Source of the DNA: Pseudodesulfovibrio profundus
GTDB taxonomy: Bacteria > Desulfobacterota > Desulfovibrionia > Desulfovibrionales > Desulfovibrionaceae
Assembly (NCBI RefSeq): GCF_900217235.1
Contig: NZ_LT907975.1
Span: 310,001 to 374,000, forward strand
Length of the DNA: 64,000 bases
Direction of reading: 5' to 3'
Shown in pieces: positions 1-64,000 of the stretch (position 1 is its first letter; each line of letters opens with the position of its first letter). The notes under the pieces are model-generated. The model saw only the letters and a program-made list of their open reading frames with translations. It had not been told where the DNA came from and ran no database searches. Both the position numbers and the translations under genes were made by a program.

Positions 1-1
1 C

Positions 2-202
2 ATTACCAATCGCGAAAATGAAACATACTATCGTGTACTAGTGGAAACCGAACAGGATAGCTTTCAGAAAGAGGGACGGACATATCAACTCTACCCGGGT
101 ATGCGTCTTCTTGTCGGTATCAAGACCGGTGAACGCACGGTAATGGAGTATCTGCTGTATCCATATTTTGAAGCACTGTATCACGGACTACAAGAGCGAT
201 AG
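2..202 (+). CDS. HlyD-family type I secretion adaptor, C-terminal fragment
   Basis: An open frame enters at the window edge and ends at TAG 200-202, giving 67 residues. The end of the protein (PGMRLLVGIKTGERTVMEYL, then a short tail ending LQER) is the typical closing strand and membrane-proximal tail of HlyD-family membrane fusion proteins, which link an inner-membrane ABC exporter to an outer-membrane channel. The rest lies upstream of the window, so substrate and partner genes cannot be seen. The next gene is convergent. Confidence 0.75.
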   Translation: MTNRENETYYRVLVETEQDSFQKEGRTYQLYPGMRLLVGIKTGERTVMEYLLYPYFEALYHGLQER

Positions 203-208
203 TATTTC

Positions 209-970
209 TCACAAGGGGAATATGTTTTTTGCGATCATCATCCATCCCAAGAAAAATACCAACAAAATCGCCAGTTTTTTATATCCGTTGTCAGAAATCC
301 TTTTGAACGCATAGATTCCGCAAAAAATACCTAAGCAAAGCCCGGGAATCGCTGGAAGCGTATACTCAATTACTTCTTTTGTTATCAATCCTGCGTATGC
401 CTGTGAGAGAATTGCCAGCAAACTGCTGATGAGGAAATACAGAGCAAGGGTGCCCTTAACTTCGTTCTTGGACCAAGGCTGTATGGCAGAATAAATTATT
501 ACGGGTGGACCGCCGACACCAATGCTTCCAGCCAGTATCCCGGAAGTGAAACCTGTAGCAAGGGTGATAGGCAGGCCGAGGACCTTTTGCGTTGGTTTGG
601 CCAGTAATTGATAGCTCGTAAACGCGATCATTATGATACCGAGGATAATCGATAATACTTCAGCAGAAGTTTGCTTAAGTATGTATGCTCCAATGGGGAT
701 TCCCGGCAAGGTGATCAGGAACAGTGTCGAAATGGTCGCCAGATGGACAGATTTTCTTAACTGAACGCTCAATGTGGCATTGATGATCAGCCCCAAAAGC
801 AAAACCAGTGGGATGATCGTTTTGAACGGAATAAAGAAGCCAAGAAGTGGAAGGGCTATTAAACCGAATCCGAATCCGGTAAGGCCTTGAACAAATCCGG
901 CTACCGTAACAATGAGTATAAGCGACAGTGTCTCGAACATTGGGAGCATGTACGTTAATAGTTTAAACAT
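209..970 (-). CDS. TauE/SafE-family (TSUP) sulfite/anion exporter-like membrane protein
   Basis: The product is 253 residues and strongly hydrophobic, with about seven or eight membrane segments. An early GFVQGLTGFGFGLIALPLLG and a later GFTSGILAGSIGVGGPPVI are the paired glycine-rich half-repeat signatures of the TSUP family, whose members export sulfite, sulfoacetate or related anions across the inner membrane. The substrate is not evident. Starts at 949 or 940 are also possible, because no clear ribosome site precedes 970. The gene converges on the HlyD fragment and is divergent from the ferredoxin gene. Confidence 0.8.
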   Translation of the reverse strand: MFKLLTYMLPMFETLSLILIVTVAGFVQGLTGFGFGLIALPLLGFFIPFKTIIPLVLLLGLIINATLSVQLRKSVHLATISTLFLITLPGIPIGAYILKQTSAEVLSIILGIIMIAFTSYQLLAKPTQKVLGLPITLATGFTSGILAGSIGVGGPPVIIYSAIQPWSKNEVKGTLALYFLISSLLAILSQAYAGLITKEVIEYTLPAIPGLCLGIFCGIYAFKRISDNGYKKLAILLVFFLGWMMIAKNIFPL

Positions 971-1050
971 GCCAACAGGGTAATGTGCTAATATCTAAAA
1001 AGATAAAAATGGTTGCATCAAAAATGTATGAAAGTGTATAAGTACGATAA

Positions 1051-1278
<228 letters not shown>

Positions 1279-1303
1279 TTGCAATGGGTAACCCAAAAAA
1301 AAA

Positions 1304-2614
1304 GGTTCATCCGGCTAAAGCGTACTTCGCTTCGTGAATTCCCATGATCCTGAGCTTGAAGAACTCGGTATCCCGATATCCGTAGGCTTGTCGTTTCAGC
1401 GTCTTGATCTTGTTGTTGGTTCCCTCGATTGGGCCTGATGAGATGGGATGGTCGTAATAGGCAAGAATGCCGAAACGATACGAGGCAAGCGTCCTCGCCA
1501 TGATCTGCAAAGGGCGTATCTCCGAGGCTTCGGCTCTGGCGATCCAGTCGTTGATGACTTTCTCTGCCGTCGCCTTGTTCGGCTGGGACCAGAGTTGCCG
1601 CAAATCCTCTTTCAGATAGTAGGCTGTCGCCAGAGGTTTGTTCAGCCGCAACGCTTCATCCAAGCGCTCCTTTTCATCACGGCTTTCATCCAGATTTTCG
1701 GGGTTTTTCAGAAGAATCCATCGAGTTCCTTTGACCGCTTTCCTTTCAAGTGGCGAGGTGAGTTCCCGAAAGAGCTGGCGGCGGATCTGCGTGATTTTCT
1801 CGTTCATCAGCTTGACCACATGAAACCGGTCAAACACGATAGCCGCATTCGGCAAGTTCTCCATGACAGCGCTGATGTAGCCTGCGTTCATGTCCGTCGC
1901 CACAGCCGCAATCTTGGCTTTTGTCTTCTTGAGACGTTCCCAAAACGGGGTAAGCGTTTCTCGACTTCGTCCTTCACCAACAAAGACGACTGCGCCACTT
2001 TCGAGGTCCATGACCAGCGTGAGGTACTTTTGCCCTTTACGGACGCTGATTTCGTCGATGGCGATATACTTGATCTTTCCCAGGCTGGGACTTGAGAAAC
2101 GGCGAAACAGATAGCGCTTGAAGATTGATTTGATGGTGTCCCAACCGACGCCCAGCAGATCGGCAACATCCTGAATCGTCATCTTTTTTGCCAAGGCGAG
2201 AGCATATCGCTCAAAGGCTTTCGTATACCAGCGCCTGGACTCGGCGATCTGAATGTCGATCAAACGAATGACGCCGCAATTGCGACATCCTACCCGTTGG
2301 ACGGGAATGACCAGCCAGACGGGCTTGAAACCGATGGGCACAGTCTGAACCCATCTTTCGGCAAAGCCGTGGCGAATGATGTTTCTGGAATGGCAGCAAG
2401 GACAACGAATCAAGTCATCCTTGGGCTGCACTTTCAGGATGATGTTGCCTGCGATGAAATCCTGCCGAACGTAGTCGTAGCCTCGCAGGCCGAACGCGTG
2501 GTAGATGAAACTCGTGGACATGGTGATTACTCCTCCCGCTGGTTGGTGATGCTTCCAACGGTTGGACGCCATGTCCTTTCATTTTGTCAAAAGTACGCTT
2601 TAGCCGGATGAACC
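1304..2614. mobile_element. ISL3-family insertion sequence, complete
   Basis: The 1311-bp element is bounded by perfect 24-bp inverted repeats at 1304-1327 and 2591-2614 (outer bases GGTTCATCCGGCTAAAGC). It holds one transposase gene whose stop codon lies inside the left repeat. Left of it is A8 (1296-1303). The matching A8 is not at 2615 but at 2793-2800, beyond a miniature relative, so the duplicated target flanks the whole 1304-2792 unit. Eight-base duplications are usual for ISL3. Confidence 0.9.
1307..2521 (-). CDS. ISL3-family transposase
   Basis: The protein is 404 residues. The start at 2521 follows a GGGAGGAG ribosome site; the longer frame from 2572 lacks one. A CPCCHSRNIIRHG zinc-binding motif is near the N-terminus. 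The DDE residues sit in IAIDEISVRKG, VATDMNAGY and EGTNNKIKTLKRQAYGYRD, the last being a hallmark of DDE_Tnp_ISL3. The length is normal for the family and the frame is intact, so the element may be active. Confidence 0.93.
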   Translation of the reverse strand: MSTSFIYHAFGLRGYDYVRQDFIAGNIILKVQPKDDLIRCPCCHSRNIIRHGFAERWVQTVPIGFKPVWLVIPVQRVGCRNCGVIRLIDIQIAESRRWYTKAFERYALALAKKMTIQDVADLLGVGWDTIKSIFKRYLFRRFSSPSLGKIKYIAIDEISVRKGQKYLTLVMDLESGAVVFVGEGRSRETLTPFWERLKKTKAKIAAVATDMNAGYISAVMENLPNAAIVFDRFHVVKLMNEKITQIRRQLFRELTSPLERKAVKGTRWILLKNPENLDESRDEKERLDEALRLNKPLATAYYLKEDLRQLWSQPNKATAEKVINDWIARAEASEIRPLQIMARTLASYRFGILAYYDHPISSGPIEGTNNKIKTLKRQAYGYRDTEFFKLRIMGIHEAKYALAG

Positions 2615-2714
2615 ACCATTAGGGCAGCCGCAGTCAGAAGGATAGTTCCGAACATGTGACCTGATTACCACAGTAAGGGAATAATGCCACCGCCTAGTTG
2701 TTTCTAAATTTTTA

Positions 2715-2792
2715 TGATCATCCAGCTAAAGCGTACTTCGACTCATGAATGTCCTTTCATTTTGCCAAAAGTACTCTTGAGCCGGATGAACC
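2715..2792. mobile_element. Miniature (MITE-like) derivative of the ISL3 element
   Basis: This 78-bp segment has a left end resembling the ISL3 left end (TCATCCAGCTAAAGCGTACT, one difference) joined directly to a right end matching the last ~50 bp of the IS (TCCTTTCATTTTGCCAAAAG, one change, then GAGCCGGATGAACC). There is no coding sequence between. It is the expected product of internal deletion and could be moved by the neighbouring transposase. An A8 tract follows directly at 2793-2800. Confidence 0.75.
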
Positions 2793-2794
2793 AA

Positions 2795-2824
2795 AAAAAA
2801 GCCGCATGAAAATGCGGCTTTTTT
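2795..2824. terminator. Bidirectional rho-independent terminator
   Basis: The stem GCCGCAT (2801-2807) / ATGCGGC (2812-2818) has a GAAA loop, with an A tract on the left and a T tract on the right, so it can end transcription in either direction. It terminates the chemoreceptor gene and originally the ferredoxin gene. The insertion unit 1304-2792 landed in its A tract. Confidence 0.85.
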
Positions 2825-2836
2825 GGTGTTCTGTCT

Positions 2837-4837
2837 CTAGAAGCGCTCAAAGCTCGAATCATCTTCCAGGGCCTGAGGTTGGCTCGGGACCACTTCCACT
2901 TTTGAAGTCAGTGGATGTGCGTATTCTTGGCTGTCAGTTTTTCCTAGCTTGAAAAAGGAAATCGTCCGTTCTAGTTGCATTGCCTTTGCCGAAAGTTGGC
3001 TGGCGGTGGATGCATCCTCTGAGGAGCCGGCGTTGGCTTGTACAACGTTATCAAGCTGTTGAAGGGCCCTGTTAATCTCGTTCGCTCCGGTATTTTGCTC
3101 ATTGCTGGCTGTGCTTATTTCCTGAATTAATTCTGATGTTTGTTCAATATTAGGGACTATTTTCTCCAGCATATCTCCCGCTTGTTTAGCAACTTCGACG
3201 GATGCTCTCGATAGTTCGCTGATTTCATTAGCCGCTTCTCCTGATTTTTCTGCCAACTTGCGAACTTCTGCAGCTACAACTGCAAAGCCTTTCCCATGCT
3301 CACCTGCACGTGCCGCCTCAATTGCCGCATTCAAAGCCAGCAGATTGGTCTGACGTGCTATCTCTTCAATGATGGATATTTTTTCCGCTATCTGCGTCAT
3401 GGAAGTAACTGTCTTATGGACGGCCTGTCCGCCTTTTCTTCCATCTTCTGCGGTCTTACGGGCAATTTCCTCTGTTTGATTGGCGCTATGCGTGTTTTGC
3501 CCAATGCTACCGGACATTTCTTCCATTGCTGATGAAACTTCCTCAACAGCAGACGCTTGCTCGGTAGCACCGGCACTGAGCGTTTCAGAAGAGCTGGCCA
3601 GTTCCTGACTGCCTGTTGCTACTGTGGTGGTGGCATCCTGAATGTCATGAACTATGCGTTTGAGGTTCTCGATCATCTCGCTAAATGCGGTAGCCAGTGT
3701 GCCTATCTCATCATTTCTGTTCACATTGAGTTGGACAGAGAAATCTCCTTGGGAAAGGGTGGTAGCTACATCAGCACTCTTTTTCATATCTCTGGCAACT
3801 CTCGTAGCAAAGAGCAGCGTCACGACTATTGAGATCAATACAAATATAATTGCTATGATCAAGTAGAGCATAATGGTGTTGTTGATAATATCTTCGAGAT
3901 TGGCGAGATTGGCTTCTACATGCGCAACTTCCATTTCGCCCAAGTTATCTATTGTACCGCGCATTTCTTCAAAACGTATCTCGCTGGCGGCCATAAGTTG
4001 ATTCTTTTCAATATTTTTTTGAATATTGTCTCTTGTTAAATCAACTGTATTGGAGCTCGCATCCTTCCAAGAAGAAAAGAGGGTGTTGAACTCGGTTTTC
4101 AAAACATTTGCCTGGTATCCCACCAGCTCGCATCCCTTATTGATGCGTTCATTTGTTTGGCTGACATTCTCATGAAAAGAATCAGCCAACCCTTTGACAA
4201 TTTCAATATCTGAAGATCGCGTTATGAGTAGCTGTGCGACGTATGCTTGGTAAGCATCGCGATCTGCATTGAGCACCACAGAAAGAGCTTCTTCCAAGAT
4301 TAGTCGACGCTCTATTCCCAGGTCTGAAGTGTTGAGCTCCTGGTTAATCATTTCTCCAAGATTATCTATAACGTCGCGCATGCCGCCAAATGAAGCTAAC
4401 GCCCTTGCTTCTGCTTCATTGCGTTGAATATTTGCATCGAGTGTTTCAGCTGTAAGCTTGAAAATCCGTTCATTCGTCTGTTTCCATTTGGAATAGTTTT
4501 GCTTGAATTCCTCAAAGACAGATTTCATGTTTGATGGGAAATTCTTGGCTGGCCCAGCGATTCGATCCCAGGTTTGCTGAAGGTTTTCGTCACTGGACTT
4601 GAGAAATCCGTTAAGGCTTTCAGAAGTCGTAGCCTTCAATGCAGAGGATGCAGCAGCTTGAGCTTGGTAAGCATCGCGGTCTGCATCAATCATTGTGGCT
4701 CTATCCATATGAATTGAATTGACTTCATCCACTTTAGAATCGATTGTTCTGAAGCTCCACAGAGCAACAAAAAGCATAACAACCATGGCTGTTATTGGCA
4801 GACTAACTATCAACAGCAATTTCCATTTGATACCCAT
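2837..4837 (-). CDS. Methyl-accepting chemotaxis protein
   Basis: A 666-residue transmembrane chemoreceptor. The start at 4837 has a GGAG site and leads straight into membrane segment 1 (about 5-29); the longer frame has no such site. The periplasmic part holds two helical repeats, each with an ADRDAYQA signature, resembling duplicated four-helix-bundle sensors. Segment 2 is about 322-348, followed by a HAMP domain and the cytoplasmic signalling domain. The hairpin tip ([20 protein letters not shown]) lies near 492-515. It controls CheA/CheW in the polar array. The ligand is unknown. The C-terminal tail ends SFERF; no clear CheR pentapeptide is seen. Confidence 0.95.
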
Positions 4838-5026
4838 CGTACACTCCAGTGTTTTGACTGTAATATCAAATAATGGTTTATCGCTAAAGATGATCAATTA
4901 AAATATAATGTCCATTTGTACAGGCCTCATCGCCTAAATATTATGAAGGTAGTCTAAAAGCAGATGACATGGCGTGCTTGAAGCATACTCTTGAGATTAC
5001 TTATCCACTCTAGATCAAAGCCATAC

Positions 5027-5064
5027 GAAAAGCCCTGCTATCAGTTAAAATAGCAGGGCTTTTA
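5027..5064 (-). terminator. Terminator, probably the original one of tRNA-Ser(CGA)
   Basis: The stem AGCCCTGCTA (5031-5040) / TAGCAGGGCT (5051-5060) is flanked by A and T runs, so it works on the minus strand too. It lies 9-46 bp beyond the left attachment repeat, where the tRNA-Ser gene would have ended before the island inserted. The inference is that it was separated from the tRNA by 23.5 kb. Confidence 0.7.
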
Positions 5065-5072
5065 TAACAAAA

Positions 5073-5089
5073 TGGCGGAGAGGGTGGGA
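5073..5089. repeat. Left attachment site of the island (attL)
   Basis: This exact 17-bp copy of the 3' end of tRNA-Ser(CGA) including CCA has flanks that differ from the right copy at the first base on both sides, which fixes the repeat length. It is what remains of the pre-insertion tRNA end. Confidence 0.9.
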
Positions 5090-5167
5090 GTATGTTTTTT
5101 CTTCCCGCCTAACCGATTGATTATATATGACATTCTTCGTAAAGATCGTGGGCTTATACTCTCTGCT

Positions 5168-5180
5168 TGTGTACCCGTTT
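5168..5180. repeat. Candidate integrase arm-type site, left end
   Basis: TGTGTACCCGTTT occurs here, 79 bp inside the left boundary, and again at 28483-28495 inside the right boundary, where TGTGTACCC is repeated directly after it. Short repeats near both ends are typical binding sites for the N-terminal domain of tyrosine integrases. This role is inferred. Confidence 0.5.
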
Positions 5181-5245
5181 GGTGACGTTTAAGTCAAGCA
5201 CGGGTCGTCCTTGGATAGACGCGTGAAAAAAAGCGGAAATGCTGT

Positions 5246-5923
5246 TTAAGCTAGCTCTAAACGCTTCATCAATCGTTGAACACTTGCCGCATACCATTGC
5301 CCTCCACGAGGTGTTCTGATGCTGTTTCTATTCAGCTCAGTCGCAATCCCATTCGCACTGGTGATCCCTTGTTCGAGCAGCTTGGTAATCTGACCACGAA
5401 GTCGTTCCGCACGATGATTAGCATTGGCCTTGATCTTTTTGACAGCTGGATCATTTCCAAGACCTTGGAGATGTTTAGCACCCTTTGGATTGCCTAGCTT
5501 TACCCCACGTGCCTTTGCAACTGCCAGAGCGGCCTTTGTTCGCTCTGAAATACGTTTACGCTCTTCCTGTGCTATTAACGCCATAATGCCTACTGTGAGT
5601 TCATTTGCTTCAGGCATATCGGCACATACGAAGCGGACGCCAGAACGTTGAAGACCGAGCAAAAAGTATGCGTCACGAGACAGACGGTCGAGCTTTGCGA
5701 TGAGGAGTGTTGCTCCAGTCAAATCACAATGCTCAAGAGCTTGCTTCAGTTCAGGACGGTCATCATTCTTTCCGCTTTCAACTTCGACGTACTCTTCAAG
5801 AAGTTCCCATTGGCCACCATTCAAATAGTCTTCAACAGCCTTACGCTGGGCTTCAATACCAAGACCACTTCTTCCTTGTCTTTCTGTGCTGACACGCAGA
5901 TATGATACGAACTTGCCTTCCAC
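5246..5923 (-). CDS. Serine recombinase (resolvase/invertase family)
   Basis: The protein is 225 residues. The catalytic serine is S12 in YLRVSTERQGRSGLGIEAQ, followed by the IAKLDRLSRD and QEERKRISERTKAALA motifs of the resolvase catalytic domain and long helix. A recombinase-type DNA-binding helix region follows (residues ~165-225, with RTPRGGQWYAASVQRLM). The length fits small resolvases or Rci/PinR-like enzymes rather than large serine integrases. It is the left-most gene of the island and may resolve multimers or invert DNA; no res or inversion repeat was recognised nearby. Confidence 0.9.
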   Translation of the reverse strand: MEGKFVSYLRVSTERQGRSGLGIEAQRKAVEDYLNGGQWELLEEYVEVESGKNDDRPELKQALEHCDLTGATLLIAKLDRLSRDAYFLLGLQRSGVRFVCADMPEANELTVGIMALIAQEERKRISERTKAALAVAKARGVKLGNPKGAKHLQGLGNDPAVKKIKANANHRAERLRGQITKLLEQGITSANGIATELNRNSIRTPRGGQWYAASVQRLMKRLELA

Positions 5924-6196
5924 GACTCACTCCTTTTCAATTTGCATAACGTTCGTTTGGCAATTTGATAAACAGAAAAAATAATAATGTGTCAATAGTC
6001 TTTGGGCACGATTAGTAAGCATGGTCAGGCCATAATTTAATAAATTTACAAGCAGCTAACTTATATAATTTTGAAGGGCCGGGTAGGGGGGAAACTTGGA
6101 AAGGATAATATCAGAAAGGCGCTCAGATTTTTGTAGTAAAATATGCTGAGGTATTATCAAGGGGGAGGACGCAACGGCCCTCGCCCCACTTTGGAT

Positions 6197-6826
6197 TTAG
6201 TTGTTTGTTGAGATTGAAGATAGCTTTCTGCCGTCGATCATCTCGATCTCACCTTTGTTAATCATCGTATTGATCTCTTCGACTGAGACGTTCAGCTCAT
6301 TGGTTATATTGCCAAGTGAGTAAAACACATTGCCTTGGGAATCGTGATGGGTAGGCTGAATTCCAGGGAACATCTCTGCTAATTTGTCGTCGATCATTTC
6401 TTTGATTTCTCCAGGTGCCATTGAGCAGAACGCGCCAAAAGCCACAGCCGCCAATTCAGAATCAGTCTGTTTGACATATTCCAGCGCTGTTAAGACTGAA
6501 ACGACCTCATCAAAGTCGGAGAAGTCCAGTTCACCTTTCAGGCGTTCCACTTCCTTCCTGTAGGCTGCACGAAGGTCGTCCAGTAACTGAATCTTAGGCA
6601 TGAATTCATTCATCCGTTCGCCCAATTCACGGCGAGATTCCATAGTCGATTTGACGATCGCTTCTGCATATTCAGTAATACACTGAAGCTGGAGTCCGGT
6701 TTCTTGCTCGCACCAGTCCAAGAGTTTTTCCATTTTGCAGTCATAGTCTTCATACTCATTTTCCAGAGTAGCAATCAGGATGTCTGTCAGTTCGCAGTCG
6801 TTGGCAAAGGTAATGTTTTTATTCAT
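6197..6826 (-). CDS. Hypothetical protein; start codon sits in the IS5 target duplication
   Basis: A 209-residue, acidic and largely helical protein with no family recognised. The C-terminal part (NVFYSLGNITNELNVSVEEI) looks like a small helix-turn-helix-type segment. The start ATG at 6824-6826 is within the 5-bp repeat left by the IS5-type insertion. The end of the IS now offers only an AGAGG about 5 bp upstream. The native AAGGAG site and ATG copy remain on the far side of the IS (near 8098-8112), just after the stop of the 8120-8809 gene. The two genes were therefore one operon, and expression is probably reduced. Confidence 0.7.
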   Translation of the reverse strand: MNKNITFANDCELTDILIATLENEYEDYDCKMEKLLDWCEQETGLQLQCITEYAEAIVKSTMESRRELGERMNEFMPKIQLLDDLRAAYRKEVERLKGELDFSDFDEVVSVLTALEYVKQTDSELAAVAFGAFCSMAPGEIKEMIDDKLAEMFPGIQPTHHDSQGNVFYSLGNITNELNVSVEEINTMINKGEIEMIDGRKLSSISTNN

Positions 6827-6827
6827 A

Positions 6828-8095
6828 GAGACCTCTGCGCATCCCCTTTTCGCGTCCGTGCCTTGCGCTCCGCACCCAATTTGATGTTCTGACCGCACCC
6901 CAGCTTGGGCTCATTCCCGGCCTTTTCCTGCCATTTCTGGCCGAAATGCCGGATTTTGGACGCACCTCTCCCTTCAGGCTCGCGCCAGTCGAACAGCTTT
7001 TTTCAAATTGAACGCCATGGCGAGGATGTGGAACTCTCCCTCCACCTTCTCACGACCCACGTATCGGGACCGAAAGAATGCGTAGCCACGTTTGAGTGTG
7101 CCGAAGGCCCGCTCGACTATTTGCCGAATGCTGCTGATGTCACGGTTGCGGGTCTTTTCGAAGTCTGTCAGCCTGCCGCCACGAGGCGTCTTGTCCATGG
7201 TTCCGTCCTCCAAATCGCGATCAAACAGAATGTCCCGGTTCTTCCCGCTGCAATAGCCCTTGTCCGCATAAACCCGTGCGCCGGGATCAAGGCCGACGCC
7301 ATTCACGAGCCGCTCGAATTCGCCCGTGTCCGAATGGTTCGCGGGAGTGATGTGACCACAGAGCAGAAACCCGTCTCGACTGTCCGTCGCGGCATGGAGC
7401 TTGTAGCCGTAATAGGCCCGATTTCTCTTGCGGAGCCAGGCCGCCTCCTCGTCATCCGAATAGCTGACCCGGCAGTCCACCGGCCCATCCTGTTCTTCGG
7501 CGTCCTCGGAACGGTCCTCAGGCATCACGTCGATAACCTTGCGCGGCCGCCGCTGCGACTCGACTACCGAGGCGTCCACCACGGCTCCCTCACGGACAAG
7601 AAGCCCTTGTCCTTCAAGCTGGCGGTTAAGCATGTCGAGCAAGGAGTCCAGCACCTTCAGGCGGATCAAACCGTTACGGAAACGGCATATGGTGGTCTCG
7701 TCCGGCACGTCGTCCTCGATGGAAAAACCGGTAAATCTGACAAAGGAGAGCCGGTCGAGCAGCGCCTGCTCCACGCCCGGATCACTCAGGTTGTACCAAC
7801 GCTGCAAGAGCAGAATCTTGAACATCGCCAGAGGCGGATAGGCGGGATTGCCCACGGCGTTGGCCTTGCGCCTGATCTTCTTGCACAGAAAGGCGTTGAT
7901 GGGCTGCCAGTCGATGAGTTCGTTGATCTCATCCAGAAATGTGGTCTTGGTTCTGCGGTGCCCCAGGAAGTAATCACCCAACCGAGGTCCTTTCTGCCGA
8001 ATAGCCATGCCTTCCTCCTTTGGATGGAGAAATAATAGCATAATAAATCAAATAGTTAAAGAGTAAAAGTGTGGGATTTGCCGTGCAGAGGTCTC
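6828..8095. mobile_element. IS5-family insertion sequence, complete
   Basis: The 1268-bp element has terminal inverted repeats GAGACCTCTGCGC (6828-6840) and, on the opposite strand, GAGACCTCTGCAC (8083-8095), which differ at one base. It is flanked by TCATA at 6823-6827 and 8096-8100, a likely target duplication of four or five bases. One intact transposase gene fills it. It separates two minus-strand genes that originally lay about 20 bp apart. Confidence 0.88.
6974..8008 (-). CDS. IS5-family transposase
   Basis: The protein is 344 residues. The start at 8008 follows a strong AAGGAGGAA site; upstream in-frame codons lack one. It has an N-terminal DUF772-like domain (residues ~45-120, NPAYPPLAMFKILLLQRWYN) and a DDE core with D in VVDASVV, D in VYADKGYCSG and E in VERAFGTLKRGYAFFRSRYV. 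Length and motifs are complete, so it is probably functional. Confidence 0.93.
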   Translation of the reverse strand: MAIRQKGPRLGDYFLGHRRTKTTFLDEINELIDWQPINAFLCKKIRRKANAVGNPAYPPLAMFKILLLQRWYNLSDPGVEQALLDRLSFVRFTGFSIEDDVPDETTICRFRNGLIRLKVLDSLLDMLNRQLEGQGLLVREGAVVDASVVESQRRPRKVIDVMPEDRSEDAEEQDGPVDCRVSYSDDEEAAWLRKRNRAYYGYKLHAATDSRDGFLLCGHITPANHSDTGEFERLVNGVGLDPGARVYADKGYCSGKNRDILFDRDLEDGTMDKTPRGGRLTDFEKTRNRDISSIRQIVERAFGTLKRGYAFFRSRYVGREKVEGEFHILAMAFNLKKAVRLARA

Positions 8096-8119
8096 TCATA
8101 GGTTTAACTCCTTATATTT

Positions 8120-8809
8120 TTAGTTGTGGCTAAAGGGCACGTGGTATCCGTCAATATCGCAGCGCAGGAAGTCGTTTTTCTGGTTTTCATCCTGCGCGAT
8201 ATGTTTAGCGATCCTCAGCGCCAGTGCGCCGAGCTTAGAATGACAAAGGCGCTCGGAAAGAAAATCCCGAACGCCTACCGTGATGCGATCCTTTCTGCGG
8301 TGTGTGAATGGATCTCGTCGTGTTGGTGCCAGACGTAACAGTCTGACCACCATTTGATGCCTGAAGTGCTTGTCGCTCCTGAATGACTCTGGAGACAGCT
8401 CCTGGTAAAGGAACATGGCGACGATGGTTGCCATCATGTCCTTCGGCTCGACATGGCTTTCCCGAAGGTGAACTAGCCAGTTGTTCGTGCGTTCCCAGGG
8501 TGACTTGCTGCCAGACCAGACACGTCGAGGTTGAGCAGATTGGAGCAGACGATCCAGTACGTCATACGCTCCTATAATTGCCGGGTGGTCTCCGTTCTCA
8601 TTAAGGAAACGGTAAACCGAGGACAGGTATGGAGCGAGTTCTCCTTTGGTCACTGTGTGGCCTCGGGGATCTCCTGTACGCTGACAACGGTCATCGTGTG
8701 CATCACAATAGCGTCCCCATTTCTGTACAGTTCTGAAACAGCCGGGGACGTCGCAAGTGCGCCTTGCAGATTTGCATTGAGCAAGACGCAGCCATGAGGG
8801 TGTCGACAT
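8120..8809 (-). CDS. Hypothetical protein with an N-terminal CxxxxC...CxxH motif
   Basis: The 229-residue protein starts after AAGGAGGTCGC. C19, C24 and then YCDAH near residues 34-37 could bind zinc (CDVPGC / YCDAH). The rest is basic and helical, with no family recognised. The stop is followed within 20 bp by the AAGGAG site and ATG that belonged to the next gene before the IS5 insertion. It is likely part of the satellite or plasmid-like module of the island. Confidence 0.7.
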   Translation of the reverse strand: MSTPSWLRLAQCKSARRTCDVPGCFRTVQKWGRYCDAHDDRCQRTGDPRGHTVTKGELAPYLSSVYRFLNENGDHPAIIGAYDVLDRLLQSAQPRRVWSGSKSPWERTNNWLVHLRESHVEPKDMMATIVAMFLYQELSPESFRSDKHFRHQMVVRLLRLAPTRRDPFTHRRKDRITVGVRDFLSERLCHSKLGALALRIAKHIAQDENQKNDFLRCDIDGYHVPFSHN

Positions 8810-8978
8810 GCGACCTCCTTGTAGTTTGTGCCTGCCAACCAGGCGTTGATGGGATGGGTAAGGGACAAGGAATGAGTAGTTTCCAGTTTCCGGTCTATAA
8901 GGGTAAAGAAACTGGAAACTGAAAGAAGGTAGGAAGATAGGTGCGGTCAGCGAGTTACTCTTACTCGCTGAGTCGCAA

Positions 8979-10013
8979 CTAATAGTCTTCTTCCTCGTCT
9001 ACCTGCTTCTGACTCTCCGCAGCCATAGACAGCAATTCATTCCATTCTTTCTTGCTGATGAAACCATTGGCAATGGCCTGGCTCTTCAGCTTGGACATCT
9101 TCGACTTGCTGCATTCGAAAGGTAATGCTTCACAGAGTGCATCCTGTGTCGGATACTCCAATGTCTTGAGCATATTGATGATGGTCTGAATCTGGTCGTC
9201 CTTTGACTGTCGTGAGTTCCAAAGAGCGCCCAGGTCTTCGTTGGGTTCCAGCCACACTTCCCGTTCTTGAATGGTCTCATCTCTCGGACACCGGAATTTG
9301 TCCCAGCACAGTCTGAAAGACGTCCCATTCGATTGGATCGACTCAACCGCTTTGAGACCGAGGATAACCTCAAAGGTCGTGGCAAGCTTCGAAGAACCAC
9401 GATAGTTGTTTGCGTTCTTATTTGAATGATGAACGAGAATACAAGCTACCTTTGCTTGTTTAAGTTTCATCAGGAACTGGAGAACCTCGTTGAAGTCTCC
9501 TGCGTCGTTCTCGTCTTTGATGGATGCCAAGGTCGAGAGGTTGTCTAGGATCACAAGGTCATAGCTCCCAATGTGATATGGGTTTGTCTTTTCATCCATC
9601 GTTGCAAGATCCAGCATCGACTCACGTCCTTCCTCCAACGCAAGGTCTGGGAAGTCAGCGTCTGGTCTTTGATACTGTCGAGCAAGAACGGTGATGTTTT
9701 GGCCAGTCAGCTCTTCGTCGAGATTCAATCCCGGTAGAAGGATCTTGGCTCGCTCGATGATGTCCTGAATGTGCATTTCTCCGTCTACGAATAAGACCCG
9801 GCGTGGCTTGATGGCTTTCCAGCCCATGAACTCTCCACCGCCAGCGATGACCAAAGCCAACGTCAGTGTCAGCATGGACTTGCCGACACCAGGAGGGGCG
9901 TAGATCATGGCGCTTTCTCCGTCTCGAAGCCACGGCTTGAGCAAGTGTTCTCGTGGCGGGAATTCAGTCTTCAACAACGTGTCCAGCGAAGGGGCTCTCA
10001 GCTTACTATTCAT
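8979..10013 (-). CDS. RepA-like RecA-fold ATPase (AAA_25 family)
   Basis: The 344-residue protein starts at 10013 after GGAGGGCAGC. The Walker A is YAPPGVGKSMLTLTLAL (residues ~40-52), LFVDGEMH follows, the Walker B is DLVILDNLST, and a VHHSNKNANNYRGSSKLA stretch is typical of hexameric replicative helicases of the RSF1010 RepA type found on plasmids and satellites. It probably unwinds DNA in replication of an excised form of the island. It overlaps the upstream small gene by ATGA, so the two are coupled. Confidence 0.8.
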   Translation of the reverse strand: MNSKLRAPSLDTLLKTEFPPREHLLKPWLRDGESAMIYAPPGVGKSMLTLTLALVIAGGGEFMGWKAIKPRRVLFVDGEMHIQDIIERAKILLPGLNLDEELTGQNITVLARQYQRPDADFPDLALEEGRESMLDLATMDEKTNPYHIGSYDLVILDNLSTLASIKDENDAGDFNEVLQFLMKLKQAKVACILVHHSNKNANNYRGSSKLATTFEVILGLKAVESIQSNGTSFRLCWDKFRCPRDETIQEREVWLEPNEDLGALWNSRQSKDDQIQTIINMLKTLEYPTQDALCEALPFECSKSKMSKLKSQAIANGFISKKEWNELLSMAAESQKQVDEEEDY

Positions 10014-10267
10014 GCTGCCCTCCAAGCTATCCTTTTGGGGATGAGGAATGCCCAGGAGACCCGAAGCGCTTTCCTGCCTTTCTGTCCAAGATCCTGCTTC
10101 CAGTCGTGGAGTGTTGTCTTGGTTTCTTCATGAAAGTCGCTACAAAGGCTCCTAAACTGCTGAAGCCATCTTTGTAGTGTCTTGGATCGTTTCTTCATGG
10201 AAAGCCCGTTTGAGCAGGCTTTCAGCCACTTGCCGAACCTGAATGATGTCTTTGTATGAACTCGCAT
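10010..10267 (-). CDS. Small basic protein of unknown function
   Basis: The protein is 85 residues, rich in lysine, arginine and tryptophan. A GGAGG lies 8 bp before the ATG at 10265-10267, and its TGA overlaps the next ATG (ATGA), which supports a real coupled gene. The composition (MKKRSKTLQRWLQQFRSL) would suit a DNA-binding accessory factor such as a recombination directionality factor, but no motif proves it. Confidence 0.5.
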   Translation of the reverse strand: MRVHTKTSFRFGKWLKACSNGLSMKKRSKTLQRWLQQFRSLCSDFHEETKTTLHDWKQDLGQKGRKALRVSWAFLIPKRIAWRAA

Positions 10268-10590
10268 ATGAGTCCTCCATTTGTTTATGGCCGAATTTGG
10301 CCGTTCATAGAAAAAGGCGAGACGCGCTATGGCTATCCCGCCTGACCAAAAGGAATGTATGTGAACTGAGCATGGATCTGACTGGTGTGCAGACAGTCGA
10401 GCTCAGGTGTAACCTGGAAGCTGTATGCTTACTTAGTGAGGGTTAACTGTTAATATTTGATTTTACACTCTTTTCTTCTTGAGTGGTTTTGCTGCTGGTA
10501 AAGAGGTGATTAAGCGCTCCTCCAGGGCGACTTCGGCTGGCCCCTGCTCGGCATACTGGGTCCAGAAGCCGTCGCCCCAGTGGGTTGCTT
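10268..10590. other. Gene-poor stretch of 323 bp with one outlying repeat copy
   Basis: The stretch holds the promoter region of the 85-residue gene, one outlying copy (10426-10448) of the 23-bp repeat found at 11238-11573, and a coding-like minus-strand tail (10463-10590). Nothing else was recognised. Confidence 0.5.
10426..10448. repeat. Outlying copy of the TGCTTAC-TAGTG repeat
   Basis: TGCTTACTTAGTGAGGGTTAACT matches the family clustered at 11238-11573. It lies downstream of the antirepressor gene, on the other side from the main cluster. Confidence 0.7.
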
Positions 10591-10621
10591 TTACAATTGT
10601 CTTTGAGCATTTTCTTTTCGT
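10463..10621 (-). pseudogene. Coding-like tail after the antirepressor gene (possible frameshifted C-terminus)
   Basis: In another frame, overlapping the end of the antirepressor gene, the minus strand encodes a protein-like stretch including THWGDGFWTQYAEQGPAEVA and LPAAKPLKKKRV up to TAA at 10463-10465. It has no ATG, GTG or TTG start of its own. The simplest reading is that the antirepressor once continued here and a small indel near 10591-10620 truncated it. This is inferred from composition only. Confidence 0.35.
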
Positions 10622-11139
10622 CTTAGTTCCGCTGCAGCTAATTCAAGACGTGTCGCTAAACTCGAAGCATCGTGTTGCTCCTTCTCCTGTTTGCCCGCCC
10701 ACTGGCGAGTTGCTGCCGGGGATATATTATTCTTTTGTTTAATATTTCGTATAACGGCAGGGTCATCTTTGAGCCCTTTCTGAAACCAGTTATGCAAGAC
10801 GTGAAAAGCCTCCAAGCGGTATAGATTTACCTTGTCTTGTACTTCTGGACGAGCCCTCTTGATTGTAAAAAGCCATCCGGCAAGTGCTGCTATTGGCAAC
10901 ATCGTATAGGTCCTGCGTTGTGATGTCCCAGGTAGCTGCGTTGTGATATTGCGTATGAGACTCGCCAGAAATGGATCATTCTTAATTTTAGTGAATTGAC
11001 TTGCCCAGTCCAAACCAATGTCCTGGCATACATGACGAGGCGAAAAGTAACATTGTCCGTCATCTGAGATAGCTGCTAGAATTTCAGTTCCGCAAAAGGA
11101 TACTTCATCATGTTTAACAGGGATAATAGTTTGAGACAT
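10591..11139 (-). CDS. Phage antirepressor N-terminal domain protein (P22_AR_N type)
   Basis: The 182-residue protein starts at 11139 after AAGGAGGTTCAA; an in-frame upstream extension has no such site. The sequence MSQTIIPVKHDEVSFCGTEI and the following YFSPRHVCQDIGLDWASQ segment are characteristic of the P22 antirepressor N-terminal domain, found in phages and satellites where it regulates or relieves repression. The C-terminal domain is short and may be truncated (see the coding-like tail at 10463-10621). Upstream lies the repeat cluster, which could be its control region. Confidence 0.8.
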   Translation of the reverse strand: MSQTIIPVKHDEVSFCGTEILAAISDDGQCYFSPRHVCQDIGLDWASQFTKIKNDPFLASLIRNITTQLPGTSQRRTYTMLPIAALAGWLFTIKRARPEVQDKVNLYRLEAFHVLHNWFQKGLKDDPAVIRNIKQKNNISPAATRQWAGKQEKEQHDASSLATRLELAAAELRRKENAQRQL

Positions 11140-11237
11140 TTGAACCTCCTTGATTTTTTTGATTTGGTTTGTTTGAGGGCATGAGAAAAGGGCACACCAA
11201 ATAAATGGCATGCCCTTTCAAATTAGCTTTGTTCTTT

Positions 11238-11573
11238 TGCTTACTAGTGTGGGTTAATTCTTTGCGCTTTCAAGTTGCGTCTGACAGGTCTACCTCAGCT
11301 ACGTTTTGGCTGCTTACATAGTGGGCCTTAATTGCAGATCCATACGAGAGCTTGATAAATGCCTTAAATCTAACCACGCTCCTAATGCTTACATAGTGGG
11401 GACAATTATCAGCCTGTCGTGTCCAGAGTTCTCATTGCTTACTAGTGGGCCTTAATTCTTAACCTCAAAATTTGACAGCTATCACGGGCTCGGTTGAGTT
11501 CCTCCTGCTTACTAGTGAGGGTTAACTCCTGTTGTATTGAATTTTTATTCTACTTACTAGTGGGTCTTAATTT
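11238..11573. repeat. Cluster of six imperfect 23-bp direct repeats
   Basis: Copies start at 11238, 11311, 11386, 11436, 11506 and 11551, with consensus TGCTTAC(A/T)TAGTGGGCCTTAATT (an A is inserted or omitted after TTAC, and the last third varies). Start-to-start distances are 73, 75, 50, 70 and 45 bp. A seventh copy is at 10426. The cluster fills the 386-bp gap (11212-11597) between brxL and the antirepressor gene. Spacing is too irregular and repeats too degenerate for CRISPR. Iterons of a replication origin or operator sites are possible. Confidence 0.8.
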
Positions 11574-11597
11574 TCAACATACTGATTTCATTTAATA

Positions 11598-13634
11598 TCA
11601 TTCAACGCCTAAAGCCTTGTATACAGCGTCGATAGGATCTGAATAGAAACTGGTTTGGAACTTGGCAAAGAGTTCACCTGGAACCGTGGGGATTTCCCCA
11701 ACGCTGCTCATGGGAATCAGCACTCGTTTGGCCCCTGCATCAAAGGCAAGCTGAAGTGTTGCCGCCAAATCGCTGGCAGGTATGATACTGCCTCCAAGAC
11801 TCATATCCCCCAGAACAACTAAGCTTCCCTGGACTGGCTTACCCAGCAGACCAGAGCATAGCGAAATGAAACTGGAGAGAGTCATTGTGCTATTCGGACC
11901 TGCGTTGTGCAAATCAACAATATGCAGGTGATAGTCACGATCTCCAGGTTTGGATGATGCGCTGACTCGATTGGCATTGGCCTTGAAATAATCGAATGCG
12001 ATACGAAGTGGCTCCTTGGCCTGCATACCGGATCCAACTCCAGAGATAGAGAACTTGCCGTTTCCGGCTGTCACCTGCAGCTCAATACGATACAGGCCAA
12101 GATGAGCAGACCCGCCAGATCCAACGGTGTGAAGCGTGCCCGGATTGAGCGGTCCTTCCGGGATCAGAGATCCGCCTCCTTGCTCCGGCAAACTGACGAA
12201 TTTTTCTTCCATGGTTTCGCTGTCGATGTAGCTGAAATGGACATCATAGAATTCCATTCCACCGAGCTTTTTGAGTTGCTCCTTGACGCGTCTGCGGCAT
12301 TCCAAGGCGTAACGGATGCACTTCTCGACGGCCTCTTTGGTAAACTCCCCATGAGGGTATAGCAGCTTGAGCAGGCCTGAAACCGTCTTGCGGACAGCAA
12401 TTGTGTCTCGTTGGTTGAGGTTATTACCCAGTCTAAAATACTTATCGATTGCGTCGGCAAAGGTGGTCTTGCGCATCTCACGGAAGTATTCCGCCATATA
12501 GTCCACGATGAGCCCATATTGATTTGTGAAGAATTCTGGACGCATCTTGGGGATCTCCCATCCGGGAGTATAGCAGTGCATGCGGTCAAAGAACGCTGTG
12601 TCGATCATGGCCTCCGGGAACGGTGCAAACAGATGGCTTGTCTTTACCAGTGTGTCGACGCTTTGGTTGATATTGCCGACAAAGACCATAGAGGCGTTGG
12701 CGCTGATAGCGTCACGGCCTCGGGAGAAGGAACCTGATGCCATGTAGTCCTTCATGATCTGCACGCCGTCCTTGTCCTTGAAGCTGATCCCGGCAACCTC
12801 GTCGAAGGCGACTACATCCCATACACCAACCAAACCGACTTTGTGACTGCTCATGTTGTAGAACAGGTTAGCAACGGTTGTTTGCCCACCGGACACAAGG
12901 ATGCTGCTCGGGCTGATCTCTTTATAAACGTGACTCTTGCCCGTTCCACGAGGTCCAAGCTCGCAGATGTTGTAATTGTTTTCGACCAGAGGAATAAGCC
13001 TGGAAAGAAGATGCCACTTCACGCGCTCTTCAATGGCGGTAGGTTCAATGCCCGTTGAACGCATCAGCACATCAAGCCACTGTTCTTCGGTCAGCTTTCT
13101 ACGGCCTTCATACACAGTCTGCATATCCATGTTGGGCATCTGGATAGGCTTGAGTTCGCTAATCGAGAACGGAGATCCTTTCTGACCTTCCTCGAAGAAG
13201 TAGTTGATGGAAATGATGCACCATATGCCTCCGACCAATAGCTTCTCGAACTGTTTGACCGTGTTGCTCGATACTTCAACTCCCTTGGTTCCTAAATTCG
13301 AAAGGAAAGCCTCGTAGCAATCGCGTCTCTCGTTCAGTTTGACGGTAACCTTATCAATGACCTTAAAGCTTCCACGTTCACGGATTGTCGACTTGACCTT
13401 TTCCGCTTCATCAGGGCGCACGTAGTTTTGTGAGAGGATGTCCTTAACGCTCTTGATGCCGTCTTGGATGACCTCTTCATCGTCCGAAGCGCAATAAATA
13501 CCCAGAAGATATTCCAGAACGTAAACAGGGACATTCGCTCCTTCTTTGAGAAGCTTGGTGAGATCCTTGCGGACTACCTTGCCCTGAAAGTGTTCATTGA
13601 GAAGTGTATCGAGACTGATGGCTTCATTTTCCAT
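11598..13634 (-). CDS. brxL: BREX type 1 protein BrxL (AAA+ ATPase with Lon-like C-terminal domain)
   Basis: The 678-residue protein starts at 13634 after AAGGA; this gives the usual beginning of the family (SLDTLLNEHFQGKVVRKDL). An ATG at 13655 overlapping pglZ lacks a ribosome site. The Walker A is GPRGTGKSHV (~225-233), the Walker B is in VVAFDEVAGI, and a Lon-like domain occupies ~510-678. Compared with E. coli Lon, the catalytic Ser and Lys positions are Asn (~580, GPNSTM) and Ala (~620, DLAATL), so peptidase activity is unlikely. BrxL forms DNA-encircling rings needed for BREX phage exclusion. It is the last gene of the operon. Confidence 0.95.
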   Translation of the reverse strand: MENEAISLDTLLNEHFQGKVVRKDLTKLLKEGANVPVYVLEYLLGIYCASDDEEVIQDGIKSVKDILSQNYVRPDEAEKVKSTIRERGSFKVIDKVTVKLNERRDCYEAFLSNLGTKGVEVSSNTVKQFEKLLVGGIWCIISINYFFEEGQKGSPFSISELKPIQMPNMDMQTVYEGRRKLTEEQWLDVLMRSTGIEPTAIEERVKWHLLSRLIPLVENNYNICELGPRGTGKSHVYKEISPSSILVSGGQTTVANLFYNMSSHKVGLVGVWDVVAFDEVAGISFKDKDGVQIMKDYMASGSFSRGRDAISANASMVFVGNINQSVDTLVKTSHLFAPFPEAMIDTAFFDRMHCYTPGWEIPKMRPEFFTNQYGLIVDYMAEYFREMRKTTFADAIDKYFRLGNNLNQRDTIAVRKTVSGLLKLLYPHGEFTKEAVEKCIRYALECRRRVKEQLKKLGGMEFYDVHFSYIDSETMEEKFVSLPEQGGGSLIPEGPLNPGTLHTVGSGGSAHLGLYRIELQVTAGNGKFSISGVGSGMQAKEPLRIAFDYFKANANRVSASSKPGDRDYHLHIVDLHNAGPNSTMTLSSFISLCSGLLGKPVQGSLVVLGDMSLGGSIIPASDLAATLQLAFDAGAKRVLIPMSSVGEIPTVPGELFAKFQTSFYSDPIDAVYKALGVE

Positions 13635-13644
13635 TTCAATATCC

Positions 13645-16275
13645 TTAGAAATCATTGATAAATGCCAAGTCGATGGTCATAGGCACTCGTTCATATTCAA
13701 TCTGTGTTGCTGGATCTCGGAGCACCAGAGAATACTCTTTGCGGTTATTGTAATCACCTTTTTTGAGCATGAGCTTCACTGTGCGCTTGCGTTCTTCCAT
13801 GGAATCAGAAGCGCTGTCGAAGGTGACTGTTTCTTCATTACTGATTGGAGTATCGCCGTCACGAAGGGAAATGACGAGAGTTCTCGGTATAGTTTTCCCA
13901 GCAACTTTTTCCGTTTGGATTAGCTCGAACTTTTGGATGTAGTTGACGATCTTGCGGGTTGATCCAAGCAGGGAAACTTCAACCTGTTTTGCAGCTTCTT
14001 TCTCTGCCGCTTTACCTTCCAGCTCTTTAACCTGAACTATGGGCACAACGATTTCTTGAGGAAGCGCTCCTCCATGGATAAAACGGGCTCCTCCGGCAAA
14101 GTGAAAGCGATTGATGCCTTTGGGAATCCAGAACTCCATGTCATCAGAAGTGCCAGCCGTGGTTCGTGTGGAACCATGCCATGCCTTTTCAGAGACTCCC
14201 AGATCCTTGCCAATGACATACCGTTTCTTGGCTTTGATGACGCCCTCGGGTTTGATGCCCAGATCGCTTCGTTCCAGAGATGTGGGAGGCGTGTCTTGAT
14301 AAATGAAACCGTGATCCGCTGTTACGAAGACATTGGAGCCGTTTAGGCTGTTTACGATAAAACTTATCAATCTACTGATTTTATTGATTGTGTTTCGAGC
14401 TGCAAGGAAAGCACGTCCTTCTGAGCTTCTTGTATCACCTGTGTCATCAATTTCATCATGATAGAGGTATATCACTCGCCAGGGGCGGACCAATTCTCGG
14501 CCTTCCTCTTTGTTCATGGCAAGTAACGCATCAGCTTTAATAGCGATACCATCCACATCAGCGAGAATCGCTCCTCGCTGCTCAAGAGAAGCGCAGGACT
14601 GACCATCTATTTGAACTTGGTCGGTTCCTTCTTTGTAGCCGTACTCACGGCGTGGCAGGAGGGAGGCCATGCCCAAAGCGGTATAACTGGGAAGAACACC
14701 AAGCTGGGATGAAAGCTGAGCCTTGAAACGGAACTTGGAGTTGACATCCCGAGTCAGCTCTTCGGCCACCTCGTATCGCAGTGCGTCACTGATAATGACA
14801 AAGACCTTACTTCGAGGATGAGATTGTAAAATGGGTTTGACCTGCGTTGTGAAAAAGTCTTGCTGATTGCGAACGTCGGAAATAGACCAACGTTGCAGCA
14901 ATCCGTCTTCCTGGCCAGATGCGTTTTCAATGAAGCCGCCCCAGGCTACAGACAGTTGGTCGAGATACCAGCCGCCATAGCAGCTTTCCACAACCTTCTG
15001 AACGTCCTTGAGAACGTCCCATCCTGCAAGCTCAACCGTATCCGCTTTCTCGTGGAACAAGCGGTAAAGCTGGTCGAAGCGATATAATTCGGACGTGTAC
15101 GCCTGATACATGGCTTGAGCAGTGGCATAGCTCAGACCAAGGTCATACTGTTTGCGCAACGTGAGTAGCTCCAGAACGGCATCCAGAGCGTCGTAGGTTG
15201 TGGCGTAGATGTTTCCATTATCGCCATACTCATCAAGCTTGATGGTGGCCCAATGACCGTCTTTTCTGCGCAGGATAACAGGTCCGAGCTCCTCAGGCTT
15301 TTCAAGGCGTCCTTGTGTTATTCTGGTGCGCAATGAACGGATGATCTGCCGTTCGGCTTCCTCAAAGGTCATGACGTCGATGAGAGCCTGTTCGTCGTAC
15401 CCAACGATATGTTCGTCGAGACGTAGCTCTTTTGCTATTTCACGAGCAATGGTCACGTACTGGCGATAGTGGTTCAGATTGCTGCGCCATTGCGAGACGA
15501 AAACAGAGGCATTGGTTGCCAGTGCTTTCTGAGTGAGGATGAAATGAGCCAGAGGTCCAGGGACATCTCCGTGCAATGTGTTTGCAAAGTCGTTCACCAA
15601 CAGCCGTATCAGCAGGTCGGATAGACTAGGATTTTCGGCATCATAGCCGAAGGTCTTGGCCATTTGATCCCAGAAGAATGGTGCGAGATCGAACTTCTCG
15701 ATGTCTTGCCATGCCTTAGTCGGAGACTTGAAGTCGCAAGTATCATCGGAGCACATCTCACCAAACAGCTTCATGAGTATGTCGAAAATGCCTGCCTGAT
15801 CTGCACGGCTGAGCACGGCGATGATCTTCATATCGATGTCTCGTTCCTGATCCTCGGATGCTACAAGCTTTTTCAGACGGCTAACTCGTTCTTTGCTGTT
15901 GAGGAATTTCTTCCTGTCGCTCAAATGGGCTCGCATGCTCTGACTGGTAAGTCCAAGTTCTCCCATGAGTATGGATGCACGATCCGCATGGAAAGAGCGG
16001 CTATACAAGCGAATGTCGAGCAGCCAGTCATCCTCGGGGGCAGGTTCTATTGTTGGTGAGTAGATCAGATACTTCCTAGTCGTGTCTTCCAGCTCAAGCT
16101 TTACTTTAAGTTCCAGCAGGCTTTCGTTATCGCTATTAATCAGCGTGACTCCATCGAGATCTAGCTCCGCAACAGTTTCAAGGAACTCCTGATCTGGATC
16201 ATTCCAAAAAACAATGCGACAGCCTTCAGCGTGGAAAAGCTTGGAAAGAGATTCGGTGATTTTTGAGGCGTCCAT
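13645..16275 (-). CDS. pglZ: BREX type 1 phosphatase-like protein PglZ
   Basis: The 876-residue protein opens with SKITESLSKLFHAEGCRIVF, typical of type A PglZ. The alkaline-phosphatase-like PglZ core is seen at about 490-700, with VFVIISDALRYEVAEEL (metal-binding D in SDALR) and VFVTADHGFIYQD (DHG). The HAGGARFIHGGALPQEIVVP-like segment (about 720-740) is the last core motif. It is an essential core component of all BREX types; the biochemical role is nuclease- or phosphatase-like and still debated. The ATG follows the HEPN gene stop with no gap, so translation is coupled. The frame is intact. Confidence 0.95.
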   Translation of the reverse strand: MDASKITESLSKLFHAEGCRIVFWNDPDQEFLETVAELDLDGVTLINSDNESLLELKVKLELEDTTRKYLIYSPTIEPAPEDDWLLDIRLYSRSFHADRASILMGELGLTSQSMRAHLSDRKKFLNSKERVSRLKKLVASEDQERDIDMKIIAVLSRADQAGIFDILMKLFGEMCSDDTCDFKSPTKAWQDIEKFDLAPFFWDQMAKTFGYDAENPSLSDLLIRLLVNDFANTLHGDVPGPLAHFILTQKALATNASVFVSQWRSNLNHYRQYVTIAREIAKELRLDEHIVGYDEQALIDVMTFEEAERQIIRSLRTRITQGRLEKPEELGPVILRRKDGHWATIKLDEYGDNGNIYATTYDALDAVLELLTLRKQYDLGLSYATAQAMYQAYTSELYRFDQLYRLFHEKADTVELAGWDVLKDVQKVVESCYGGWYLDQLSVAWGGFIENASGQEDGLLQRWSISDVRNQQDFFTTQVKPILQSHPRSKVFVIISDALRYEVAEELTRDVNSKFRFKAQLSSQLGVLPSYTALGMASLLPRREYGYKEGTDQVQIDGQSCASLEQRGAILADVDGIAIKADALLAMNKEEGRELVRPWRVIYLYHDEIDDTGDTRSSEGRAFLAARNTINKISRLISFIVNSLNGSNVFVTADHGFIYQDTPPTSLERSDLGIKPEGVIKAKKRYVIGKDLGVSEKAWHGSTRTTAGTSDDMEFWIPKGINRFHFAGGARFIHGGALPQEIVVPIVQVKELEGKAAEKEAAKQVEVSLLGSTRKIVNYIQKFELIQTEKVAGKTIPRTLVISLRDGDTPISNEETVTFDSASDSMEERKRTVKLMLKKGDYNNRKEYSLVLRDPATQIEYERVPMTIDLAFINDF

Positions 16276-16758
16276 TTATCTTCTCGGATTTGGTGGATAA
16301 TTATCTTCGACAAGCCCCACCAAAGCTAATGCCAGTGCTCGAATGCTAGCTGTGTTCATTTCAATGCGCCAGTTGATTGCCCCATTTGGTGGGCCATCCC
16401 AAAGGTTGAAACCTTCAATGTCAGTTTCAGTTCCATAGGCTTCAATGTGGCAATGCGAGATTGCATTACGAAACCGTTTCAGAAATGCATTTAAGTTCCG
16501 ATTTGAATTGCGTACGTCAAGTCTTGTGATGAACTTCATTTCAGGGCAGAATTCTTGAATTGGTATATTCGGAGCAATTCCATTCTCGCTCATGAAAACC
16601 ACCATACCTAAGCAAGAGTTAATAAGCTGTGTCACATTAAAAACTCTACGGTCTTCCAAGCCTTCTCTTTCTTGGAGTTCCCAAGCTTCATCAATATACT
16701 CAAGATTTGCCTTTGTCCTCACAGCAAAATCTCTTAATAGGCCTTCATACATTCCCAT
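16276..16758 (-). CDS. HEPN-type putative RNase embedded in the BREX operon
   Basis: The 160-residue helical protein starts at 16758 after AGGAG. FLKRFRNAISHCHIE (about 108-122) contains RNAISH, the Rx4H (RNxxxH) signature of HEPN ribonucleases, with the N-terminal helices expected for the fold. HEPN toxins cleave RNA in abortive-infection and toxin-antitoxin systems. It lies 10 bp after the pglX stop and directly abuts pglZ, so it is an operon member and not a later side insertion. No separate antitoxin (MNT-type) gene is present, so a BREX component or nothing may restrain it. The family call rests on motif and size. Confidence 0.75.
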   Translation of the reverse strand: MGMYEGLLRDFAVRTKANLEYIDEAWELQEREGLEDRRVFNVTQLINSCLGMVVFMSENGIAPNIPIQEFCPEMKFITRLDVRNSNRNLNAFLKRFRNAISHCHIEAYGTETDIEGFNLWDGPPNGAINWRIEMNTASIRALALALVGLVEDNYPPNPRR

Positions 16759-17695
16759 TCCAGATCTCCTATTCCGGCTTCTTTCCGGTCACTGCTTTCA
16801 CTTCAGCTAACAGCTTGCCGAACTTGCCGTAGTTGACCTTTACGCCGTCATCGAGATCGAGGGGGATGCGCTGGTCTGCGTAGTGGCGGAGCAGCTCATC
16901 GAACTCGCGGAGTTCCTGCTGCTTCTTGCGCATGGTATCCAACTCTTTTTGCAGCTTTCTGGCTGCAGTGGCTGAACCTGCGTTGTCCTTTTCCTTGTCC
17001 AGGTAATCGATTCGGGCGTTGTACTTACCCTGCAGTGGAGTGACGTACATGGCTCGCATACGGGCAAGAGTGTTCTCGTTGTAGCGGTGCAGGTAGACGA
17101 GACACTCGAAAGCGCGTTTTTTGCCGCTGGAGAAGAGCCAGTAGATGGGACGCTTTTTGTAGACCTTGAGGTGGTGGTCCTTGAAAAACTTCTGGCTGAT
17201 GAAACGCCGGATGGTGTCGATAGACGCCTCACCTCGCTTGGGATCTAGGCTGTCGGCGACAAACTTCAGGTTCTCGTCCAGCGTCTCGGGCGACCAAGCG
17301 GCCTTGATGAACTCCTCAAAGCGGTTGGTGGCGTCGTCCTCGAACCAGTCGTCATCCATCACAGGAACGATGCCGTCCTCGTCCGCCGGGAAGGTGGTGT
17401 AGCGGGATGGATCGAAGCCTTCGTTGCCGTTGTAGGCATAGATCAACCCAGGCTCGTCTAGGGAATAGCGGCCCATCATGCAGCCGATGGCGTAGGAGAT
17501 GAGTTCTTTTATAGTGTCGGTGCGCTGAAGGGATTCGTATTCTTCTCCTGTTTTACCAGGGCCGTATCGGTAGTGGGGGTTGCTAGTCAAAGTTACTCTA
17601 TGAATTTCAATTTCTGGGGCAAGTGCGCTTTCCCCCGAAATTCGGACCACCGGTTAAGGTGGAGTCAGCGTCCTTAAACCGATAAGGAAGGACGC

Positions 17696-17974
17696 ATGAC
17701 AAAGAGCAGCAAAAGACGGAAACATTCGGACAAGTTTAAGGCCAAGGTCGCACTTGAGGCGATTCGTGGCGTGAAGACGCTTGCGCAACTGGCTGCGGAG
17801 TACAAAGTGCACCCCAATCAGATTTCCACGTGGAAGCGGCAGCTCCTTGAGAATGTCGATGACATCTTTTCCAGTGGCAAGAAAGCCAAAAGCCAGGAGG
17901 AGATAACCGCACCGTTATTTGAGGAGATCGGTCGGCTCAAGATGGACATCAAGTGGCTTGAAAAAAAGTTGTAA
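17696..17974 (+). CDS. IS3-family transposase OrfA
   Basis: The protein is 92 residues with a helix-turn-helix (SDKFKAKVALEAIRGVKTLA, then AAEYKVHPNQISTWKRQLL) and a C-terminal coiled coil (EEIGRLKMDIKWLEKK). The end contains A AAA AAG (17962-17968), the canonical slippery heptamer. A -1 shift leads into the open OrfB frame without a stop, so an OrfAB fusion transposase is expected. Confidence 0.92.
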   Translation: MTKSSKRRKHSDKFKAKVALEAIRGVKTLAQLAAEYKVHPNQISTWKRQLLENVDDIFSSGKKAKSQEEITAPLFEEIGRLKMDIKWLEKKL

Positions 17975-17988
17975 GCCTGCCGCTTGAG

Positions 17989-18816
17989 GTGCGCCGCCAG
18001 TGGATCAAACCAGATCGGGAGTATTCCATCCGGCGGCAATGCAAGTTGGCAGGCATTTCCCGTTCGGGATTTTACTACAAGCCTGTAGCCGAATCCGATG
18101 AAAATTTGGCCCTGATGCGTCTGATCGACGAGCAGTACCTGCGTCAGCCTGATTACGGCTCGCCGCGCATGACAGATTGGCTGAGGACACAAGGGCATCA
18201 GGTCAACCACAAGCGGGTTGAGCGACTGATGCAGATGATGGGCTTGCAGGCCATTACTCCAGGGCCGCATACGAGTGTCCCCAACCCGGAGCATCCCGTG
18301 TTTCCTTATCTGCTGAAAGGAGTTGCCATTGAACGAAAAAATCAAGTCTGGAGCGCTGATATCACCTACATCCCCATGCAGCGCGGCTTTCTGTACCTGG
18401 TGGCAGTGATAGACTGGTGGAGCCGCTTCGTGCTGGCTTGGGAGCTATCGAACTCGATGGATAGTTCTTTCTGCGTGGATGCGCTCAACAAGGCTTTGCG
18501 CATCTCTACGCCGGAGGTGTTCAACACGGACCAGGGAGCGCAGTTCACGAGTCGTGAATTTACCGGAGTTCTGCAGAGCAAGGGAATTGCAATCAGCATG
18601 GACGGCAAAGGTCGCGCAATCGACAACGTCTTCATTGAGCGGCTGTGGTGGACGGTGAAATATGAGGATATTTACCCCAGGGCGTACTGTGATGGGATCG
18701 AGCTATACCATGGGCTTACGCGCTATTTTCGGTACTACAACGAGGAGCGCGGTCATTCGTCGTTGGACAAAAGAACTCCCGCTGACGTATACAGGGGCAA
18801 CTTGAATGTTCATTGA
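17989..18816 (+). CDS. IS3-family transposase OrfB (integrase core)
   Basis: The protein is 275 residues from GTG 17989, but the frame is open back to the slippery site, so the functional product is the -1 frameshift OrfAB. The DDE core is visible: WSADITYIPMQRGFLYLVAV (first D), VFNTDQGAQFTS (second D) and FIERLWWTVKYED (E), followed by the YNEERGHSSLDKRTPADVY tail typical of IS3. It is complete. Confidence 0.93.
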   Translation: MRRQWIKPDREYSIRRQCKLAGISRSGFYYKPVAESDENLALMRLIDEQYLRQPDYGSPRMTDWLRTQGHQVNHKRVERLMQMMGLQAITPGPHTSVPNPEHPVFPYLLKGVAIERKNQVWSADITYIPMQRGFLYLVAVIDWWSRFVLAWELSNSMDSSFCVDALNKALRISTPEVFNTDQGAQFTSREFTGVLQSKGIAISMDGKGRAIDNVFIERLWWTVKYEDIYPRAYCDGIELYHGLTRYFRYYNEERGHSSLDKRTPADVYRGNLNVH

Positions 18817-21810
18817 CTTGGCTCGTAGCCGTTGCTCCGCTCCGCCCTCGGCCCTTCGGGCCGCCCCTACGGGGACGGGCTACGCTCCACAACGGCTATG
18901 GCGACCCGCCTCCTCGGAGGCACAAACTCGGACGCCGGGCTCCACCTTAAAAAGACCGATCAGTGGTCCAAAGGATGGGGGGAGGCGCAAAGCTCTTCTT
19001 GTAGCCCAAGTGCAGTGATAAAAAAAGAATTGTATTCTTCCTCAATGCTTTTGATCTTCTGAGTTGTGCTTTTATATTCAACTGTCAGTTTCTCGTATGC
19101 ATTTTCAACTTTGTATTCATTGTTTATTAAAGGGCTTCCTAAAAAATCCCAACTTGTTTCACTTGCGTCCCAATCAAATTTTGAAAGCTTGAATAACTCT
19201 TCCAATTTTGAACAGGCTTCATCGGATGGTCTTTGAACATAAGGAACCAGCTCGATGTCTTTTTTTTGATAGTTCAAAGTTGGGTTTATTAATCGCAGAA
19301 AATGGTTCCCTATTGGAGAGTTTAGGGCTGCCATCAGCCATAAAGACTCATCCTCAGAAAAAACTCCCGGACCAGCATCTGAAAAAAGTACTCCTTTTGG
19401 ATAATATCTAAAGGCAATGTCAGATGAACTAATTCTCGACCATGATACATACTGCTTAAAGTAGAATTTTTTGTCTCTCAGTCTGAAATCAGGACTTTTA
19501 TCCTTAATACTTTCTCCTTCATTCTTGAGGTCAATTATGTGTTCGCAGTTTCCATGCCACTTTCTGTAATCCCCGCCCTTGTGCAATGGAAACCACTTAT
19601 TGTTAATATCCATTTGTGACGCACTCGACAGATTGAATTGTATATTGTCCGTTGAGACTTCAAACCAAAAACGTAGGAACCATTCATCTTTTCCCGTTCT
19701 TATTCCAGGGCTTACCGTGTAGTTCTTACAAACAGGATCAAAATTCTCAAACGCCTTTATTGTGTTGCTGCTGGCCCAATACGCAATCGGACTCCCAGGA
19801 ATCTTCTTGAAGTCAGAGGCAGGGGCTGTGTAATACCAGCCGCAATCCTTGTTTCGAATCGCTTCCAGAGTCTTCGGAGCTTGATTGTCTGCACCACGGA
19901 AGTCGGACAGGCGGATGAAGCTACCCTTGAGGTTCTGCAGGTGGCTGTTGGCAAGTGTATACGTGCAGATGGGGACCGTTGCCCCATCAAAGCCCGAGTA
20001 TTCGAGCTGAATCAAGGACGTAATGGTCTTCTCGTCGATCAGATAGTCCCGCAACTTTTCGTAGGAGGAAATGAACATCCACACGAAGGGGGACATGAAG
20101 CCAAGCTGCGCGTTATCTTCCGACATCTCGAAGTTCCGCACCACAAAGGCTGAGAAGAGGTCGGATTTCACGTCAGCGTAGTTGTCCTTAAGGAACGTTT
20201 TTAGAGCAGGGTTCAATCCCTTACCGCCCATGTACGGCGGGTTGGTAACTACATAGCCATACTGCCTTGCGATAAGTTTTGCTTGGGTGACCAACGGCAA
20301 AAGCGTCTCAGCCCACCTTCGAGACTCCATGTCCGAAGCAGTCAGTGCCTTGGCAACCAGATTCTCCAGCCTGGACAGAGCGTCCCTGAGACGGTCATGC
20401 ACCGTGAGCAATGAACCAAAGGTCTTCCTCGAACAGGTGCAACAGCGAGTACAACTCCTCCTTGGTAACATCCGGCTTTTCCGAAGTACTCAGGCTGGCC
20501 TGGGACATCCTGGGCTGCACAAGGGACAACTGCTGCGTCCCCTTGCCGCCGATCTCTTTGACTCGTTCCCGAAGCAGCACCCTCGCCACCTCGTCCACAT
20601 CCAGCCCCTTGCTCTCCTGAATGGCCATGATGTTGACTTTGGCGGGATTTTCAGGATCGAGAATACGCCGATCATCAGCTCGTGCTTTCATGAGCACGGT
20701 GAACCGGGCAAGTTGGGCGGCACGATCATCGATATCCAAGCCGTAGAGGTTCTTCTCCAGGATGAGCCGGGGGATGTCACGTGTGCGGTAGCCGCGCTCC
20801 AGATAGATTTCCTTGAACAGGTCATAGGCTTCGGCCAAAATGTGACCGGAGCCGCAAGCGGGATCCATGAAGGTCAGTTCTTCCGGGTTCAGCTCATTGG
20901 GGGTAATGACGTCCAGTTTGGCTTGGACATCGTCTTCCTGCTCGGCAGGTTCGATGTAGAACTCCATTTTGTCCTTGATGGAGGACGCCGGGTAGGTCAT
21001 GAGCCATTTACGACCGACCGTGTTCTGAACCATGTATTTAACGATCCAGTTAGGCGTGAAGAGCTGCGTCGCCGCCGGGATGTCCTCGCTCTTGACGACC
21101 TTGCCGATGACCTGGTCCTTCTTCTCCGAGATATAGAACTGGTACAGCCAACCCACGATCTCGATCTCGGACCAGTTCTCCTCAGGAATATCGTTCACCA
21201 GCTTTCGGATGGGCGAATTGGTCTGGAGCAGGTTCTCAGGTAGCAACAGCTCTGATGCGCCATGAACAGCCTCGAACATCATTGGCATAGCGCGATGCAG
21301 GTTATTGCATTGTGTGACCAGCAGCAGGCGATACAACTCGGCATCTTTGTCACCAGCCAGACGCAATTCCGCCACTTTGTCCTTGTCCAATCCAGGCAGA
21401 TCCACGCTTGTGGCTTTCTCAAGGATCTCCGGGATATCAGATCCGCTCGGGTTGCTGAGTACGCGGTATCCATGCCCGAGATAGTCGTGCAATTCCATGT
21501 AGCGTAATGCGCAGAAACGGTTGAACCATGTGTAGGGCACCGTTTCCATGACCTGCTGAAAGCCTTTGATCTTGATGCGTTCTTCGAGCTTCTTGCGGCG
21601 TTTTGCCACATCCTTGGGAAATGGTCGTCCTGCAATTATGGCGACGTCGCCTTTTACTTCCACTGGCTCGATTTTCTTTGCCGATAGGCCGAGGACGCTG
21701 GCCCTGTCAGTCACTGCCTGAATGAATTCGCGGCGAGCCTGGGGCGCATAGGATTTGAGTATATTTCGATTGATGGACATGTATTTCTCGTATCTTCGTT
21801 CTATGTGAGA

Positions 21811-24800
21811 TTATTGGAGTCGGATTCGAACGTCATTTTTCAGTTCTGCAAGCAGTGCTTCCTTGAGCGCCTTTACATATGAATCAACATCCTCGGGTGA
21901 TTCGATGTATGCTTTGGAAGCGACGGAGGTTGCTTTGACGATCTTGGTCTGTTTGACCGGAGCAGGCTCTTTACCTGGCTTATCTGGCTCAGGCTGCTTC
22001 TTGCGTTCAATGGTATCTAGGGCCTCGTCTACGGCTTCCTGGAAACCTTCCATTCGATATGAGATGTTCGGGATGGAAGTATCTTGTTCGATGGCCAGCT
22101 TGGTCTGCTGCAGTGGGTAAAGGACCTTATTACGGAACTCGCCGTCCGCCTTCATCGCTTCGAGTTCTTTGGTGATGAGATCTATCTTAGCATCCAGCTC
22201 CAGCATGGCCTTCTGGCGCTTATCAGCTACCAAAGTTTCATTGATGGTGGTCACTTTGGATACAAGGGTGTCAACATCCTTGAGCATGCCATACGGGGCA
22301 GGAGCCTCGGCAATGGTTCGAAGCTGCTTCAACGCCGCTTTTGCGACAGCGTCCTTATTGAGCGCGGTTTCGTTCTTTTCGAACTCATCAAGGGCGCTCA
22401 GTAGTTTCTCCCAGGTTGGGCGTTGGTTCGTGTAAAAGTCCTTCAGGTCGTGAAGATCGTCACTGGCATCCTGAAGATCTTCCTTTTTCTCGTTGAAACG
22501 ATTGATGAATTCGAAGGTGTCGCGGATGTTCAAGACCGACCGTATTGTGGCAAGGCCGTCAGCAATCTCGCTGTCTCCAGGGAATTTCCCGGTCTGAGCA
22601 AGGGGTTGGTATTGTTTCAGGCTTTCCTGCCAACCACCGAGTTCATTTCGGATGGTTCGTTCAAGATCATCCAATGCTTCAGGACCATTTTTACCGAATA
22701 GCGTCTGACAAAGCTTGCGAGCCTTCTCGATCTGATCCTTGGAAGGCACTTTGCGCTTCATGATCTTGATGGTCTTCCACTTATTCACTTTGGTCATCGG
22801 ATCCACCGCATCCCGAGGCTCCAAGCTGGAACCATCAGAAAGCAGGTTGATCTCTCCGGCCATAAGCAGGCGAGCCACCAGAAGCACTATTTCGAACTCT
22901 GGCCAACCGTAGGGTTTACTTCCAAAACGGTCGACGAGCTCATTCAAGAGCACGGGGTGATTGCGAGCCACTTGTAGGTCAATAAACTCCCGTACTTCGC
23001 GAATAGCGTCCGCGTTGATGTTGGTGAGACCTTTCTCCAGCTCCATCTGACTCACGTCATTCGACAGCAAAACAGACCGGATCTCACGAACAGGATCATC
23101 TTCGAGCTTTTTGAGGTAGCTGAATTTGTTGTAGAGGTTTTCGACGATATAGTTGAGCGCCTCTTCAACCAGGACACGCGGGGTCGAGGCTTTGAGCGTG
23201 AGGGTCTGTCCCATGGCGTACACGTCGGCACCGGGCATCAGGTTTTCCAGTAGTCCGGTTATCCGAATACGGCGTTCCCTGTTTTCATCCTGCTTATCGC
23301 GGAGGATTTTCTTGAAGCTATTGGACTGAGATGCATCACTTTTCTGTCTGATGTATTTATCCGTTTGCAGGTATGACCGGATTTCTCGTCCAAGTTCTTT
23401 GCTGTCCTGCAGTCGGATCAGAACACGCCCGTAATGTTCAGACGTGTACATGGTGCATTTGAGGGCATTGAAAGCATCGTGCTCAAAGAACAGAGGCGTG
23501 ATGATCTCGACGCCAATCTCCTGATCCAGCTTCGAGCTGAATGGGTGACCATCGAGCAGGCGGCTGTATGCATAGTCTCGCTTGTTCGGCTTATATCGGT
23601 GTTTGTCTGGTCCCTTGATGATGTCGGTATAAACGATTTCCGCCAGCAAATTGGTTTCATCGCTGGGGGTAATGTCTACGCCTTTGATCTCTCGGCTGAC
23701 ATCCCGTTCCTCGTTTGTGAGGAAGAAATAAAGATCTCCATTACGACTGATGAGAGTTTGCTTTTCGAGACGCTGCAGTCCTTCTTCGATTTTCCTTTTC
23801 AACGCCAGGCGGTCAGCATCCACCTCGTCGATGAATAGAGTAACGAGGTTGTCTACGTTGGGCTTGACGATGTCCACGTAGCGAATAAGGAAGAGCGTTT
23901 GCAACAGGTGGACGTCAAACGGCTTTTGAAGCTCGTCGTTCTCTGCCGCCTGGTCGATGGTCCTGCTGACCGCTGTATCCAGGAAGCTCTCGATAGCCGG
24001 ATAAAACTCATACAAGGGCACCAGAGCGCCAATGCCTTTGGTTGAGATATTTTTGGCCGCAGACTGGAAGGCATCGAGCATGGAGCGCTCACCACGGCTG
24101 AGATGCATCCCGGTAGCTCCTGCCTTACGGATTGACTCAAAGATCTTCTGGATCAATTGGAAATGGTATGGTGCGAAGGGGTAGTTGCCAACAAAGTCTT
24201 GCTTGTCTTTGTATGTGCGCAAAGCCGCGCTGTCGTGCGTGAAGTCAAGCTGGCTTTTAATGATGTCTCCCTTAGCATCAAACAGCGTTTCCAGCTCACT
24301 GGAGGCATCTGATGTTTTTTCAAGCAGACGAGCCTGGATAACTTCATCTGTGTTGGAGCTAGACAGAGCAAGGCGGGTGTTGAAACGGCCTTGAATCTTG
24401 GAGAAGTCATTAGCTTTTGTAGCCTTGAGATCTCCGAGGACGGCATCGATGTCTTCTTGGGAGGTAACCACAACCCAGGCCCGACCTTGGCAAACACGTC
24501 CAAGATCCTCGGTGATGGTCTGCAGGTTGAGCATGAGATTGCCATTGTTACCTATAAACTGGCCGACTTCATCAACGAGAAAGATAATGCGATGATCTTT
24601 ACCTTTCCTATCAAGGTATTCCTTCACCCGTTTGGCAAAGTTCTCAATAGTCACGCTCAGCGTCTTTTCGGCGTTATCGAACCAATCTAAAGCTGATTCT
24701 TTACTTTGCCCGAGTGTGTTGGAAAGTGCTTCGACAAGTTCGTCTTTGCGGAAGTAATATGCATCACGCTCCTCAACCCAGTTATCACCAGTGAGCGTTT

Positions 24801-25383
24801 TGTACTGACTGCAGAACTCCTCGTATTTTCCCTTTTCCGTCAGATAGCGTTCCATTTCAGCGATGTGGGGATCGTCGCCAGAGTATCCCTGCATTTCGTT
24901 GAAAACTCGCCAGAAAACGGAAAGGATAGCTCCCCAGCCGTCGCGGGAGTCCGCTCTACTATCGATGTTGAAGAGGATCACATCCGTATCGCTGGTAGTA
25001 CATTTTTTAATGTCAGCCAGCAGCATCGGATCCTTGATCTTGGTGTCAAAGAACTCAGCGGAACGCCGTGTGTCTTCAGACAAGGGTGAGGTGGCTGCAC
25101 GGTTGTTCAGCAGATATGAAAGAATCTTGATGAAATGAGATTTACCAGATCCAAAAAATCCAGAGACCCAAACACCAATACGGCTAGCGACATTGGGATC
25201 ATGGCCGTTTGAGATTGAGTAAAGGTATGTCTCGAAGAACTTGCGGAAGTGTTGATCCAGTTCCTTAGTCACAACATATTCTTCAAGCTCTTGCCACACG
25301 ACAGCATCATCCTGCTGGTCAGCTTTGACAACGCCATTGATGGGACGGAATAGATCCTTGGAAAAAATATTTCGTATTTGCAT
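21811..25383 (-). CDS. brxC: BREX type 1 P-loop ATPase BrxC
   Basis: The 1190-residue protein starts with QIRNIFSKDLFRPINGVVKA, the standard opening of BrxC. Two adjacent ATGs (25386, 25383) follow AGGAGA; the second has the better spacing. The Walker A is GFFGSGKSHF (~73-82) and the Walker B is IIFLVDEVGQFI (~268). The C-terminal half is helical with coiled-coil regions (about 930-1110). It is a large STAND/ORC-like ATPase required for BREX activity. It begins 10 bp after brxB, and its stop is 30 bp before pglX. The frame is intact. Confidence 0.95.
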   Translation of the reverse strand: MQIRNIFSKDLFRPINGVVKADQQDDAVVWQELEEYVVTKELDQHFRKFFETYLYSISNGHDPNVASRIGVWVSGFFGSGKSHFIKILSYLLNNRAATSPLSEDTRRSAEFFDTKIKDPMLLADIKKCTTSDTDVILFNIDSRADSRDGWGAILSVFWRVFNEMQGYSGDDPHIAEMERYLTEKGKYEEFCSQYKTLTGDNWVEERDAYYFRKDELVEALSNTLGQSKESALDWFDNAEKTLSVTIENFAKRVKEYLDRKGKDHRIIFLVDEVGQFIGNNGNLMLNLQTITEDLGRVCQGRAWVVVTSQEDIDAVLGDLKATKANDFSKIQGRFNTRLALSSSNTDEVIQARLLEKTSDASSELETLFDAKGDIIKSQLDFTHDSAALRTYKDKQDFVGNYPFAPYHFQLIQKIFESIRKAGATGMHLSRGERSMLDAFQSAAKNISTKGIGALVPLYEFYPAIESFLDTAVSRTIDQAAENDELQKPFDVHLLQTLFLIRYVDIVKPNVDNLVTLFIDEVDADRLALKRKIEEGLQRLEKQTLISRNGDLYFFLTNEERDVSREIKGVDITPSDETNLLAEIVYTDIIKGPDKHRYKPNKRDYAYSRLLDGHPFSSKLDQEIGVEIITPLFFEHDAFNALKCTMYTSEHYGRVLIRLQDSKELGREIRSYLQTDKYIRQKSDASQSNSFKKILRDKQDENRERRIRITGLLENLMPGADVYAMGQTLTLKASTPRVLVEEALNYIVENLYNKFSYLKKLEDDPVREIRSVLLSNDVSQMELEKGLTNINADAIREVREFIDLQVARNHPVLLNELVDRFGSKPYGWPEFEIVLLVARLLMAGEINLLSDGSSLEPRDAVDPMTKVNKWKTIKIMKRKVPSKDQIEKARKLCQTLFGKNGPEALDDLERTIRNELGGWQESLKQYQPLAQTGKFPGDSEIADGLATIRSVLNIRDTFEFINRFNEKKEDLQDASDDLHDLKDFYTNQRPTWEKLLSALDEFEKNETALNKDAVAKAALKQLRTIAEAPAPYGMLKDVDTLVSKVTTINETLVADKRQKAMLELDAKIDLITKELEAMKADGEFRNKVLYPLQQTKLAIEQDTSIPNISYRMEGFQEAVDEALDTIERKKQPEPDKPGKEPAPVKQTKIVKATSVASKAYIESPEDVDSYVKALKEALLAELKNDVRIRLQ

Positions 25384-25393
25384 CATGTATCTC

Positions 25394-25984
25394 CTAAGCA
25401 GCGGTCGGGTCTGGAACGAGTTGGAATGCTCGGTAATAGTTGCTTTCTTTCAGCTTCCCGAAAAGTCTGAGCCCTTGTCCATCATATTTGCCAGGGTAAA
25501 AGACAACCAAGGGAGTATCCTCCATAAGAGGATGAAGGCTGTTTAGTAGAGTATGGCTCCTCAAAATAGGCCAAGCACTCCCAACGCCAGACATGAGAAT
25601 GACATCCTGTTGTTCAGGCTTAGCCTTCTCAACGAGATATTTGGCTATTTTTAATTCGTGAAGTGGGCCTTTCAGCGCTTTGAGGAGCTCTTCACTCCCT
25701 TTGGCTTTTTGCAATTCAAAGGCTCGGTCAAGCAATTTTCGATCTTGCAGGTACTCCACAATCAAGCTGAATAAATTTATGTGCACAAACCGAATACCAG
25801 GTTTTCTTTTTGGCAGTTGTTCTTCAACAATTCGGAGGAAGCCTCGGACTTTCATTTCTTCGGCTGGATCATAATCAAAAATATAAAAACCAATCTCATT
25901 GCCAAGACCTGCGTTTGAAAGCAGTTCTTTAGACAAGATCCGGTCTATCACTCTGTTTAAGCGTTGGTCCAATGATGCTTTCAT
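25394..25984 (-). CDS. brxB: BREX type 1 protein BrxB (DUF1788)
   Basis: The 196-residue protein starts at ATG 25984, which overlaps the brxA stop (ATGA) and follows GGAG. The DUF1788 features are YIFDYDPAEEMKVRGFLRIV near the N-terminus and the central VGSAWPILRSHTLLNSLHPL with VVFYPGKYDGQGLRLFG. It is a core type 1 BREX component of unknown biochemical role. The length is normal. Confidence 0.93.
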   Translation of the reverse strand: MKASLDQRLNRVIDRILSKELLSNAGLGNEIGFYIFDYDPAEEMKVRGFLRIVEEQLPKRKPGIRFVHINLFSLIVEYLQDRKLLDRAFELQKAKGSEELLKALKGPLHELKIAKYLVEKAKPEQQDVILMSGVGSAWPILRSHTLLNSLHPLMEDTPLVVFYPGKYDGQGLRLFGKLKESNYYRAFQLVPDPTAA

Positions 25985-26580
25985 CGAAAAATCTCCAGGC
26001 AATCTAATGGGTATACATGGCCATGCTTTTCTAGCAATTCCTTGACTTCGGGGAGTAGCGAAAATGGGAGTAGATTCATTGTCCGAGTCGAATCAATGAT
26101 GCCTGCTTCGGCAAGAATTCGAAAAATGACCTGACGGACTTTCTTGGTGGTCGATTCAGCCCATTTTTCAAGAGAGGGGTCGCGATGCTTACATTCCTCA
26201 AAGAAGTAATCCCAGTCGCGATATGAGATTTCTTTCTGGTAGGTCTTGATCTGTGTTGTGATAGCCTGTTTGATGAAATCCCCCAACAAATGACTGTGCA
26301 TAATGGCCGAAGCCAAGAGTAGTTGTACAGCCTGCTCGTGGGAGCCATTCTGTATGAGTTGCAACAGCTCCCCATCAAAAGAACCCAGCCGATTGCGGAT
26401 CAACTTAGCTTGACGCTTCGCGCTGGCTGGGCTTCTTTTCTGGAGAATGTTTTCAATTATTACTTTCTGGTGAAATAGGTGATCGTTGGCACCTTCTCTA
26501 AGAAGGTTAGCTATGACTCTGCTTTCAGGGATCAGAAGCGAGCCTGCGACAATTTCCCCATTGTAAGCTGATGATTCCAC
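25981..26580 (-). CDS. brxA: BREX type 1 protein BrxA (DUF1819)
   Basis: The 199-residue protein begins at GTG 26578-26580 after AGGA. NGEIVAGSLLIPESRVIANL and IENILQKRSPASAKRQAKLI are the characteristic N-terminal segments of DUF1819, and the winged-helix-like middle is followed by RILAEAGIIDSTRTMNLLPF. BrxA is a small DNA-binding protein and the first gene of type 1 BREX operons. The operon promoter must lie in the 185 bp upstream. Confidence 0.93.
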   Translation of the reverse strand: MESSAYNGEIVAGSLLIPESRVIANLLREGANDHLFHQKVIIENILQKRSPASAKRQAKLIRNRLGSFDGELLQLIQNGSHEQAVQLLLASAIMHSHLLGDFIKQAITTQIKTYQKEISYRDWDYFFEECKHRDPSLEKWAESTTKKVRQVIFRILAEAGIIDSTRTMNLLPFSLLPEVKELLEKHGHVYPLDCLEIFR

Positions 26581-26765
26581 AAAAATCCTATTAAATACTT
26601 GAGTGAAAGGTTTTTAGAGTTTTCACTCTGTTAGTAACACTTTCATATTGAGGCGTAAATCCTCGAAGTATCAATTTTAGGATATTTTTAAATACTATTA
26701 ATAAAATCAGTTAATAAAGTGGACGTTTGAATTTTTAGTTGCGGATCCACGAACTTCTGTGAGGC
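26581..26765 (-). promoter_or_regulatory. Leader and promoter region of the BREX operon
   Basis: The 185-bp AT-rich gap separates integrase and brxA. GAGTGAAA (26601-26608) and TTTCACTC (26621-26628) form a hairpin directly before the brxA ribosome site, so it lies in the leader and could affect translation. TTGATA followed 18 bp later by CAATAT on the minus strand is a weak sigma-70-like candidate. No regulator gene of the BrxR/WYL type is present in the island. Confidence 0.45.
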
Positions 26766-28466
26766 TTAGTAGCTTCCTTCGAGGTGACCCAAATCAAGCA
26801 TTTCATGGAAATCGATCTTAGCAACAACATCATTTAACAGCGTTTCAACGGGATAGTTCCCTTCATATCCTGCCGTTACATCGTCAAACTCGCCTTGCTC
26901 ATGGCCGACTACCTCTTTGACTTTGTACCTTGCCAGATCCAGTAGCTTTGCCCTGGTAATAAAGGTGTGGCGGAATGAGTGGAAGGTAACATCGCTTACG
27001 CCTTCCTGAGCGCCTACATTCTGCTTGCGCCTGAATCGAGTGAACCATTTTGACGCCGCATGGGAATACTTGCCTTTCACATCTGGTGGTAGGTCGTTGA
27101 AAAGACGTTTGGTCGTTCTTCTGCGCTTTGAGTCGACAAAAGCTAAGAAGCCAAGCTCATTGGCAAGATATGGATGAATCGGAACCAGGCGCTTACCTGC
27201 TTCCGTCTTTACGTGTTTATCCTTGCCTTGATCGTTTATGTCCATGATCCAGACGCCGGACTCCTCACGAATATCTGTTATTGAGAGCTGACAGAGCTCT
27301 TCTAAGCGAGCTCCTGTAAATAAGCCCAGAAGCGGAAGCCAGTATTGCCAGTCTTTGCGCAAGTTACGGCGTTTGTATGTGTCGGGGCTGAAAAGTCGTT
27401 TCAGCTCGTCCTCAGTGAAAGCCCTGCGTTGTGATTTTGCTGCAGCCTTGCCTCCAGGGACTTCGAGAACCTTGTTCAGTGGTTTGGCCTTGTCGATGTA
27501 TCCTTCAAGCTCACACCAGTTCAGGAACGAGCGTATGGCAGTGAAGCGTGTTTCGAGAGACTTCGGCTTGTAGAGATCCTTTTCTGGGATACTCATCCGA
27601 AGCAATTGATGCAGAGTTTTGTCCTTGTACCGTTTAATCCTTGCTCCTGGCAGTTTCTGGACCTTTTTCCAGTAGCCTTTCATGTGGTCGCGTGACAATT
27701 CACTCATGGTCAATTGGGCATTACCCATTTTGACCAGCTCAGCGAACTGCTTCAATTGTGGTGGTATATCCTTGCGACTTGCAGCACCCCACGGATTAGG
27801 ACCTTCCGTCTTGAACTCGATGTACTTATCGATTGCTTCGAGGATTGATGGAGATGGGGGAGGTGTTGGAACAGTCGGTTGCACTACTTGAGACTGCTCT
27901 TGGCCTTGGAGGATTCCTACAAAGCCTGTCTTGCGAGCTGCATTCAGGAATCTTGCTTCAACTTCAAGCAGGGCAGCGCAGAACTCACGGTATTCTTTGG
28001 AGTCCTTTTCAACATCCATTTCTTCACGATCCAGTAGTTCTGAGGCTCTACCTTCAACCTTCTTGAGGTTGCTGCATTCAAGAGCTTCTTGGGCGTCTGT
28101 GGCAAGGATTGTGAGCTGTTCATTGCGCTTGTCCAGCTCGTCTAGCTCCCATGAACGGGAGAGGCGGTATTCACGTTCTTCTTCGAGCGCCTCATCGAGC
28201 CATTGCTGAGCGATGCGGCGTATGGTTTCACGACTTAATCTACCAGACATGACATCATCCCTCCTTTTACGAAATTCATCAAATATCGCATGCGAGGTAG
28301 TGACCAGTCTTATAACCTTAGGCCGAGCTTCTCTCAAGTATCTGGTTTTGAGCGACTTCTTGAATTCTTGCATGCCCATGACCGGGCGCAAATCGCTTGG
28401 AATTCGAAGTCGAAAATAGAGGCCATTTCGATGGCTGGTGAGGTAGGATGGGGCAGAAAAAGACAT
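26766..28466 (-). CDS. Tyrosine recombinase (island integrase)
   Basis: The 566-residue protein starts at 28466 after AAGGAGGATTGTCC. The longer frame runs through the tRNA gene and is not coding. An N-terminal SAM-like arm domain and a long helical linker precede the catalytic domain. The catalytic residues are R in TGARLEELCQL (~384), HxxR in HSFRHTFITRA (~498-501), H in VGHEQGE (~521) and Y in TAGYEGNYP (~531). A GLYFRLRIPSDLRPVMGMQE start resembles DUF6538-type phage integrases. It catalyses integration at the tRNA-Ser end and excision. Its start lies about 90 bp from the right attachment site. Confidence 0.95.
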   Translation of the reverse strand: MSFSAPSYLTSHRNGLYFRLRIPSDLRPVMGMQEFKKSLKTRYLREARPKVIRLVTTSHAIFDEFRKRRDDVMSGRLSRETIRRIAQQWLDEALEEEREYRLSRSWELDELDKRNEQLTILATDAQEALECSNLKKVEGRASELLDREEMDVEKDSKEYREFCAALLEVEARFLNAARKTGFVGILQGQEQSQVVQPTVPTPPPSPSILEAIDKYIEFKTEGPNPWGAASRKDIPPQLKQFAELVKMGNAQLTMSELSRDHMKGYWKKVQKLPGARIKRYKDKTLHQLLRMSIPEKDLYKPKSLETRFTAIRSFLNWCELEGYIDKAKPLNKVLEVPGGKAAAKSQRRAFTEDELKRLFSPDTYKRRNLRKDWQYWLPLLGLFTGARLEELCQLSITDIREESGVWIMDINDQGKDKHVKTEAGKRLVPIHPYLANELGFLAFVDSKRRRTTKRLFNDLPPDVKGKYSHAASKWFTRFRRKQNVGAQEGVSDVTFHSFRHTFITRAKLLDLARYKVKEVVGHEQGEFDDVTAGYEGNYPVETLLNDVVAKIDFHEMLDLGHLEGSY

Positions 28467-28482
28467 TGGACAATCCTCCTTG

Positions 28483-28504
28483 TGTGTACCCGTTTTGTGT
28501 ACCC
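28483..28504. repeat. Candidate integrase arm-type sites, right end
   Basis: TGTGTACCCGTTT (28483-28495), also present at 5168-5180, is followed at once by TGTGTACCC (28496-28504). The tandem lies between the integrase ribosome site and the right attachment repeat, so integrase binding here could also repress its own gene. The role is inferred. Confidence 0.5.
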
Positions 28505-28554
28505 ACCGCTCTGACGAGCGCTTTTTGGAAGAATGTCCAATGTTTTCAAGTTCT

Positions 28555-28571
28555 TGGCGGAGAGGGTGGGA
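28555..28571. repeat. Right attachment site of the island (attR) at the tRNA-Ser 3' end
   Basis: This exact 17-bp copy of the left attachment site covers CCA, the discriminator base, the 3' acceptor strand and part of the T stem of tRNA-Ser(CGA). Confidence 0.9.
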
Positions 28572-28647
28572 TTCGAACCCACGTATGGTTTGACCCATAA
28601 CTCGATTTCGAGTCGAGCGCGTTACGGCCGGACTTCGCTACCTCTCC
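28555..28647 (-). tRNA. tRNA-Ser(CGA)
   Basis: Read on the minus strand, the 7-bp acceptor GGAGAGG / CCTCTCC is followed by discriminator G and an encoded CCA. The anticodon arm CTCGA-CTCGAAA-TCGAG gives anticodon CGA, which reads UCG. A long variable arm and GGTTCGAATCC T loop are present, as expected for serine. The gene was kept whole by the island, but its terminator now lies at 5027-5064. Confidence 0.96.
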
Positions 28648-28760
28648 GCATTATTATATGGCTAGCGCCAATGTGGAATCGCTTTATAATCAGACTCGCC
28701 TTTAGTTGCAAGTAGTTTTACAAAAAGAGGATGTTGTCTGGGTGTACCTTTGGGTAGTGA

Positions 28761-29129
28761 TTAGAGTTTGATCTCATTACTCGGGCAGTTGTGGTGATCG
28801 CATTCAATCAACGTGTCTTTGAGTTCGCCTTTGAGCCACTTGTCGACCACGTCATCAATAGGACCGTTGCAGCCTCGGATGACCTTGATCTTGTTTGCTT
28901 GGAGTATGTTGATTGCTCCCTGGCCCATGTTGCCTGCGAGCATGACCTTTACACCCATATTAGCCAGGACCGGAGCGATGTCGGATTTGCATCCGCATCC
29001 TTCAGGGGAGTCCATGGCTTCTTTCTTCAGGATATTGTTATCATCATCAAGAGTTACAATTGTATAATGATCGCAATGACCGAAATGATCGTCAATGACG
29101 CCATCTCGAGTGGGTAAAGCAAGTTTCAT
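28761..29129 (-). CDS. NifX/NifB-type dinitrogenase cofactor-binding family protein
   Basis: The 122-residue protein starts after AAGGAG. MKLALPTRDGVIDDHFGHCDHYTIV and the following SPEGCGCKSDIAPVLANMGV are characteristic of the small Mo/Fe-cluster-binding family found in many sulfate reducers without a direct link to nitrogen fixation. Extra cysteines and histidines (CGC, RGCNGPIDD, ECDHHNCP) suggest metal binding. The specific role is unknown. It follows tadA by 43 bp. Confidence 0.85.
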   Translation of the reverse strand: MKLALPTRDGVIDDHFGHCDHYTIVTLDDDNNILKKEAMDSPEGCGCKSDIAPVLANMGVKVMLAGNMGQGAINILQANKIKVIRGCNGPIDDVVDKWLKGELKDTLIECDHHNCPSNEIKL

Positions 29130-29172
29130 TTTTACTCCTTTGGTCTCATAAGGTGAGTCTTGCCCGCAAAGG

Positions 29173-29664
29173 CTATTGTTTCCTTTTTTCGAGGAAAAAA
29201 CGTTTTAAAAGACTACTGCACTCTTCTTCCATGACTCCTTCAATGTACCACATTCGGTGATTAGTGAAAGAGAGGTCATGGCCATTGAGGTTTGAAATAA
29301 TTGCCCCCGCTCTCGAGTCAAGGGCTCCCATGACAATCCCGCCGACGCGAGCATGAATCAATGCTCCAGTACACATGAGGCAGGGTTCAAGCGTTACGGC
29401 CATGATGGTATCATTGAGCCTGTAGTTGCCCATCACCTCGGATGCTTGCCTGAGACATAATATCTCAGCGTGGGCTGTTGGATCATTCAGTCCGATCGGA
29501 CGGTTGTGAGCCTTGGCAATCAACGTCCCGGTACGAGTGAATAAAGCGGCTCCAACAGGAGTTTCACCTGTTTTTGCCGCTTTACATGCTTCACTGAATG
29601 CCACATCCATCAACGCTCGCCAGGATGATCCGGCAGGCGCATCTGGAGGGGGAGTAATCTTCAT
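29173..29664 (-). CDS. tadA: tRNA adenosine(34) deaminase-like nucleoside deaminase
   Basis: The 163-residue protein has zinc and catalytic motifs HAEIL (~62) and EPCLMCTGAL (~94-99), the CDA-fold signature. VGAALFTRTGTLIAKAHNRP and the ALDSRAGAI segment fit TadA, which makes inosine at the wobble base of tRNA-Arg(ACG) in the cytoplasm. Guanine or other nucleoside deaminases of the same fold cannot be fully excluded. It begins 15 bp after purQ. Confidence 0.85.
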   Translation of the reverse strand: MKITPPPDAPAGSSWRALMDVAFSEACKAAKTGETPVGAALFTRTGTLIAKAHNRPIGLNDPTAHAEILCLRQASEVMGNYRLNDTIMAVTLEPCLMCTGALIHARVGGIVMGALDSRAGAIISNLNGHDLSFTNHRMWYIEGVMEEECSSLLKRFFLEKRKQ

Positions 29665-29679
29665 TGCCCTACAAGCGCC

Positions 29680-30495
29680 TTATTGGTTCTTGAGGTATTG
29701 TACGCCAGCTTCAAGCATGGCGAGTCCGAGAGGCATTTCACCATCAGTACCACGGGTCCAGGACGGGTGGTTTGTCGGGTGATTATACGCTTCAGGGTGG
29801 GGCATCAGACCAAAAATTCTTCCTGTTGGGTCAGTCAGGCCGGCAATTCCCAAAGGAGATCCGTTCGGATTCTGCGGGTACTCCTGAGTGATCTCTCTGG
29901 TTTCTGGGTCGACATACTGGACAGCGTGCAGATTGTTTTTGACGATCTCATCAAGCATGGCATCGTCCATGGGAATAATTTTTCCCTCACCGTGACGAAT
30001 GGGTACTTCAAGATACTCAATACCCTTTGTGAAGACGCACGGAGATTCCTGATTGATTTTAAGAGTAACCCATCGATCTTCAAAACGTCCGGAATCATTA
30101 TATGACAGCGATACCTGGCGTTCAAAGTACTTGCCGCCAATGGCCGGAAGTAATCCTAACTTGCAGAGCAATTGGAATCCATTGCAGATGCCGAGAATTA
30201 TTCCACCATTATCAAAAAAAGTTTTCAGCTGATCAAGAACGGGCTTTCCATTTTCAGTTGTGGACCATCTCCAGCGAAGGGCGGCAGCCTGCGCTGCGCC
30301 AAGATCATCTCCATCCAAAAATCCGCCGGGGCAGAGGAGATAATTATATTTTTCCATGTTCACATGACCGGATGCAAGATCAGAAAAATAGGCTATATCT
30401 ACAAGGTCTGCACCCGCTGCTTTCAGAGCGTATGCGGACTCGTTGTGACAGTTGGTACCGTATCCGGTTATGACTAAGGCATTAACGGGGGCCAT
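29680..30495 (-). CDS. purQ: Phosphoribosylformylglycinamidine synthase subunit PurQ (glutaminase)
   Basis: The 271-residue class I glutamine amidotransferase has a nucleophile cysteine in GIILGICNGFQLLCKLGLLP (~100) and the His/Glu partner in MPHPEAYNHP (~240). The opening ALVITGYGTNCHNESAYALK and the CPGGFLDGDD segment identify PurQ, which supplies ammonia to the PurL subunit in purine synthesis. The length is that of the longer PurQ forms. It is the first gene of a purQ-tadA-nifX-like run on the minus strand. Confidence 0.9.
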   Translation of the reverse strand: MAPVNALVITGYGTNCHNESAYALKAAGADLVDIAYFSDLASGHVNMEKYNYLLCPGGFLDGDDLGAAQAAALRWRWSTTENGKPVLDQLKTFFDNGGIILGICNGFQLLCKLGLLPAIGGKYFERQVSLSYNDSGRFEDRWVTLKINQESPCVFTKGIEYLEVPIRHGEGKIIPMDDAMLDEIVKNNLHAVQYVDPETREITQEYPQNPNGSPLGIAGLTDPTGRIFGLMPHPEAYNHPTNHPSWTRGTDGEMPLGLAMLEAGVQYLKNQ

Positions 30496-30638
30496 TAAAT
30501 TCTCCTCTTCGTATTGACTTTGTGGCTGTACCCTGCAAAATTTGCGAAGCAGCTATTTGCTGGGCTGCAACATACGTGTCCGGCGCGTGACAGTCAACAT
30601 GGATGAGCCATGTTGATTGTTACTGTATTTCCATATAA

Positions 30639-32312
<1,674 letters not shown>

Positions 32313-33122
32313 TTGTCATTCAACAATTTGTATGAATCAAGCCGGTCCGGTCCGTTCATTCTGGCCGGACCGTGCGTCATTGAGAATAGAGAGATCAGCC
32401 TGAAGACCGCATCGACTCTTGCGAAGATTGCGGACAACTTAGGGCTGACTCTCGTGTTCAAGTCTTCTTTTGACAAGGCGAACCGAACATCTGTTACGAG
32501 CTTTCGCGGCCCTGGCATGGATGATGGTCTGTCTATTCTGGCTGAAGTGAAAAAGGAAACAGGGCTGCCGATCGTCACTGATATCCACCATCCTGAGCAG
32601 GCTGCTCGGGTGGCTGAGGTTGCTGACGTTCTGCAGATTCCTGCATTTCTTTGCCGTCAGACAGATTTGTTGGTTGCAGCAGCCAAGACTGGTGCAGTCA
32701 TCAATATCAAGAAAGGGCAGTTCCTGGCTCCATGGGACATGAAAAATGCCGTCAACAAGGTTCGAGCATCTGGCAATGAACAGGTGTGGTTGACTGAGCG
32801 AGGGGCAACCTTCGGTTACAACAACCTTGTCGTCGATATGCGCGCCATATCTGAAATGAAGAAGTTTGACGTCCCGGTTGTCTTCGATGCGACGCACTCG
32901 GTCCAATTGCCCGGAGGACAGGGCAGTTCATCCGGCGGACAGCGCGAGTATGTCCCTGTCTTGGCTTCAGCGGCTGTGGCTGCTGGTGCCGACGGTGTAT
33001 TCATGGAAACTCATCCTGATCCGGAAAACGCCATGTGTGATGGGCCCAACAGCCTGCCTCTTGATAAGGTGGAAGCATTGCTGATCCGGTTGAAGGCTAT
33101 TTGGGAGATCAACAATGAGTGA
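32313..33122 (+). CDS. kdsA: 3-deoxy-D-manno-octulosonate 8-phosphate synthase
   Basis: The 269-residue protein starts at TTG directly after the pyrG stop; ribosome site AAGAGGGG lies upstream. [42 protein letters not shown] and the [18 protein letters not shown] stretch are diagnostic for KdsA. It condenses arabinose 5-phosphate with PEP to KDO 8-phosphate for lipopolysaccharide. Its end overlaps kdsC by 8 bp. The Cys in FLCRQ may be the residue tied to the metal-dependent class, but that was not tested. Confidence 0.97.
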
Positions 33123-33642
33123 TCGCGCAGTGGAGATCGCCAAAAGCATCAAGCTGTTGTTGCTCGACGTTGATGGTGTCCTGACTGACGGCGGCCTGTA
33201 TTATGACGACAATGGTCTTGCCATGAAGCGTTTCAACGTTCAGGACGGCCTTGGGATCAAGCTAGCCCAATCGGCCGGACTGGAGATTGGTGTCATTACA
33301 GGTCTCAACCAAAAGCCAGTGGAGACTCGTGTACGCGAGTTGGGTATTCAGCACTATCATCCCGGCCATCACCGCAAGGCGCCTATCGTTGAATCAATTT
33401 GTGATGAAATCGGTATTTCTCCGTCTGAAGTTGCATTTATGGGTGATGACTGGATCGACCTCGGAGCCATGAGTCTTGTCGGCTTGGCTATGAGTGTACC
33501 CAATGGACAACCAGAGGTAAGAGCCGCTGCAGACTGGATATCTTCTCGCAAAGGCGGAGATGGGGCTGTTCGTGAAGCCATTTCTTTTTTGCTGGAAGCT
33601 CAAGGACTACTTGAAGAAGCAAAGAAGCAGTGGGTTGATTAA
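33115..33642 (+). CDS. kdsC: 3-deoxy-D-manno-octulosonate 8-phosphate phosphatase (HAD family)
   Basis: The 175-residue protein has HAD motif [13 protein letters not shown] with D18 and D20, [20 protein letters not shown] and [20 protein letters not shown] (motif IV), typical of the tetrameric type C0 KdsC. It releases phosphate to give KDO. The start overlaps kdsA, and the stop is followed at once by lptC. Confidence 0.95.
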
Positions 33643-34248
33643 ATGAAAAGGCGTCCTGCGCTTATTTCGCTGCTTATCCTTTCCATCGGTTTGGCTGTCG
33701 GCATGGCAGTCAAAAGAATGTACTTTACTGATCCCGAATCATCGGTTCAGCAGGCTGACCAGACCAACAAGACACAGCAGGAACTGATTGATGAATCCTC
33801 TATCAAAGCTGAAGATATTGAGCTGGTTCAGGGACAGCAAGGTGCGTTGAGTTGGAAGCTGCTTGCCACTTCTGCGAAGTATAATCAGGGGCAGGGCCTT
33901 GTTGGCGTAGAACGACCTCAGTTGACGGCGTTTTATGGTGAGGATCGAAAGGAAGTATACGTCAGAGGCGATCGAGGGATCGTCGATCAACGCAAGGACA
34001 ACCTCACATTGTATGAGAACGTCGGAGGGCGTTTTGGCGATATGGAACTTGAGGCAAAAGAGATGGAGTACCTCGGTTCCGCTGAAATGGTATACCTCAA
34101 GGGCGGGGTCACTGTTCGTCGACCGGACATGACGCTGACCGCCGATACTGTAGAAATCAATCTTGCTACACGCCAAATGCTCGCTGCCGGAAATGTCGTT
34201 GCTTTGCTTGCATCCAATAATCTAGAGGGAACCCCATTCAAAGAGTAG
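33643..34248 (+). CDS. lptC: LPS export ABC transporter periplasmic protein LptC
   Basis: The 201-residue protein has an N-terminal membrane anchor (about 7-23, LISLLILSIGLAVGMAV). The rest is beta-rich, with WKLLATSAKYNQG and GDRGIVDQRKDNLTLYENVGG, the LptC/OstA-like beta-jellyroll pattern. It receives LPS from LptBFG and passes it to LptA in the periplasmic bridge. Its place between kdsC and lptA supports the call. Confidence 0.9.
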   Translation: MKRRPALISLLILSIGLAVGMAVKRMYFTDPESSVQQADQTNKTQQELIDESSIKAEDIELVQGQQGALSWKLLATSAKYNQGQGLVGVERPQLTAFYGEDRKEVYVRGDRGIVDQRKDNLTLYENVGGRFGDMELEAKEMEYLGSAEMVYLKGGVTVRRPDMTLTADTVEINLATRQMLAAGNVVALLASNNLEGTPFKE

Positions 34249-34257
34249 GGAAATCAT

Positions 34258-35085
34258 ATGCAAATCATGAGAATTGTTCATGTCGTTCTATGTAGTTTTT
34301 TGCTGTTATTTTGCAGTTTTGGTTTTGCTATGGCTCAGGATTGGGGCGAGATTCGAGAAGCAACCGCGAATTTGAATGTTCGTGATAAACGATCCCCTCA
34401 AGGTGAACACGTGGTCACGCTTGCGAAAAAGCAACGTGTCAAAGTCGATTTCCTGAAAGATGATTGGTACGCGATTTTCAACCTCAATGAGAAAGTCAGG
34501 GATTTGAATAATGCTGTCGGATATGCCAATGCAGCATACTTGGTTCCTGTGAGTGGGGCAGGCAAAGAGAGTTCCGGAGTATCAGGTACTGGAGAAATCA
34601 AATCTGGAGTGAGCGCACAGCCTGAAAAGGCTAAAAGTAGTGGGGGACTCGAAGCTACAGGGGCACCTGTAAAGATTACTTCAGATCGAATGATATACGA
34701 TGAGGCGAAAAAGACCGTGTCCTTTGTCGGCAACGTCGTAGCAATTCATGGAAAGCTGACCCTCTGGTCAGAGAAGCTGACGGCATTCCTCACTACCACT
34801 CAAGGTTCATCATTAACCTCTGATTCCATTGATCGTATCGTTGCAGAGGGCAATGTCCGTGCAGAGAAAGGAACATCCAAAGGATCCTGCGGAAAGCTGA
34901 CGTATTATGTTTCCAGTCAGCTCCTCAAGATGGAAGACAACCCCAAACTTCAGGATGGTTCCAACAGCCTGAGTGGTAACGTTATCAATTTTTATGCACG
35001 TGAAAACCGTAGTGAAGTTGTCGGTGGTGACGGAAAGCGTGTGCGGGCTGTCTTCATGACCCCGGAAGGCGTGAAGGTACCATAA
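34258..35085 (+). CDS. lptA: LptA-like LPS transport protein with N-terminal SH3-like domain
   Basis: The 275-residue protein has a signal peptide (about 1-27, ending GFAMAQ). Residues ~28-90 look like a bacterial SH3 domain (ATANLNVRDKRSPQGEHVVT, then KVDFLKDDWYAIF). A low-complexity Ser/Gly linker (~100-135) leads to an OstA/LptA domain (KITSDRMIYDEAKKTVSFVG). LptA forms the periplasmic filament for LPS. The SH3 fusion is longer than E. coli LptA (185 residues) and may bind peptidoglycan. The stop overlaps lptB by one base (TAATG). Confidence 0.88.
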   Translation: MQIMRIVHVVLCSFLLLFCSFGFAMAQDWGEIREATANLNVRDKRSPQGEHVVTLAKKQRVKVDFLKDDWYAIFNLNEKVRDLNNAVGYANAAYLVPVSGAGKESSGVSGTGEIKSGVSAQPEKAKSSGGLEATGAPVKITSDRMIYDEAKKTVSFVGNVVAIHGKLTLWSEKLTAFLTTTQGSSLTSDSIDRIVAEGNVRAEKGTSKGSCGKLTYYVSSQLLKMEDNPKLQDGSNSLSGNVINFYARENRSEVVGGDGKRVRAVFMTPEGVKVP

Positions 35086-35810
35086 TGTCACAGGGTCTTG
35101 TTGCTGCTGATCTGTCCAAGCGATATGGGCAAAAAGAGGTTGTTCACTCTATCAACCTAGAGTTGAACCCCCAGGAGGTCGTTGGGTTGTTGGGGCCAAA
35201 TGGCGCAGGCAAGACGACCACCTTTTACATGCTCGTTGGCATTGTCAAACCTAATACAGGTAGGGTGACACTGCGTGATGAGCCTCTCACCAATAAACCT
35301 CTTCATGAACGCGCCCGAATGGGGGTCAGCTATCTGCCTCAGGAGAGTTCCATTTTCAAAAAACTGTCCGTACGACAGAATCTTGAAATCATATTGGAAC
35401 AAACAGCTCTGAGCCGAGCAGACCAGAATGCCCGTGCTCAAGAATTGATGGAGATGTTCCGGATTACGAAATTGGCGGATCAACCAGCCATGTTTTTGTC
35501 TGGTGGTGAGCGTCGTCGTTTGGAAATCGCTCGGGCGTTGATAATGAATCCGAAGTTTATTCTTCTCGACGAGCCCTTTGCCGGAATCGACCCGATTGCT
35601 GTAATCGATATTCAGGAAATCATTTCAGTCTTGAAAAGCATGGGGATCGGTATCCTGATTTCCGATCATAATGTCAGAGAAACCTTGAATATTTGTGATC
35701 GGGCATATCTCGTCTATGAGGGAACGGTAATTCTTGAAGGTACGCCAGAGGAGATTGTTGAAGACAGTCAGGCTCGGCAAATTTATCTTGGTGAAGACTT
35801 CAGATTGTAG
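35085..35810 (+). CDS. lptB: LPS export ABC transporter ATP-binding protein
   Basis: The 241-residue protein has Walker A GPNGAGKTTTFYM, signature LSGGERRRLEIARAL, Walker B FILLDEPFAGIDPIAV and switch His in ISDHNVRETL; the FAGIDP sequence is characteristic of LptB. It energises LPS extraction from the inner membrane together with LptFG, which are not in the window. Confidence 0.96.
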   Translation: MSQGLVAADLSKRYGQKEVVHSINLELNPQEVVGLLGPNGAGKTTTFYMLVGIVKPNTGRVTLRDEPLTNKPLHERARMGVSYLPQESSIFKKLSVRQNLEIILEQTALSRADQNARAQELMEMFRITKLADQPAMFLSGGERRRLEIARALIMNPKFILLDEPFAGIDPIAVIDIQEIISVLKSMGIGILISDHNVRETLNICDRAYLVYEGTVILEGTPEEIVEDSQARQIYLGEDFRL

Positions 35811-36032
35811 TTTATCAAGCCTTATTTTGATAAGTCGATTTACACTCCATGTAAACGTTGGTACACTTTTTTCATGGGGCGATTGTTTGTAAAATAGTTC
35901 ATATTTTTCAATAGTTATATTTGCACGCTTGCCACATGGTTTTCAGTGTGTCATAATGATATTCAAGTTATTTGGTTTTTATTAATGGATTCAATTTAGG
36001 CAGTATTTGGAAGCATGCCTTAAGGCTGGTAT

Positions 36033-37439
36033 ATGGGACTCGAACTTAGACAACAACTCAAGCTCTCGCAGCAACTGGTCATGACGCCTCAGCTGCAGCA
36101 AGCCATCAAGCTGCTGCAACTTTCGCGTTTGGAGCTGCTGGAGACTGTTCAGCAGGAATTGATGGAGAATCCGTTTCTGGATGAAGCAGAAACGGAAACT
36201 GAAATTCCTGAGCGAGAAGAGTTGACAGAGTCCCAGGCTGAAGAGGAACTTGTTCGGACTGCTGACTGGGAAAACTATCTTGGTGAATTTTCCAGTACAT
36301 CCAAGCAAGCGGCATCCAGGGACTCTGAAGTCCCGGAAGAAGGGGTGTCGTTTGAAGCTCGCCTGGCATCCAAGCCCTCGCTGGAAGGTCATCTCCACTG
36401 GCAGATGCGTTTGTCCAATTTTACTGAGCGAGAGATTGAAATAGGCGAAGCGGTCATAGGGAATATCGATCATAATGGATACCTCCAGGCATCCAATGAT
36501 GAGATACGATCCATGGTCCCCGCAACGGATGAGGAAATCGACAACCTTGTTCATCGCATTCAGCGCCTCGATCCGGTTGGTGTGTGCGCACGGACCCCCC
36601 AAGAGTGTTTGGAAGTGCAGATGGAGGTTCTTGGGTACGACGATCCCATCCTCCAATCCCTTGTCAGGGATCACCTGGAAGACCTCGAAAAGAATCGATA
36701 CAAGCCGTTGGCGCGGAAGTTCAAGATATCCATGGAAGAACTCAAGGAATATCTTGATCTCATGCAGACACTTGATCCGATGCCCGGTACCAATTTTTCC
36801 AGTACTGAACCGCACTATGTAAGTCCTGATGTTTTCGTTTACAAGTATGGTGATGAGTTTGTCATCATTCTGAATGAAGATGGGATGCCGAGACTGCAAA
36901 TGAATTCTTTCTACATGGACTCCATGCGCGGAGCTGTCGAGAAAGAGAAAGAGTATTTTCAAGAAAAGATGCGTTCTGCAGCCTGGTTGATGAAAAGTCT
37001 GTACCAACGGCAGAGAACTTTGTATAAAGTAGTTGAAAGTATTATTCGTTTTCAAAAAGAGTTTTTTGAAGTGGGCGTCACAAAGTTGAAGCCACTCATA
37101 CTCAAGGAGGTTGCTGAAGACATCGAAATGCATGAATCCACCGTTAGCCGGATTACCACGAGCAAGTATGTTTCCACTCCGCACGGGATATTTGAGTTGA
37201 AGTTCTTTTTCAACAGTGCGTTGGATCTTGACGATGGTTCCCAGGTGGGTTCGGAGAGCGTTAAGGCACTCATTAAACAGATGATTGCCGAAGAAGATAC
37301 GAAGAAACCGTTGAGCGATGAAAAAATTGGCGAAATACTCAAGGATAAGCTTGAGGTGAACATCGCCAGGCGTACCGTAGCCAAGTATCGCTCAGCAATG
37401 GGGATTCCATCTTCGTCCAAGCGCAAGCAGTACTTCTGA
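36033..37439 (+). CDS. rpoN: RNA polymerase sigma-54 factor
   Basis: The 468-residue protein has region I MGLELRQQLKLSQQLVMTPQ and LQQAIKLLQLSRLEL, the activator-interacting domain. Next comes an acidic region II, the core-binding domain with LQASNDEIRS and VCARTPQECLEVQ, the HTH around EDIEMHESTVSRITTSKYV, and the RpoN box ARRTVAKYR. It needs enhancer-binding ATPases and directs nitrogen, flagellar and other regulons. The lptB-rpoN-hpf-ptsN-rapZ order is conserved in many proteobacteria. A 222-bp gap precedes it and may hold its own promoter. Confidence 0.97.
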   Translation: MGLELRQQLKLSQQLVMTPQLQQAIKLLQLSRLELLETVQQELMENPFLDEAETETEIPEREELTESQAEEELVRTADWENYLGEFSSTSKQAASRDSEVPEEGVSFEARLASKPSLEGHLHWQMRLSNFTEREIEIGEAVIGNIDHNGYLQASNDEIRSMVPATDEEIDNLVHRIQRLDPVGVCARTPQECLEVQMEVLGYDDPILQSLVRDHLEDLEKNRYKPLARKFKISMEELKEYLDLMQTLDPMPGTNFSSTEPHYVSPDVFVYKYGDEFVIILNEDGMPRLQMNSFYMDSMRGAVEKEKEYFQEKMRSAAWLMKSLYQRQRTLYKVVESIIRFQKEFFEVGVTKLKPLILKEVAEDIEMHESTVSRITTSKYVSTPHGIFELKFFFNSALDLDDGSQVGSESVKALIKQMIAEEDTKKPLSDEKIGEILKDKLEVNIARRTVAKYRSAMGIPSSSKRKQYF

Positions 37440-37476
37440 TTTTGAACTTGTTGGACCTATAAACAGGAGGTAGCAC

Positions 37477-38019
37477 ATGAACATAAGCTTCACTTTCAAG
37501 GATTTTGAGCCGTCCGATCATTTGAAGGGCTATGCACAAAAGCGATTTGAAAAGGTAGGCAAGTTCGTCTCCGACTCCGATGAGGCCGATCTTCAGGTAA
37601 ACCTGTCGGTCGACAAGTTTCGCCATAAGGCCGATGTTATCCTGAATGCCGATAATATCCATATATCAGCGTATGAAGACTCCGAAGACATGTATGCGAC
37701 CATTGATATGGTCGTTGACAAGTTGGAAGCACAACTTCGAAAGATGCGTGAAAAGATGAAGTCTCGCGTCCGTTCCGGGCGAGGCAACAAGGTGCAGACC
37801 AATTTCTTCGCTTATGAAGAAAGCAATCGGGAGGCCGGACCTACCATTGTTGGCACCGACACATATGAACCCAAGCCAATGTCCATTGATGAGGCTGCAT
37901 TGCAACTGAATTCGCTCGACAATGATTTCCTCGTATTCCTGAATGCGGAAACAGAAGGTGTTAATGTCATTTACAGGCGGAAGAACGGCGATTACGGCCT
38001 GATTGATCCTGGTAATTAA
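37477..38019 (+). CDS. hpf: Ribosome hibernation promoting factor, long form
   Basis: The 180-residue protein starts after AGGAGG. The N-terminal domain (1-100, ISFTFKDFEPSDHLKGYAQK) is the YfiA-type ribosome-binding fold, and the C-terminal domain (~130-180, KPMSIDEAALQLNSLDNDFL and NVIYRRKNGDYGLIDP) is the dimerisation domain of long HPF. It forms 100S ribosomes in stationary phase. Confidence 0.95.
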   Translation: MNISFTFKDFEPSDHLKGYAQKRFEKVGKFVSDSDEADLQVNLSVDKFRHKADVILNADNIHISAYEDSEDMYATIDMVVDKLEAQLRKMREKMKSRVRSGRGNKVQTNFFAYEESNREAGPTIVGTDTYEPKPMSIDEAALQLNSLDNDFLVFLNAETEGVNVIYRRKNGDYGLIDPGN

Positions 38020-38022
38020 ATT

Positions 38023-38472
38023 ATGAAATTAGGTGATTATCTGGAGAAGGATTTGATCCTTCCCAATCTGACTTCCGACTCAAAGTCGGGGGTTTTGATG
38101 GAACTCATATCCCCTGTGGGTAAAGCTCTTTCCGAATTGGACACGGACTACGCAGTCCGTGTCCTTCTTGATCGTGAAAAACTCGGCACTACGGGCATCG
38201 GAGACTCCATTGCCATTCCTCATGGTAAACTGGAGAACCTGGAAAAGGTCGTTGTTGTCGTAGGAAGAAGCCCTGAAGGGGTTGACTTTGAAGCGCTGGA
38301 CAATCGTCCGTGCTCTATTTTTTTCCTGGTGCTTGCTCCCGAGCAAATCGCGGGGATGCATCTTCGGATACTCGCTCAGATTTCCAGAGTGCTTAAAGAT
38401 AAAGAATTTCGAGAACGGTTCATGGAAGCCAAAGATGTTGAAGAACTCTGGAAGCTTCTACAAGACGTATAA
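38023..38472 (+). CDS. ptsN: PTS IIA-like nitrogen regulatory protein
   Basis: The 149-residue protein has its phosphorylatable histidine at H67 in GDSIAIPHGKLENL, the EIIA-Ntr/fructose signature. It is regulatory: its phosphorylation state links carbon and nitrogen supply to potassium transport and other targets. Four bases separate it from hpf. Confidence 0.95.
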   Translation: MKLGDYLEKDLILPNLTSDSKSGVLMELISPVGKALSELDTDYAVRVLLDREKLGTTGIGDSIAIPHGKLENLEKVVVVVGRSPEGVDFEALDNRPCSIFFLVLAPEQIAGMHLRILAQISRVLKDKEFRERFMEAKDVEELWKLLQDV

Positions 38473-38490
38473 TTCGCAAAGGGTCTCTTC

Positions 38491-39372
38491 TTGAGTACAT
38501 GCAATTCATTTCCCGTGGTTATTGTAACCGGTCTTTCCGGATCAGGGAAAAGTACCGCACTTAAGGTGTTTGAAGATCTCGGCTTCTTCTCTATTGATGG
38601 GTTGCCCGCTGGCATGTCGGCCAAAATTGCCGAATTGATGATTCGGCAGGACTCCCGATATAGGGGCCTGGTGCTTGGCATGGACATGCGTCAATTGGAG
38701 TTGGTGGAGAGCTGGGATGAAGCTTTGCGCGAGCTCCAGGCTTTGTGTTTTAAACCACAGGTTCTTTTCCTTGAAGCAAAACGATCCGAACTGGTTCGGC
38801 GTTATGCGACAACCAGGAGGATGCATCCTCTTGAGAGTCAATCTTTGGGGTTGGAACAAGCGCTTGAGCACGAAAAAGAGCTTTTGAGCACCATTCGGCA
38901 AAATGCTGACCTCGTGTTAGATACGACCGATTATTCTGTTCACGACTTGCGACGTGTCATTCAAAGCAAATGGGATGCTATTCAGGAACTCGGCTCTGGA
39001 ATGCGGGTTCATGTGATTACGTTTGGCTTCAAGTATGGCGTTCCAACTGAGGCCGATTTCGTATTTGATTTACGATTCTTACCGAACCCATACTTTGATG
39101 CCTCACTCAAACAGATGTCCGGATTGGACGATGCCGTTCAAAAATATGTTCTTGAAAGTGAAGAAGGGCGTGGGTTCAACGAAAAATTTCTTGAATTCAT
39201 AACATATATGCTGCCGTTGTATGCGAATGAAGGTCGCTATAGAATAACTCTGGCCCTGGGCTGCACAGGCGGTCGTCATCGTTCTGTCTCTGTTGCAGAG
39301 TCCTTGCTGGCGACACTGAAAGAAAAAGGGTATGCAGTCACAATTGAACACAGACACATGGAACTTGGATAA
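38491..39372 (+). CDS. rapZ: RNase adapter protein RapZ
   Basis: The 293-residue protein starts at TTG 38491. The P-loop GLSGSGKST is residues 14-22, GFFSIDGLPAG follows, and GCTGGRHRSVSVAE is the C-terminal signature. RapZ is a nucleotide-binding adaptor which in enterobacteria delivers sRNA GlmZ to RNase E and senses glucosamine 6-phosphate. Whether that role holds in delta-proteobacteria is unknown. The next gene begins 3 bp on. Confidence 0.94.
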   Translation: MSTCNSFPVVIVTGLSGSGKSTALKVFEDLGFFSIDGLPAGMSAKIAELMIRQDSRYRGLVLGMDMRQLELVESWDEALRELQALCFKPQVLFLEAKRSELVRRYATTRRMHPLESQSLGLEQALEHEKELLSTIRQNADLVLDTTDYSVHDLRRVIQSKWDAIQELGSGMRVHVITFGFKYGVPTEADFVFDLRFLPNPYFDASLKQMSGLDDAVQKYVLESEEGRGFNEKFLEFITYMLPLYANEGRYRITLALGCTGGRHRSVSVAESLLATLKEKGYAVTIEHRHMELG

Positions 39373-39374
39373 AC

Positions 39375-39812
39375 ATGACTGTATCAGAGAAGAAAAAAGC
39401 CCGACAGATAGGTGTTGTAATAGTGACACATGGGGACTTTGGGCAGTCCCTGCTTGAGGCTGGCACCAGCGTGCTGGGTCCACAGGAGAATTGTGTTGCA
39501 GTTGGGGTCGATGTCGAAAAGGGGGTTGATGAAACCATGGAGTCAATCCGCAAGGCGATTCGTTCCGTAGATGAAGGGCGAGGTGTGCTGGCATTGACCG
39601 ACCTTTTTGGTGGTTCTCCTACGACCATGAGTCTTTCACTCATGAAGTCCGAAAAACTGGAAGTCATTACCGGTGTGAATCTGCCGATGCTCGTAGCAGC
39701 TATACAGGGCAGGGCTATGGATTTGGAGCCATTGGCGGAGAAAGTACGCGTTGCAGGAACACAAGGTATCAAAGTTGCTGGTGCCATGCTGCGCAAAAGG
39801 ACTAAGAAATAG
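39375..39812 (+). CDS. PTS mannose-family IIA component
   Basis: The 145-residue protein has its phosphorylatable histidine at H19 in GVVIVTHGDFGQSLLEAG, and ALTDLFGGSPTTMSL is the conserved dimer-edge segment of mannose-type EIIA. In Desulfovibrio-like genomes this protein and the IIB next to it sit behind rapZ. It takes phosphate from HPr and passes it to IIB. The start overlaps nothing and follows rapZ closely. Confidence 0.92.
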   Translation: MTVSEKKKARQIGVVIVTHGDFGQSLLEAGTSVLGPQENCVAVGVDVEKGVDETMESIRKAIRSVDEGRGVLALTDLFGGSPTTMSLSLMKSEKLEVITGVNLPMLVAAIQGRAMDLEPLAEKVRVAGTQGIKVAGAMLRKRTKK

Positions 39813-39820
39813 GAAGCCCC

Positions 39821-40282
39821 GTGACTCTTGTTCGAATTGATAATCGTTTGATCCACGGCCAAATCATTGAAACATGGTTGCCTTATACCGGGGCAGAAGT
39901 TGTTGTTGTGGCCAACGATGAGTTGTCAAAAGATGCCCTCCAACAAGAAATAATGTCGCTTGCCATACCACACAGTGTCACCAGTGTTTTTGTTGGTATT
40001 GACGACCTTTCTGCAAAGATTGATTTTCTCGGCAGTCAGAACAGTGGATCTGTCATTATACTGTTTTCTAGTTGTTCTGATGCTAAAAAAGCATATGACC
40101 GTGGATTTTGCTTTGCGTCATTAAACATTGGCAACGTCCATTACAGCCCTGGAAAAAAGCAAATTTCACCAAGTGTTGCACTCTCTGATGACGATGAACA
40201 CTGTTTGAAAGTGTTATCACGCAAAGGCGTTGAACTCGATTTTCGTTGTGTTCCCAATGATCCTGTTCAGGTGAGGTTCTAG
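39821..40282 (+). CDS. PTS mannose/sorbose-family IIB component
   Basis: The 153-residue protein starts at GTG 39821. Phosphorylatable histidine H12 is in LVRIDNRLIHGQIIETWLPY, a IIB hallmark. It relays phosphate to sugar at the IIC/IID permease. The stop TAG (40280-40282) lies two bases before the IIC start codon. Confidence 0.93.
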   Translation: MTLVRIDNRLIHGQIIETWLPYTGAEVVVVANDELSKDALQQEIMSLAIPHSVTSVFVGIDDLSAKIDFLGSQNSGSVIILFSSCSDAKKAYDRGFCFASLNIGNVHYSPGKKQISPSVALSDDDEHCLKVLSRKGVELDFRCVPNDPVQVRF

Positions 40283-40284
40283 GT

Positions 40285-40982
40285 ATGCCGGTCACAAGTC
40301 CTTTTGCTTGGTTTGCCATTGTTGCTTTTTTTTTGCCCTCTTTTCCTTGTTCCGATATGTAATTAGTATTGGATTTATTGAACGTCCGCTTGTCGTAGGC
40401 CTTTTCTGGGGTGTGTTGACAGGTGACTACACCCTCAGCCTCTATATTGCCATCTTCTTTGAGCTTTTCTGGTTAGATTTGATCCCTGTTGGCACATTTA
40501 TTCCTCCTCATCTGACAGCTGCCACGTTTTCCGCATTATCGCTTGCGACCTTTTTAGGATATGAAACCCCATCTCAAATGGTTTTCATTTTCTTCGCCAG
40601 TATGCCCATGGCGTGGTTTGGAGCGAAAATGGAAGGAGTGATTCGAGACAGGGAGAGAGTGAACTACAACAGGTTGCTCAATTGGGCTCGAAATCCAGAG
40701 TCTGACGCTATTCCGACTCAAATCGTCGCACGATCTGCCGGCAGAACGTTTGTTGTTGCATGGGGCCTTTTCTATGTTTCAACGCTTGTGTTGTATTTCA
40801 CATTTCAGTTTGTAGCAGGGTTGTATCCCACGCTGTTTACCACGATTAAAATTTCCTGGCCTCATTTGTGGATAGCGGCCTCTATCGGCGGATTAATGGC
40901 ATTGCGACTGAAACAAGCTAACATTGTCCTCACTACAGGTATTACAATCATCGCTGTTTTCGTTATTTCCGGGTGTTTTTAA
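40285..40982 (+). CDS. PTS mannose/sorbose-family IIC component, apparent frameshift in a T9 tract
   Basis: The main frame encodes a membrane protein of the ManY type (FIERPLVVGLFWGVLTGDYT, FELFWLDLIPVGTFIPPHLT). The natural start is ATG 40285 after AGGTGAGG, reading PVTSPFAWFAIVAFF, but that frame stops after 25 codons. One extra T in the T9 run at 40326-40334 would fuse it as AFFFALFSLFRYV, exactly as expected for the family. Without it, only a weak TTG at 40308 opens the long frame. The cause could be sequencing error, a mutation, phase variation, or polymerase slippage that yields some full-length product. No IID gene follows. Confidence 0.8.
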
Positions 40983-41078
40983 CTTGGCAGCCGATCTAGT
41001 TTGTGATATTTGGCACATTCTATTCAACGAGTGATTTTTCCTGTTCATCAGGATTCATTTAATTAGGAGGATTTTGAT

Positions 41079-41999
41079 ATGGCTATTTTGGTTGTTGGAC
41101 ACAAGAATCCGGATACGGATACCGTTGCATCCGCTATTGCTGTTGCTGATCTTTTCACCAAGCGTGGTCAGGAAGCCAAAGCTATCACCCAGGGCGAAAT
41201 TGCCCCTGAGTCTGCTTTCGTTCTTGAGAAGTTTGGTTTTGCTGCTCCGGAAGTTGTCACTGACGCTACCGACCAGAAAATTATCCTGGTTGACCACACT
41301 GACATCTCTCAGACCATCGAGAATCTGGACAAGGGCGAACTCATCGCTGTTGTTGATCACCACAAGTTGGGCGACGTAACCACTCCGAATCCTCTTGAAA
41401 TGTGGGTTTGGCCTGTTGGCTGTACCGGTACCGTAATCAAGGCTATGTACGACTACTACAACATCGAGATCCCGGCTAACGTTGCTGGTATCCTGTTGTG
41501 TGCTATCTTGAGCGACACCGTCATGTTCAAGTCTGTCACTTGCACTGACCAGGATAAGGCTGCTGTAGAAGCTCTGGCCAAGATTGCTGGTGTTGAAGAC
41601 ATCGAAGCTCTGGGCATGGAAATGTTCAAGGTCAAGTCCGCTGTTGACGGCGCTTCCGCCAGTGAACTGGTCTTCCGCGACTACAAAGATTTCGATATGT
41701 CCGGCAACAAAGTTGGCATCGGCCAGCTGGAAGTTGTTGATCTGTCCATGCTGGATGCTCACAAAGAAGCTCTCCAGGCTGAAATCGAGAAAGTCAAAGC
41801 TGACGGCCGTCACTCCGTCTTCCTGCTTTTGACCGATATCATGAAAGAAGGCTCCGAGATGCTGATCGCATCCGACGATCCTACTGTCGTCGAAAAAGCT
41901 TTTGGTGTCGCCACCAAGGGCGAGCCTGTCTACCTGGATGGCGTTATGAGCCGCAAGAAGCAGGTTGCTCCTAACTTCATCAAAGCCTTCGAAGGCTAA
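41079..41999 (+). CDS. ppaC: Manganese-dependent inorganic pyrophosphatase (family II)
   Basis: The 306-residue protein starts after AGGAGG. DHH-family metal motifs GHKNPDTD (7-14), LVDHTD and VVDHHKLGD (~94-96) are followed by the C-terminal DHHA2 domain with SRKKQVAPNF. It hydrolyses pyrophosphate in the cytoplasm, including that produced by sulfate activation in sulfate reducers. There are no CBS inserts. A terminator follows. Confidence 0.97.
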   Translation: MAILVVGHKNPDTDTVASAIAVADLFTKRGQEAKAITQGEIAPESAFVLEKFGFAAPEVVTDATDQKIILVDHTDISQTIENLDKGELIAVVDHHKLGDVTTPNPLEMWVWPVGCTGTVIKAMYDYYNIEIPANVAGILLCAILSDTVMFKSVTCTDQDKAAVEALAKIAGVEDIEALGMEMFKVKSAVDGASASELVFRDYKDFDMSGNKVGIGQLEVVDLSMLDAHKEALQAEIEKVKADGRHSVFLLLTDIMKEGSEMLIASDDPTVVEKAFGVATKGEPVYLDGVMSRKKQVAPNFIKAFEG

Positions 42000-42025
42000 G
42001 CAGATCTGTTATTGAGCGCAAAGTT

Positions 42026-42056
42026 AGCCCGGTGCATACGCACCGGGCTTTTTTTG
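42026..42056 (+). terminator. Rho-independent terminator of ppaC
   Basis: The stem AGCCCGGTGC / GCACCGGGCT with an ATAC loop is followed by seven T, 26 bp after the ppaC stop. Confidence 0.95.
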
Positions 42057-42094
42057 TTTGAAGTAGGGGGGCAAATAATGGTAGGTAAAAGCCC

Positions 42095-42133
42095 AAAAAA
42101 AAGCGGAGAGGTTGCAACCTCTCCGCTTTTTTA
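42095..42133 (-). terminator. Rho-independent terminator of dapA (bidirectional shape)
   Basis: The 12-bp stem AGCGGAGAGGTT / AACCTCTCCGCT has a GC dinucleotide centre, an A run on the left and a T run on the right. It lies just after the dapA stop on the minus strand. Confidence 0.92.
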
Positions 42134-42146
42134 GTGAGCTCTATTA

Positions 42147-43028
42147 CTAAATGACTTTGGCTTCTTTCAGCACAGCTTCTAGCTTCGGTAGATTCTCTTG
42201 CTGAAGTGGAACGATAGGCAGCCTGAATTCCGCTTCCTTGAAAAGCCCCATCATCTTAAGTGATGTTTTGACTGGGATCGGGTTGGTTTCCATGAACATG
42301 GCACGGTTCACCGGTGCCATAAGAAGGCTAAGATCAAGCGCCTTTTCATGATCCTTCTCAAAGAAAGCCTTACACATTCCACTCATGGCAGCAGGCATAA
42401 TGTTCGAAATGACGGATATCACACCGCGTCCACCAACGGCCAAGAGGGGAAGTACGGTGAAGTCATCGCCTGAGAGGAGATTAAAATCCTTTCCACACTG
42501 CTCTATTACCTGTGCGGCCTGATTCAGGTCTCCTGTTGCCTCTTTCACAGCAATAGCTTCGGGTACTGCGTCCACGATCATTTTCAAATGCTCAGGAAGC
42601 AGATTCAAGCCAGTTCTACCAGGAACATTGTATATGACAAAGGGCATGGAAACTTCTTTGGCAATAGCCTTGAAGTGTTCCACCAGTCCACCTGGGGTAG
42701 GCTTGTTGTAATAAGGAGTAATCTGCAAGGCTGCGTCTGCTCCGGCATCCTTGGCGAGCTTTGTTAACTGGATGGCTTCTTTGGTCGAGTTTGAACCGGC
42801 TCCGGCTACAACAGGGACTCGGCCTTTAGCTTGATCGACGCAAATGGATATGATGCGTCCTTGCTCTTCATGATTCATTGTTGCGGCTTCGCCTGTGGTG
42901 CCACAAGGGACAAGGCCGTCAATGCCTTGTTCTATCTGCCATTCAATGAATGCGCGGTAGGCTTCTTCATCAATTTCACCATTCGTAAATGGTGTGGAAA
43001 GAGCGGTAAATGCTCCTCGAAATTCCAT
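42147..43028 (-). CDS. dapA: 4-hydroxy-tetrahydrodipicolinate synthase
   Basis: The 293-residue protein starts at ATG 43028 with AGGAGG seven bases before; an ATG two codons earlier is too close to it. DapA signatures are GAFTALSTPF, the GTTGEAATMNHEEQ loop, YNKPTPGGLVEHF and YNVPGRTG with the active Tyr, and the Schiff-base Lys in AVKEATGDL. It condenses pyruvate and aspartate semialdehyde in lysine and peptidoglycan synthesis. It begins 43 bp after the selenoprotein gene stop and is probably in the same transcript. Confidence 0.96.
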   Translation of the reverse strand: MEFRGAFTALSTPFTNGEIDEEAYRAFIEWQIEQGIDGLVPCGTTGEAATMNHEEQGRIISICVDQAKGRVPVVAGAGSNSTKEAIQLTKLAKDAGADAALQITPYYNKPTPGGLVEHFKAIAKEVSMPFVIYNVPGRTGLNLLPEHLKMIVDAVPEAIAVKEATGDLNQAAQVIEQCGKDFNLLSGDDFTVLPLLAVGGRGVISVISNIMPAAMSGMCKAFFEKDHEKALDLSLLMAPVNRAMFMETNPIPVKTSLKMMGLFKEAEFRLPIVPLQQENLPKLEAVLKEAKVI

Positions 43029-43071
43029 TTTCATCCTCCTGGATGTCTTGCATGTTTGCAGTGAGTAGCCT

Positions 43072-43932
43072 TTACTTGAAAAAGTTAGCTACTTCCGGGT
43101 TGTCATAATATTTGTCACTTAAGCCGATTGATTGAGAGATGATTTTCTCAGGTTCAGACCATGCAAAAGGTTTAGTACGGTCGGGCCAAGCAAGCAGTTT
43201 GACCTCGATCACCGTTTTCCCCTTATTGTATGTCCTGTACCAAATACATCTACCATCGGCCAGGATACGCCCTGTGACGCCGGATCCATTACCACTGCCT
43301 AACAGTATGTCCGGAATATGTTCCGGATTTCTAGCCAAAAACTCTCGTTCAACTTTCCAACCCCAATCTGTGATACCTATAAGCAAGTTCACGCTTTGCT
43401 TATGTTTTTTGATTTGATCTGAAAGAGAGTTTAGAGTGGCATCAGTTGGGATTTGGTCGATTTCATCAAGTGATGGAAACCGCAAAAAACCGATTTTTTC
43501 GCCTGTCTCTAAAGTGATCAGTGTGAATGGTTCTTTCTCCGCCGTTTTTCGGGACGAATCTGGAACACAGTTTGATTCTTCAAAAAAAGCAGCTTCTTCT
43601 TTTGATAACAAACCTACATCATAGCCAATGAAGTCATAGGCTTTTACTAAACCCTTCAGATCAGAAAGGGGCAGGGATGTGCTCTCCGGACTCAGGTACT
43701 CGTATCCGCCAGAGACCTTGATTGTCGGAGCCGTAGAACGATGCACATCAAAAAAATACGTGGCCCGCCGGGCCACACCTCCAATGGTTTTACCACCTCA
43801 TGAAGGACATGGTCGCACCGTGCCAAACGTATTTGCCGAATAGAGAATACTCAACAACGGTTGCTCTGCATGCGCAGCACTACTACACAGGAGAAGTGCC
43901 CCACAAAGCAGGCAATATGTTAACCAATGCAT
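43072..43932 (-). CDS. UshA-like secreted selenoprotein (in-frame TGA read as selenocysteine)
   Basis: The frame runs from ATG 43932, one base after the HU stop, to 43072: 286 residues with one TGA (43798-43800) at residue 45. A signal peptide (about 1-22, LLCGALLLCSSAAHA) comes first; LSILYSANTFGTVRPC is like the first strand of UshA-type metallophosphatases but without the usual metal-binding DxH. C42-P-S-U45 is a redox CxxU motif, followed by GGKTIGGVARRATYFFDVHR. Codon use and frame continue smoothly past the TGA, and a SECIS-like hairpin follows. From memory, a UshA-like (seleno)protein family is known in sulfate reducers; this was not checked. It is probably periplasmic, function unknown. 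If TGA is stop, a GTG at 43776 would give a truncated product with no signal peptide. Confidence 0.8.
43760..43800 (-). promoter_or_regulatory. SECIS-like hairpin after the selenocysteine TGA
   Basis: TGA is at 43798-43800. After 21 nt a perfect 7-bp stem GTGGCCC / GGGCCAC (43760-43776) carries a three-base loop GGC, beginning with the G expected in bacterial SECIS loops. The TGA-to-loop distance of 28 nt is within the known bacterial range. It would recruit SelB with tRNA-Sec. Confidence 0.7.
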
Positions 43933-44208
43933 CTATTCGTTGATAAATTCTTTCAGCTCTTTGCCTGGGCGGAAGAAGGGGAGCTTTTTGGGTCTGACCT
44001 GAACAACGCTTCCGGTCTTGGGATTACGGCCGGTGTATCCGTCGTATTCTTTGATCTTGAAACTACCGAAACCGCGAATTTCAACACGATCGCCGCGGAG
44101 GAGTGCTTCTTTAACGGAATCAACGAAAGCTCCAACAACATTGGTTGCTTCGTCAACATGCATTTTTTTCTCTTCGGACAGAGCCTTAATCAGTTCGCTC
44201 TTGTTCAT
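43933..44208 (-). CDS. HU-family DNA-binding protein
   Basis: The 91-residue protein starts at 44208 after GGGGGA. RGDRVEIRGFGSFKIKEYDG and TGRNPKTGSVVQVRPKKLPF are the beta-arm signature, with the proline wedge in RNPKTG. It bends and compacts DNA. HU and IHF-beta-like proteins cannot be separated by eye; a partner alpha subunit is not here. Its stop TAG is followed directly by the selenoprotein ATG. The 110-bp upstream gap can hold a promoter. Confidence 0.93.
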   Translation of the reverse strand: MNKSELIKALSEEKKMHVDEATNVVGAFVDSVKEALLRGDRVEIRGFGSFKIKEYDGYTGRNPKTGSVVQVRPKKLPFFRPGKELKEFINE

Positions 44209-44339
44209 GATGTCCCCCTGAGACATTGAGTTTTCTGCGTTCGTGAACCACGGCTGTCAACATCGATACGTAAAAGTATCATAAATTCTCACTAACTATG
44301 CCGAAATTTGGCTCTTTTCGTCAACCCCTTATTTACTTT

Positions 44340-45149
44340 TTACGAAGAAATAAGGTCTTTTAAAATCGGACGTGCTGCAATCCGCTCTTTATTATCTTGG
44401 CGGTAGCGCATGATCTTGCTTGCCAACTGCCTGATATCATTGCTTGCTTTTGAGTTTGGTGCATGCTTCAGAAGAGGTGTCTGATGGCGAACGGAATCTA
44501 CCAAAGCTGAGTCCTGATGGATGAAACCCAAGTTTCTCAGTTCGATATTCAAGAAGTTTTTACATGCTGCAGCAAGACGCTCGAATGTCTGTTTGGCCTC
44601 ATTTGCGGAAGTGGCCTGGTTGACTACTACAAGGAAGTCTTTCACGTCATGCTGGGTCGCCAGGACTTTGATCATTGCGTAGCTGTCCGTCAATGATGTT
44701 GGCTCCGGAGTGACAACTACAATTCGCAATTGTGTAAGGGATGCCATTTGCAGAACGGTCTGACTGATTCCCGCTCCAAGGTCCAACATCAGGTAGTCGT
44801 ACTCACCAGCAAGAGTGATCAACTTGGTGAAAAGAATTTCCTGAATATCCTCATCCATTTCAACCAATTCCGGCACGCCGCTGGTGGCAGGCAGCATGTC
44901 GAATCCATCCTCGATGGGGTAGAGCACATCTTCTGCATCTACGCCATTTTGGATAAGGTCATGAAGATTCCGGTCTGGAGAGATGCCAAGTAGGACATCC
45001 AGATTGGCCAATCCGAGATCGCAATCCATAAGCATGGCAGTCATTTCTGCCTGATGAAGGGCGTATCCAAGGTTGAGCACTATATTGGTTTTTCCAACGC
45101 CACCCTTGCCGCTCATGATGGCAAGACTCAAAGTGTTGTTGCTATTCAT
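44340..45149 (-). CDS. MinD/ParA-family ATPase (FlhG/MotR-like)
   Basis: The 269-residue protein has the deviant Walker A SGKGGVGKT (13-21) and the switch region MDCDLGLANLDVLLGISPDR, with NLHDLIQNG as in FlhG/YlxH. DYLMLDLGAGISQTVLQMA is the second switch. FlhG controls flagellar number through FlhF and FlrA; here there are no flagellar genes, so the target is open. No membrane-targeting helix is obvious. It follows the GGDEF gene. Confidence 0.85.
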   Translation of the reverse strand: MNSNNTLSLAIMSGKGGVGKTNIVLNLGYALHQAEMTAMLMDCDLGLANLDVLLGISPDRNLHDLIQNGVDAEDVLYPIEDGFDMLPATSGVPELVEMDEDIQEILFTKLITLAGEYDYLMLDLGAGISQTVLQMASLTQLRIVVVTPEPTSLTDSYAMIKVLATQHDVKDFLVVVNQATSANEAKQTFERLAAACKNFLNIELRNLGFIHQDSALVDSVRHQTPLLKHAPNSKASNDIRQLASKIMRYRQDNKERIAARPILKDLISS

Positions 45150-45161
45150 GTCCTGTCTCCA

Positions 45162-46010
45162 TTATTTTCCACCAAAAAGGAATTGCTTTTCATTGGCCTG
45201 AACCAAAGTGTCGTTCGGAACATTGTCGACAAAAAGTAGTTTGGATACTTTGACCTGATCCTTGCCAGTGGTCTTGGCTTCATACAAAGCATCATCGGCA
45301 AGTTTGACAAGTTCCTCGGCTGTGACCCCAGAACTTCCTTTGAAGCAGGTGAGCCCGACAGATGTCGTTACACTGAACGTCCCGTCGCCATCGGTTCGCT
45401 CAAACTCTATCTCTCTGAATTCGCCTAACAGACGGCGTAACAAACGTTGGGCTTTCACAAGCCCCGAGCCTGCCATGATGAGAGCAAATTCTTCACCGCC
45501 GTAACGTGCCGCCAGGTCGTAACGCCTTGTTGTTTTCTGGAGCTTTTTAGCAAATGTGGCCAGAACCTCATCACCTTTTGGGTGACCATAGGTGTCATTG
45601 ATGGATTTGAAATTGTCCAGATCAAAAATGGCGATTGATAACGGTGTCTTGGCCCTTTTGGAGCGTTCGATTTCAATATCAAGAGTACGGTCAAAAGCCC
45701 TGCGGTTAGCAAGCCCGGTTAAGGCATCGTGTTCTGTTTGATACGCCAGTCGTTCCAGGGTTTCCTGAAATTGTTTCAACTGAGGGTATGCACTACCATC
45801 TATAGGCAGCGTCAGCCAATTACCCAAGTCGTATTTTTGAGAAATGTCTTCCCATTGATCTGAGGACACACCTTGAATCTGCCTGAAAATCCATAGGGTG
45901 TTTTCTGCATCGGTTGAGCCGGTAGCATGGCTCCCCAACTCTTCCTGTAGTCGAGCCAATTCAGCAGCCAACTCATTTTCCGGGAACTGAGATAGTTTAT
46001 CCATGCGCAT
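45162..46010 (-). CDS. Diguanylate cyclase (GGDEF domain)
   Basis: The 282-residue protein has an N-terminal region (~1-90) without a recognised domain, then DALTGLANRRAFD and an active-site GGEEF in ARYGGEEFALIM. An RRYD five residues before it is a product-inhibition I-site. It makes cyclic di-GMP in the cytoplasm. It overlaps the end of prfB by 14 bp (ATG 46010, or 46004 for a two-codon shorter form), with no own ribosome site, so translation is coupled. Confidence 0.93.
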   Translation of the reverse strand: MRMDKLSQFPENELAAELARLQEELGSHATGSTDAENTLWIFRQIQGVSSDQWEDISQKYDLGNWLTLPIDGSAYPQLKQFQETLERLAYQTEHDALTGLANRRAFDRTLDIEIERSKRAKTPLSIAIFDLDNFKSINDTYGHPKGDEVLATFAKKLQKTTRRYDLAARYGGEEFALIMAGSGLVKAQRLLRRLLGEFREIEFERTDGDGTFSVTTSVGLTCFKGSSGVTAEELVKLADDALYEAKTTGKDQVKVSKLLFVDNVPNDTLVQANEKQFLFGGK

Positions 46011-47107
46011 GAATGTAGAGTAGGTGGTTTCTGATCATTTCATCCAGATCCCCATCCAGAAAAGCTTCAACATTACCGACCTCACTATTGGATCGATGAT
46101 CTTTCACTAAGCGATAGGGCTGCAGGGTGTATGTCCGTATTTGACTTCCCCAGGCAATGGCTTCTTTGGATTCGTAGTCCTGCCTGCGGCTTTCTTCTAT
46201 CTTCTTGAGCTCTACTTCATAAAGGCGAGCCTTGATGAGCCTCAGTGCTGTGGCCTTGTTTCGGTGTTGCGATTTTTCATTTTGACACTGGGCAACGATA
46301 CCAGTGGGGATATGGGTAATCCTCACGGCAGAACTCGTTTTGTTGACGCTTTGACCGCCGGGCCCGCTTGAACGAAATGTGTCGATTCTCAGATCTTCAT
46401 CTTTTACTTCGATCTCGATATCATCGTCCATGTCCGGATAAACATCTACCGAGGCAAAGGAAGTATGACGGCGCCCGGAAGAGTCAAAGGGAGAGATACG
46501 GATGAGTCGATGTACGCCGACTTCACCTTTAAGCAAGCCGTATGCGTACAGCCCTTCGATTTGAATAGTGACGGATTTAATCCCGGCTTCATCTCCAGGT
46601 TGAAAGTCGAGTTGTGTGACTTTAAAACCTTTTCGTTCGGCATATCTGTTATACATCCTGAGTAGCATTTCAGCCCAATCCTGCGATTCGACTCCGCCGG
46701 CCCCGGGGTGTATTTCCAGAATTGCATTATTTTTATCATGCTCAAATGTGAACATGGTCGCCAGTTCAGTGCTGGCAAGATGTGAAGAAAACAGTTTTAT
46801 CTGTTTTTCCAATGCTGTGAGGACTTCTTCATCAAGGTCTTCGTTGGCTAGCTCAAGCCAGGCCTCGAGATCTTCCTTGGCCTCGATCAGATCGTCATAC
46901 ATCTGCTTTTTAGTACTTAACTGACTCTTCTCCTTAAGAGTTGGAGTCAATTCATCCGGCTTGTCCCAAGCACCAGGTGCGGAAAGCTCTGTTTCTATTT
47001 CTTCAAGTCGCTTGTCTGTTTGAGCATAGTCAAAGACGCCCCCAAAGGGATGCGAATTGCTCTAAAAGATCAGAGGAAAGTGATTTTAATTCAGCATAGT
47101 CCGACAT
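45997..47107 (-). CDS. prfB: Peptide chain release factor 2 with programmed +1 frameshift
   Basis: The 369-residue protein needs a frameshift. ATG 47107 opens 25 codons ending CTT TGA (TGA at 47030-47032). The site reads GGGGGCGTCTTTGAC, the same layout as the classical RF2 autoregulatory site (SD-like GGGGG, CTT, TGA C). After +1 slip the frame continues DYAQTDKRLEEIETELSAPG to the stop at 45997. The SPF tripeptide (ISPFDSSG) and GGQ (SSGPGGQSVNK) are present. It ends translation at UGA and UAA. Confidence 0.96.
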
Positions 47108-47119
47108 GTATGATTGATC

Positions 47120-48628
47120 CTATGTATCTTTTTTTCGTCTTGGGAAGAATAAAAAGCCAATGCTTAGTACGGCAAGTATAATTATGCTTGTTTTAATCCG
47201 AGTGAAATACTGATGGTAGATTGTCTTGTCTTTGATCGGAGCAACCTGGCTGCTTAAAGTCTCAGCCTTGAATTGTACTGTTGTACTCTGGACGCTACCA
47301 ATTGGTGTTATGAATGCTGATATCCCATTATTGGTGCACCGTATCAGCCACCGACCTTGCTCTACCGCTCGCATGGCAGACAGATTGAGGTGCTGCCGAG
47401 GAGCTGAAGTGTCACCGAACCACGCATCATTACTAATATTAAGAAGGGCACTTGCTCCTTTTTCAACCTGCTTCTGGGCAAGTTCCGGAAAGACGCCTTC
47501 ATAGCAAATCAGCACGCCAAGAGCAATGCCGTCACTGATCAGCGGCGAATTGTTCTTCCCGGGCACAAAATTCCCGACGGCTTTAACCAGCTTTTCAAAA
47601 GGAACCCATTCCTGCAAAGGCATATACTCACCAAAGGGAACCAGGTGTTCTTTGTCGTAAGACTGCGTCATTCTACCAGTCTCATCGATCAACCAGGCTC
47701 GGTTGAGGAGGTTATACGCTCTCGTTTTCAGGTTGATGACATTGTATGCAGGGGAGCCTGTGACAATATGTACACCAGAGTCCTTTGCCAATCCCTGAAT
47801 GGAGTCGTTGAAAGGAGTTCTATCCTGCAAATAGAACGGCATGGCTGTTTCAGGCCATACAACAATTTTGGAGTGATTTTTCTGAATGGCTTCCTGTGTC
47901 AATTGAATATAGGTATTGACCGTTTCAGCCTGGAATTTTTGTTCCCATTTTTGGGCTTGATCCACGTTTCCCTGAATGATCGAAACCATAACGTCAGGTT
48001 CAGGCTGTTTGCTAAAATCAACCCGATAGACACCATAGCCTCCTATGAACAATATCAAGCTCACAGCGAGTAGTGGTGTGCTTCTGTAGGTTGAGTAGAG
48101 CAGCAAGGCCACAGCAAGAGAGGTAAGTATGCCTGACAATCCATATGCGCCCACCAGTGAAGCTGGTTGGATGGCATAAACCCAGGGTACGAAAGCTGAC
48201 CCCAGGTTCATCCATGGAAAGCCGGAAAACATGGTTCCCATGGCTATTTCCATTGCAGCCCAAAGTACGCCGGCAACCAAGCAAAGGGATACTCCTTGCA
48301 GTCGGCGGCCAGCTTTATACATGAGCAGGGAATAGCCTGCATAGTAAAGGCCCAGTATTCCGGCCAGGAGTACTGGGCATGGTAAGGCTATGTACCAGGG
48401 GAGGGCGCCATATATCTGAACAGGGATGACGACCCAATATACTATTCCAACACCGGCCAGAAGAGCTGCGATCCACCCGTATTTAAATGCCTTTTTAGCG
48501 GATGTTGCCCTGAGGCCAATCCATGAAAGACATAGGGGAAATAGCAATGCGGCCAGGGGAAAGTGTAGCAGTGGATTGGCAAAACCTATCCAGGCTCCCA
48601 GTGCTGCAAAGACAACGAGGGAGAGCAC
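47120..48628 (-). CDS. lnt: Apolipoprotein N-acyltransferase
   Basis: The 502-residue protein starts at GTG 48628, touching the corC stop. The first ~210 residues are six or so membrane segments; the rest is a periplasmic nitrilase domain with Glu in VVWPETAMPFYL, Lys in YDKEHLVPFGEYMP and Cys in LGVLICYEGVFPEL (catalytic triad E-K-C). It adds the third acyl chain to lipoproteins. Confidence 0.96.
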   Translation of the reverse strand: MLSLVVFAALGAWIGFANPLLHFPLAALLFPLCLSWIGLRATSAKKAFKYGWIAALLAGVGIVYWVVIPVQIYGALPWYIALPCPVLLAGILGLYYAGYSLLMYKAGRRLQGVSLCLVAGVLWAAMEIAMGTMFSGFPWMNLGSAFVPWVYAIQPASLVGAYGLSGILTSLAVALLLYSTYRSTPLLAVSLILFIGGYGVYRVDFSKQPEPDVMVSIIQGNVDQAQKWEQKFQAETVNTYIQLTQEAIQKNHSKIVVWPETAMPFYLQDRTPFNDSIQGLAKDSGVHIVTGSPAYNVINLKTRAYNLLNRAWLIDETGRMTQSYDKEHLVPFGEYMPLQEWVPFEKLVKAVGNFVPGKNNSPLISDGIALGVLICYEGVFPELAQKQVEKGASALLNISNDAWFGDTSAPRQHLNLSAMRAVEQGRWLIRCTNNGISAFITPIGSVQSTTVQFKAETLSSQVAPIKDKTIYHQYFTRIKTSIIILAVLSIGFLFFPRRKKDT

Positions 48629-49450
48629 CTAGGCCTCTTCCAGGATTTCTATCCGGATTGACCAGATTTGCCGATCGTCAGCTTCAAGTATTGTGAAGCG
48701 CCGTCCGCCAAACGTGAAAAATTCATTCTGGTTGGGGATTCGTCCAGCCATGGCAGCAATGTACCCACCTATGGAGTCGACATCGTTGCTTTCCAGTGCC
48801 AGTGAACACTTTTCACAAACTTCTTCCAGTGGAGTTCGTCCTGAAACTATGAAGACCCCGTTGGGCAATTCCTGAATGTCATCGGGGCGTACCTCGTCGT
48901 ATTCATCGGCAATTTCGCCGACGATTTCTTCAAGAACGTCTTCCATGGTAACCATGCCCGATGTCCCACCATACTCGTCCTGAACAATGGCCATGTGGAG
49001 CTTTTCTCGCTTAAAGGAAGAAAGAATCGAATCAAGCTTACTTTCTTCAGGAACGAAAAAAGCAGGACGCATGATATCTGTGATGGGAAGGTTATCCTTT
49101 CCTTTCAGCAAAGGGATCAGCAAATCCTTTGAGTGGACAACACCAATGATGTGATCCCTGGTTTCAGTGTAAACCGGAATACGCGAATGAGCACCTTGTG
49201 TAACTATAAGGTGAGCAACATCCTGCACGGTCTGCTGATCATTAGCACAGACCATGTCTCTTCTGGGTACCATGATTTCGGTGACTCGTTTTTCATCGAA
49301 ATCAAGTATGTTGAGAAGCATTGAGACTTCATCGCGGTCGATTTCGCCTTCAGCCTTTGCTTCAAGAATGTGCTCTTCCAGATGTTGGCTGTTATTGCCA
49401 AAAATTTTTTTAATAATGTTGATGAATCGACTGTCAGACCCTTCGTCCAA
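48629..49450 (-). CDS. CorC/HlyC-family protein with CBS pair
   Basis: The 273-residue protein starts at TTG 49450 after AAGGAG. Two CBS domains (~65-185; EIMVPRRDMVCANDQQTVQD and DIMRPAFFVPEESKLDSILS) and the C-terminal CorC_HlyC domain (~200-270) are seen, without the DUF21 membrane part. It matches YbeX/CorC, which is linked to lnt in many genomes; the role (metal efflux or ribosome quality) is not settled. The position before lnt agrees. Confidence 0.9.
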   Translation of the reverse strand: MDEGSDSRFINIIKKIFGNNSQHLEEHILEAKAEGEIDRDEVSMLLNILDFDEKRVTEIMVPRRDMVCANDQQTVQDVAHLIVTQGAHSRIPVYTETRDHIIGVVHSKDLLIPLLKGKDNLPITDIMRPAFFVPEESKLDSILSSFKREKLHMAIVQDEYGGTSGMVTMEDVLEEIVGEIADEYDEVRPDDIQELPNGVFIVSGRTPLEEVCEKCSLALESNDVDSIGGYIAAMAGRIPNQNEFFTFGGRRFTILEADDRQIWSIRIEILEEA

Positions 49451-49572
49451 GACCAGACTCCTTGATAGGTGTTACTGAAATCTGTTTTTGCTATTAGACA
49501 CAAGCATCATTGCATAAGAGCTATTTAGACAGTGGAAGACCCCCTGTCAATAGGACGACAAGAGAAGGATTG

Positions 49573-51453
49573 TTACAAAAAACCAAGCTTTTTAAGGTGG
49601 ATTTCCAAACAGGATATGGCGGCAGGTGTAACGCCTGAAATGCGACTGGCCTGTCCAAGCGTCATGGGCTGCACGTTCGTCAGCTTTTCTTTTACTTCCG
49701 TAGTGAGCCCTGCAACATTTGCATAATCCAGGCTAGGCGGTAATGTTACGTTTTCAAGTTGCTTGAATTTTTTGACAAGCTCTTCCTGTTTGACAAGATA
49801 CCCTTCATAACGAAGCTGTGTTTCAGCTTCCCGTAATACTGCATCATCCATCTCAGCCAATTGTGGATAGAAGACCTCAAGTTCTTCAATTGTCATCTGA
49901 GGTTGACGAAGCAGGGCGGCCAGCTCGACGGCTTTGCCTGGGATCGATGCGCCAATCGAGCGCATTATTTCCCTGTTTTCTGCATTCGGTTTGATCCGTA
50001 TTGATTTCATGGCCTCAATTACGGTCTGTAATTGGTTTTCTTTACGTGTGAAAATTTCCCAATGCTGATCGTCGACAAGACCAACTTCGCGCCCCTTGGG
50101 GGTCAGGCGTTGATCGGCATTTCCCTCACGAAGCAGCAGTCGATGTTCTGCGCGTGAAGTGAACATGCGATATGGCTCCAGCGTTCCTTTGGTGACTAAA
50201 TCATCAACCAGGACAGCCATATATGCTTGATCACGCGAAAGCAGGAATGGTTCACGGCCATCATGTTTTGCAGCAACATTCAGTGCTGCCCAGAGGCCTT
50301 GTGCTGCAGCTTCTTCGTAGCCGGAGGTGCCATTGATTTGTCCGGCCATATATAGACCGTCGACACGCTTGGTCTCCAGAGTCGGCTTCATCTGAGTCGG
50401 GGGGACAAAGTCATATTCGATGGCATAGCCAGGGCGAACAATTTGGGCATTCTCCAAGCCGACAATTGCTGCAACCATTTTTTTTTGAACATCAAAAGGG
50501 AGGCTGGTCGGTATGCCGCTAGGATACATTTCAGGATTGTCCAACCCCTCTGGCTCGACAAAGACCTGATGCCGGTCCTTTTCCGGGAACCGGGCAACCT
50601 TGTCTTCAATGGAAGGGCAGTATCTGGCACCAGTTCCTTCAATGACGCCGGTGAACATCGGAGAACGGTCGAATCCGGTTCGGATAGCATCATGGGCTTC
50701 CGGATTGGTATACGTCAGATAGCAGGGGACCTGCTCCAGAGGAACCGTCTTGTTGCGAAAGCTGAAAGGCTGAGGTGGATCATCACCAGGCTGGATCTGC
50801 ATTTTGTCGAAATCGATGGTCGACTTCAGCAAGCGTGGAGTTGTTCCGGTTTTTAGTCTTCCCAGCTCAAATCCAAGTGACCTGAGCGAATCCGAAAGTG
50901 TATTGGATGCAGGGTCACCAAAGCGGCCACCTTTGAAGTTGCTGAGCCCAACGTGCATCAACCCTTTCAAAAATGTCCCGGTAGTGAGCAGTACTGCGTC
51001 GGACGGGATTGATTCGCCCAACTCGGTCTTAACTCCGCAGGTTCGACCATCTTCGACAAGTATTTCGGAAGCGGTGTCTTGGAAGACCCAAAGGTTGTCC
51101 TGGGAAAAAATCGATTTTTGGACAACGCGCATATACTCGGCGCGATCAATCTGAGCGCGACTCGAGCGAACGGCTGGACCTTTGCGAGTATTCAGAATGC
51201 GGAACTGTATCCCGGCGGCATCCGCCCACAGTCCCATCATTCCACCCAGTGCATCGATCTCTTTGACCATGTGTCCTTTTGCAAGCCCGCCGATGGCTGG
51301 GTTGCATGAGAGATGGCCAATCCTATCAATGTTGATCGTCAGCAGTAACGTCTTCAGACCAAGCCGGGAAGATGCCATGGCAGCTTCACAGCCGGCATGA
51401 CCTGCGCCCACGACTATAAGGTCGAACTTCTGCGGAAAAGGAGCTTTATCCAT
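49573..51453 (-). CDS. mnmG: tRNA uridine-5-carboxymethylaminomethyl modification enzyme MnmG
   Basis: The 626-residue protein has the FAD motif VVGAGHAGCEAAMASSRLGL at the start, CNPAIGGLAKGHMVKEIDAL, QFRILNTRKGPAVRSSRAQ and GQINGTSGYEEAAAQGL, all diagnostic for MnmG/GidA. With MnmE it modifies wobble uridine of several tRNAs. The C-terminal helical domain ends with the MTLGQASRISGVTPAAISCL motif. It begins 14 bp after the M20 gene stop. Confidence 0.97.
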   Translation of the reverse strand: MDKAPFPQKFDLIVVGAGHAGCEAAMASSRLGLKTLLLTINIDRIGHLSCNPAIGGLAKGHMVKEIDALGGMMGLWADAAGIQFRILNTRKGPAVRSSRAQIDRAEYMRVVQKSIFSQDNLWVFQDTASEILVEDGRTCGVKTELGESIPSDAVLLTTGTFLKGLMHVGLSNFKGGRFGDPASNTLSDSLRSLGFELGRLKTGTTPRLLKSTIDFDKMQIQPGDDPPQPFSFRNKTVPLEQVPCYLTYTNPEAHDAIRTGFDRSPMFTGVIEGTGARYCPSIEDKVARFPEKDRHQVFVEPEGLDNPEMYPSGIPTSLPFDVQKKMVAAIVGLENAQIVRPGYAIEYDFVPPTQMKPTLETKRVDGLYMAGQINGTSGYEEAAAQGLWAALNVAAKHDGREPFLLSRDQAYMAVLVDDLVTKGTLEPYRMFTSRAEHRLLLREGNADQRLTPKGREVGLVDDQHWEIFTRKENQLQTVIEAMKSIRIKPNAENREIMRSIGASIPGKAVELAALLRQPQMTIEELEVFYPQLAEMDDAVLREAETQLRYEGYLVKQEELVKKFKQLENVTLPPSLDYANVAGLTTEVKEKLTNVQPMTLGQASRISGVTPAAISCLEIHLKKLGFL

Positions 51454-51467
51454 GGCTGTAGGCTGAA

Positions 51468-52688
51468 TCAGGAGATCAGCATGTCGGCTATAACTTTTGC
51501 ATCACCGATCGTGTTCTTTATCGAGGCCCATTCATTGGGCTGGTGAGCGCAGTGGTTGAGGGTGGCCCATACAACGACATGGTAGCCTTTGCGGCGAAGC
51601 AGAGCGGCTACGGTGCCGCCACCAACGCCAACGGGGCGCGGAGAGTTGTTGTAGACCCGCTTGATACTGGCAATGGTCTTTTGGACAATCTCACTGTCTT
51701 CCGGTGTTGCCGGAGCAGCCTGTTCGCGCATCGGAACTTCATAAGAAATGGTTACGCCGTATTCGTCTTCAACTTCTTTGCCGTATACTTTAATCTGGTC
51801 GAGGATTTCGTCCAGGTCGTATTCAGGCATTACGCGGGAATCGACGTAGAAGACATCGCGCCCGGGAATGGTGTTGACGTTAGTAACGTTTGCTTCCTTC
51901 ATTGTCGGCTGAAAAGTCGAGCGAGGAGGATCGAATATGGGATTTTCCGCATCAAAAATATCTTCAAGTTGTTTAATCTTGAGAATCATTGCAGAGGCCG
52001 GGACAAGAGTATTAATCCCCTGGTCTGGAGTGGAGGCGTGGCATTGCTTGCCTTCAACTATGACTTTCAACCAGAACATGGACTTTTCTGCAACTTCGAC
52101 CATATCGGAAGTCGATTCACCAAAATCCGGGACAAGAATAAGGTCTTCTTTTTTGAAAAGCTCTTCATGTTCGCGAAGCAGGTAGTCAAGGCCAAAGGTC
52201 GAGCCTGTTTCTTCATCTGCAATGAATATCATACCGTAATTGATTTCAGGGGTGATCCCATTGTCAATCAGAGCATGGGCGGTCAACAGGGAGGAAACTA
52301 TTCCTTGCTGATTGTCTTCGACTCCGCGGCCAGTAATGACATCGCCATCGCGAACCACGGTGTATGGGTCTGAGTTCCACAATCCCAGATCGCCCGGAGG
52401 AACGATATCGGTGTGCGAAATAACCCACAGGGTTTTTTCTGTGTTTTTGCCAGGTATGATGGCTGCCACACTAGGTCGGTATCCGCAACTGACGCTTTCG
52501 TCCGGAGCACGATATTCACGAATGTCAGCAATTCCCATGGACTTCAGGTAGGATAAAAGAAAATCTGCTTTTTCTTTTTCTCCGTCCCCGCCATTTTTAG
52601 GGCCCATGGCAGGAATGGCAGTCAAAGCGGTCTGCAGTTCGACTACTCGATCAGATTGTTTTTCTATCGTATCAAAAACTGATTTCAT
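51468..52688 (-). CDS. M20-family metallopeptidase/deacylase
   Basis: The 406-residue protein has metal ligands in VISHTDIVPPGDL, GVEDNQQG and IADEETGSTFG (catalytic Glu), with a dimerisation lid between ~190 and 310. It resembles the M20 metallo-hydrolases related to DapE, ArgE and YgeY. The substrate cannot be told from sequence. It starts a minus-strand run with mnmG. Confidence 0.88.
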   Translation of the reverse strand: MKSVFDTIEKQSDRVVELQTALTAIPAMGPKNGGDGEKEKADFLLSYLKSMGIADIREYRAPDESVSCGYRPSVAAIIPGKNTEKTLWVISHTDIVPPGDLGLWNSDPYTVVRDGDVITGRGVEDNQQGIVSSLLTAHALIDNGITPEINYGMIFIADEETGSTFGLDYLLREHEELFKKEDLILVPDFGESTSDMVEVAEKSMFWLKVIVEGKQCHASTPDQGINTLVPASAMILKIKQLEDIFDAENPIFDPPRSTFQPTMKEANVTNVNTIPGRDVFYVDSRVMPEYDLDEILDQIKVYGKEVEDEYGVTISYEVPMREQAAPATPEDSEIVQKTIASIKRVYNNSPRPVGVGGGTVAALLRRKGYHVVVWATLNHCAHQPNEWASIKNTIGDAKVIADMLIS

Positions 52689-52737
52689 AAACGACGCCTC
52701 CGGCTGCCATTTTAATAGCTGTTGTTTGTACTCAAAG

Positions 52738-52770
52738 CAAAAAAAAAGGCGGGGTCCAAGCCCCGCCCCT
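52738..52770 (-). terminator. Rho-independent terminator of the PxxKW gene
   Basis: The stem GGCGGGG / CCCCGCC with a TCCAAG loop is followed on the minus strand by nine T, 20 bp after the stop of the cysteine-rich protein gene. Confidence 0.93.
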
Positions 52771-52786
52771 TGTCTGAAACTGGTTC

Positions 52787-53071
52787 CTAGCGACCGCGAG
52801 CGGCACGTTTGGATGCCTTCAGCGGGTTGACCTTGACCGCACCGGCGCTGTCAACCTCTGCACGGACGTGGGTGGCAAAGTTGCAAACACCGTGAGCCCA
52901 TTTCATTGCAGGTTGGGCGTAGGCAGGGCAGTACTTGCCGCCTTCTACAGCAGCAACACGTTCGCAACCTTCACATTTCTCAACAATTTCTTCCATGATC
53001 ATGCCCTTGTAGCTGAGACCTTCATCAGTCTTTACAGCGCCCTCAAGGGAAATAGCTTTTTTCTTGGCCAT
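52787..53071 (-). CDS. PxxKW-family cysteine-rich protein
   Basis: The 94-residue protein starts after AGGAGG. It has four cysteines (C33, C36, C48, C63) in CEGCERV, KYCPAYAQPAMKW and GVCNFATH; P54-A-M-K-W58 is the family signature. It may bind zinc or an iron-sulfur cluster. The family is known chiefly from sulfate reducers; the function is unknown. It has its own terminator. Confidence 0.9.
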   Translation of the reverse strand: MAKKKAISLEGAVKTDEGLSYKGMIMEEIVEKCEGCERVAAVEGGKYCPAYAQPAMKWAHGVCNFATHVRAEVDSAGAVKVNPLKASKRAARGR

Positions 53072-53203
53072 TGTGTGCCTTCCTCCTAAAAAATGAATCG
53101 GCTAAAATTATGCTCCGAAAGCATATTAATCTCGTTTGTGGTGCAAGAGCAGAATTCGATATGCACCATGGGGGGTGGTTGTCAAGTTTTTTTAGACTTG
53201 ATT

Positions 53204-54535
53204 TTACTTTTTAGCCACCGAAACAACCCATTCTTTTGCTCGCAACGCATCGTAATGCAATGCTTTTATGTCCATTGTCCAGTAATTTCCATATAAATAA
53301 AGAATTTTACCTCCAACCATTGTCATGCACACTTCATGACCCGTACTTGCATAAACCAAATGTGAAATCGGATTGTATACTGGCATCATGTTGGGTGAGG
53401 ATAAATCAAATGCAATCAAATCCGCCGGACTTCCAATTGCAATCTGTCCAAGCTCACTCATCCCCAAACAGTTTGCTGAGCCTCGTGTTGCCATATCCAG
53501 TACCGACTGAGCATTTACGGCTGACGCATCATTTTGGCGAACTTTACCTATGAGTGCGGCCAACCCCATCTCTCTAAACATGTTCAGTTGATTATTGCTT
53601 GAAGCGCCATCAGTTCCAAGTCCGACAACAACACCAGCGTCAAGCATCTCCTGAACAGGTGATATTCCGGAATTCAGCTTAAGATTGGATGAGGGGTTGT
53701 GAACAACATTTACCTGGCGTTCAGATAAGAGGGCAATCTCTTCGCTTGTCACATCAACACAGTGGTGAAGAGTTGTACATGGCGAAAGCAGGTCTAAATC
53801 CGCCAACAGTTGAACCGGGCGTTTGCCGTACTTGTCCAGGCAAATGGCTGTTTCTTCGGGAGACTCAGCCAGGTGGATCTGCCATTGGAGACCCAAATCT
53901 TTTGCAAGATGGTAGCTGGCTTCAAGGTCGCCGGGCTTTACGGTGAATACCGCGTGGGGAGTTACAGCCGTACTGATGAGCTGGCTGCTACTGTATTTAC
54001 TATGTAGCTCTCGTATTGTTTTCCAACAATCTTCGGCTGTTGGAAACATTGGAGATGGAAAACTGAAAAATCCTTCGCCCAAGACGGCACGTAGTCCAGC
54101 CTGATTAGCTTCATCTCCAGTTGTGAATTCCTTAAAGTAACCGTTTAAGAATGAGGTGCACCCGGTTCTGATTAATTCAGCACACCCAATGCGTGCTCCT
54201 ATACGCAGCATCTCCTCTGTGAGTTGATGCTCTACTGGCCATATGTGTTTTTCCAGCCAACGCATTAGGGGAAGGTCATCAGCGACCCCCCTGAGTAGCG
54301 TCATGGGTAAATGAGTGTGGGCATTGACTAGGCCGGGCATCAGAATCTTGCCGACCATGTCCAGTCGTTCAATAGGTGCATATGCTGACTCCATGTCAGC
54401 ATATGTACCTATGTCAGCGATGATATCATTTTTGATGACAACGGCCCCGTTGCTTATGATCCGGCGCTTTTCATCCTGAGTGATAATTGTGTCGGCGCGG
54501 ACCAGCAGATCGCAATCGGGCAAAGGTGTTGTCAT
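53204..54535 (-). CDS. mtaD: 5-methylthioadenosine/S-adenosylhomocysteine deaminase (amidohydrolase)
   Basis: The 443-residue protein has the amidohydrolase metal motif LVNAHTHLPMTLLRGVADDL, the QIHLAES histidine, TTLHHCVDVT and the GLGTDGASSNNQLNMFREM aspartate. It is a cytoplasmic zinc enzyme of the MTA/SAH deaminase type. It begins 1 bp from mtnP, so deaminated or intact methylthioadenosine is handled by one operon. Confidence 0.88.
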   Translation of the reverse strand: MTTPLPDCDLLVRADTIITQDEKRRIISNGAVVIKNDIIADIGTYADMESAYAPIERLDMVGKILMPGLVNAHTHLPMTLLRGVADDLPLMRWLEKHIWPVEHQLTEEMLRIGARIGCAELIRTGCTSFLNGYFKEFTTGDEANQAGLRAVLGEGFFSFPSPMFPTAEDCWKTIRELHSKYSSSQLISTAVTPHAVFTVKPGDLEASYHLAKDLGLQWQIHLAESPEETAICLDKYGKRPVQLLADLDLLSPCTTLHHCVDVTSEEIALLSERQVNVVHNPSSNLKLNSGISPVQEMLDAGVVVGLGTDGASSNNQLNMFREMGLAALIGKVRQNDASAVNAQSVLDMATRGSANCLGMSELGQIAIGSPADLIAFDLSSPNMMPVYNPISHLVYASTGHEVCMTMVGGKILYLYGNYWTMDIKALHYDALRAKEWVVSVAKK

Positions 54536-54536
54536 T

Positions 54537-55286
54537 CTAATCTATATTGCGGATTGTTTCCTTGAGCAGGGAAATCACTTTCTCAACGTTCCCTTTGAAG
54601 ACTTCCAGAATATCGTCCCATGTTACAGGAGCTTCATCAGTCTTCCAGCAGTCGTAGTCTGTGCTCATCGCCACAGCGGCATAGGGGATGCCAGCCTCGT
54701 TCGCAAAAATGCACTCAGGGGCAACGCTCATGTTGATAACGTCTGCGCCCCACATGCGGAACATGTTTGATTCGGCACGAGTTGAAAAACGTGAGCCTTC
54801 AATCGTAATGACCGTTCCAGTTTTGTGGTGCGTTATGTTGAGGTCTTCACATCCTTTGATCAAGGTATTGCGCATATTCTTGTCGAAAGGTTCTGCCATG
54901 CCTGTATGCACTGCATTGTGCGGCTCAAAGGAATCAAAGAAGGACACATCGCGGCGTCTGGTGAAGTCAATGAATTGATCGAGAATAACCAAATGGCCCC
55001 GGTCGATTTTTTCACGCAAAGAACCACAGGCGGTAGTTGCCAGAATTTGACTGCAACCAACCTCTTTCAACGCTTGGATATTAGCCTTGTAGTTGACGAA
55101 TGTCGGAGGGATTGTGTGCTCTCGACCGTGGCGAGCAAGTATGGCGACTTCGCGCCCTTCAATGCGACCGGTTTTCAAAGGGGAAGAGGGGGCTCCAAAC
55201 GCCGTTTCAACATTGATGTCTTGTGCATCCTGTAGAATGTCGGGGTTATCCAGTCCACTGCCGCCTATAATTCCGATTTTAGTCAT
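54537..55286 (-). CDS. mtnP: S-methyl-5'-thioadenosine phosphorylase
   Basis: The 249-residue protein is read from ATG 55286; a GTG two codons earlier (55292) is also possible. IGIIGGSGLD, the ILARHGREHTIPPTFVNYKA phosphate/substrate segment and EGSRFSTRAESNMFRMWGAD are MTAP signatures. It splits methylthioadenosine to adenine and methylthioribose 1-phosphate. Adenine then feeds apt, which precedes it. Confidence 0.95.
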   Translation of the reverse strand: MTKIGIIGGSGLDNPDILQDAQDINVETAFGAPSSPLKTGRIEGREVAILARHGREHTIPPTFVNYKANIQALKEVGCSQILATTACGSLREKIDRGHLVILDQFIDFTRRRDVSFFDSFEPHNAVHTGMAEPFDKNMRNTLIKGCEDLNITHHKTGTVITIEGSRFSTRAESNMFRMWGADVINMSVAPECIFANEAGIPYAAVAMSTDYDCWKTDEAPVTWDDILEVFKGNVEKVISLLKETIRNID

Positions 55287-55295
55287 ATTCACTCG

Positions 55296-55817
55296 CTAGT
55301 CGATTTCAAGAAGGAAGCAGTGATTGTGCCCGGAATCTTTCATGACCTTGGGACCATCGAGGAATCCGAGTTGCACGACAAAACCACAACCTACGATGTC
55401 TCCACCAGCCTCGGTAACCAGTTTAAGCATGCCTTCGGCCGTGCCACCCGTGGCGAGTAAGTCGTCGATTACCAGTACTTTTTCACCTTCTGCGATAGCA
55501 TCTTCATGCATGCAAAGTGTGTCCGTGCCATATTCCAAATCGTAAGAAACACAGCGGTTTTTATGAGGAAGTTTGCCAGGTTTCCGAACCGGTACGAATC
55601 CAATGCCCATCTTGTACGCCAAGGGAGCGCCAAAGATGAAACCTCGAGCTTCTGCTGCAACGATCTTCGTTGCTCCTGAGTCCTTGAATTTCTCTGCAAG
55701 GCAGTCGACCGTATGTCGGAATGCGTCCGGGTCGCTGAGAATAGGTGTAATGTCGAAAAAGACAATCCCTTCCTTGGGATAGTCTTGAATATCTCTGATA
55801 TAATCTCGCAAATTCAT
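55296..55817 (-). CDS. apt: Adenine phosphoribosyltransferase
   Basis: The 173-residue protein starts at 55817 after GGAGG. MNLRDYIRDIQDYPKEGIVF is the family opening, and VLVIDDLLATGGTAEGM is the PRPP-binding motif. It turns adenine and PRPP into AMP. It is the first gene of the apt-mtnP-mtaD salvage operon. Confidence 0.96.
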   Translation of the reverse strand: MNLRDYIRDIQDYPKEGIVFFDITPILSDPDAFRHTVDCLAEKFKDSGATKIVAAEARGFIFGAPLAYKMGIGFVPVRKPGKLPHKNRCVSYDLEYGTDTLCMHEDAIAEGEKVLVIDDLLATGGTAEGMLKLVTEAGGDIVGCGFVVQLGFLDGPKVMKDSGHNHCFLLEID

Positions 55818-55942
55818 GATACAACCTCCAAATGGTAAATACCGTGAACTCATAAGTCTACAATTGATAGGGTGTCAATATGGTTGCAGGCGGCATGCAG
55901 TTAAGCTAGTCACCATGAATCAATGCCTAAGAGGGAGTAAAA

Positions 55943-56731
55943 ATGAGTAAAGATACACCATACAGAGCAAAGAAAAGCCTTGGGCAAAACTTTTTGCAGG
56001 ATCAAAATATATGCCGTCGAATAGTGCAATCTGCGGAAATCAATGAGCAGGATGTCATATTGGAAATTGGTCCGGGGCAGGGGGCGTTGACCAAATTCAT
56101 CATTGAAGAGGGACCAGAACGGTTTATGGTTCTGGAAAAAGACGATGAACTTGCCTCGCAGTTGCTGGATCAATATCCATCTATAGAAATGCATGAAGGG
56201 GATGCATTGGAGTTTGACTGGAACTCACTCAATACACTTAATCAGTGTAAAATTATGGGGAATCTTCCCTATAATGTGGGCTCCAAGTTGATTTGGGATA
56301 TTGTCAGCCAGGTCAAAACAATGGAGCGAGCCATTTTCATGGTACAGCATGAGGTCGCCATGAGGTTGACTGCCCAGCCTGGAAACAAGACGTATGGCGG
56401 ACTGACAGCCTGGGTAAACAACTTTGCTGACACAAGGTATCTCTTCAAAGTTCCGCCGACAGTTTTCCGACCTCGCCCCAAGGTTGATTCTGCCGTTGTT
56501 GCTTTCAGGCCGCTTCCAATGGCCCAATGGCCGGAGAATCCTGATGCACTGGCGAAGTTGATCAAAATGCTTTTTCAACAACGAAGGAAGCAATTGTCAT
56601 CTATACTGAAAAAGAAATGGACAAAAGGTGTAGAACTTTGGTTCGAAAACGAGGAGGTCAGCCCCAAGGCTCGACCCGAAAATCTGACTCCAGACCAGTT
56701 TAAGCGGTTATCGAATGTGCTATCGTTCTGA
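55943..56731 (+). CDS. rsmA: 16S rRNA (adenine(1518)-N6/adenine(1519)-N6)-dimethyltransferase
   Basis: The 262-residue protein starts after GGGAG. KKSLGQNFLQDQNI, EIGPGQGALT (SAM motif) and catalytic NLPYNVGSKLIWDI are present, then FRPRPKVDSAVV. It dimethylates the 3' end of 16S rRNA and acts in small-subunit assembly. Confidence 0.97.
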   Translation: MSKDTPYRAKKSLGQNFLQDQNICRRIVQSAEINEQDVILEIGPGQGALTKFIIEEGPERFMVLEKDDELASQLLDQYPSIEMHEGDALEFDWNSLNTLNQCKIMGNLPYNVGSKLIWDIVSQVKTMERAIFMVQHEVAMRLTAQPGNKTYGGLTAWVNNFADTRYLFKVPPTVFRPRPKVDSAVVAFRPLPMAQWPENPDALAKLIKMLFQQRRKQLSSILKKKWTKGVELWFENEEVSPKARPENLTPDQFKRLSNVLSF

Positions 56732-56995
56732 TTTTCACAAAAGACCGTAGTTAGTGATTTTTGAGTGACTTTCTCAAGTGCAAACAAGGGGGTGGAGAGT
56801 GGTCCATCCCCCTCGGAAAACACCATATAACAGAGTTTTTTTCCATTTTTTTAACTGCTCGGACTGGACACAAATCGAAAGTTCCATTAAGGCCAAGAGA
56901 AAAGTTGTTAGGAAAAGAAGTGCCGACGTGTTTTTTTCGCTTTCGAAAGCACTTCAACCGATACTTAGGTTAATCTTATTGAGGAGGATGGACTG

Positions 56996-57268
56996 ATGAC
57001 AAAGGCTGATTTGGTTGTCAAAATCGCGGAAAAGGCAAACCTGACAAAGGCGAATGCCGAACGTTCCCTGAATGCATTCTTGGAGACCGTGGAAGACACG
57101 CTCGTAAAAGAAGGCAAACTTACTCTGACCGGTTTCGGCACATTTGCCGTAGACGAACGCAAGGCTCGCGTTGGTCGTAACCCTCGTACTGGCGCTGAAA
57201 TCAAGATTCCGGCTACTAAAGTCGTCAAATTCCGTCCCGGCAAGCTCCTCAAGGACGCCGTAAAATAA
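56996..57268 (+). CDS. HU-family DNA-binding protein (second copy in the window)
   Basis: The 90-residue protein starts after GAGGAGGATGGACTG. It is MTKADLVVKIAEKANLTKAN-like at the start, with LTGFGTFAVDERKARVGRNP and TGAEIKIPATKVVKFRPGK. It is a short canonical HU, more similar to common HU than the copy at 43933-44208. A 264-bp gap upstream leaves room for regulation. A small membrane protein gene follows 15 bp downstream. Confidence 0.95.
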   Translation: MTKADLVVKIAEKANLTKANAERSLNAFLETVEDTLVKEGKLTLTGFGTFAVDERKARVGRNPRTGAEIKIPATKVVKFRPGKLLKDAVK

Positions 57269-57283
57269 TCAGGAGAAAATTTC

Positions 57284-57457
57284 ATGATGATTCACGGTGA
57301 AACTGTCCAAAGTCCGCTCCCCATGGATTTGCCTTGGTGGATGCCTGATCACTTTGTCTTCTTCGGCGTCCTTTACGTCGTCTTGGGCGTCATTGGTCTT
57401 GGTTTGGCTGTAACAGTCTTCCAGTCCATTCGTGACGCAAAGAAAGCTGATCATTAA
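57284..57457 (+). CDS. Small single-span membrane protein
   Basis: The 57-residue frame (MMIHGETVQSPLPMDLPWWM...) starts after AGGAG. It has one hydrophobic segment (about 23-47, FVFFGVLYVVLGVIGLGLAV) and a charged tail SIRDAKKADH. No family was recognised. It follows HU closely and precedes a strong terminator, so it is co-transcribed with HU. The clear ribosome site and composition support it as real. Confidence 0.75.
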   Translation: MMIHGETVQSPLPMDLPWWMPDHFVFFGVLYVVLGVIGLGLAVTVFQSIRDAKKADH

Positions 57458-57481
57458 GCCCAAAGTTTCTTTTCGATCACT

Positions 57482-57519
57482 AAACCCACTGAGATTATCT
57501 CAGTGGGTTTTTCTTTTTT
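57482..57519 (+). terminator. Rho-independent terminator of the HU operon
   Basis: The 13-bp stem AAACCCACTGAGA / TCTCAGTGGGTTT with a TTA loop is followed by a T-rich tract, 24 bp after the small membrane protein stop. Confidence 0.95.
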
Positions 57520-57633
57520 AATAAAACGAATTTTTGATTGCCTTTTATGGATTATAAATGTATCAGGGTTCTCTTATTTCGCCAGCTCGCATCCAATATT
57601 TAGGCGAGCGGTTCACCGAGGAGGTGATTTACA

Positions 57634-57834
57634 TTGCCCGGCGTTTATCTCGATGATAGCGACAACTTCGACATTTCCCTGCGTCGTTTCAAGAAGCAGG
57701 TTGAGAAGGCAGGTATTCTGTCTGAGTTGAAGAAGCGTCAACACTACGAAAAGCCCAGCGTGCAGAAGAAGAAAAAGAAAGCTGCTGCTAAGAAAAGGCT
57801 TGCCAAGAAAATGCGCAAAATGCGCGGAATGTAG
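57634..57834 (+). CDS. rpsU: 30S ribosomal protein S21
   Basis: The 66-residue protein starts at TTG 57634 after [28 protein letters not shown] is the S21 start, and the C-terminus is lysine and arginine rich. It helps initiation on the small subunit. It opens the macromolecular synthesis operon. Confidence 0.95.
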
Positions 57835-57835
57835 C

Positions 57836-58285
57836 ATGAGTCTGTTAAAACAAATAGACAAGGACTACATCGAGGCCTACAAGGCCAAATCCACGGTAAA
57901 AGTGGCCGTCTTGAGGCATCTCAAGACGGCCATCAAAAACCGGATGATCGATGAGAAGTCCGATTCCCTTTCCGATGATGTCGTCTTTGAACTGATAGCC
58001 AAGCAGGTGAAGCAGCGTAAAGATGCATTCGATCAGTAAACAAATGCAGGTCGAGAGGACTTGGCGAAAAAGGAAGCCGATGAGTTGGTGGAACTTGAAG
58101 CCTACATGCCTAAGCAGCTTTCCGATGAAGAACTTGAGGCCGCAGTGGAAAAGGTTATCTCTGATACCGGAGCCTCCGGTATGCAGGAAATGGGTAAAGT
58201 AATGGGTGCGGTTTTGGCCGCATACAAAGGACAGGTCGACGGCAAGAAAGCTAGTGATATGGTTAAGGCCAAGCTGTCCGCATAA
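57836..58285 (+). pseudogene. GatB/YqeY-domain protein interrupted by a premature stop
   Basis: From ATG 57836 the frame reads YqeY-like MSLLKQIDKDYIEAYKAKST to DAFDQ, meets TAA at 58037-58039, then continues in the same frame as TNAGREDLAKKEADELVELE to 58285. Homologues have an aromatic residue at this position (Q-[FY]-x-x-A-G-R), so a Tyr codon mutated to TAA is the simplest cause. A second start at TTG 58061 after GAGAGGA could remake the C-terminal part. YqeY is a tRNA-amidotransferase-related domain protein, usually non-essential. The intact length would be 149 residues. Confidence 0.8.
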
Positions 58286-58398
58286 GGCTGTTGAAAAAAG
58301 CATCACTTGATAGTGCTGCGGTGCGACTCAACCAGAACGTGAACACGTTTGAGGTTGAGTTTTTCCGTCTTTGAAGAATGCTCTTTTCGAACAGCCTT
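58284..58398. repeat. Long imperfect inverted repeat enclosing a hairpin, between yqeY and mutS2
   Basis: AAGGCTGTTGAAAAAAGCAT (58284-58303) pairs with the sequence at 58378-58398 whose complement is AAGGCTGTTCGAAAAGAGCA followed by T. The outer stem holds a loop of about 75 nt that itself contains a terminator-like hairpin. This could be an RNA structure setting the ratio of rpsU to dnaG/rpoD, or a small inserted palindromic element. Confidence 0.65.
58326..58364 (+). terminator. Terminator-like hairpin inside the macromolecular synthesis operon
   Basis: ACTCAACC (58326-58333) pairs with GGTTGAGT (58353-58360). The loop carries a nested AACGTG / CACGTT stem, and TTTT follows. It would cut down read-through from rpsU into mutS2, dnaG and rpoD, in the way the E. 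coli operon has an internal terminator before dnaG. Confidence 0.7.
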
Positions 58399-58435
58399 CG
58401 TTGTTATCAATATCTAGCCTTAGGCATTGGTTCAC

Positions 58436-60736
58436 ATGGAATCCAGAACACTGCAAGTATTGGAATTTCCCAAGATTCTTAACTCTCTCTCAGGTCTAAC
58501 TGTCTCTGAGGCAGGGGCTGAGGCTTGTCTGAAAATCTGTCCTCTTGATTCTTTGGAAGCGGTGAATCACAGCGCCACGCTTTTCGAGCAGGGTGCAGCC
58601 TGGGTTAAAGAGTCTGGTTTTTCTTTAAAGAGTTTCCCTCCCATTGATGGGCTGTTCACTTACCTTGATCGTCAAGCAGTAGTGATAGACCAAGATGCTT
58701 TGTTTGCACTTAAGCAGGTGTTGGACAACGTATACTTCTGTCGTGAGTCCTTGCGAGGATTTGAAGACAGGGGTTGGGACATTCTCTGGAAGTCTCTGTT
58801 TGCCTATGAATGGCCGGTTAAAACGGTTTCGGCTATTCAACGATGCCTAGACCCTGACGGCAGAATCAAAGACGAGAGCTCTCCTGGTTTGATGGATGTT
58901 CGGCAGGAGATTCGCAGCATACATCAACGGTGCACCAAGCGCGTTAAAGATTTTATTTTGAGTGAGAATCTTGGAAATGCCATTCAGGAAGAATTCATGA
59001 CGATTTCTTCTGACAGGTATGTATTACCTCTCAAGGTGAATTTCAAAAACAAAATCAAAGGCATCATTCACGATTATTCTCAGACAGGCGAAACCTGTTA
59101 CTTCGAGCCCATCTTTCTGGTTGATACCAACAACCGCCTTCAAGAATTGAAGAAAGAAGAGCGGGAGGAAGAGTACAAAGTCCTCAAGTACATGACAGGA
59201 CTTATTCGTGATGAACTCGAAGGCATTGAAGAGGCGTATGCCGGACTGGTGAATCTCGACATACTGATGGCCAAGGTAGCGCTTTCGAACAAGTACGATG
59301 GGCATGCTCTTCAGGTTGTCGATGAAGGCAACCCGAAACTGATGAAGGCACGACATCCTTTGCTGGCCTTGTCCGATGAGGGAGTTCAGCCCTTAACTAT
59401 TGAGCTGCTGTCGGGACAACATGCTCTCATCATCAGTGGCGGCAATGCCGGTGGTAAAACCGTCTGCCTCAAAACATTGGGCTTGATAAGCTTAATGGCT
59501 TTTTCCGGTCTTCCAGTGCCTGCTGCCGAAGGCTCTACGCTGCCTTTGTGGAAAAATATTTTTGTTGTCATGGGAGATGAGCAGTCCCTCGAAGAAAATG
59601 TATCGACGTTTACAGCTCAGATTCAATATCTGAAACGAGCTTGGGATAGCATTGATTCTCAAACCTTATTCATTCTTGATGAATTTGGAGCTGGAACTGA
59701 TCCCACACAAGGCGCAGCATTGGCCCAAGCTGTGATTGATTCTTTAGTGGAGAAAAGGGCTACAACGCTCATCGCAACTCATTTCCCGGCATTGAAGGCT
59801 TACGCTATGGCCAATGACTATGTCCGTGCCGCCAGCGTGTTGTTTGATCCAGGAACCAAAAAGCCGTTGTTTAAGCTTGCATACGACCAGGTTGGCGCCT
59901 CCATTGCCCTTGATGTTGCACGAGAACACGGCATGCCTGCCGAAATCCTCGAAAGGGCTGAGAAATACCTTTTGTTGGATGGTTCTGATACGACTTCTGT
60001 GCTTGATCGACTGAACGAAATGGCTGTTCAGAGGGAAGAAGAGCTTGAGGCTGTTGAGATTGAACGGGCCAAACTTGAAAAGAAACGAGCCAACCTTGAA
60101 ACGCGTTTCCAAAAAGAGCGAGGCAAGGTGTTGGACAACATCCAGTCGCAAGCTCAGACTATTGTAAAGCAATGGCAAGCAGAGAAGCTTGGGCGTAAGG
60201 AAGCTCGTAAGAAATTGGCTGAAGTCAAAGAAAAGGTAGATGGACTGGCTCCGACAAAGCCTACTGCAAAGCCTAAGTTTTCTTTTGAAGATATTGTACC
60301 TGGCATCAAAGTGTCGTATCAGGCATGGAATAAACCCGGCACAGTACTTGAGGTCAACCAGCGGAAAAAGCAGGTGAAAGTTGACATCGGTGGTGTGGCT
60401 ATGTGGGTAAAGGCTGAGCACCTTGGACCTGCCGGTAAGACAAAAGCGGCCGCTTCCAAAGGGCCGAGTACTGTTTCCAAAGAACCCTCTGACCTTGTTG
60501 TAGAAGTTGACTTGCGCGGTAATCGTGCAGACATGGCACTAGCTGAATTGGAAAGAGCCATGGATGGAGCCTTACGCAAGGGGGCGGGAAAAATGGAAAT
60601 TGTACATGGCCGTGGGACAGGGGCCTTGCGTCGCGAGGTTCATGAATTTCTGAAGCATTACCCTGCAGTGGCTTCCTTCAATCTTGCGAATGAAGAGCGA
60701 GGTGGAGATGGCATGACTGAGGTCAAATTAAAATAG
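58436..60736 (+). CDS. mutS2: Endonuclease MutS2
   Basis: The 766-residue protein starts at ATG 58436; an upstream TTG would add three residues. It has the Walker A SGGNAGGKT (~336-344), the FVVMGDEQSLEENVSTFTA motif, and Walker B LFILDEFGAGTDP, then a coiled coil (~520-610) and a C-terminal Smr nuclease domain (VDLRGNRADMALAELERAM, VHGRGTGALR). It acts on recombination intermediates or collided ribosomes. It is placed between yqeY and dnaG. Confidence 0.95.
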   Translation: MESRTLQVLEFPKILNSLSGLTVSEAGAEACLKICPLDSLEAVNHSATLFEQGAAWVKESGFSLKSFPPIDGLFTYLDRQAVVIDQDALFALKQVLDNVYFCRESLRGFEDRGWDILWKSLFAYEWPVKTVSAIQRCLDPDGRIKDESSPGLMDVRQEIRSIHQRCTKRVKDFILSENLGNAIQEEFMTISSDRYVLPLKVNFKNKIKGIIHDYSQTGETCYFEPIFLVDTNNRLQELKKEEREEEYKVLKYMTGLIRDELEGIEEAYAGLVNLDILMAKVALSNKYDGHALQVVDEGNPKLMKARHPLLALSDEGVQPLTIELLSGQHALIISGGNAGGKTVCLKTLGLISLMAFSGLPVPAAEGSTLPLWKNIFVVMGDEQSLEENVSTFTAQIQYLKRAWDSIDSQTLFILDEFGAGTDPTQGAALAQAVIDSLVEKRATTLIATHFPALKAYAMANDYVRAASVLFDPGTKKPLFKLAYDQVGASIALDVAREHGMPAEILERAEKYLLLDGSDTTSVLDRLNEMAVQREEELEAVEIERAKLEKKRANLETRFQKERGKVLDNIQSQAQTIVKQWQAEKLGRKEARKKLAEVKEKVDGLAPTKPTAKPKFSFEDIVPGIKVSYQAWNKPGTVLEVNQRKKQVKVDIGGVAMWVKAEHLGPAGKTKAAASKGPSTVSKEPSDLVVEVDLRGNRADMALAELERAMDGALRKGAGKMEIVHGRGTGALRREVHEFLKHYPAVASFNLANEERGGDGMTEVKLK

Positions 60737-60760
60737 CAGGCAGTTTTCAGGAGTCTCATT

Positions 60761-62533
60761 GTGGACAGAAGCGCTGTAGAAGCGGTTAAAGCTCGTATCA
60801 GTATTAAAGAGATAGTGAGCCGTTATGTCGACCTGAAGCCGGTTTCCGGGCGTTGGGTCGGCCTTTGTCCGTTTCATCAGGAAAAGACTGCTTCCATGTC
60901 AGTCAATGATGAGGAAGGATTCTTTTATTGCTTTGGTTGTCAGGCTTCTGGTGATGTGCTTGATTTTCACGGTAGAATAAATGGCCTGGAATTTCGGGAA
61001 AGCCTGGAGCAACTCGCAGCCGAAGCCGGTATCGAGTTGTCCTCTGTTCCACATGATCCCCATGCTGCACAAAGGAAAGCCCGCAACCGCATGTTTATTG
61101 AAATGCATGCTGAGGCAAGCTCGTTTTTCCAGCGCAATCTAAAAATGGCTGCTGGTGACGTTGCGCTGAGATACCTCCATGACCGCGGCACTACTCGCGA
61201 CGTAATCGAGAAATTCGGTCTGGGCTATAGTCCTGACGATTGGCATGGTTTGGACAATTATCTCAAGTCAAAAGGAAGAAATCAAGAGGATGGCGTGGAA
61301 GCCGGTTTGCTTTCTTCGAATGATAAAGGCAATGTTTACGACCGGTTCCGTGGAAGACTCATTTTCCCCATTCAAGATTTATCGGGGAAGGTTATTGCTT
61401 TTGGCGGCAGAATAATTACAGATGGAGAACCAAAGTATCTCAACAGCTCAGATACGCCGATTTACAAGAAGGGTGAGCACTTGTACGGCCTGAACCTGGC
61501 GCGATCGACCATGACTCGCAGCAAGCGGGCGATCCTGACTGAAGGATACATGGATGTTATTACGCTGCATCAGTTTGGGTATACGGATTCCTGCGGTGTA
61601 TTGGGAACAGCACTGACCTCGGATCAGGTGAAACGGGTAGCAGGGTTTTGCTCTCGTATAGATCTGATTTTTGACGGAGATGAGGCAGGTCGAAAGGCGG
61701 CTTTGAAAAGTAGTCGAATGATTCTGCAGCACGGTGTTGCTTGCAACGTAATACTGATGCCTGATGGCGAGGATGTCGACAGTCTGCTGCAGGAACAGGG
61801 AACTGAAGGGTTGGAGCAATGCATGAATGCGGCTCCTGACGGATTGCAATTTTGTATGAATACCTTGAGGGCAAGCTTTGCTCCAAGGGATATTGTGGCT
61901 TGGGCCAAGAACTTTTTATCGGAATTGTCCGATCCTTCGTTGCGGGCGTATTACTTACCTCGTCTGGCAAGCGGTTTGGGGTTATCAGAAGTGGATTTCA
62001 GGCGTGATGCTGGTGTTTCAGCGCCACCGCGCAATACCCATCAACCACCTCGACAGCAACCAAAACGCCAACCAGAGCCAATGCAAGCGAACCAGGGTGG
62101 GCCATTATCTACAGGCAAGGATGACAAAGACGATCGGTATTTTTTGAAATTTCCCATCCAATATCCGGATTATATCCCGGCGTTGGTGGAAAAAGGATTT
62201 GCTAACATTCTCGTTACAGAGTGGGCTAAGGCATTCTGGGAAAAGCTAATAAATACGCAGCATGGTCAACTACTAGGCATGCTGAATCCTCAGGAAAAAA
62301 GCTATTACATCAGATGCCGTGAAGAAATGCGTGACTCGATTTTGACAGGTCACGCTTTACTGGACGAATGGAAGCATATCTGCAATAAAATCGCGGATGG
62401 ACAGCAAAAGCAAAGCAGGCGGCAACTCAAGCAGGCTTTACATGAAGCGCAGCTGAGTGGCGACCAACAGCGAATAAACGATTGTTTTCGGGCCTTGGAA
62501 GAATCTCTCAGGAGGGACGATGAGCAACATTAA
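60761..62533 (+). CDS. dnaG: DNA primase
   Basis: The 590-residue protein starts at GTG 60761 after CAGGAG. The CHC2 zinc ribbon has C36, H39, C57 and C60. The Toprim core is seen in [13 protein letters not shown] and [16 protein letters not shown] proline/glutamine-rich linker (~425-455) leads to the helicase-binding C-terminal domain. It makes primers for replication. Its stop overlaps rpoD. Confidence 0.97.
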
Positions 62534-64000
62534 GGAAATCCAGCAACTCAAAACCCTTATTGCCAAAGGTAAAAAGAAAGGGTTCCTGACATACGACGAG
62601 TTGAGCAAGGCCTTGCCTTCAGATTACAACTCTGCGGAGCAGATGGAAGAAATTCATGCCATCTTTGATCAAATGGGCATTGCACTCGTCGATGACGACG
62701 GCAATGAAAAGAAGTTTGATCCTGATGACAAGAGTTTGAAGCTTGAAGAAAAAGATGATGATTCTGCCGATTACGCATCCCGGTCAACTGATCCCGTGCG
62801 AATGTATCTTCGTGAAATGGGATCTGTGGCTCTTTTGGATCGCGAAGGTGAAGTTGTTATCGCCAAGAAAATTGAAAATGGCGAACTGGATGTTCTCTAC
62901 TCTCTGATAGAGGTGCCGGTAGCTGTTGAAGAGCTTATTAGCGTTGGTGAAGATCTTGAAGAAGGTCGAGTCAAACTCAAGGATGTCGTCAAGACAATTG
63001 AGGAAGATGACCCGAGCGAAGATGAGATGAACCAACGCCAGCGGGTTATTCACCTGTTGGCTGAAGTCAAAAAGCTCTACAATAAGAAAAAGAAGATTTA
63101 CGAAAAGCTGGACTACTGTGCGCTGCCGGATAAGCGAGTGTACGGCGTACAGAAAGATATCCTCAACTATAAAGAGGAAATCGTAAACCGACTTCGTGAT
63201 ATCAAGTTGGAAAAGACGCTCATTGACCGCATTATTGAAACGGTCAACGATTACGTGCGTCAAATGCACAACTGCCAGCGCGACCTCTCTGCGTACGTCC
63301 TTTCCGTTGGACAGACAAAGAGCGAAATTGAAGAATTGTTCAAGCAAGTGGATGACAGAGAGATTAACCCTGTTGTTGCTGCAGATACACTTGGCATGAC
63401 AGTGGAGGAGTTCTTCTCTTTCAAGGAAATGCTCGCTGGTAAACTGGAGATCATGCATCGTCTTCAGGACAAGTGTTGTCACTCCGTTCATGACCTGGAA
63501 GAAGTTCTGTGGCGCATCAAGCGTGGTAACCAGACAGCCATGCGTGCCAAGCAGGAACTCATTCGTTCCAACTTGCGTCTTGTTGTTTCAATCGCCAAGA
63601 AATACACCAACCGTGGCTTGCAGTTCCTTGATCTGATTCAGGAAGGTAACATCGGTCTCATGAAGGCCGTTGACAAGTTTGAGTACCAGAGAGGGTACAA
63701 GTTCTCGACGTATGCAACATGGTGGATTCGCCAGGCCATTACTCGCGCAATTGCCGATCAGGCCAGAACAATTCGTATTCCTGTTCATATGATTGAAACC
63801 ATCAATAAATTGATCAGGACCTCTCGTTATCTGGTGCAGGAGCTGGGACGTGACCCGTCCCCCGAAGAAATTGCGGAGCGCATGGACTACCCACTTGAGA
63901 AAGTGAAGAAAGTGCTCAAGATCGCCAAGGAACCCATTTCTCTTGAGACACCGATTGGTGACGAGGAAGATTCCAGCCTCGGCGATTTCATTGAAGATAA
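62520..64000 (+). CDS. rpoD: RNA polymerase primary sigma factor RpoD (C-terminus beyond the window)
   Basis: The frame starts at ATG 62520 inside the dnaG end, after AGGAGGG, and is open to the window edge (493 codons). Region 1.1 ([20 protein letters not shown]), region 1.2 ([20 protein letters not shown]), an acidic non-conserved insert, region 2 ([40 protein letters not shown]) and part of region 3 ([14 protein letters not shown]) are visible; region 4 is missing because of the window end. It is the housekeeping sigma factor and last member of the operon seen. Confidence 0.97.

Follow-up and report, generated by a model that had tools for sequence, protein, structure and literature searches.

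Background

Does a TGA codon inside a bacterial gene end its translation or specify selenocysteine (Sec), and, in the second case, what would a selenoprotein built on a phosphatase-like fold do outside the cytoplasm? Both questions are raised by a locus in a 64,000-nt stretch of DNA from Pseudodesulfovibrio profundus, which as a whole is referred to here as the window. From the letters alone, the original prediction had proposed a secreted UshA-like selenoprotein, possibly a redox protein on a phosphatase fold, with a CxxU motif and a SECIS-like hairpin downstream of the TGA. The features on which the following analysis is based are:

43072..43932, minus strand: gene of UshA-like selenoprotein family 2, encoding 286 residues if the TGA is taken as Sec, 304.2 bits with profile NF049981
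43867..43932, minus strand: predicted signal peptide covering roughly residues 1-22, with a cleavage site judged by eye to be AHA-E
43798..43809, minus strand: C42-P-S-U45 motif, from the reading of homologues (residue 42 Cys in 88/89, position 45 Sec/Cys)
43798..43800, minus strand: Sec codon, in-frame TGA, from frame reading and homologue comparison
43760..43776, minus strand: bSECIS-type hairpin of 7 bp with loop GGC (43769-43767), from folding and family comparison
43933..44226, minus strand: gene for an HU/IHF-type DNA-binding protein, from matches to IHF and HU models, none of which reaches its cut-off
42147..43034, minus strand: dapA, the next gene downstream, TIGR00674 over its cut-off

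Reading frame and family membership

The frame opens with an ATG at 43932, passes the in-frame TGA at 43800-43798 and closes with a TAA ending at 43072. Coordinates and frame had thus been predicted correctly, and the strand, which had been left unstated, is minus. Along the protein, the signal peptide is followed by the strand LLSILYSANTFG, the CPSU motif and then GGKTIGGVARRATYFF. Under the standard code, only an ORF of 234 aa starting from a GTG at 43776 is obtained; the warning that automatic annotation would lose the signal peptide and the redox centre therefore applies to plain ORF calling, but not to annotation that uses the NF049981 model. The score of the window protein against this model (UshA-like (seleno)protein family 2) lies far over the cut-off of 140 bits and covers profile positions 1-261 of 262. 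Of the 80 family members, 76 have a signal-peptide-like hydrophobic stretch upstream of the codon for Sec or Cys, the start codons of these relatives not being fixed, and this agrees with the predicted secretion; a lipobox-like stretch ahead of the motif occurs in 2/80.

Of 99 genomes sampled from the bacterial family to which the window belongs, 71 have a match to NF049981: in 63 there is a copy containing one TGA, and in eight there are TGA-free copies only. One further copy, at G010:C2:107100-107877, is the second of its genome and appears as two end-to-end matches; it is probably broken.

The Sec position across homologues

For the comparison of the TGA codon, 89 distinct homologue domains were read: 80 from NF049981, namely 78 of the 81 over-cut-off matches (copies in G027, G033 and G010:C2 were left out) plus L051 and L052, and nine more distant ones, hand-chosen from a longer list of the phylum sample, with copies fetched twice counted once. 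At position 45, 72 of them carry Sec and 17 carry Cys, so that either TGA or a Cys codon stands there in 89/89, and position 42 is Cys in 88/89. The region before the TGA, with its CxxC or CxxU, is thus present in the homologues, and together with the NF049981 match these counts support the CxxU selenoprotein that had been proposed. In the one exception at position 42 (L077), Glu replaces the cysteine while the TGA stays. The only invariant columns in the 88-row alignment, which contains the window's own copy (P0001) and omits L011, are position 45 (Sec or Cys) and three glycines, C42 being nearly invariant.

On a quick tree at least six changes between Sec and Cys are needed, four of which are forced by starred branches, and the window copy falls into one starred group with rows of the same genus and two Desulfovibrionaceae records. 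Four genomes of one genus (g25: L017, L018, L021, L028) carry two copies in tandem, one with Cys and one with Sec, which provides a natural Sec/Cys comparison inside one genome.

The hairpin downstream of the TGA

The perfect 7-bp stem with its GGC loop (GUGGCCC-GGC-GGGCCAC) is present as described by the original prediction, with 28 nt between TGA and loop, and the 50-nt segment that starts at the TGA, which includes a second small hairpin, folds at -17.3 kcal/mol. According to the accessible part of PMC13188914, bSECIS elements have a loop of 3-9 nt with a G in the first two positions, a stem of 4-16 bp, a spacing of 16-37 nt and an MFE <= -7.5, and the window hairpin falls within each of these ranges. 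Its folding energy is unexceptional (z -1.47, 17 of 200 shuffles equally stable), and an Rfam scan of the locus gave two chance-level matches, neither to a Sec element.

Since the stem overlies a conserved ARRA motif, whose codons may be self-complementary on protein grounds alone, Cys homologues were used as the comparison. Synonymous-codon shuffles gave a weak excess of stability in the Sec form (mean z -0.72 against -0.25 in the Cys form, p 0.17 for the difference). In tests chosen after this weak result and after the sequences had been seen, the word GCCCGG[C/A]GGG[C/T] occurred within 45 nt of the codon in 56/64 Sec but 1/16 Cys family members (Fisher p 1e-9, on rows related by descent), eight Sec members being without the exact word, and codon 56 was CGG or AGG in 59/64 Sec and 6/16 Cys members, compared with 42% among the Arg codons of these genes. 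Likewise, when the seven pairs of the stem are scored one by one, pairing is seen in 404 of 448 cells of the Sec set and in 49 of 84 cells of 12 register-matched Cys rows (leaving out four that contain indels), the slid-partner control in the Sec set gives a pairing of 0.33 to 0.49, and stem pair 24-36 varies on both sides. A phylogeny-aware test of Sec and hairpin was not significant, with four independent pairs, which are too few to reach significance; the two changed together in 2.6 of these on average, never in opposite directions, and 1.4 showed no difference. Because the codon is TGA or Cys throughout the 89 domains and the hairpin word tracks Sec over Cys, we regard the hairpin as beyond chance, and the Sec versus Cys comparison supports its proposed SECIS-like role.

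Selenocysteine machinery

A search of the genome for the sel genes had been suggested as a check, and selA, selB (over its cut-off), selC and selD are all present. With the homologue comparison above, neither of the two outcomes named beforehand as refuting the prediction, a genome devoid of sel genes or homologues that begin past the TGA without the CxxC/CxxU region, was observed. The tRNA-Sec (selC) scores 78.4 bits in Rfam and has the anticodon TCA according to ARAGORN; selD (L040) is probably itself a selenoprotein, because it contains an in-frame TGA. Among genomes at least 90% complete, selA accompanies the Sec form in 55/55, and it is missing in three of the six genomes with the Cys form only, one more having a fragment match alone; as selA occurs in 75 of 81 sampled genomes of this completeness whatever their form, it is the Cys-only genomes that are informative. 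In five genomes below that completeness, the Sec form is present but selA was not matched. Taken at the level of its sequence, the window gene has the appearance of a true selenocysteine gene, which would encode a secreted bacterial protein with a cysteine-selenocysteine pair.

Gene neighbourhood

The stop codon of the HU/IHF-type gene directly abuts the ATG of the selenoprotein gene, within a conserved order of corC-lnt-prfB-GGDEF-minD-HU-selenoprotein gene-dapA. HU lies upstream in 20/20 family loci chosen across genera, as well as in L051, L052 and L135, but not in two paralogue loci (L134 and L136), and dapA is present in 16 of the 20 chosen loci. Such conservation shows vertical keeping of the gene, not a function. 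No redox partner was seen beside the gene in the window or in the NF049981 loci examined, where the neighbours are housekeeping genes.

Fold and loss of the metal site

A confident structure model and the profile both assign a metallophosphoesterase-type fold to the window protein, and the model shows the predicted mature protein as a single domain of this type, resembling the N-terminal one of SoxB and the 5'-nucleotidases; the UshA-like label of the original prediction is thereby upheld. A Pfam search of the window protein gave no match, and among 88 relatives Metallophos was matched in one and an unrelated family in one.

The two-metal site of 5'-nucleotidases is formed by motifs named DxH, GD, GNHE, H and GHxH. 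In a HMMER alignment to 2z1a with hand-read positions, none of the eight metal-site residues is kept in the window protein, which has N34, F36, Y77, K111, E112, D189, G214 and G216 instead, and an alignment-free search found the metal-site motifs absent. The DxH of the first strand, already noted as missing in the original prediction, is indeed not there. Judged from its residues, then, the window protein shows the loss of the two-metal site. Within the family, one or two metal-site residues are kept in a few members (for distant rows the alignment may be wrong at columns 111 and 112, and L115 has a related motif nearby); D.H occurs anywhere in the protein in 19/80 and in the first strand in 1/89 only (L097), GN[HD] in 5/80 and GGH in 2/80. 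By sequence order, C42 and U45 would follow the first strand shortly past the place of the lost DxH. With 0/8 metal-site residues and the motifs absent, we did not retain phosphatase activity as a reading.

CxU relatives and heme fusions

In relatives belonging to NF041198, the same chain also contains a c554-like domain with four CxxCH motifs; two of these proteins match PF13435, with E 5.3e-17 and 2.8e-12. The NF049981 profile, with its 262 positions, is too short to include a heme domain, and the window protein has none. Hand-tallying classified 26 of the best-scoring 30 NF041198 loci, a choice that favours the heme form, into CxU with four hemes (14), CxU without (four, one of them Cys), CxxU without (six) and SGU without (two); L141, L143, L157 and L163 fit none of the patterns, and L149, L150 and L162 come from one of two readings.

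L124:7211-8665 and L119:9912-11351 are CxU UshA-like selenoproteins with a C-terminal c554-like domain and four CxxCH, and the SGU relatives L156 and L158 keep Sec with Ser in place of the partner Cys. In two distant genomes (L122:7397-8539, L123:7703-8950) a CCG/4Fe-4S dicluster ORF overlaps the end of the UshA-like ORF. UshA-like paralogues in L120 and L126 have genes for SBF-type transporters, phosphonate-type binding proteins or a methyltransferase in their vicinity; SBF-type transporter and methyltransferase neighbours may point to a link to arsenic.

Possible function

We consider it probable that the NF049981 protein is a Sec-containing periplasmic protein with a metal-free phosphatase-like fold that acts as a thiol/selenol oxidoreductase or electron-transfer partner. 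UGA 45 would be decoded as Sec by SelB and tRNA-Sec, aided by the hairpin 28 nt downstream, and the C42/U45 pair may cycle between a reduced and a selenenyl-sulfide state. That the protein is most likely a periplasmic oxidoreductase or electron-transfer partner, not a phosphatase, is suggested by the loss of the metal site together with the conserved Sec/Cys pair. Of the redox protein on a phosphatase fold originally envisaged, the fold is supported, while the redox function is what we infer from the invariance of position 45 and near invariance of C42 and from the heme domain on NF041198 chains. CxU relatives that are fused to a tetraheme c554-like cytochrome further suggest that electrons may pass between the Sec/Cys pair and periplasmic c-type cytochromes; the CxxU branch, including the window protein, would use a separate redox partner. 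As a first guess, the substrate could be a sulfur compound or a protein disulfide.

It is unlikely that the Cys and Sec instead bind or deliver a metal or metalloid, as a carrier or sensor on a dead phosphatase fold. CxxC and CxxU pairs can chelate soft metals, and this established chemistry, like the transporter and methyltransferase genes beside some distant paralogues, would suit such a role; those paralogues, however, represent other subfamilies, the examined NF049981 loci having housekeeping neighbours, and the heme fusions in relatives favour electron transfer. Slightly less probable still is a remaining hydrolase or transferase activity, in which Sec would attack a persulfide or thiosulfonate as a nucleophile, much as SoxB reacts but without a metal. 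The structural comparison ranks SoxB first, and the SoxB profile TIGR04486 (cut-off 550) has matches (E up to 1e-5) in 10/88 relatives, but identity to SoxB is 13%, the lead over the next 5'-nucleotidase is less than 1 Z, i.e. a tie, the window protein gives no match to the profile up to E 1, and the metal site is lost. Finally, it is highly improbable that the TGA is a true stop in a broken or wrongly sequenced gene with a 234-aa product, as standard-code calling would have it, given a TGA at the same codon in 72/89 homologue domains from many genera, a signal peptide and first strand upstream of it, and the Sec machinery in the genome.

A wider scenario may be tentatively drawn, which we hold to be possible but on balance doubtful: ancestors nearer to SoxB and the 5'-nucleotidases would have lost their metal ligands and gained CxU or CxxU past the old DxH, turning a metallophosphoesterase fold into a metal-free Sec/Cys redox enzyme, of which one branch would have a tetraheme cytochrome on the same chain and the window branch would act alone in the periplasm. 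Were this the case, periplasmic handling of a sulfur or selenium compound or of a protein disulfide would be implied, by a class of selenoenzyme without the thioredoxin-like fold. Of more interest than the gene itself is the reason for which a phosphatase fold has turned into that of a Sec protein. The exchange of a metal site for a Sec/Cys pair, the natural Sec and Cys copies in one genus and the heme-fused relatives make the function directly testable.

Comparison with known systems

Under the name 'COG0737, UshA-like', the CxU family is found in the available part of the 2008 GOS study (PMC2398784), and it is also included in tables of PMC9312934 and PMC13188914, as far as these sources were accessible. 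NF049981 is entered as CxxU, 'GenBank annotated', in a table row of PMC13188914, the only source in the literature searched, seen in part, to contain the accession. A functional study of NF049981 was not found in that literature, whose coverage leaves most subscription journals outside, and literature joining SoxB and selenocysteine contained, to judge by titles and the beginnings of abstracts, only incidental mentions. The finding itself is right, and the window gene adds a member to an already catalogued selenoprotein family, which has a name and no published function that we found, and which, being present in 71/99 sampled genomes, is a common and syntenically kept periplasmic selenoprotein.

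Compared with the 5'-nucleotidases (2z1a, CD73, UshA), the window protein has neither the metal-site residues nor a second domain nor a Pfam match, and it likewise differs from the SoxB thiosulfohydrolase in lacking metal site and second domain. With NF041198 (UshA-like (seleno)protein, PCGU, CxU) it has in common the superfamily, the TGA in the same loop, the GG-x-A-R-R motif and the UshA-type domain, but it reaches 38.3 bits against a cut-off of 275, has CxxU for CxU and is without the C-terminal cytochrome part (about profile positions 346-519). From NF049981 no difference was found: the CxxU after the first strand is present, and the window protein is a member of this family.
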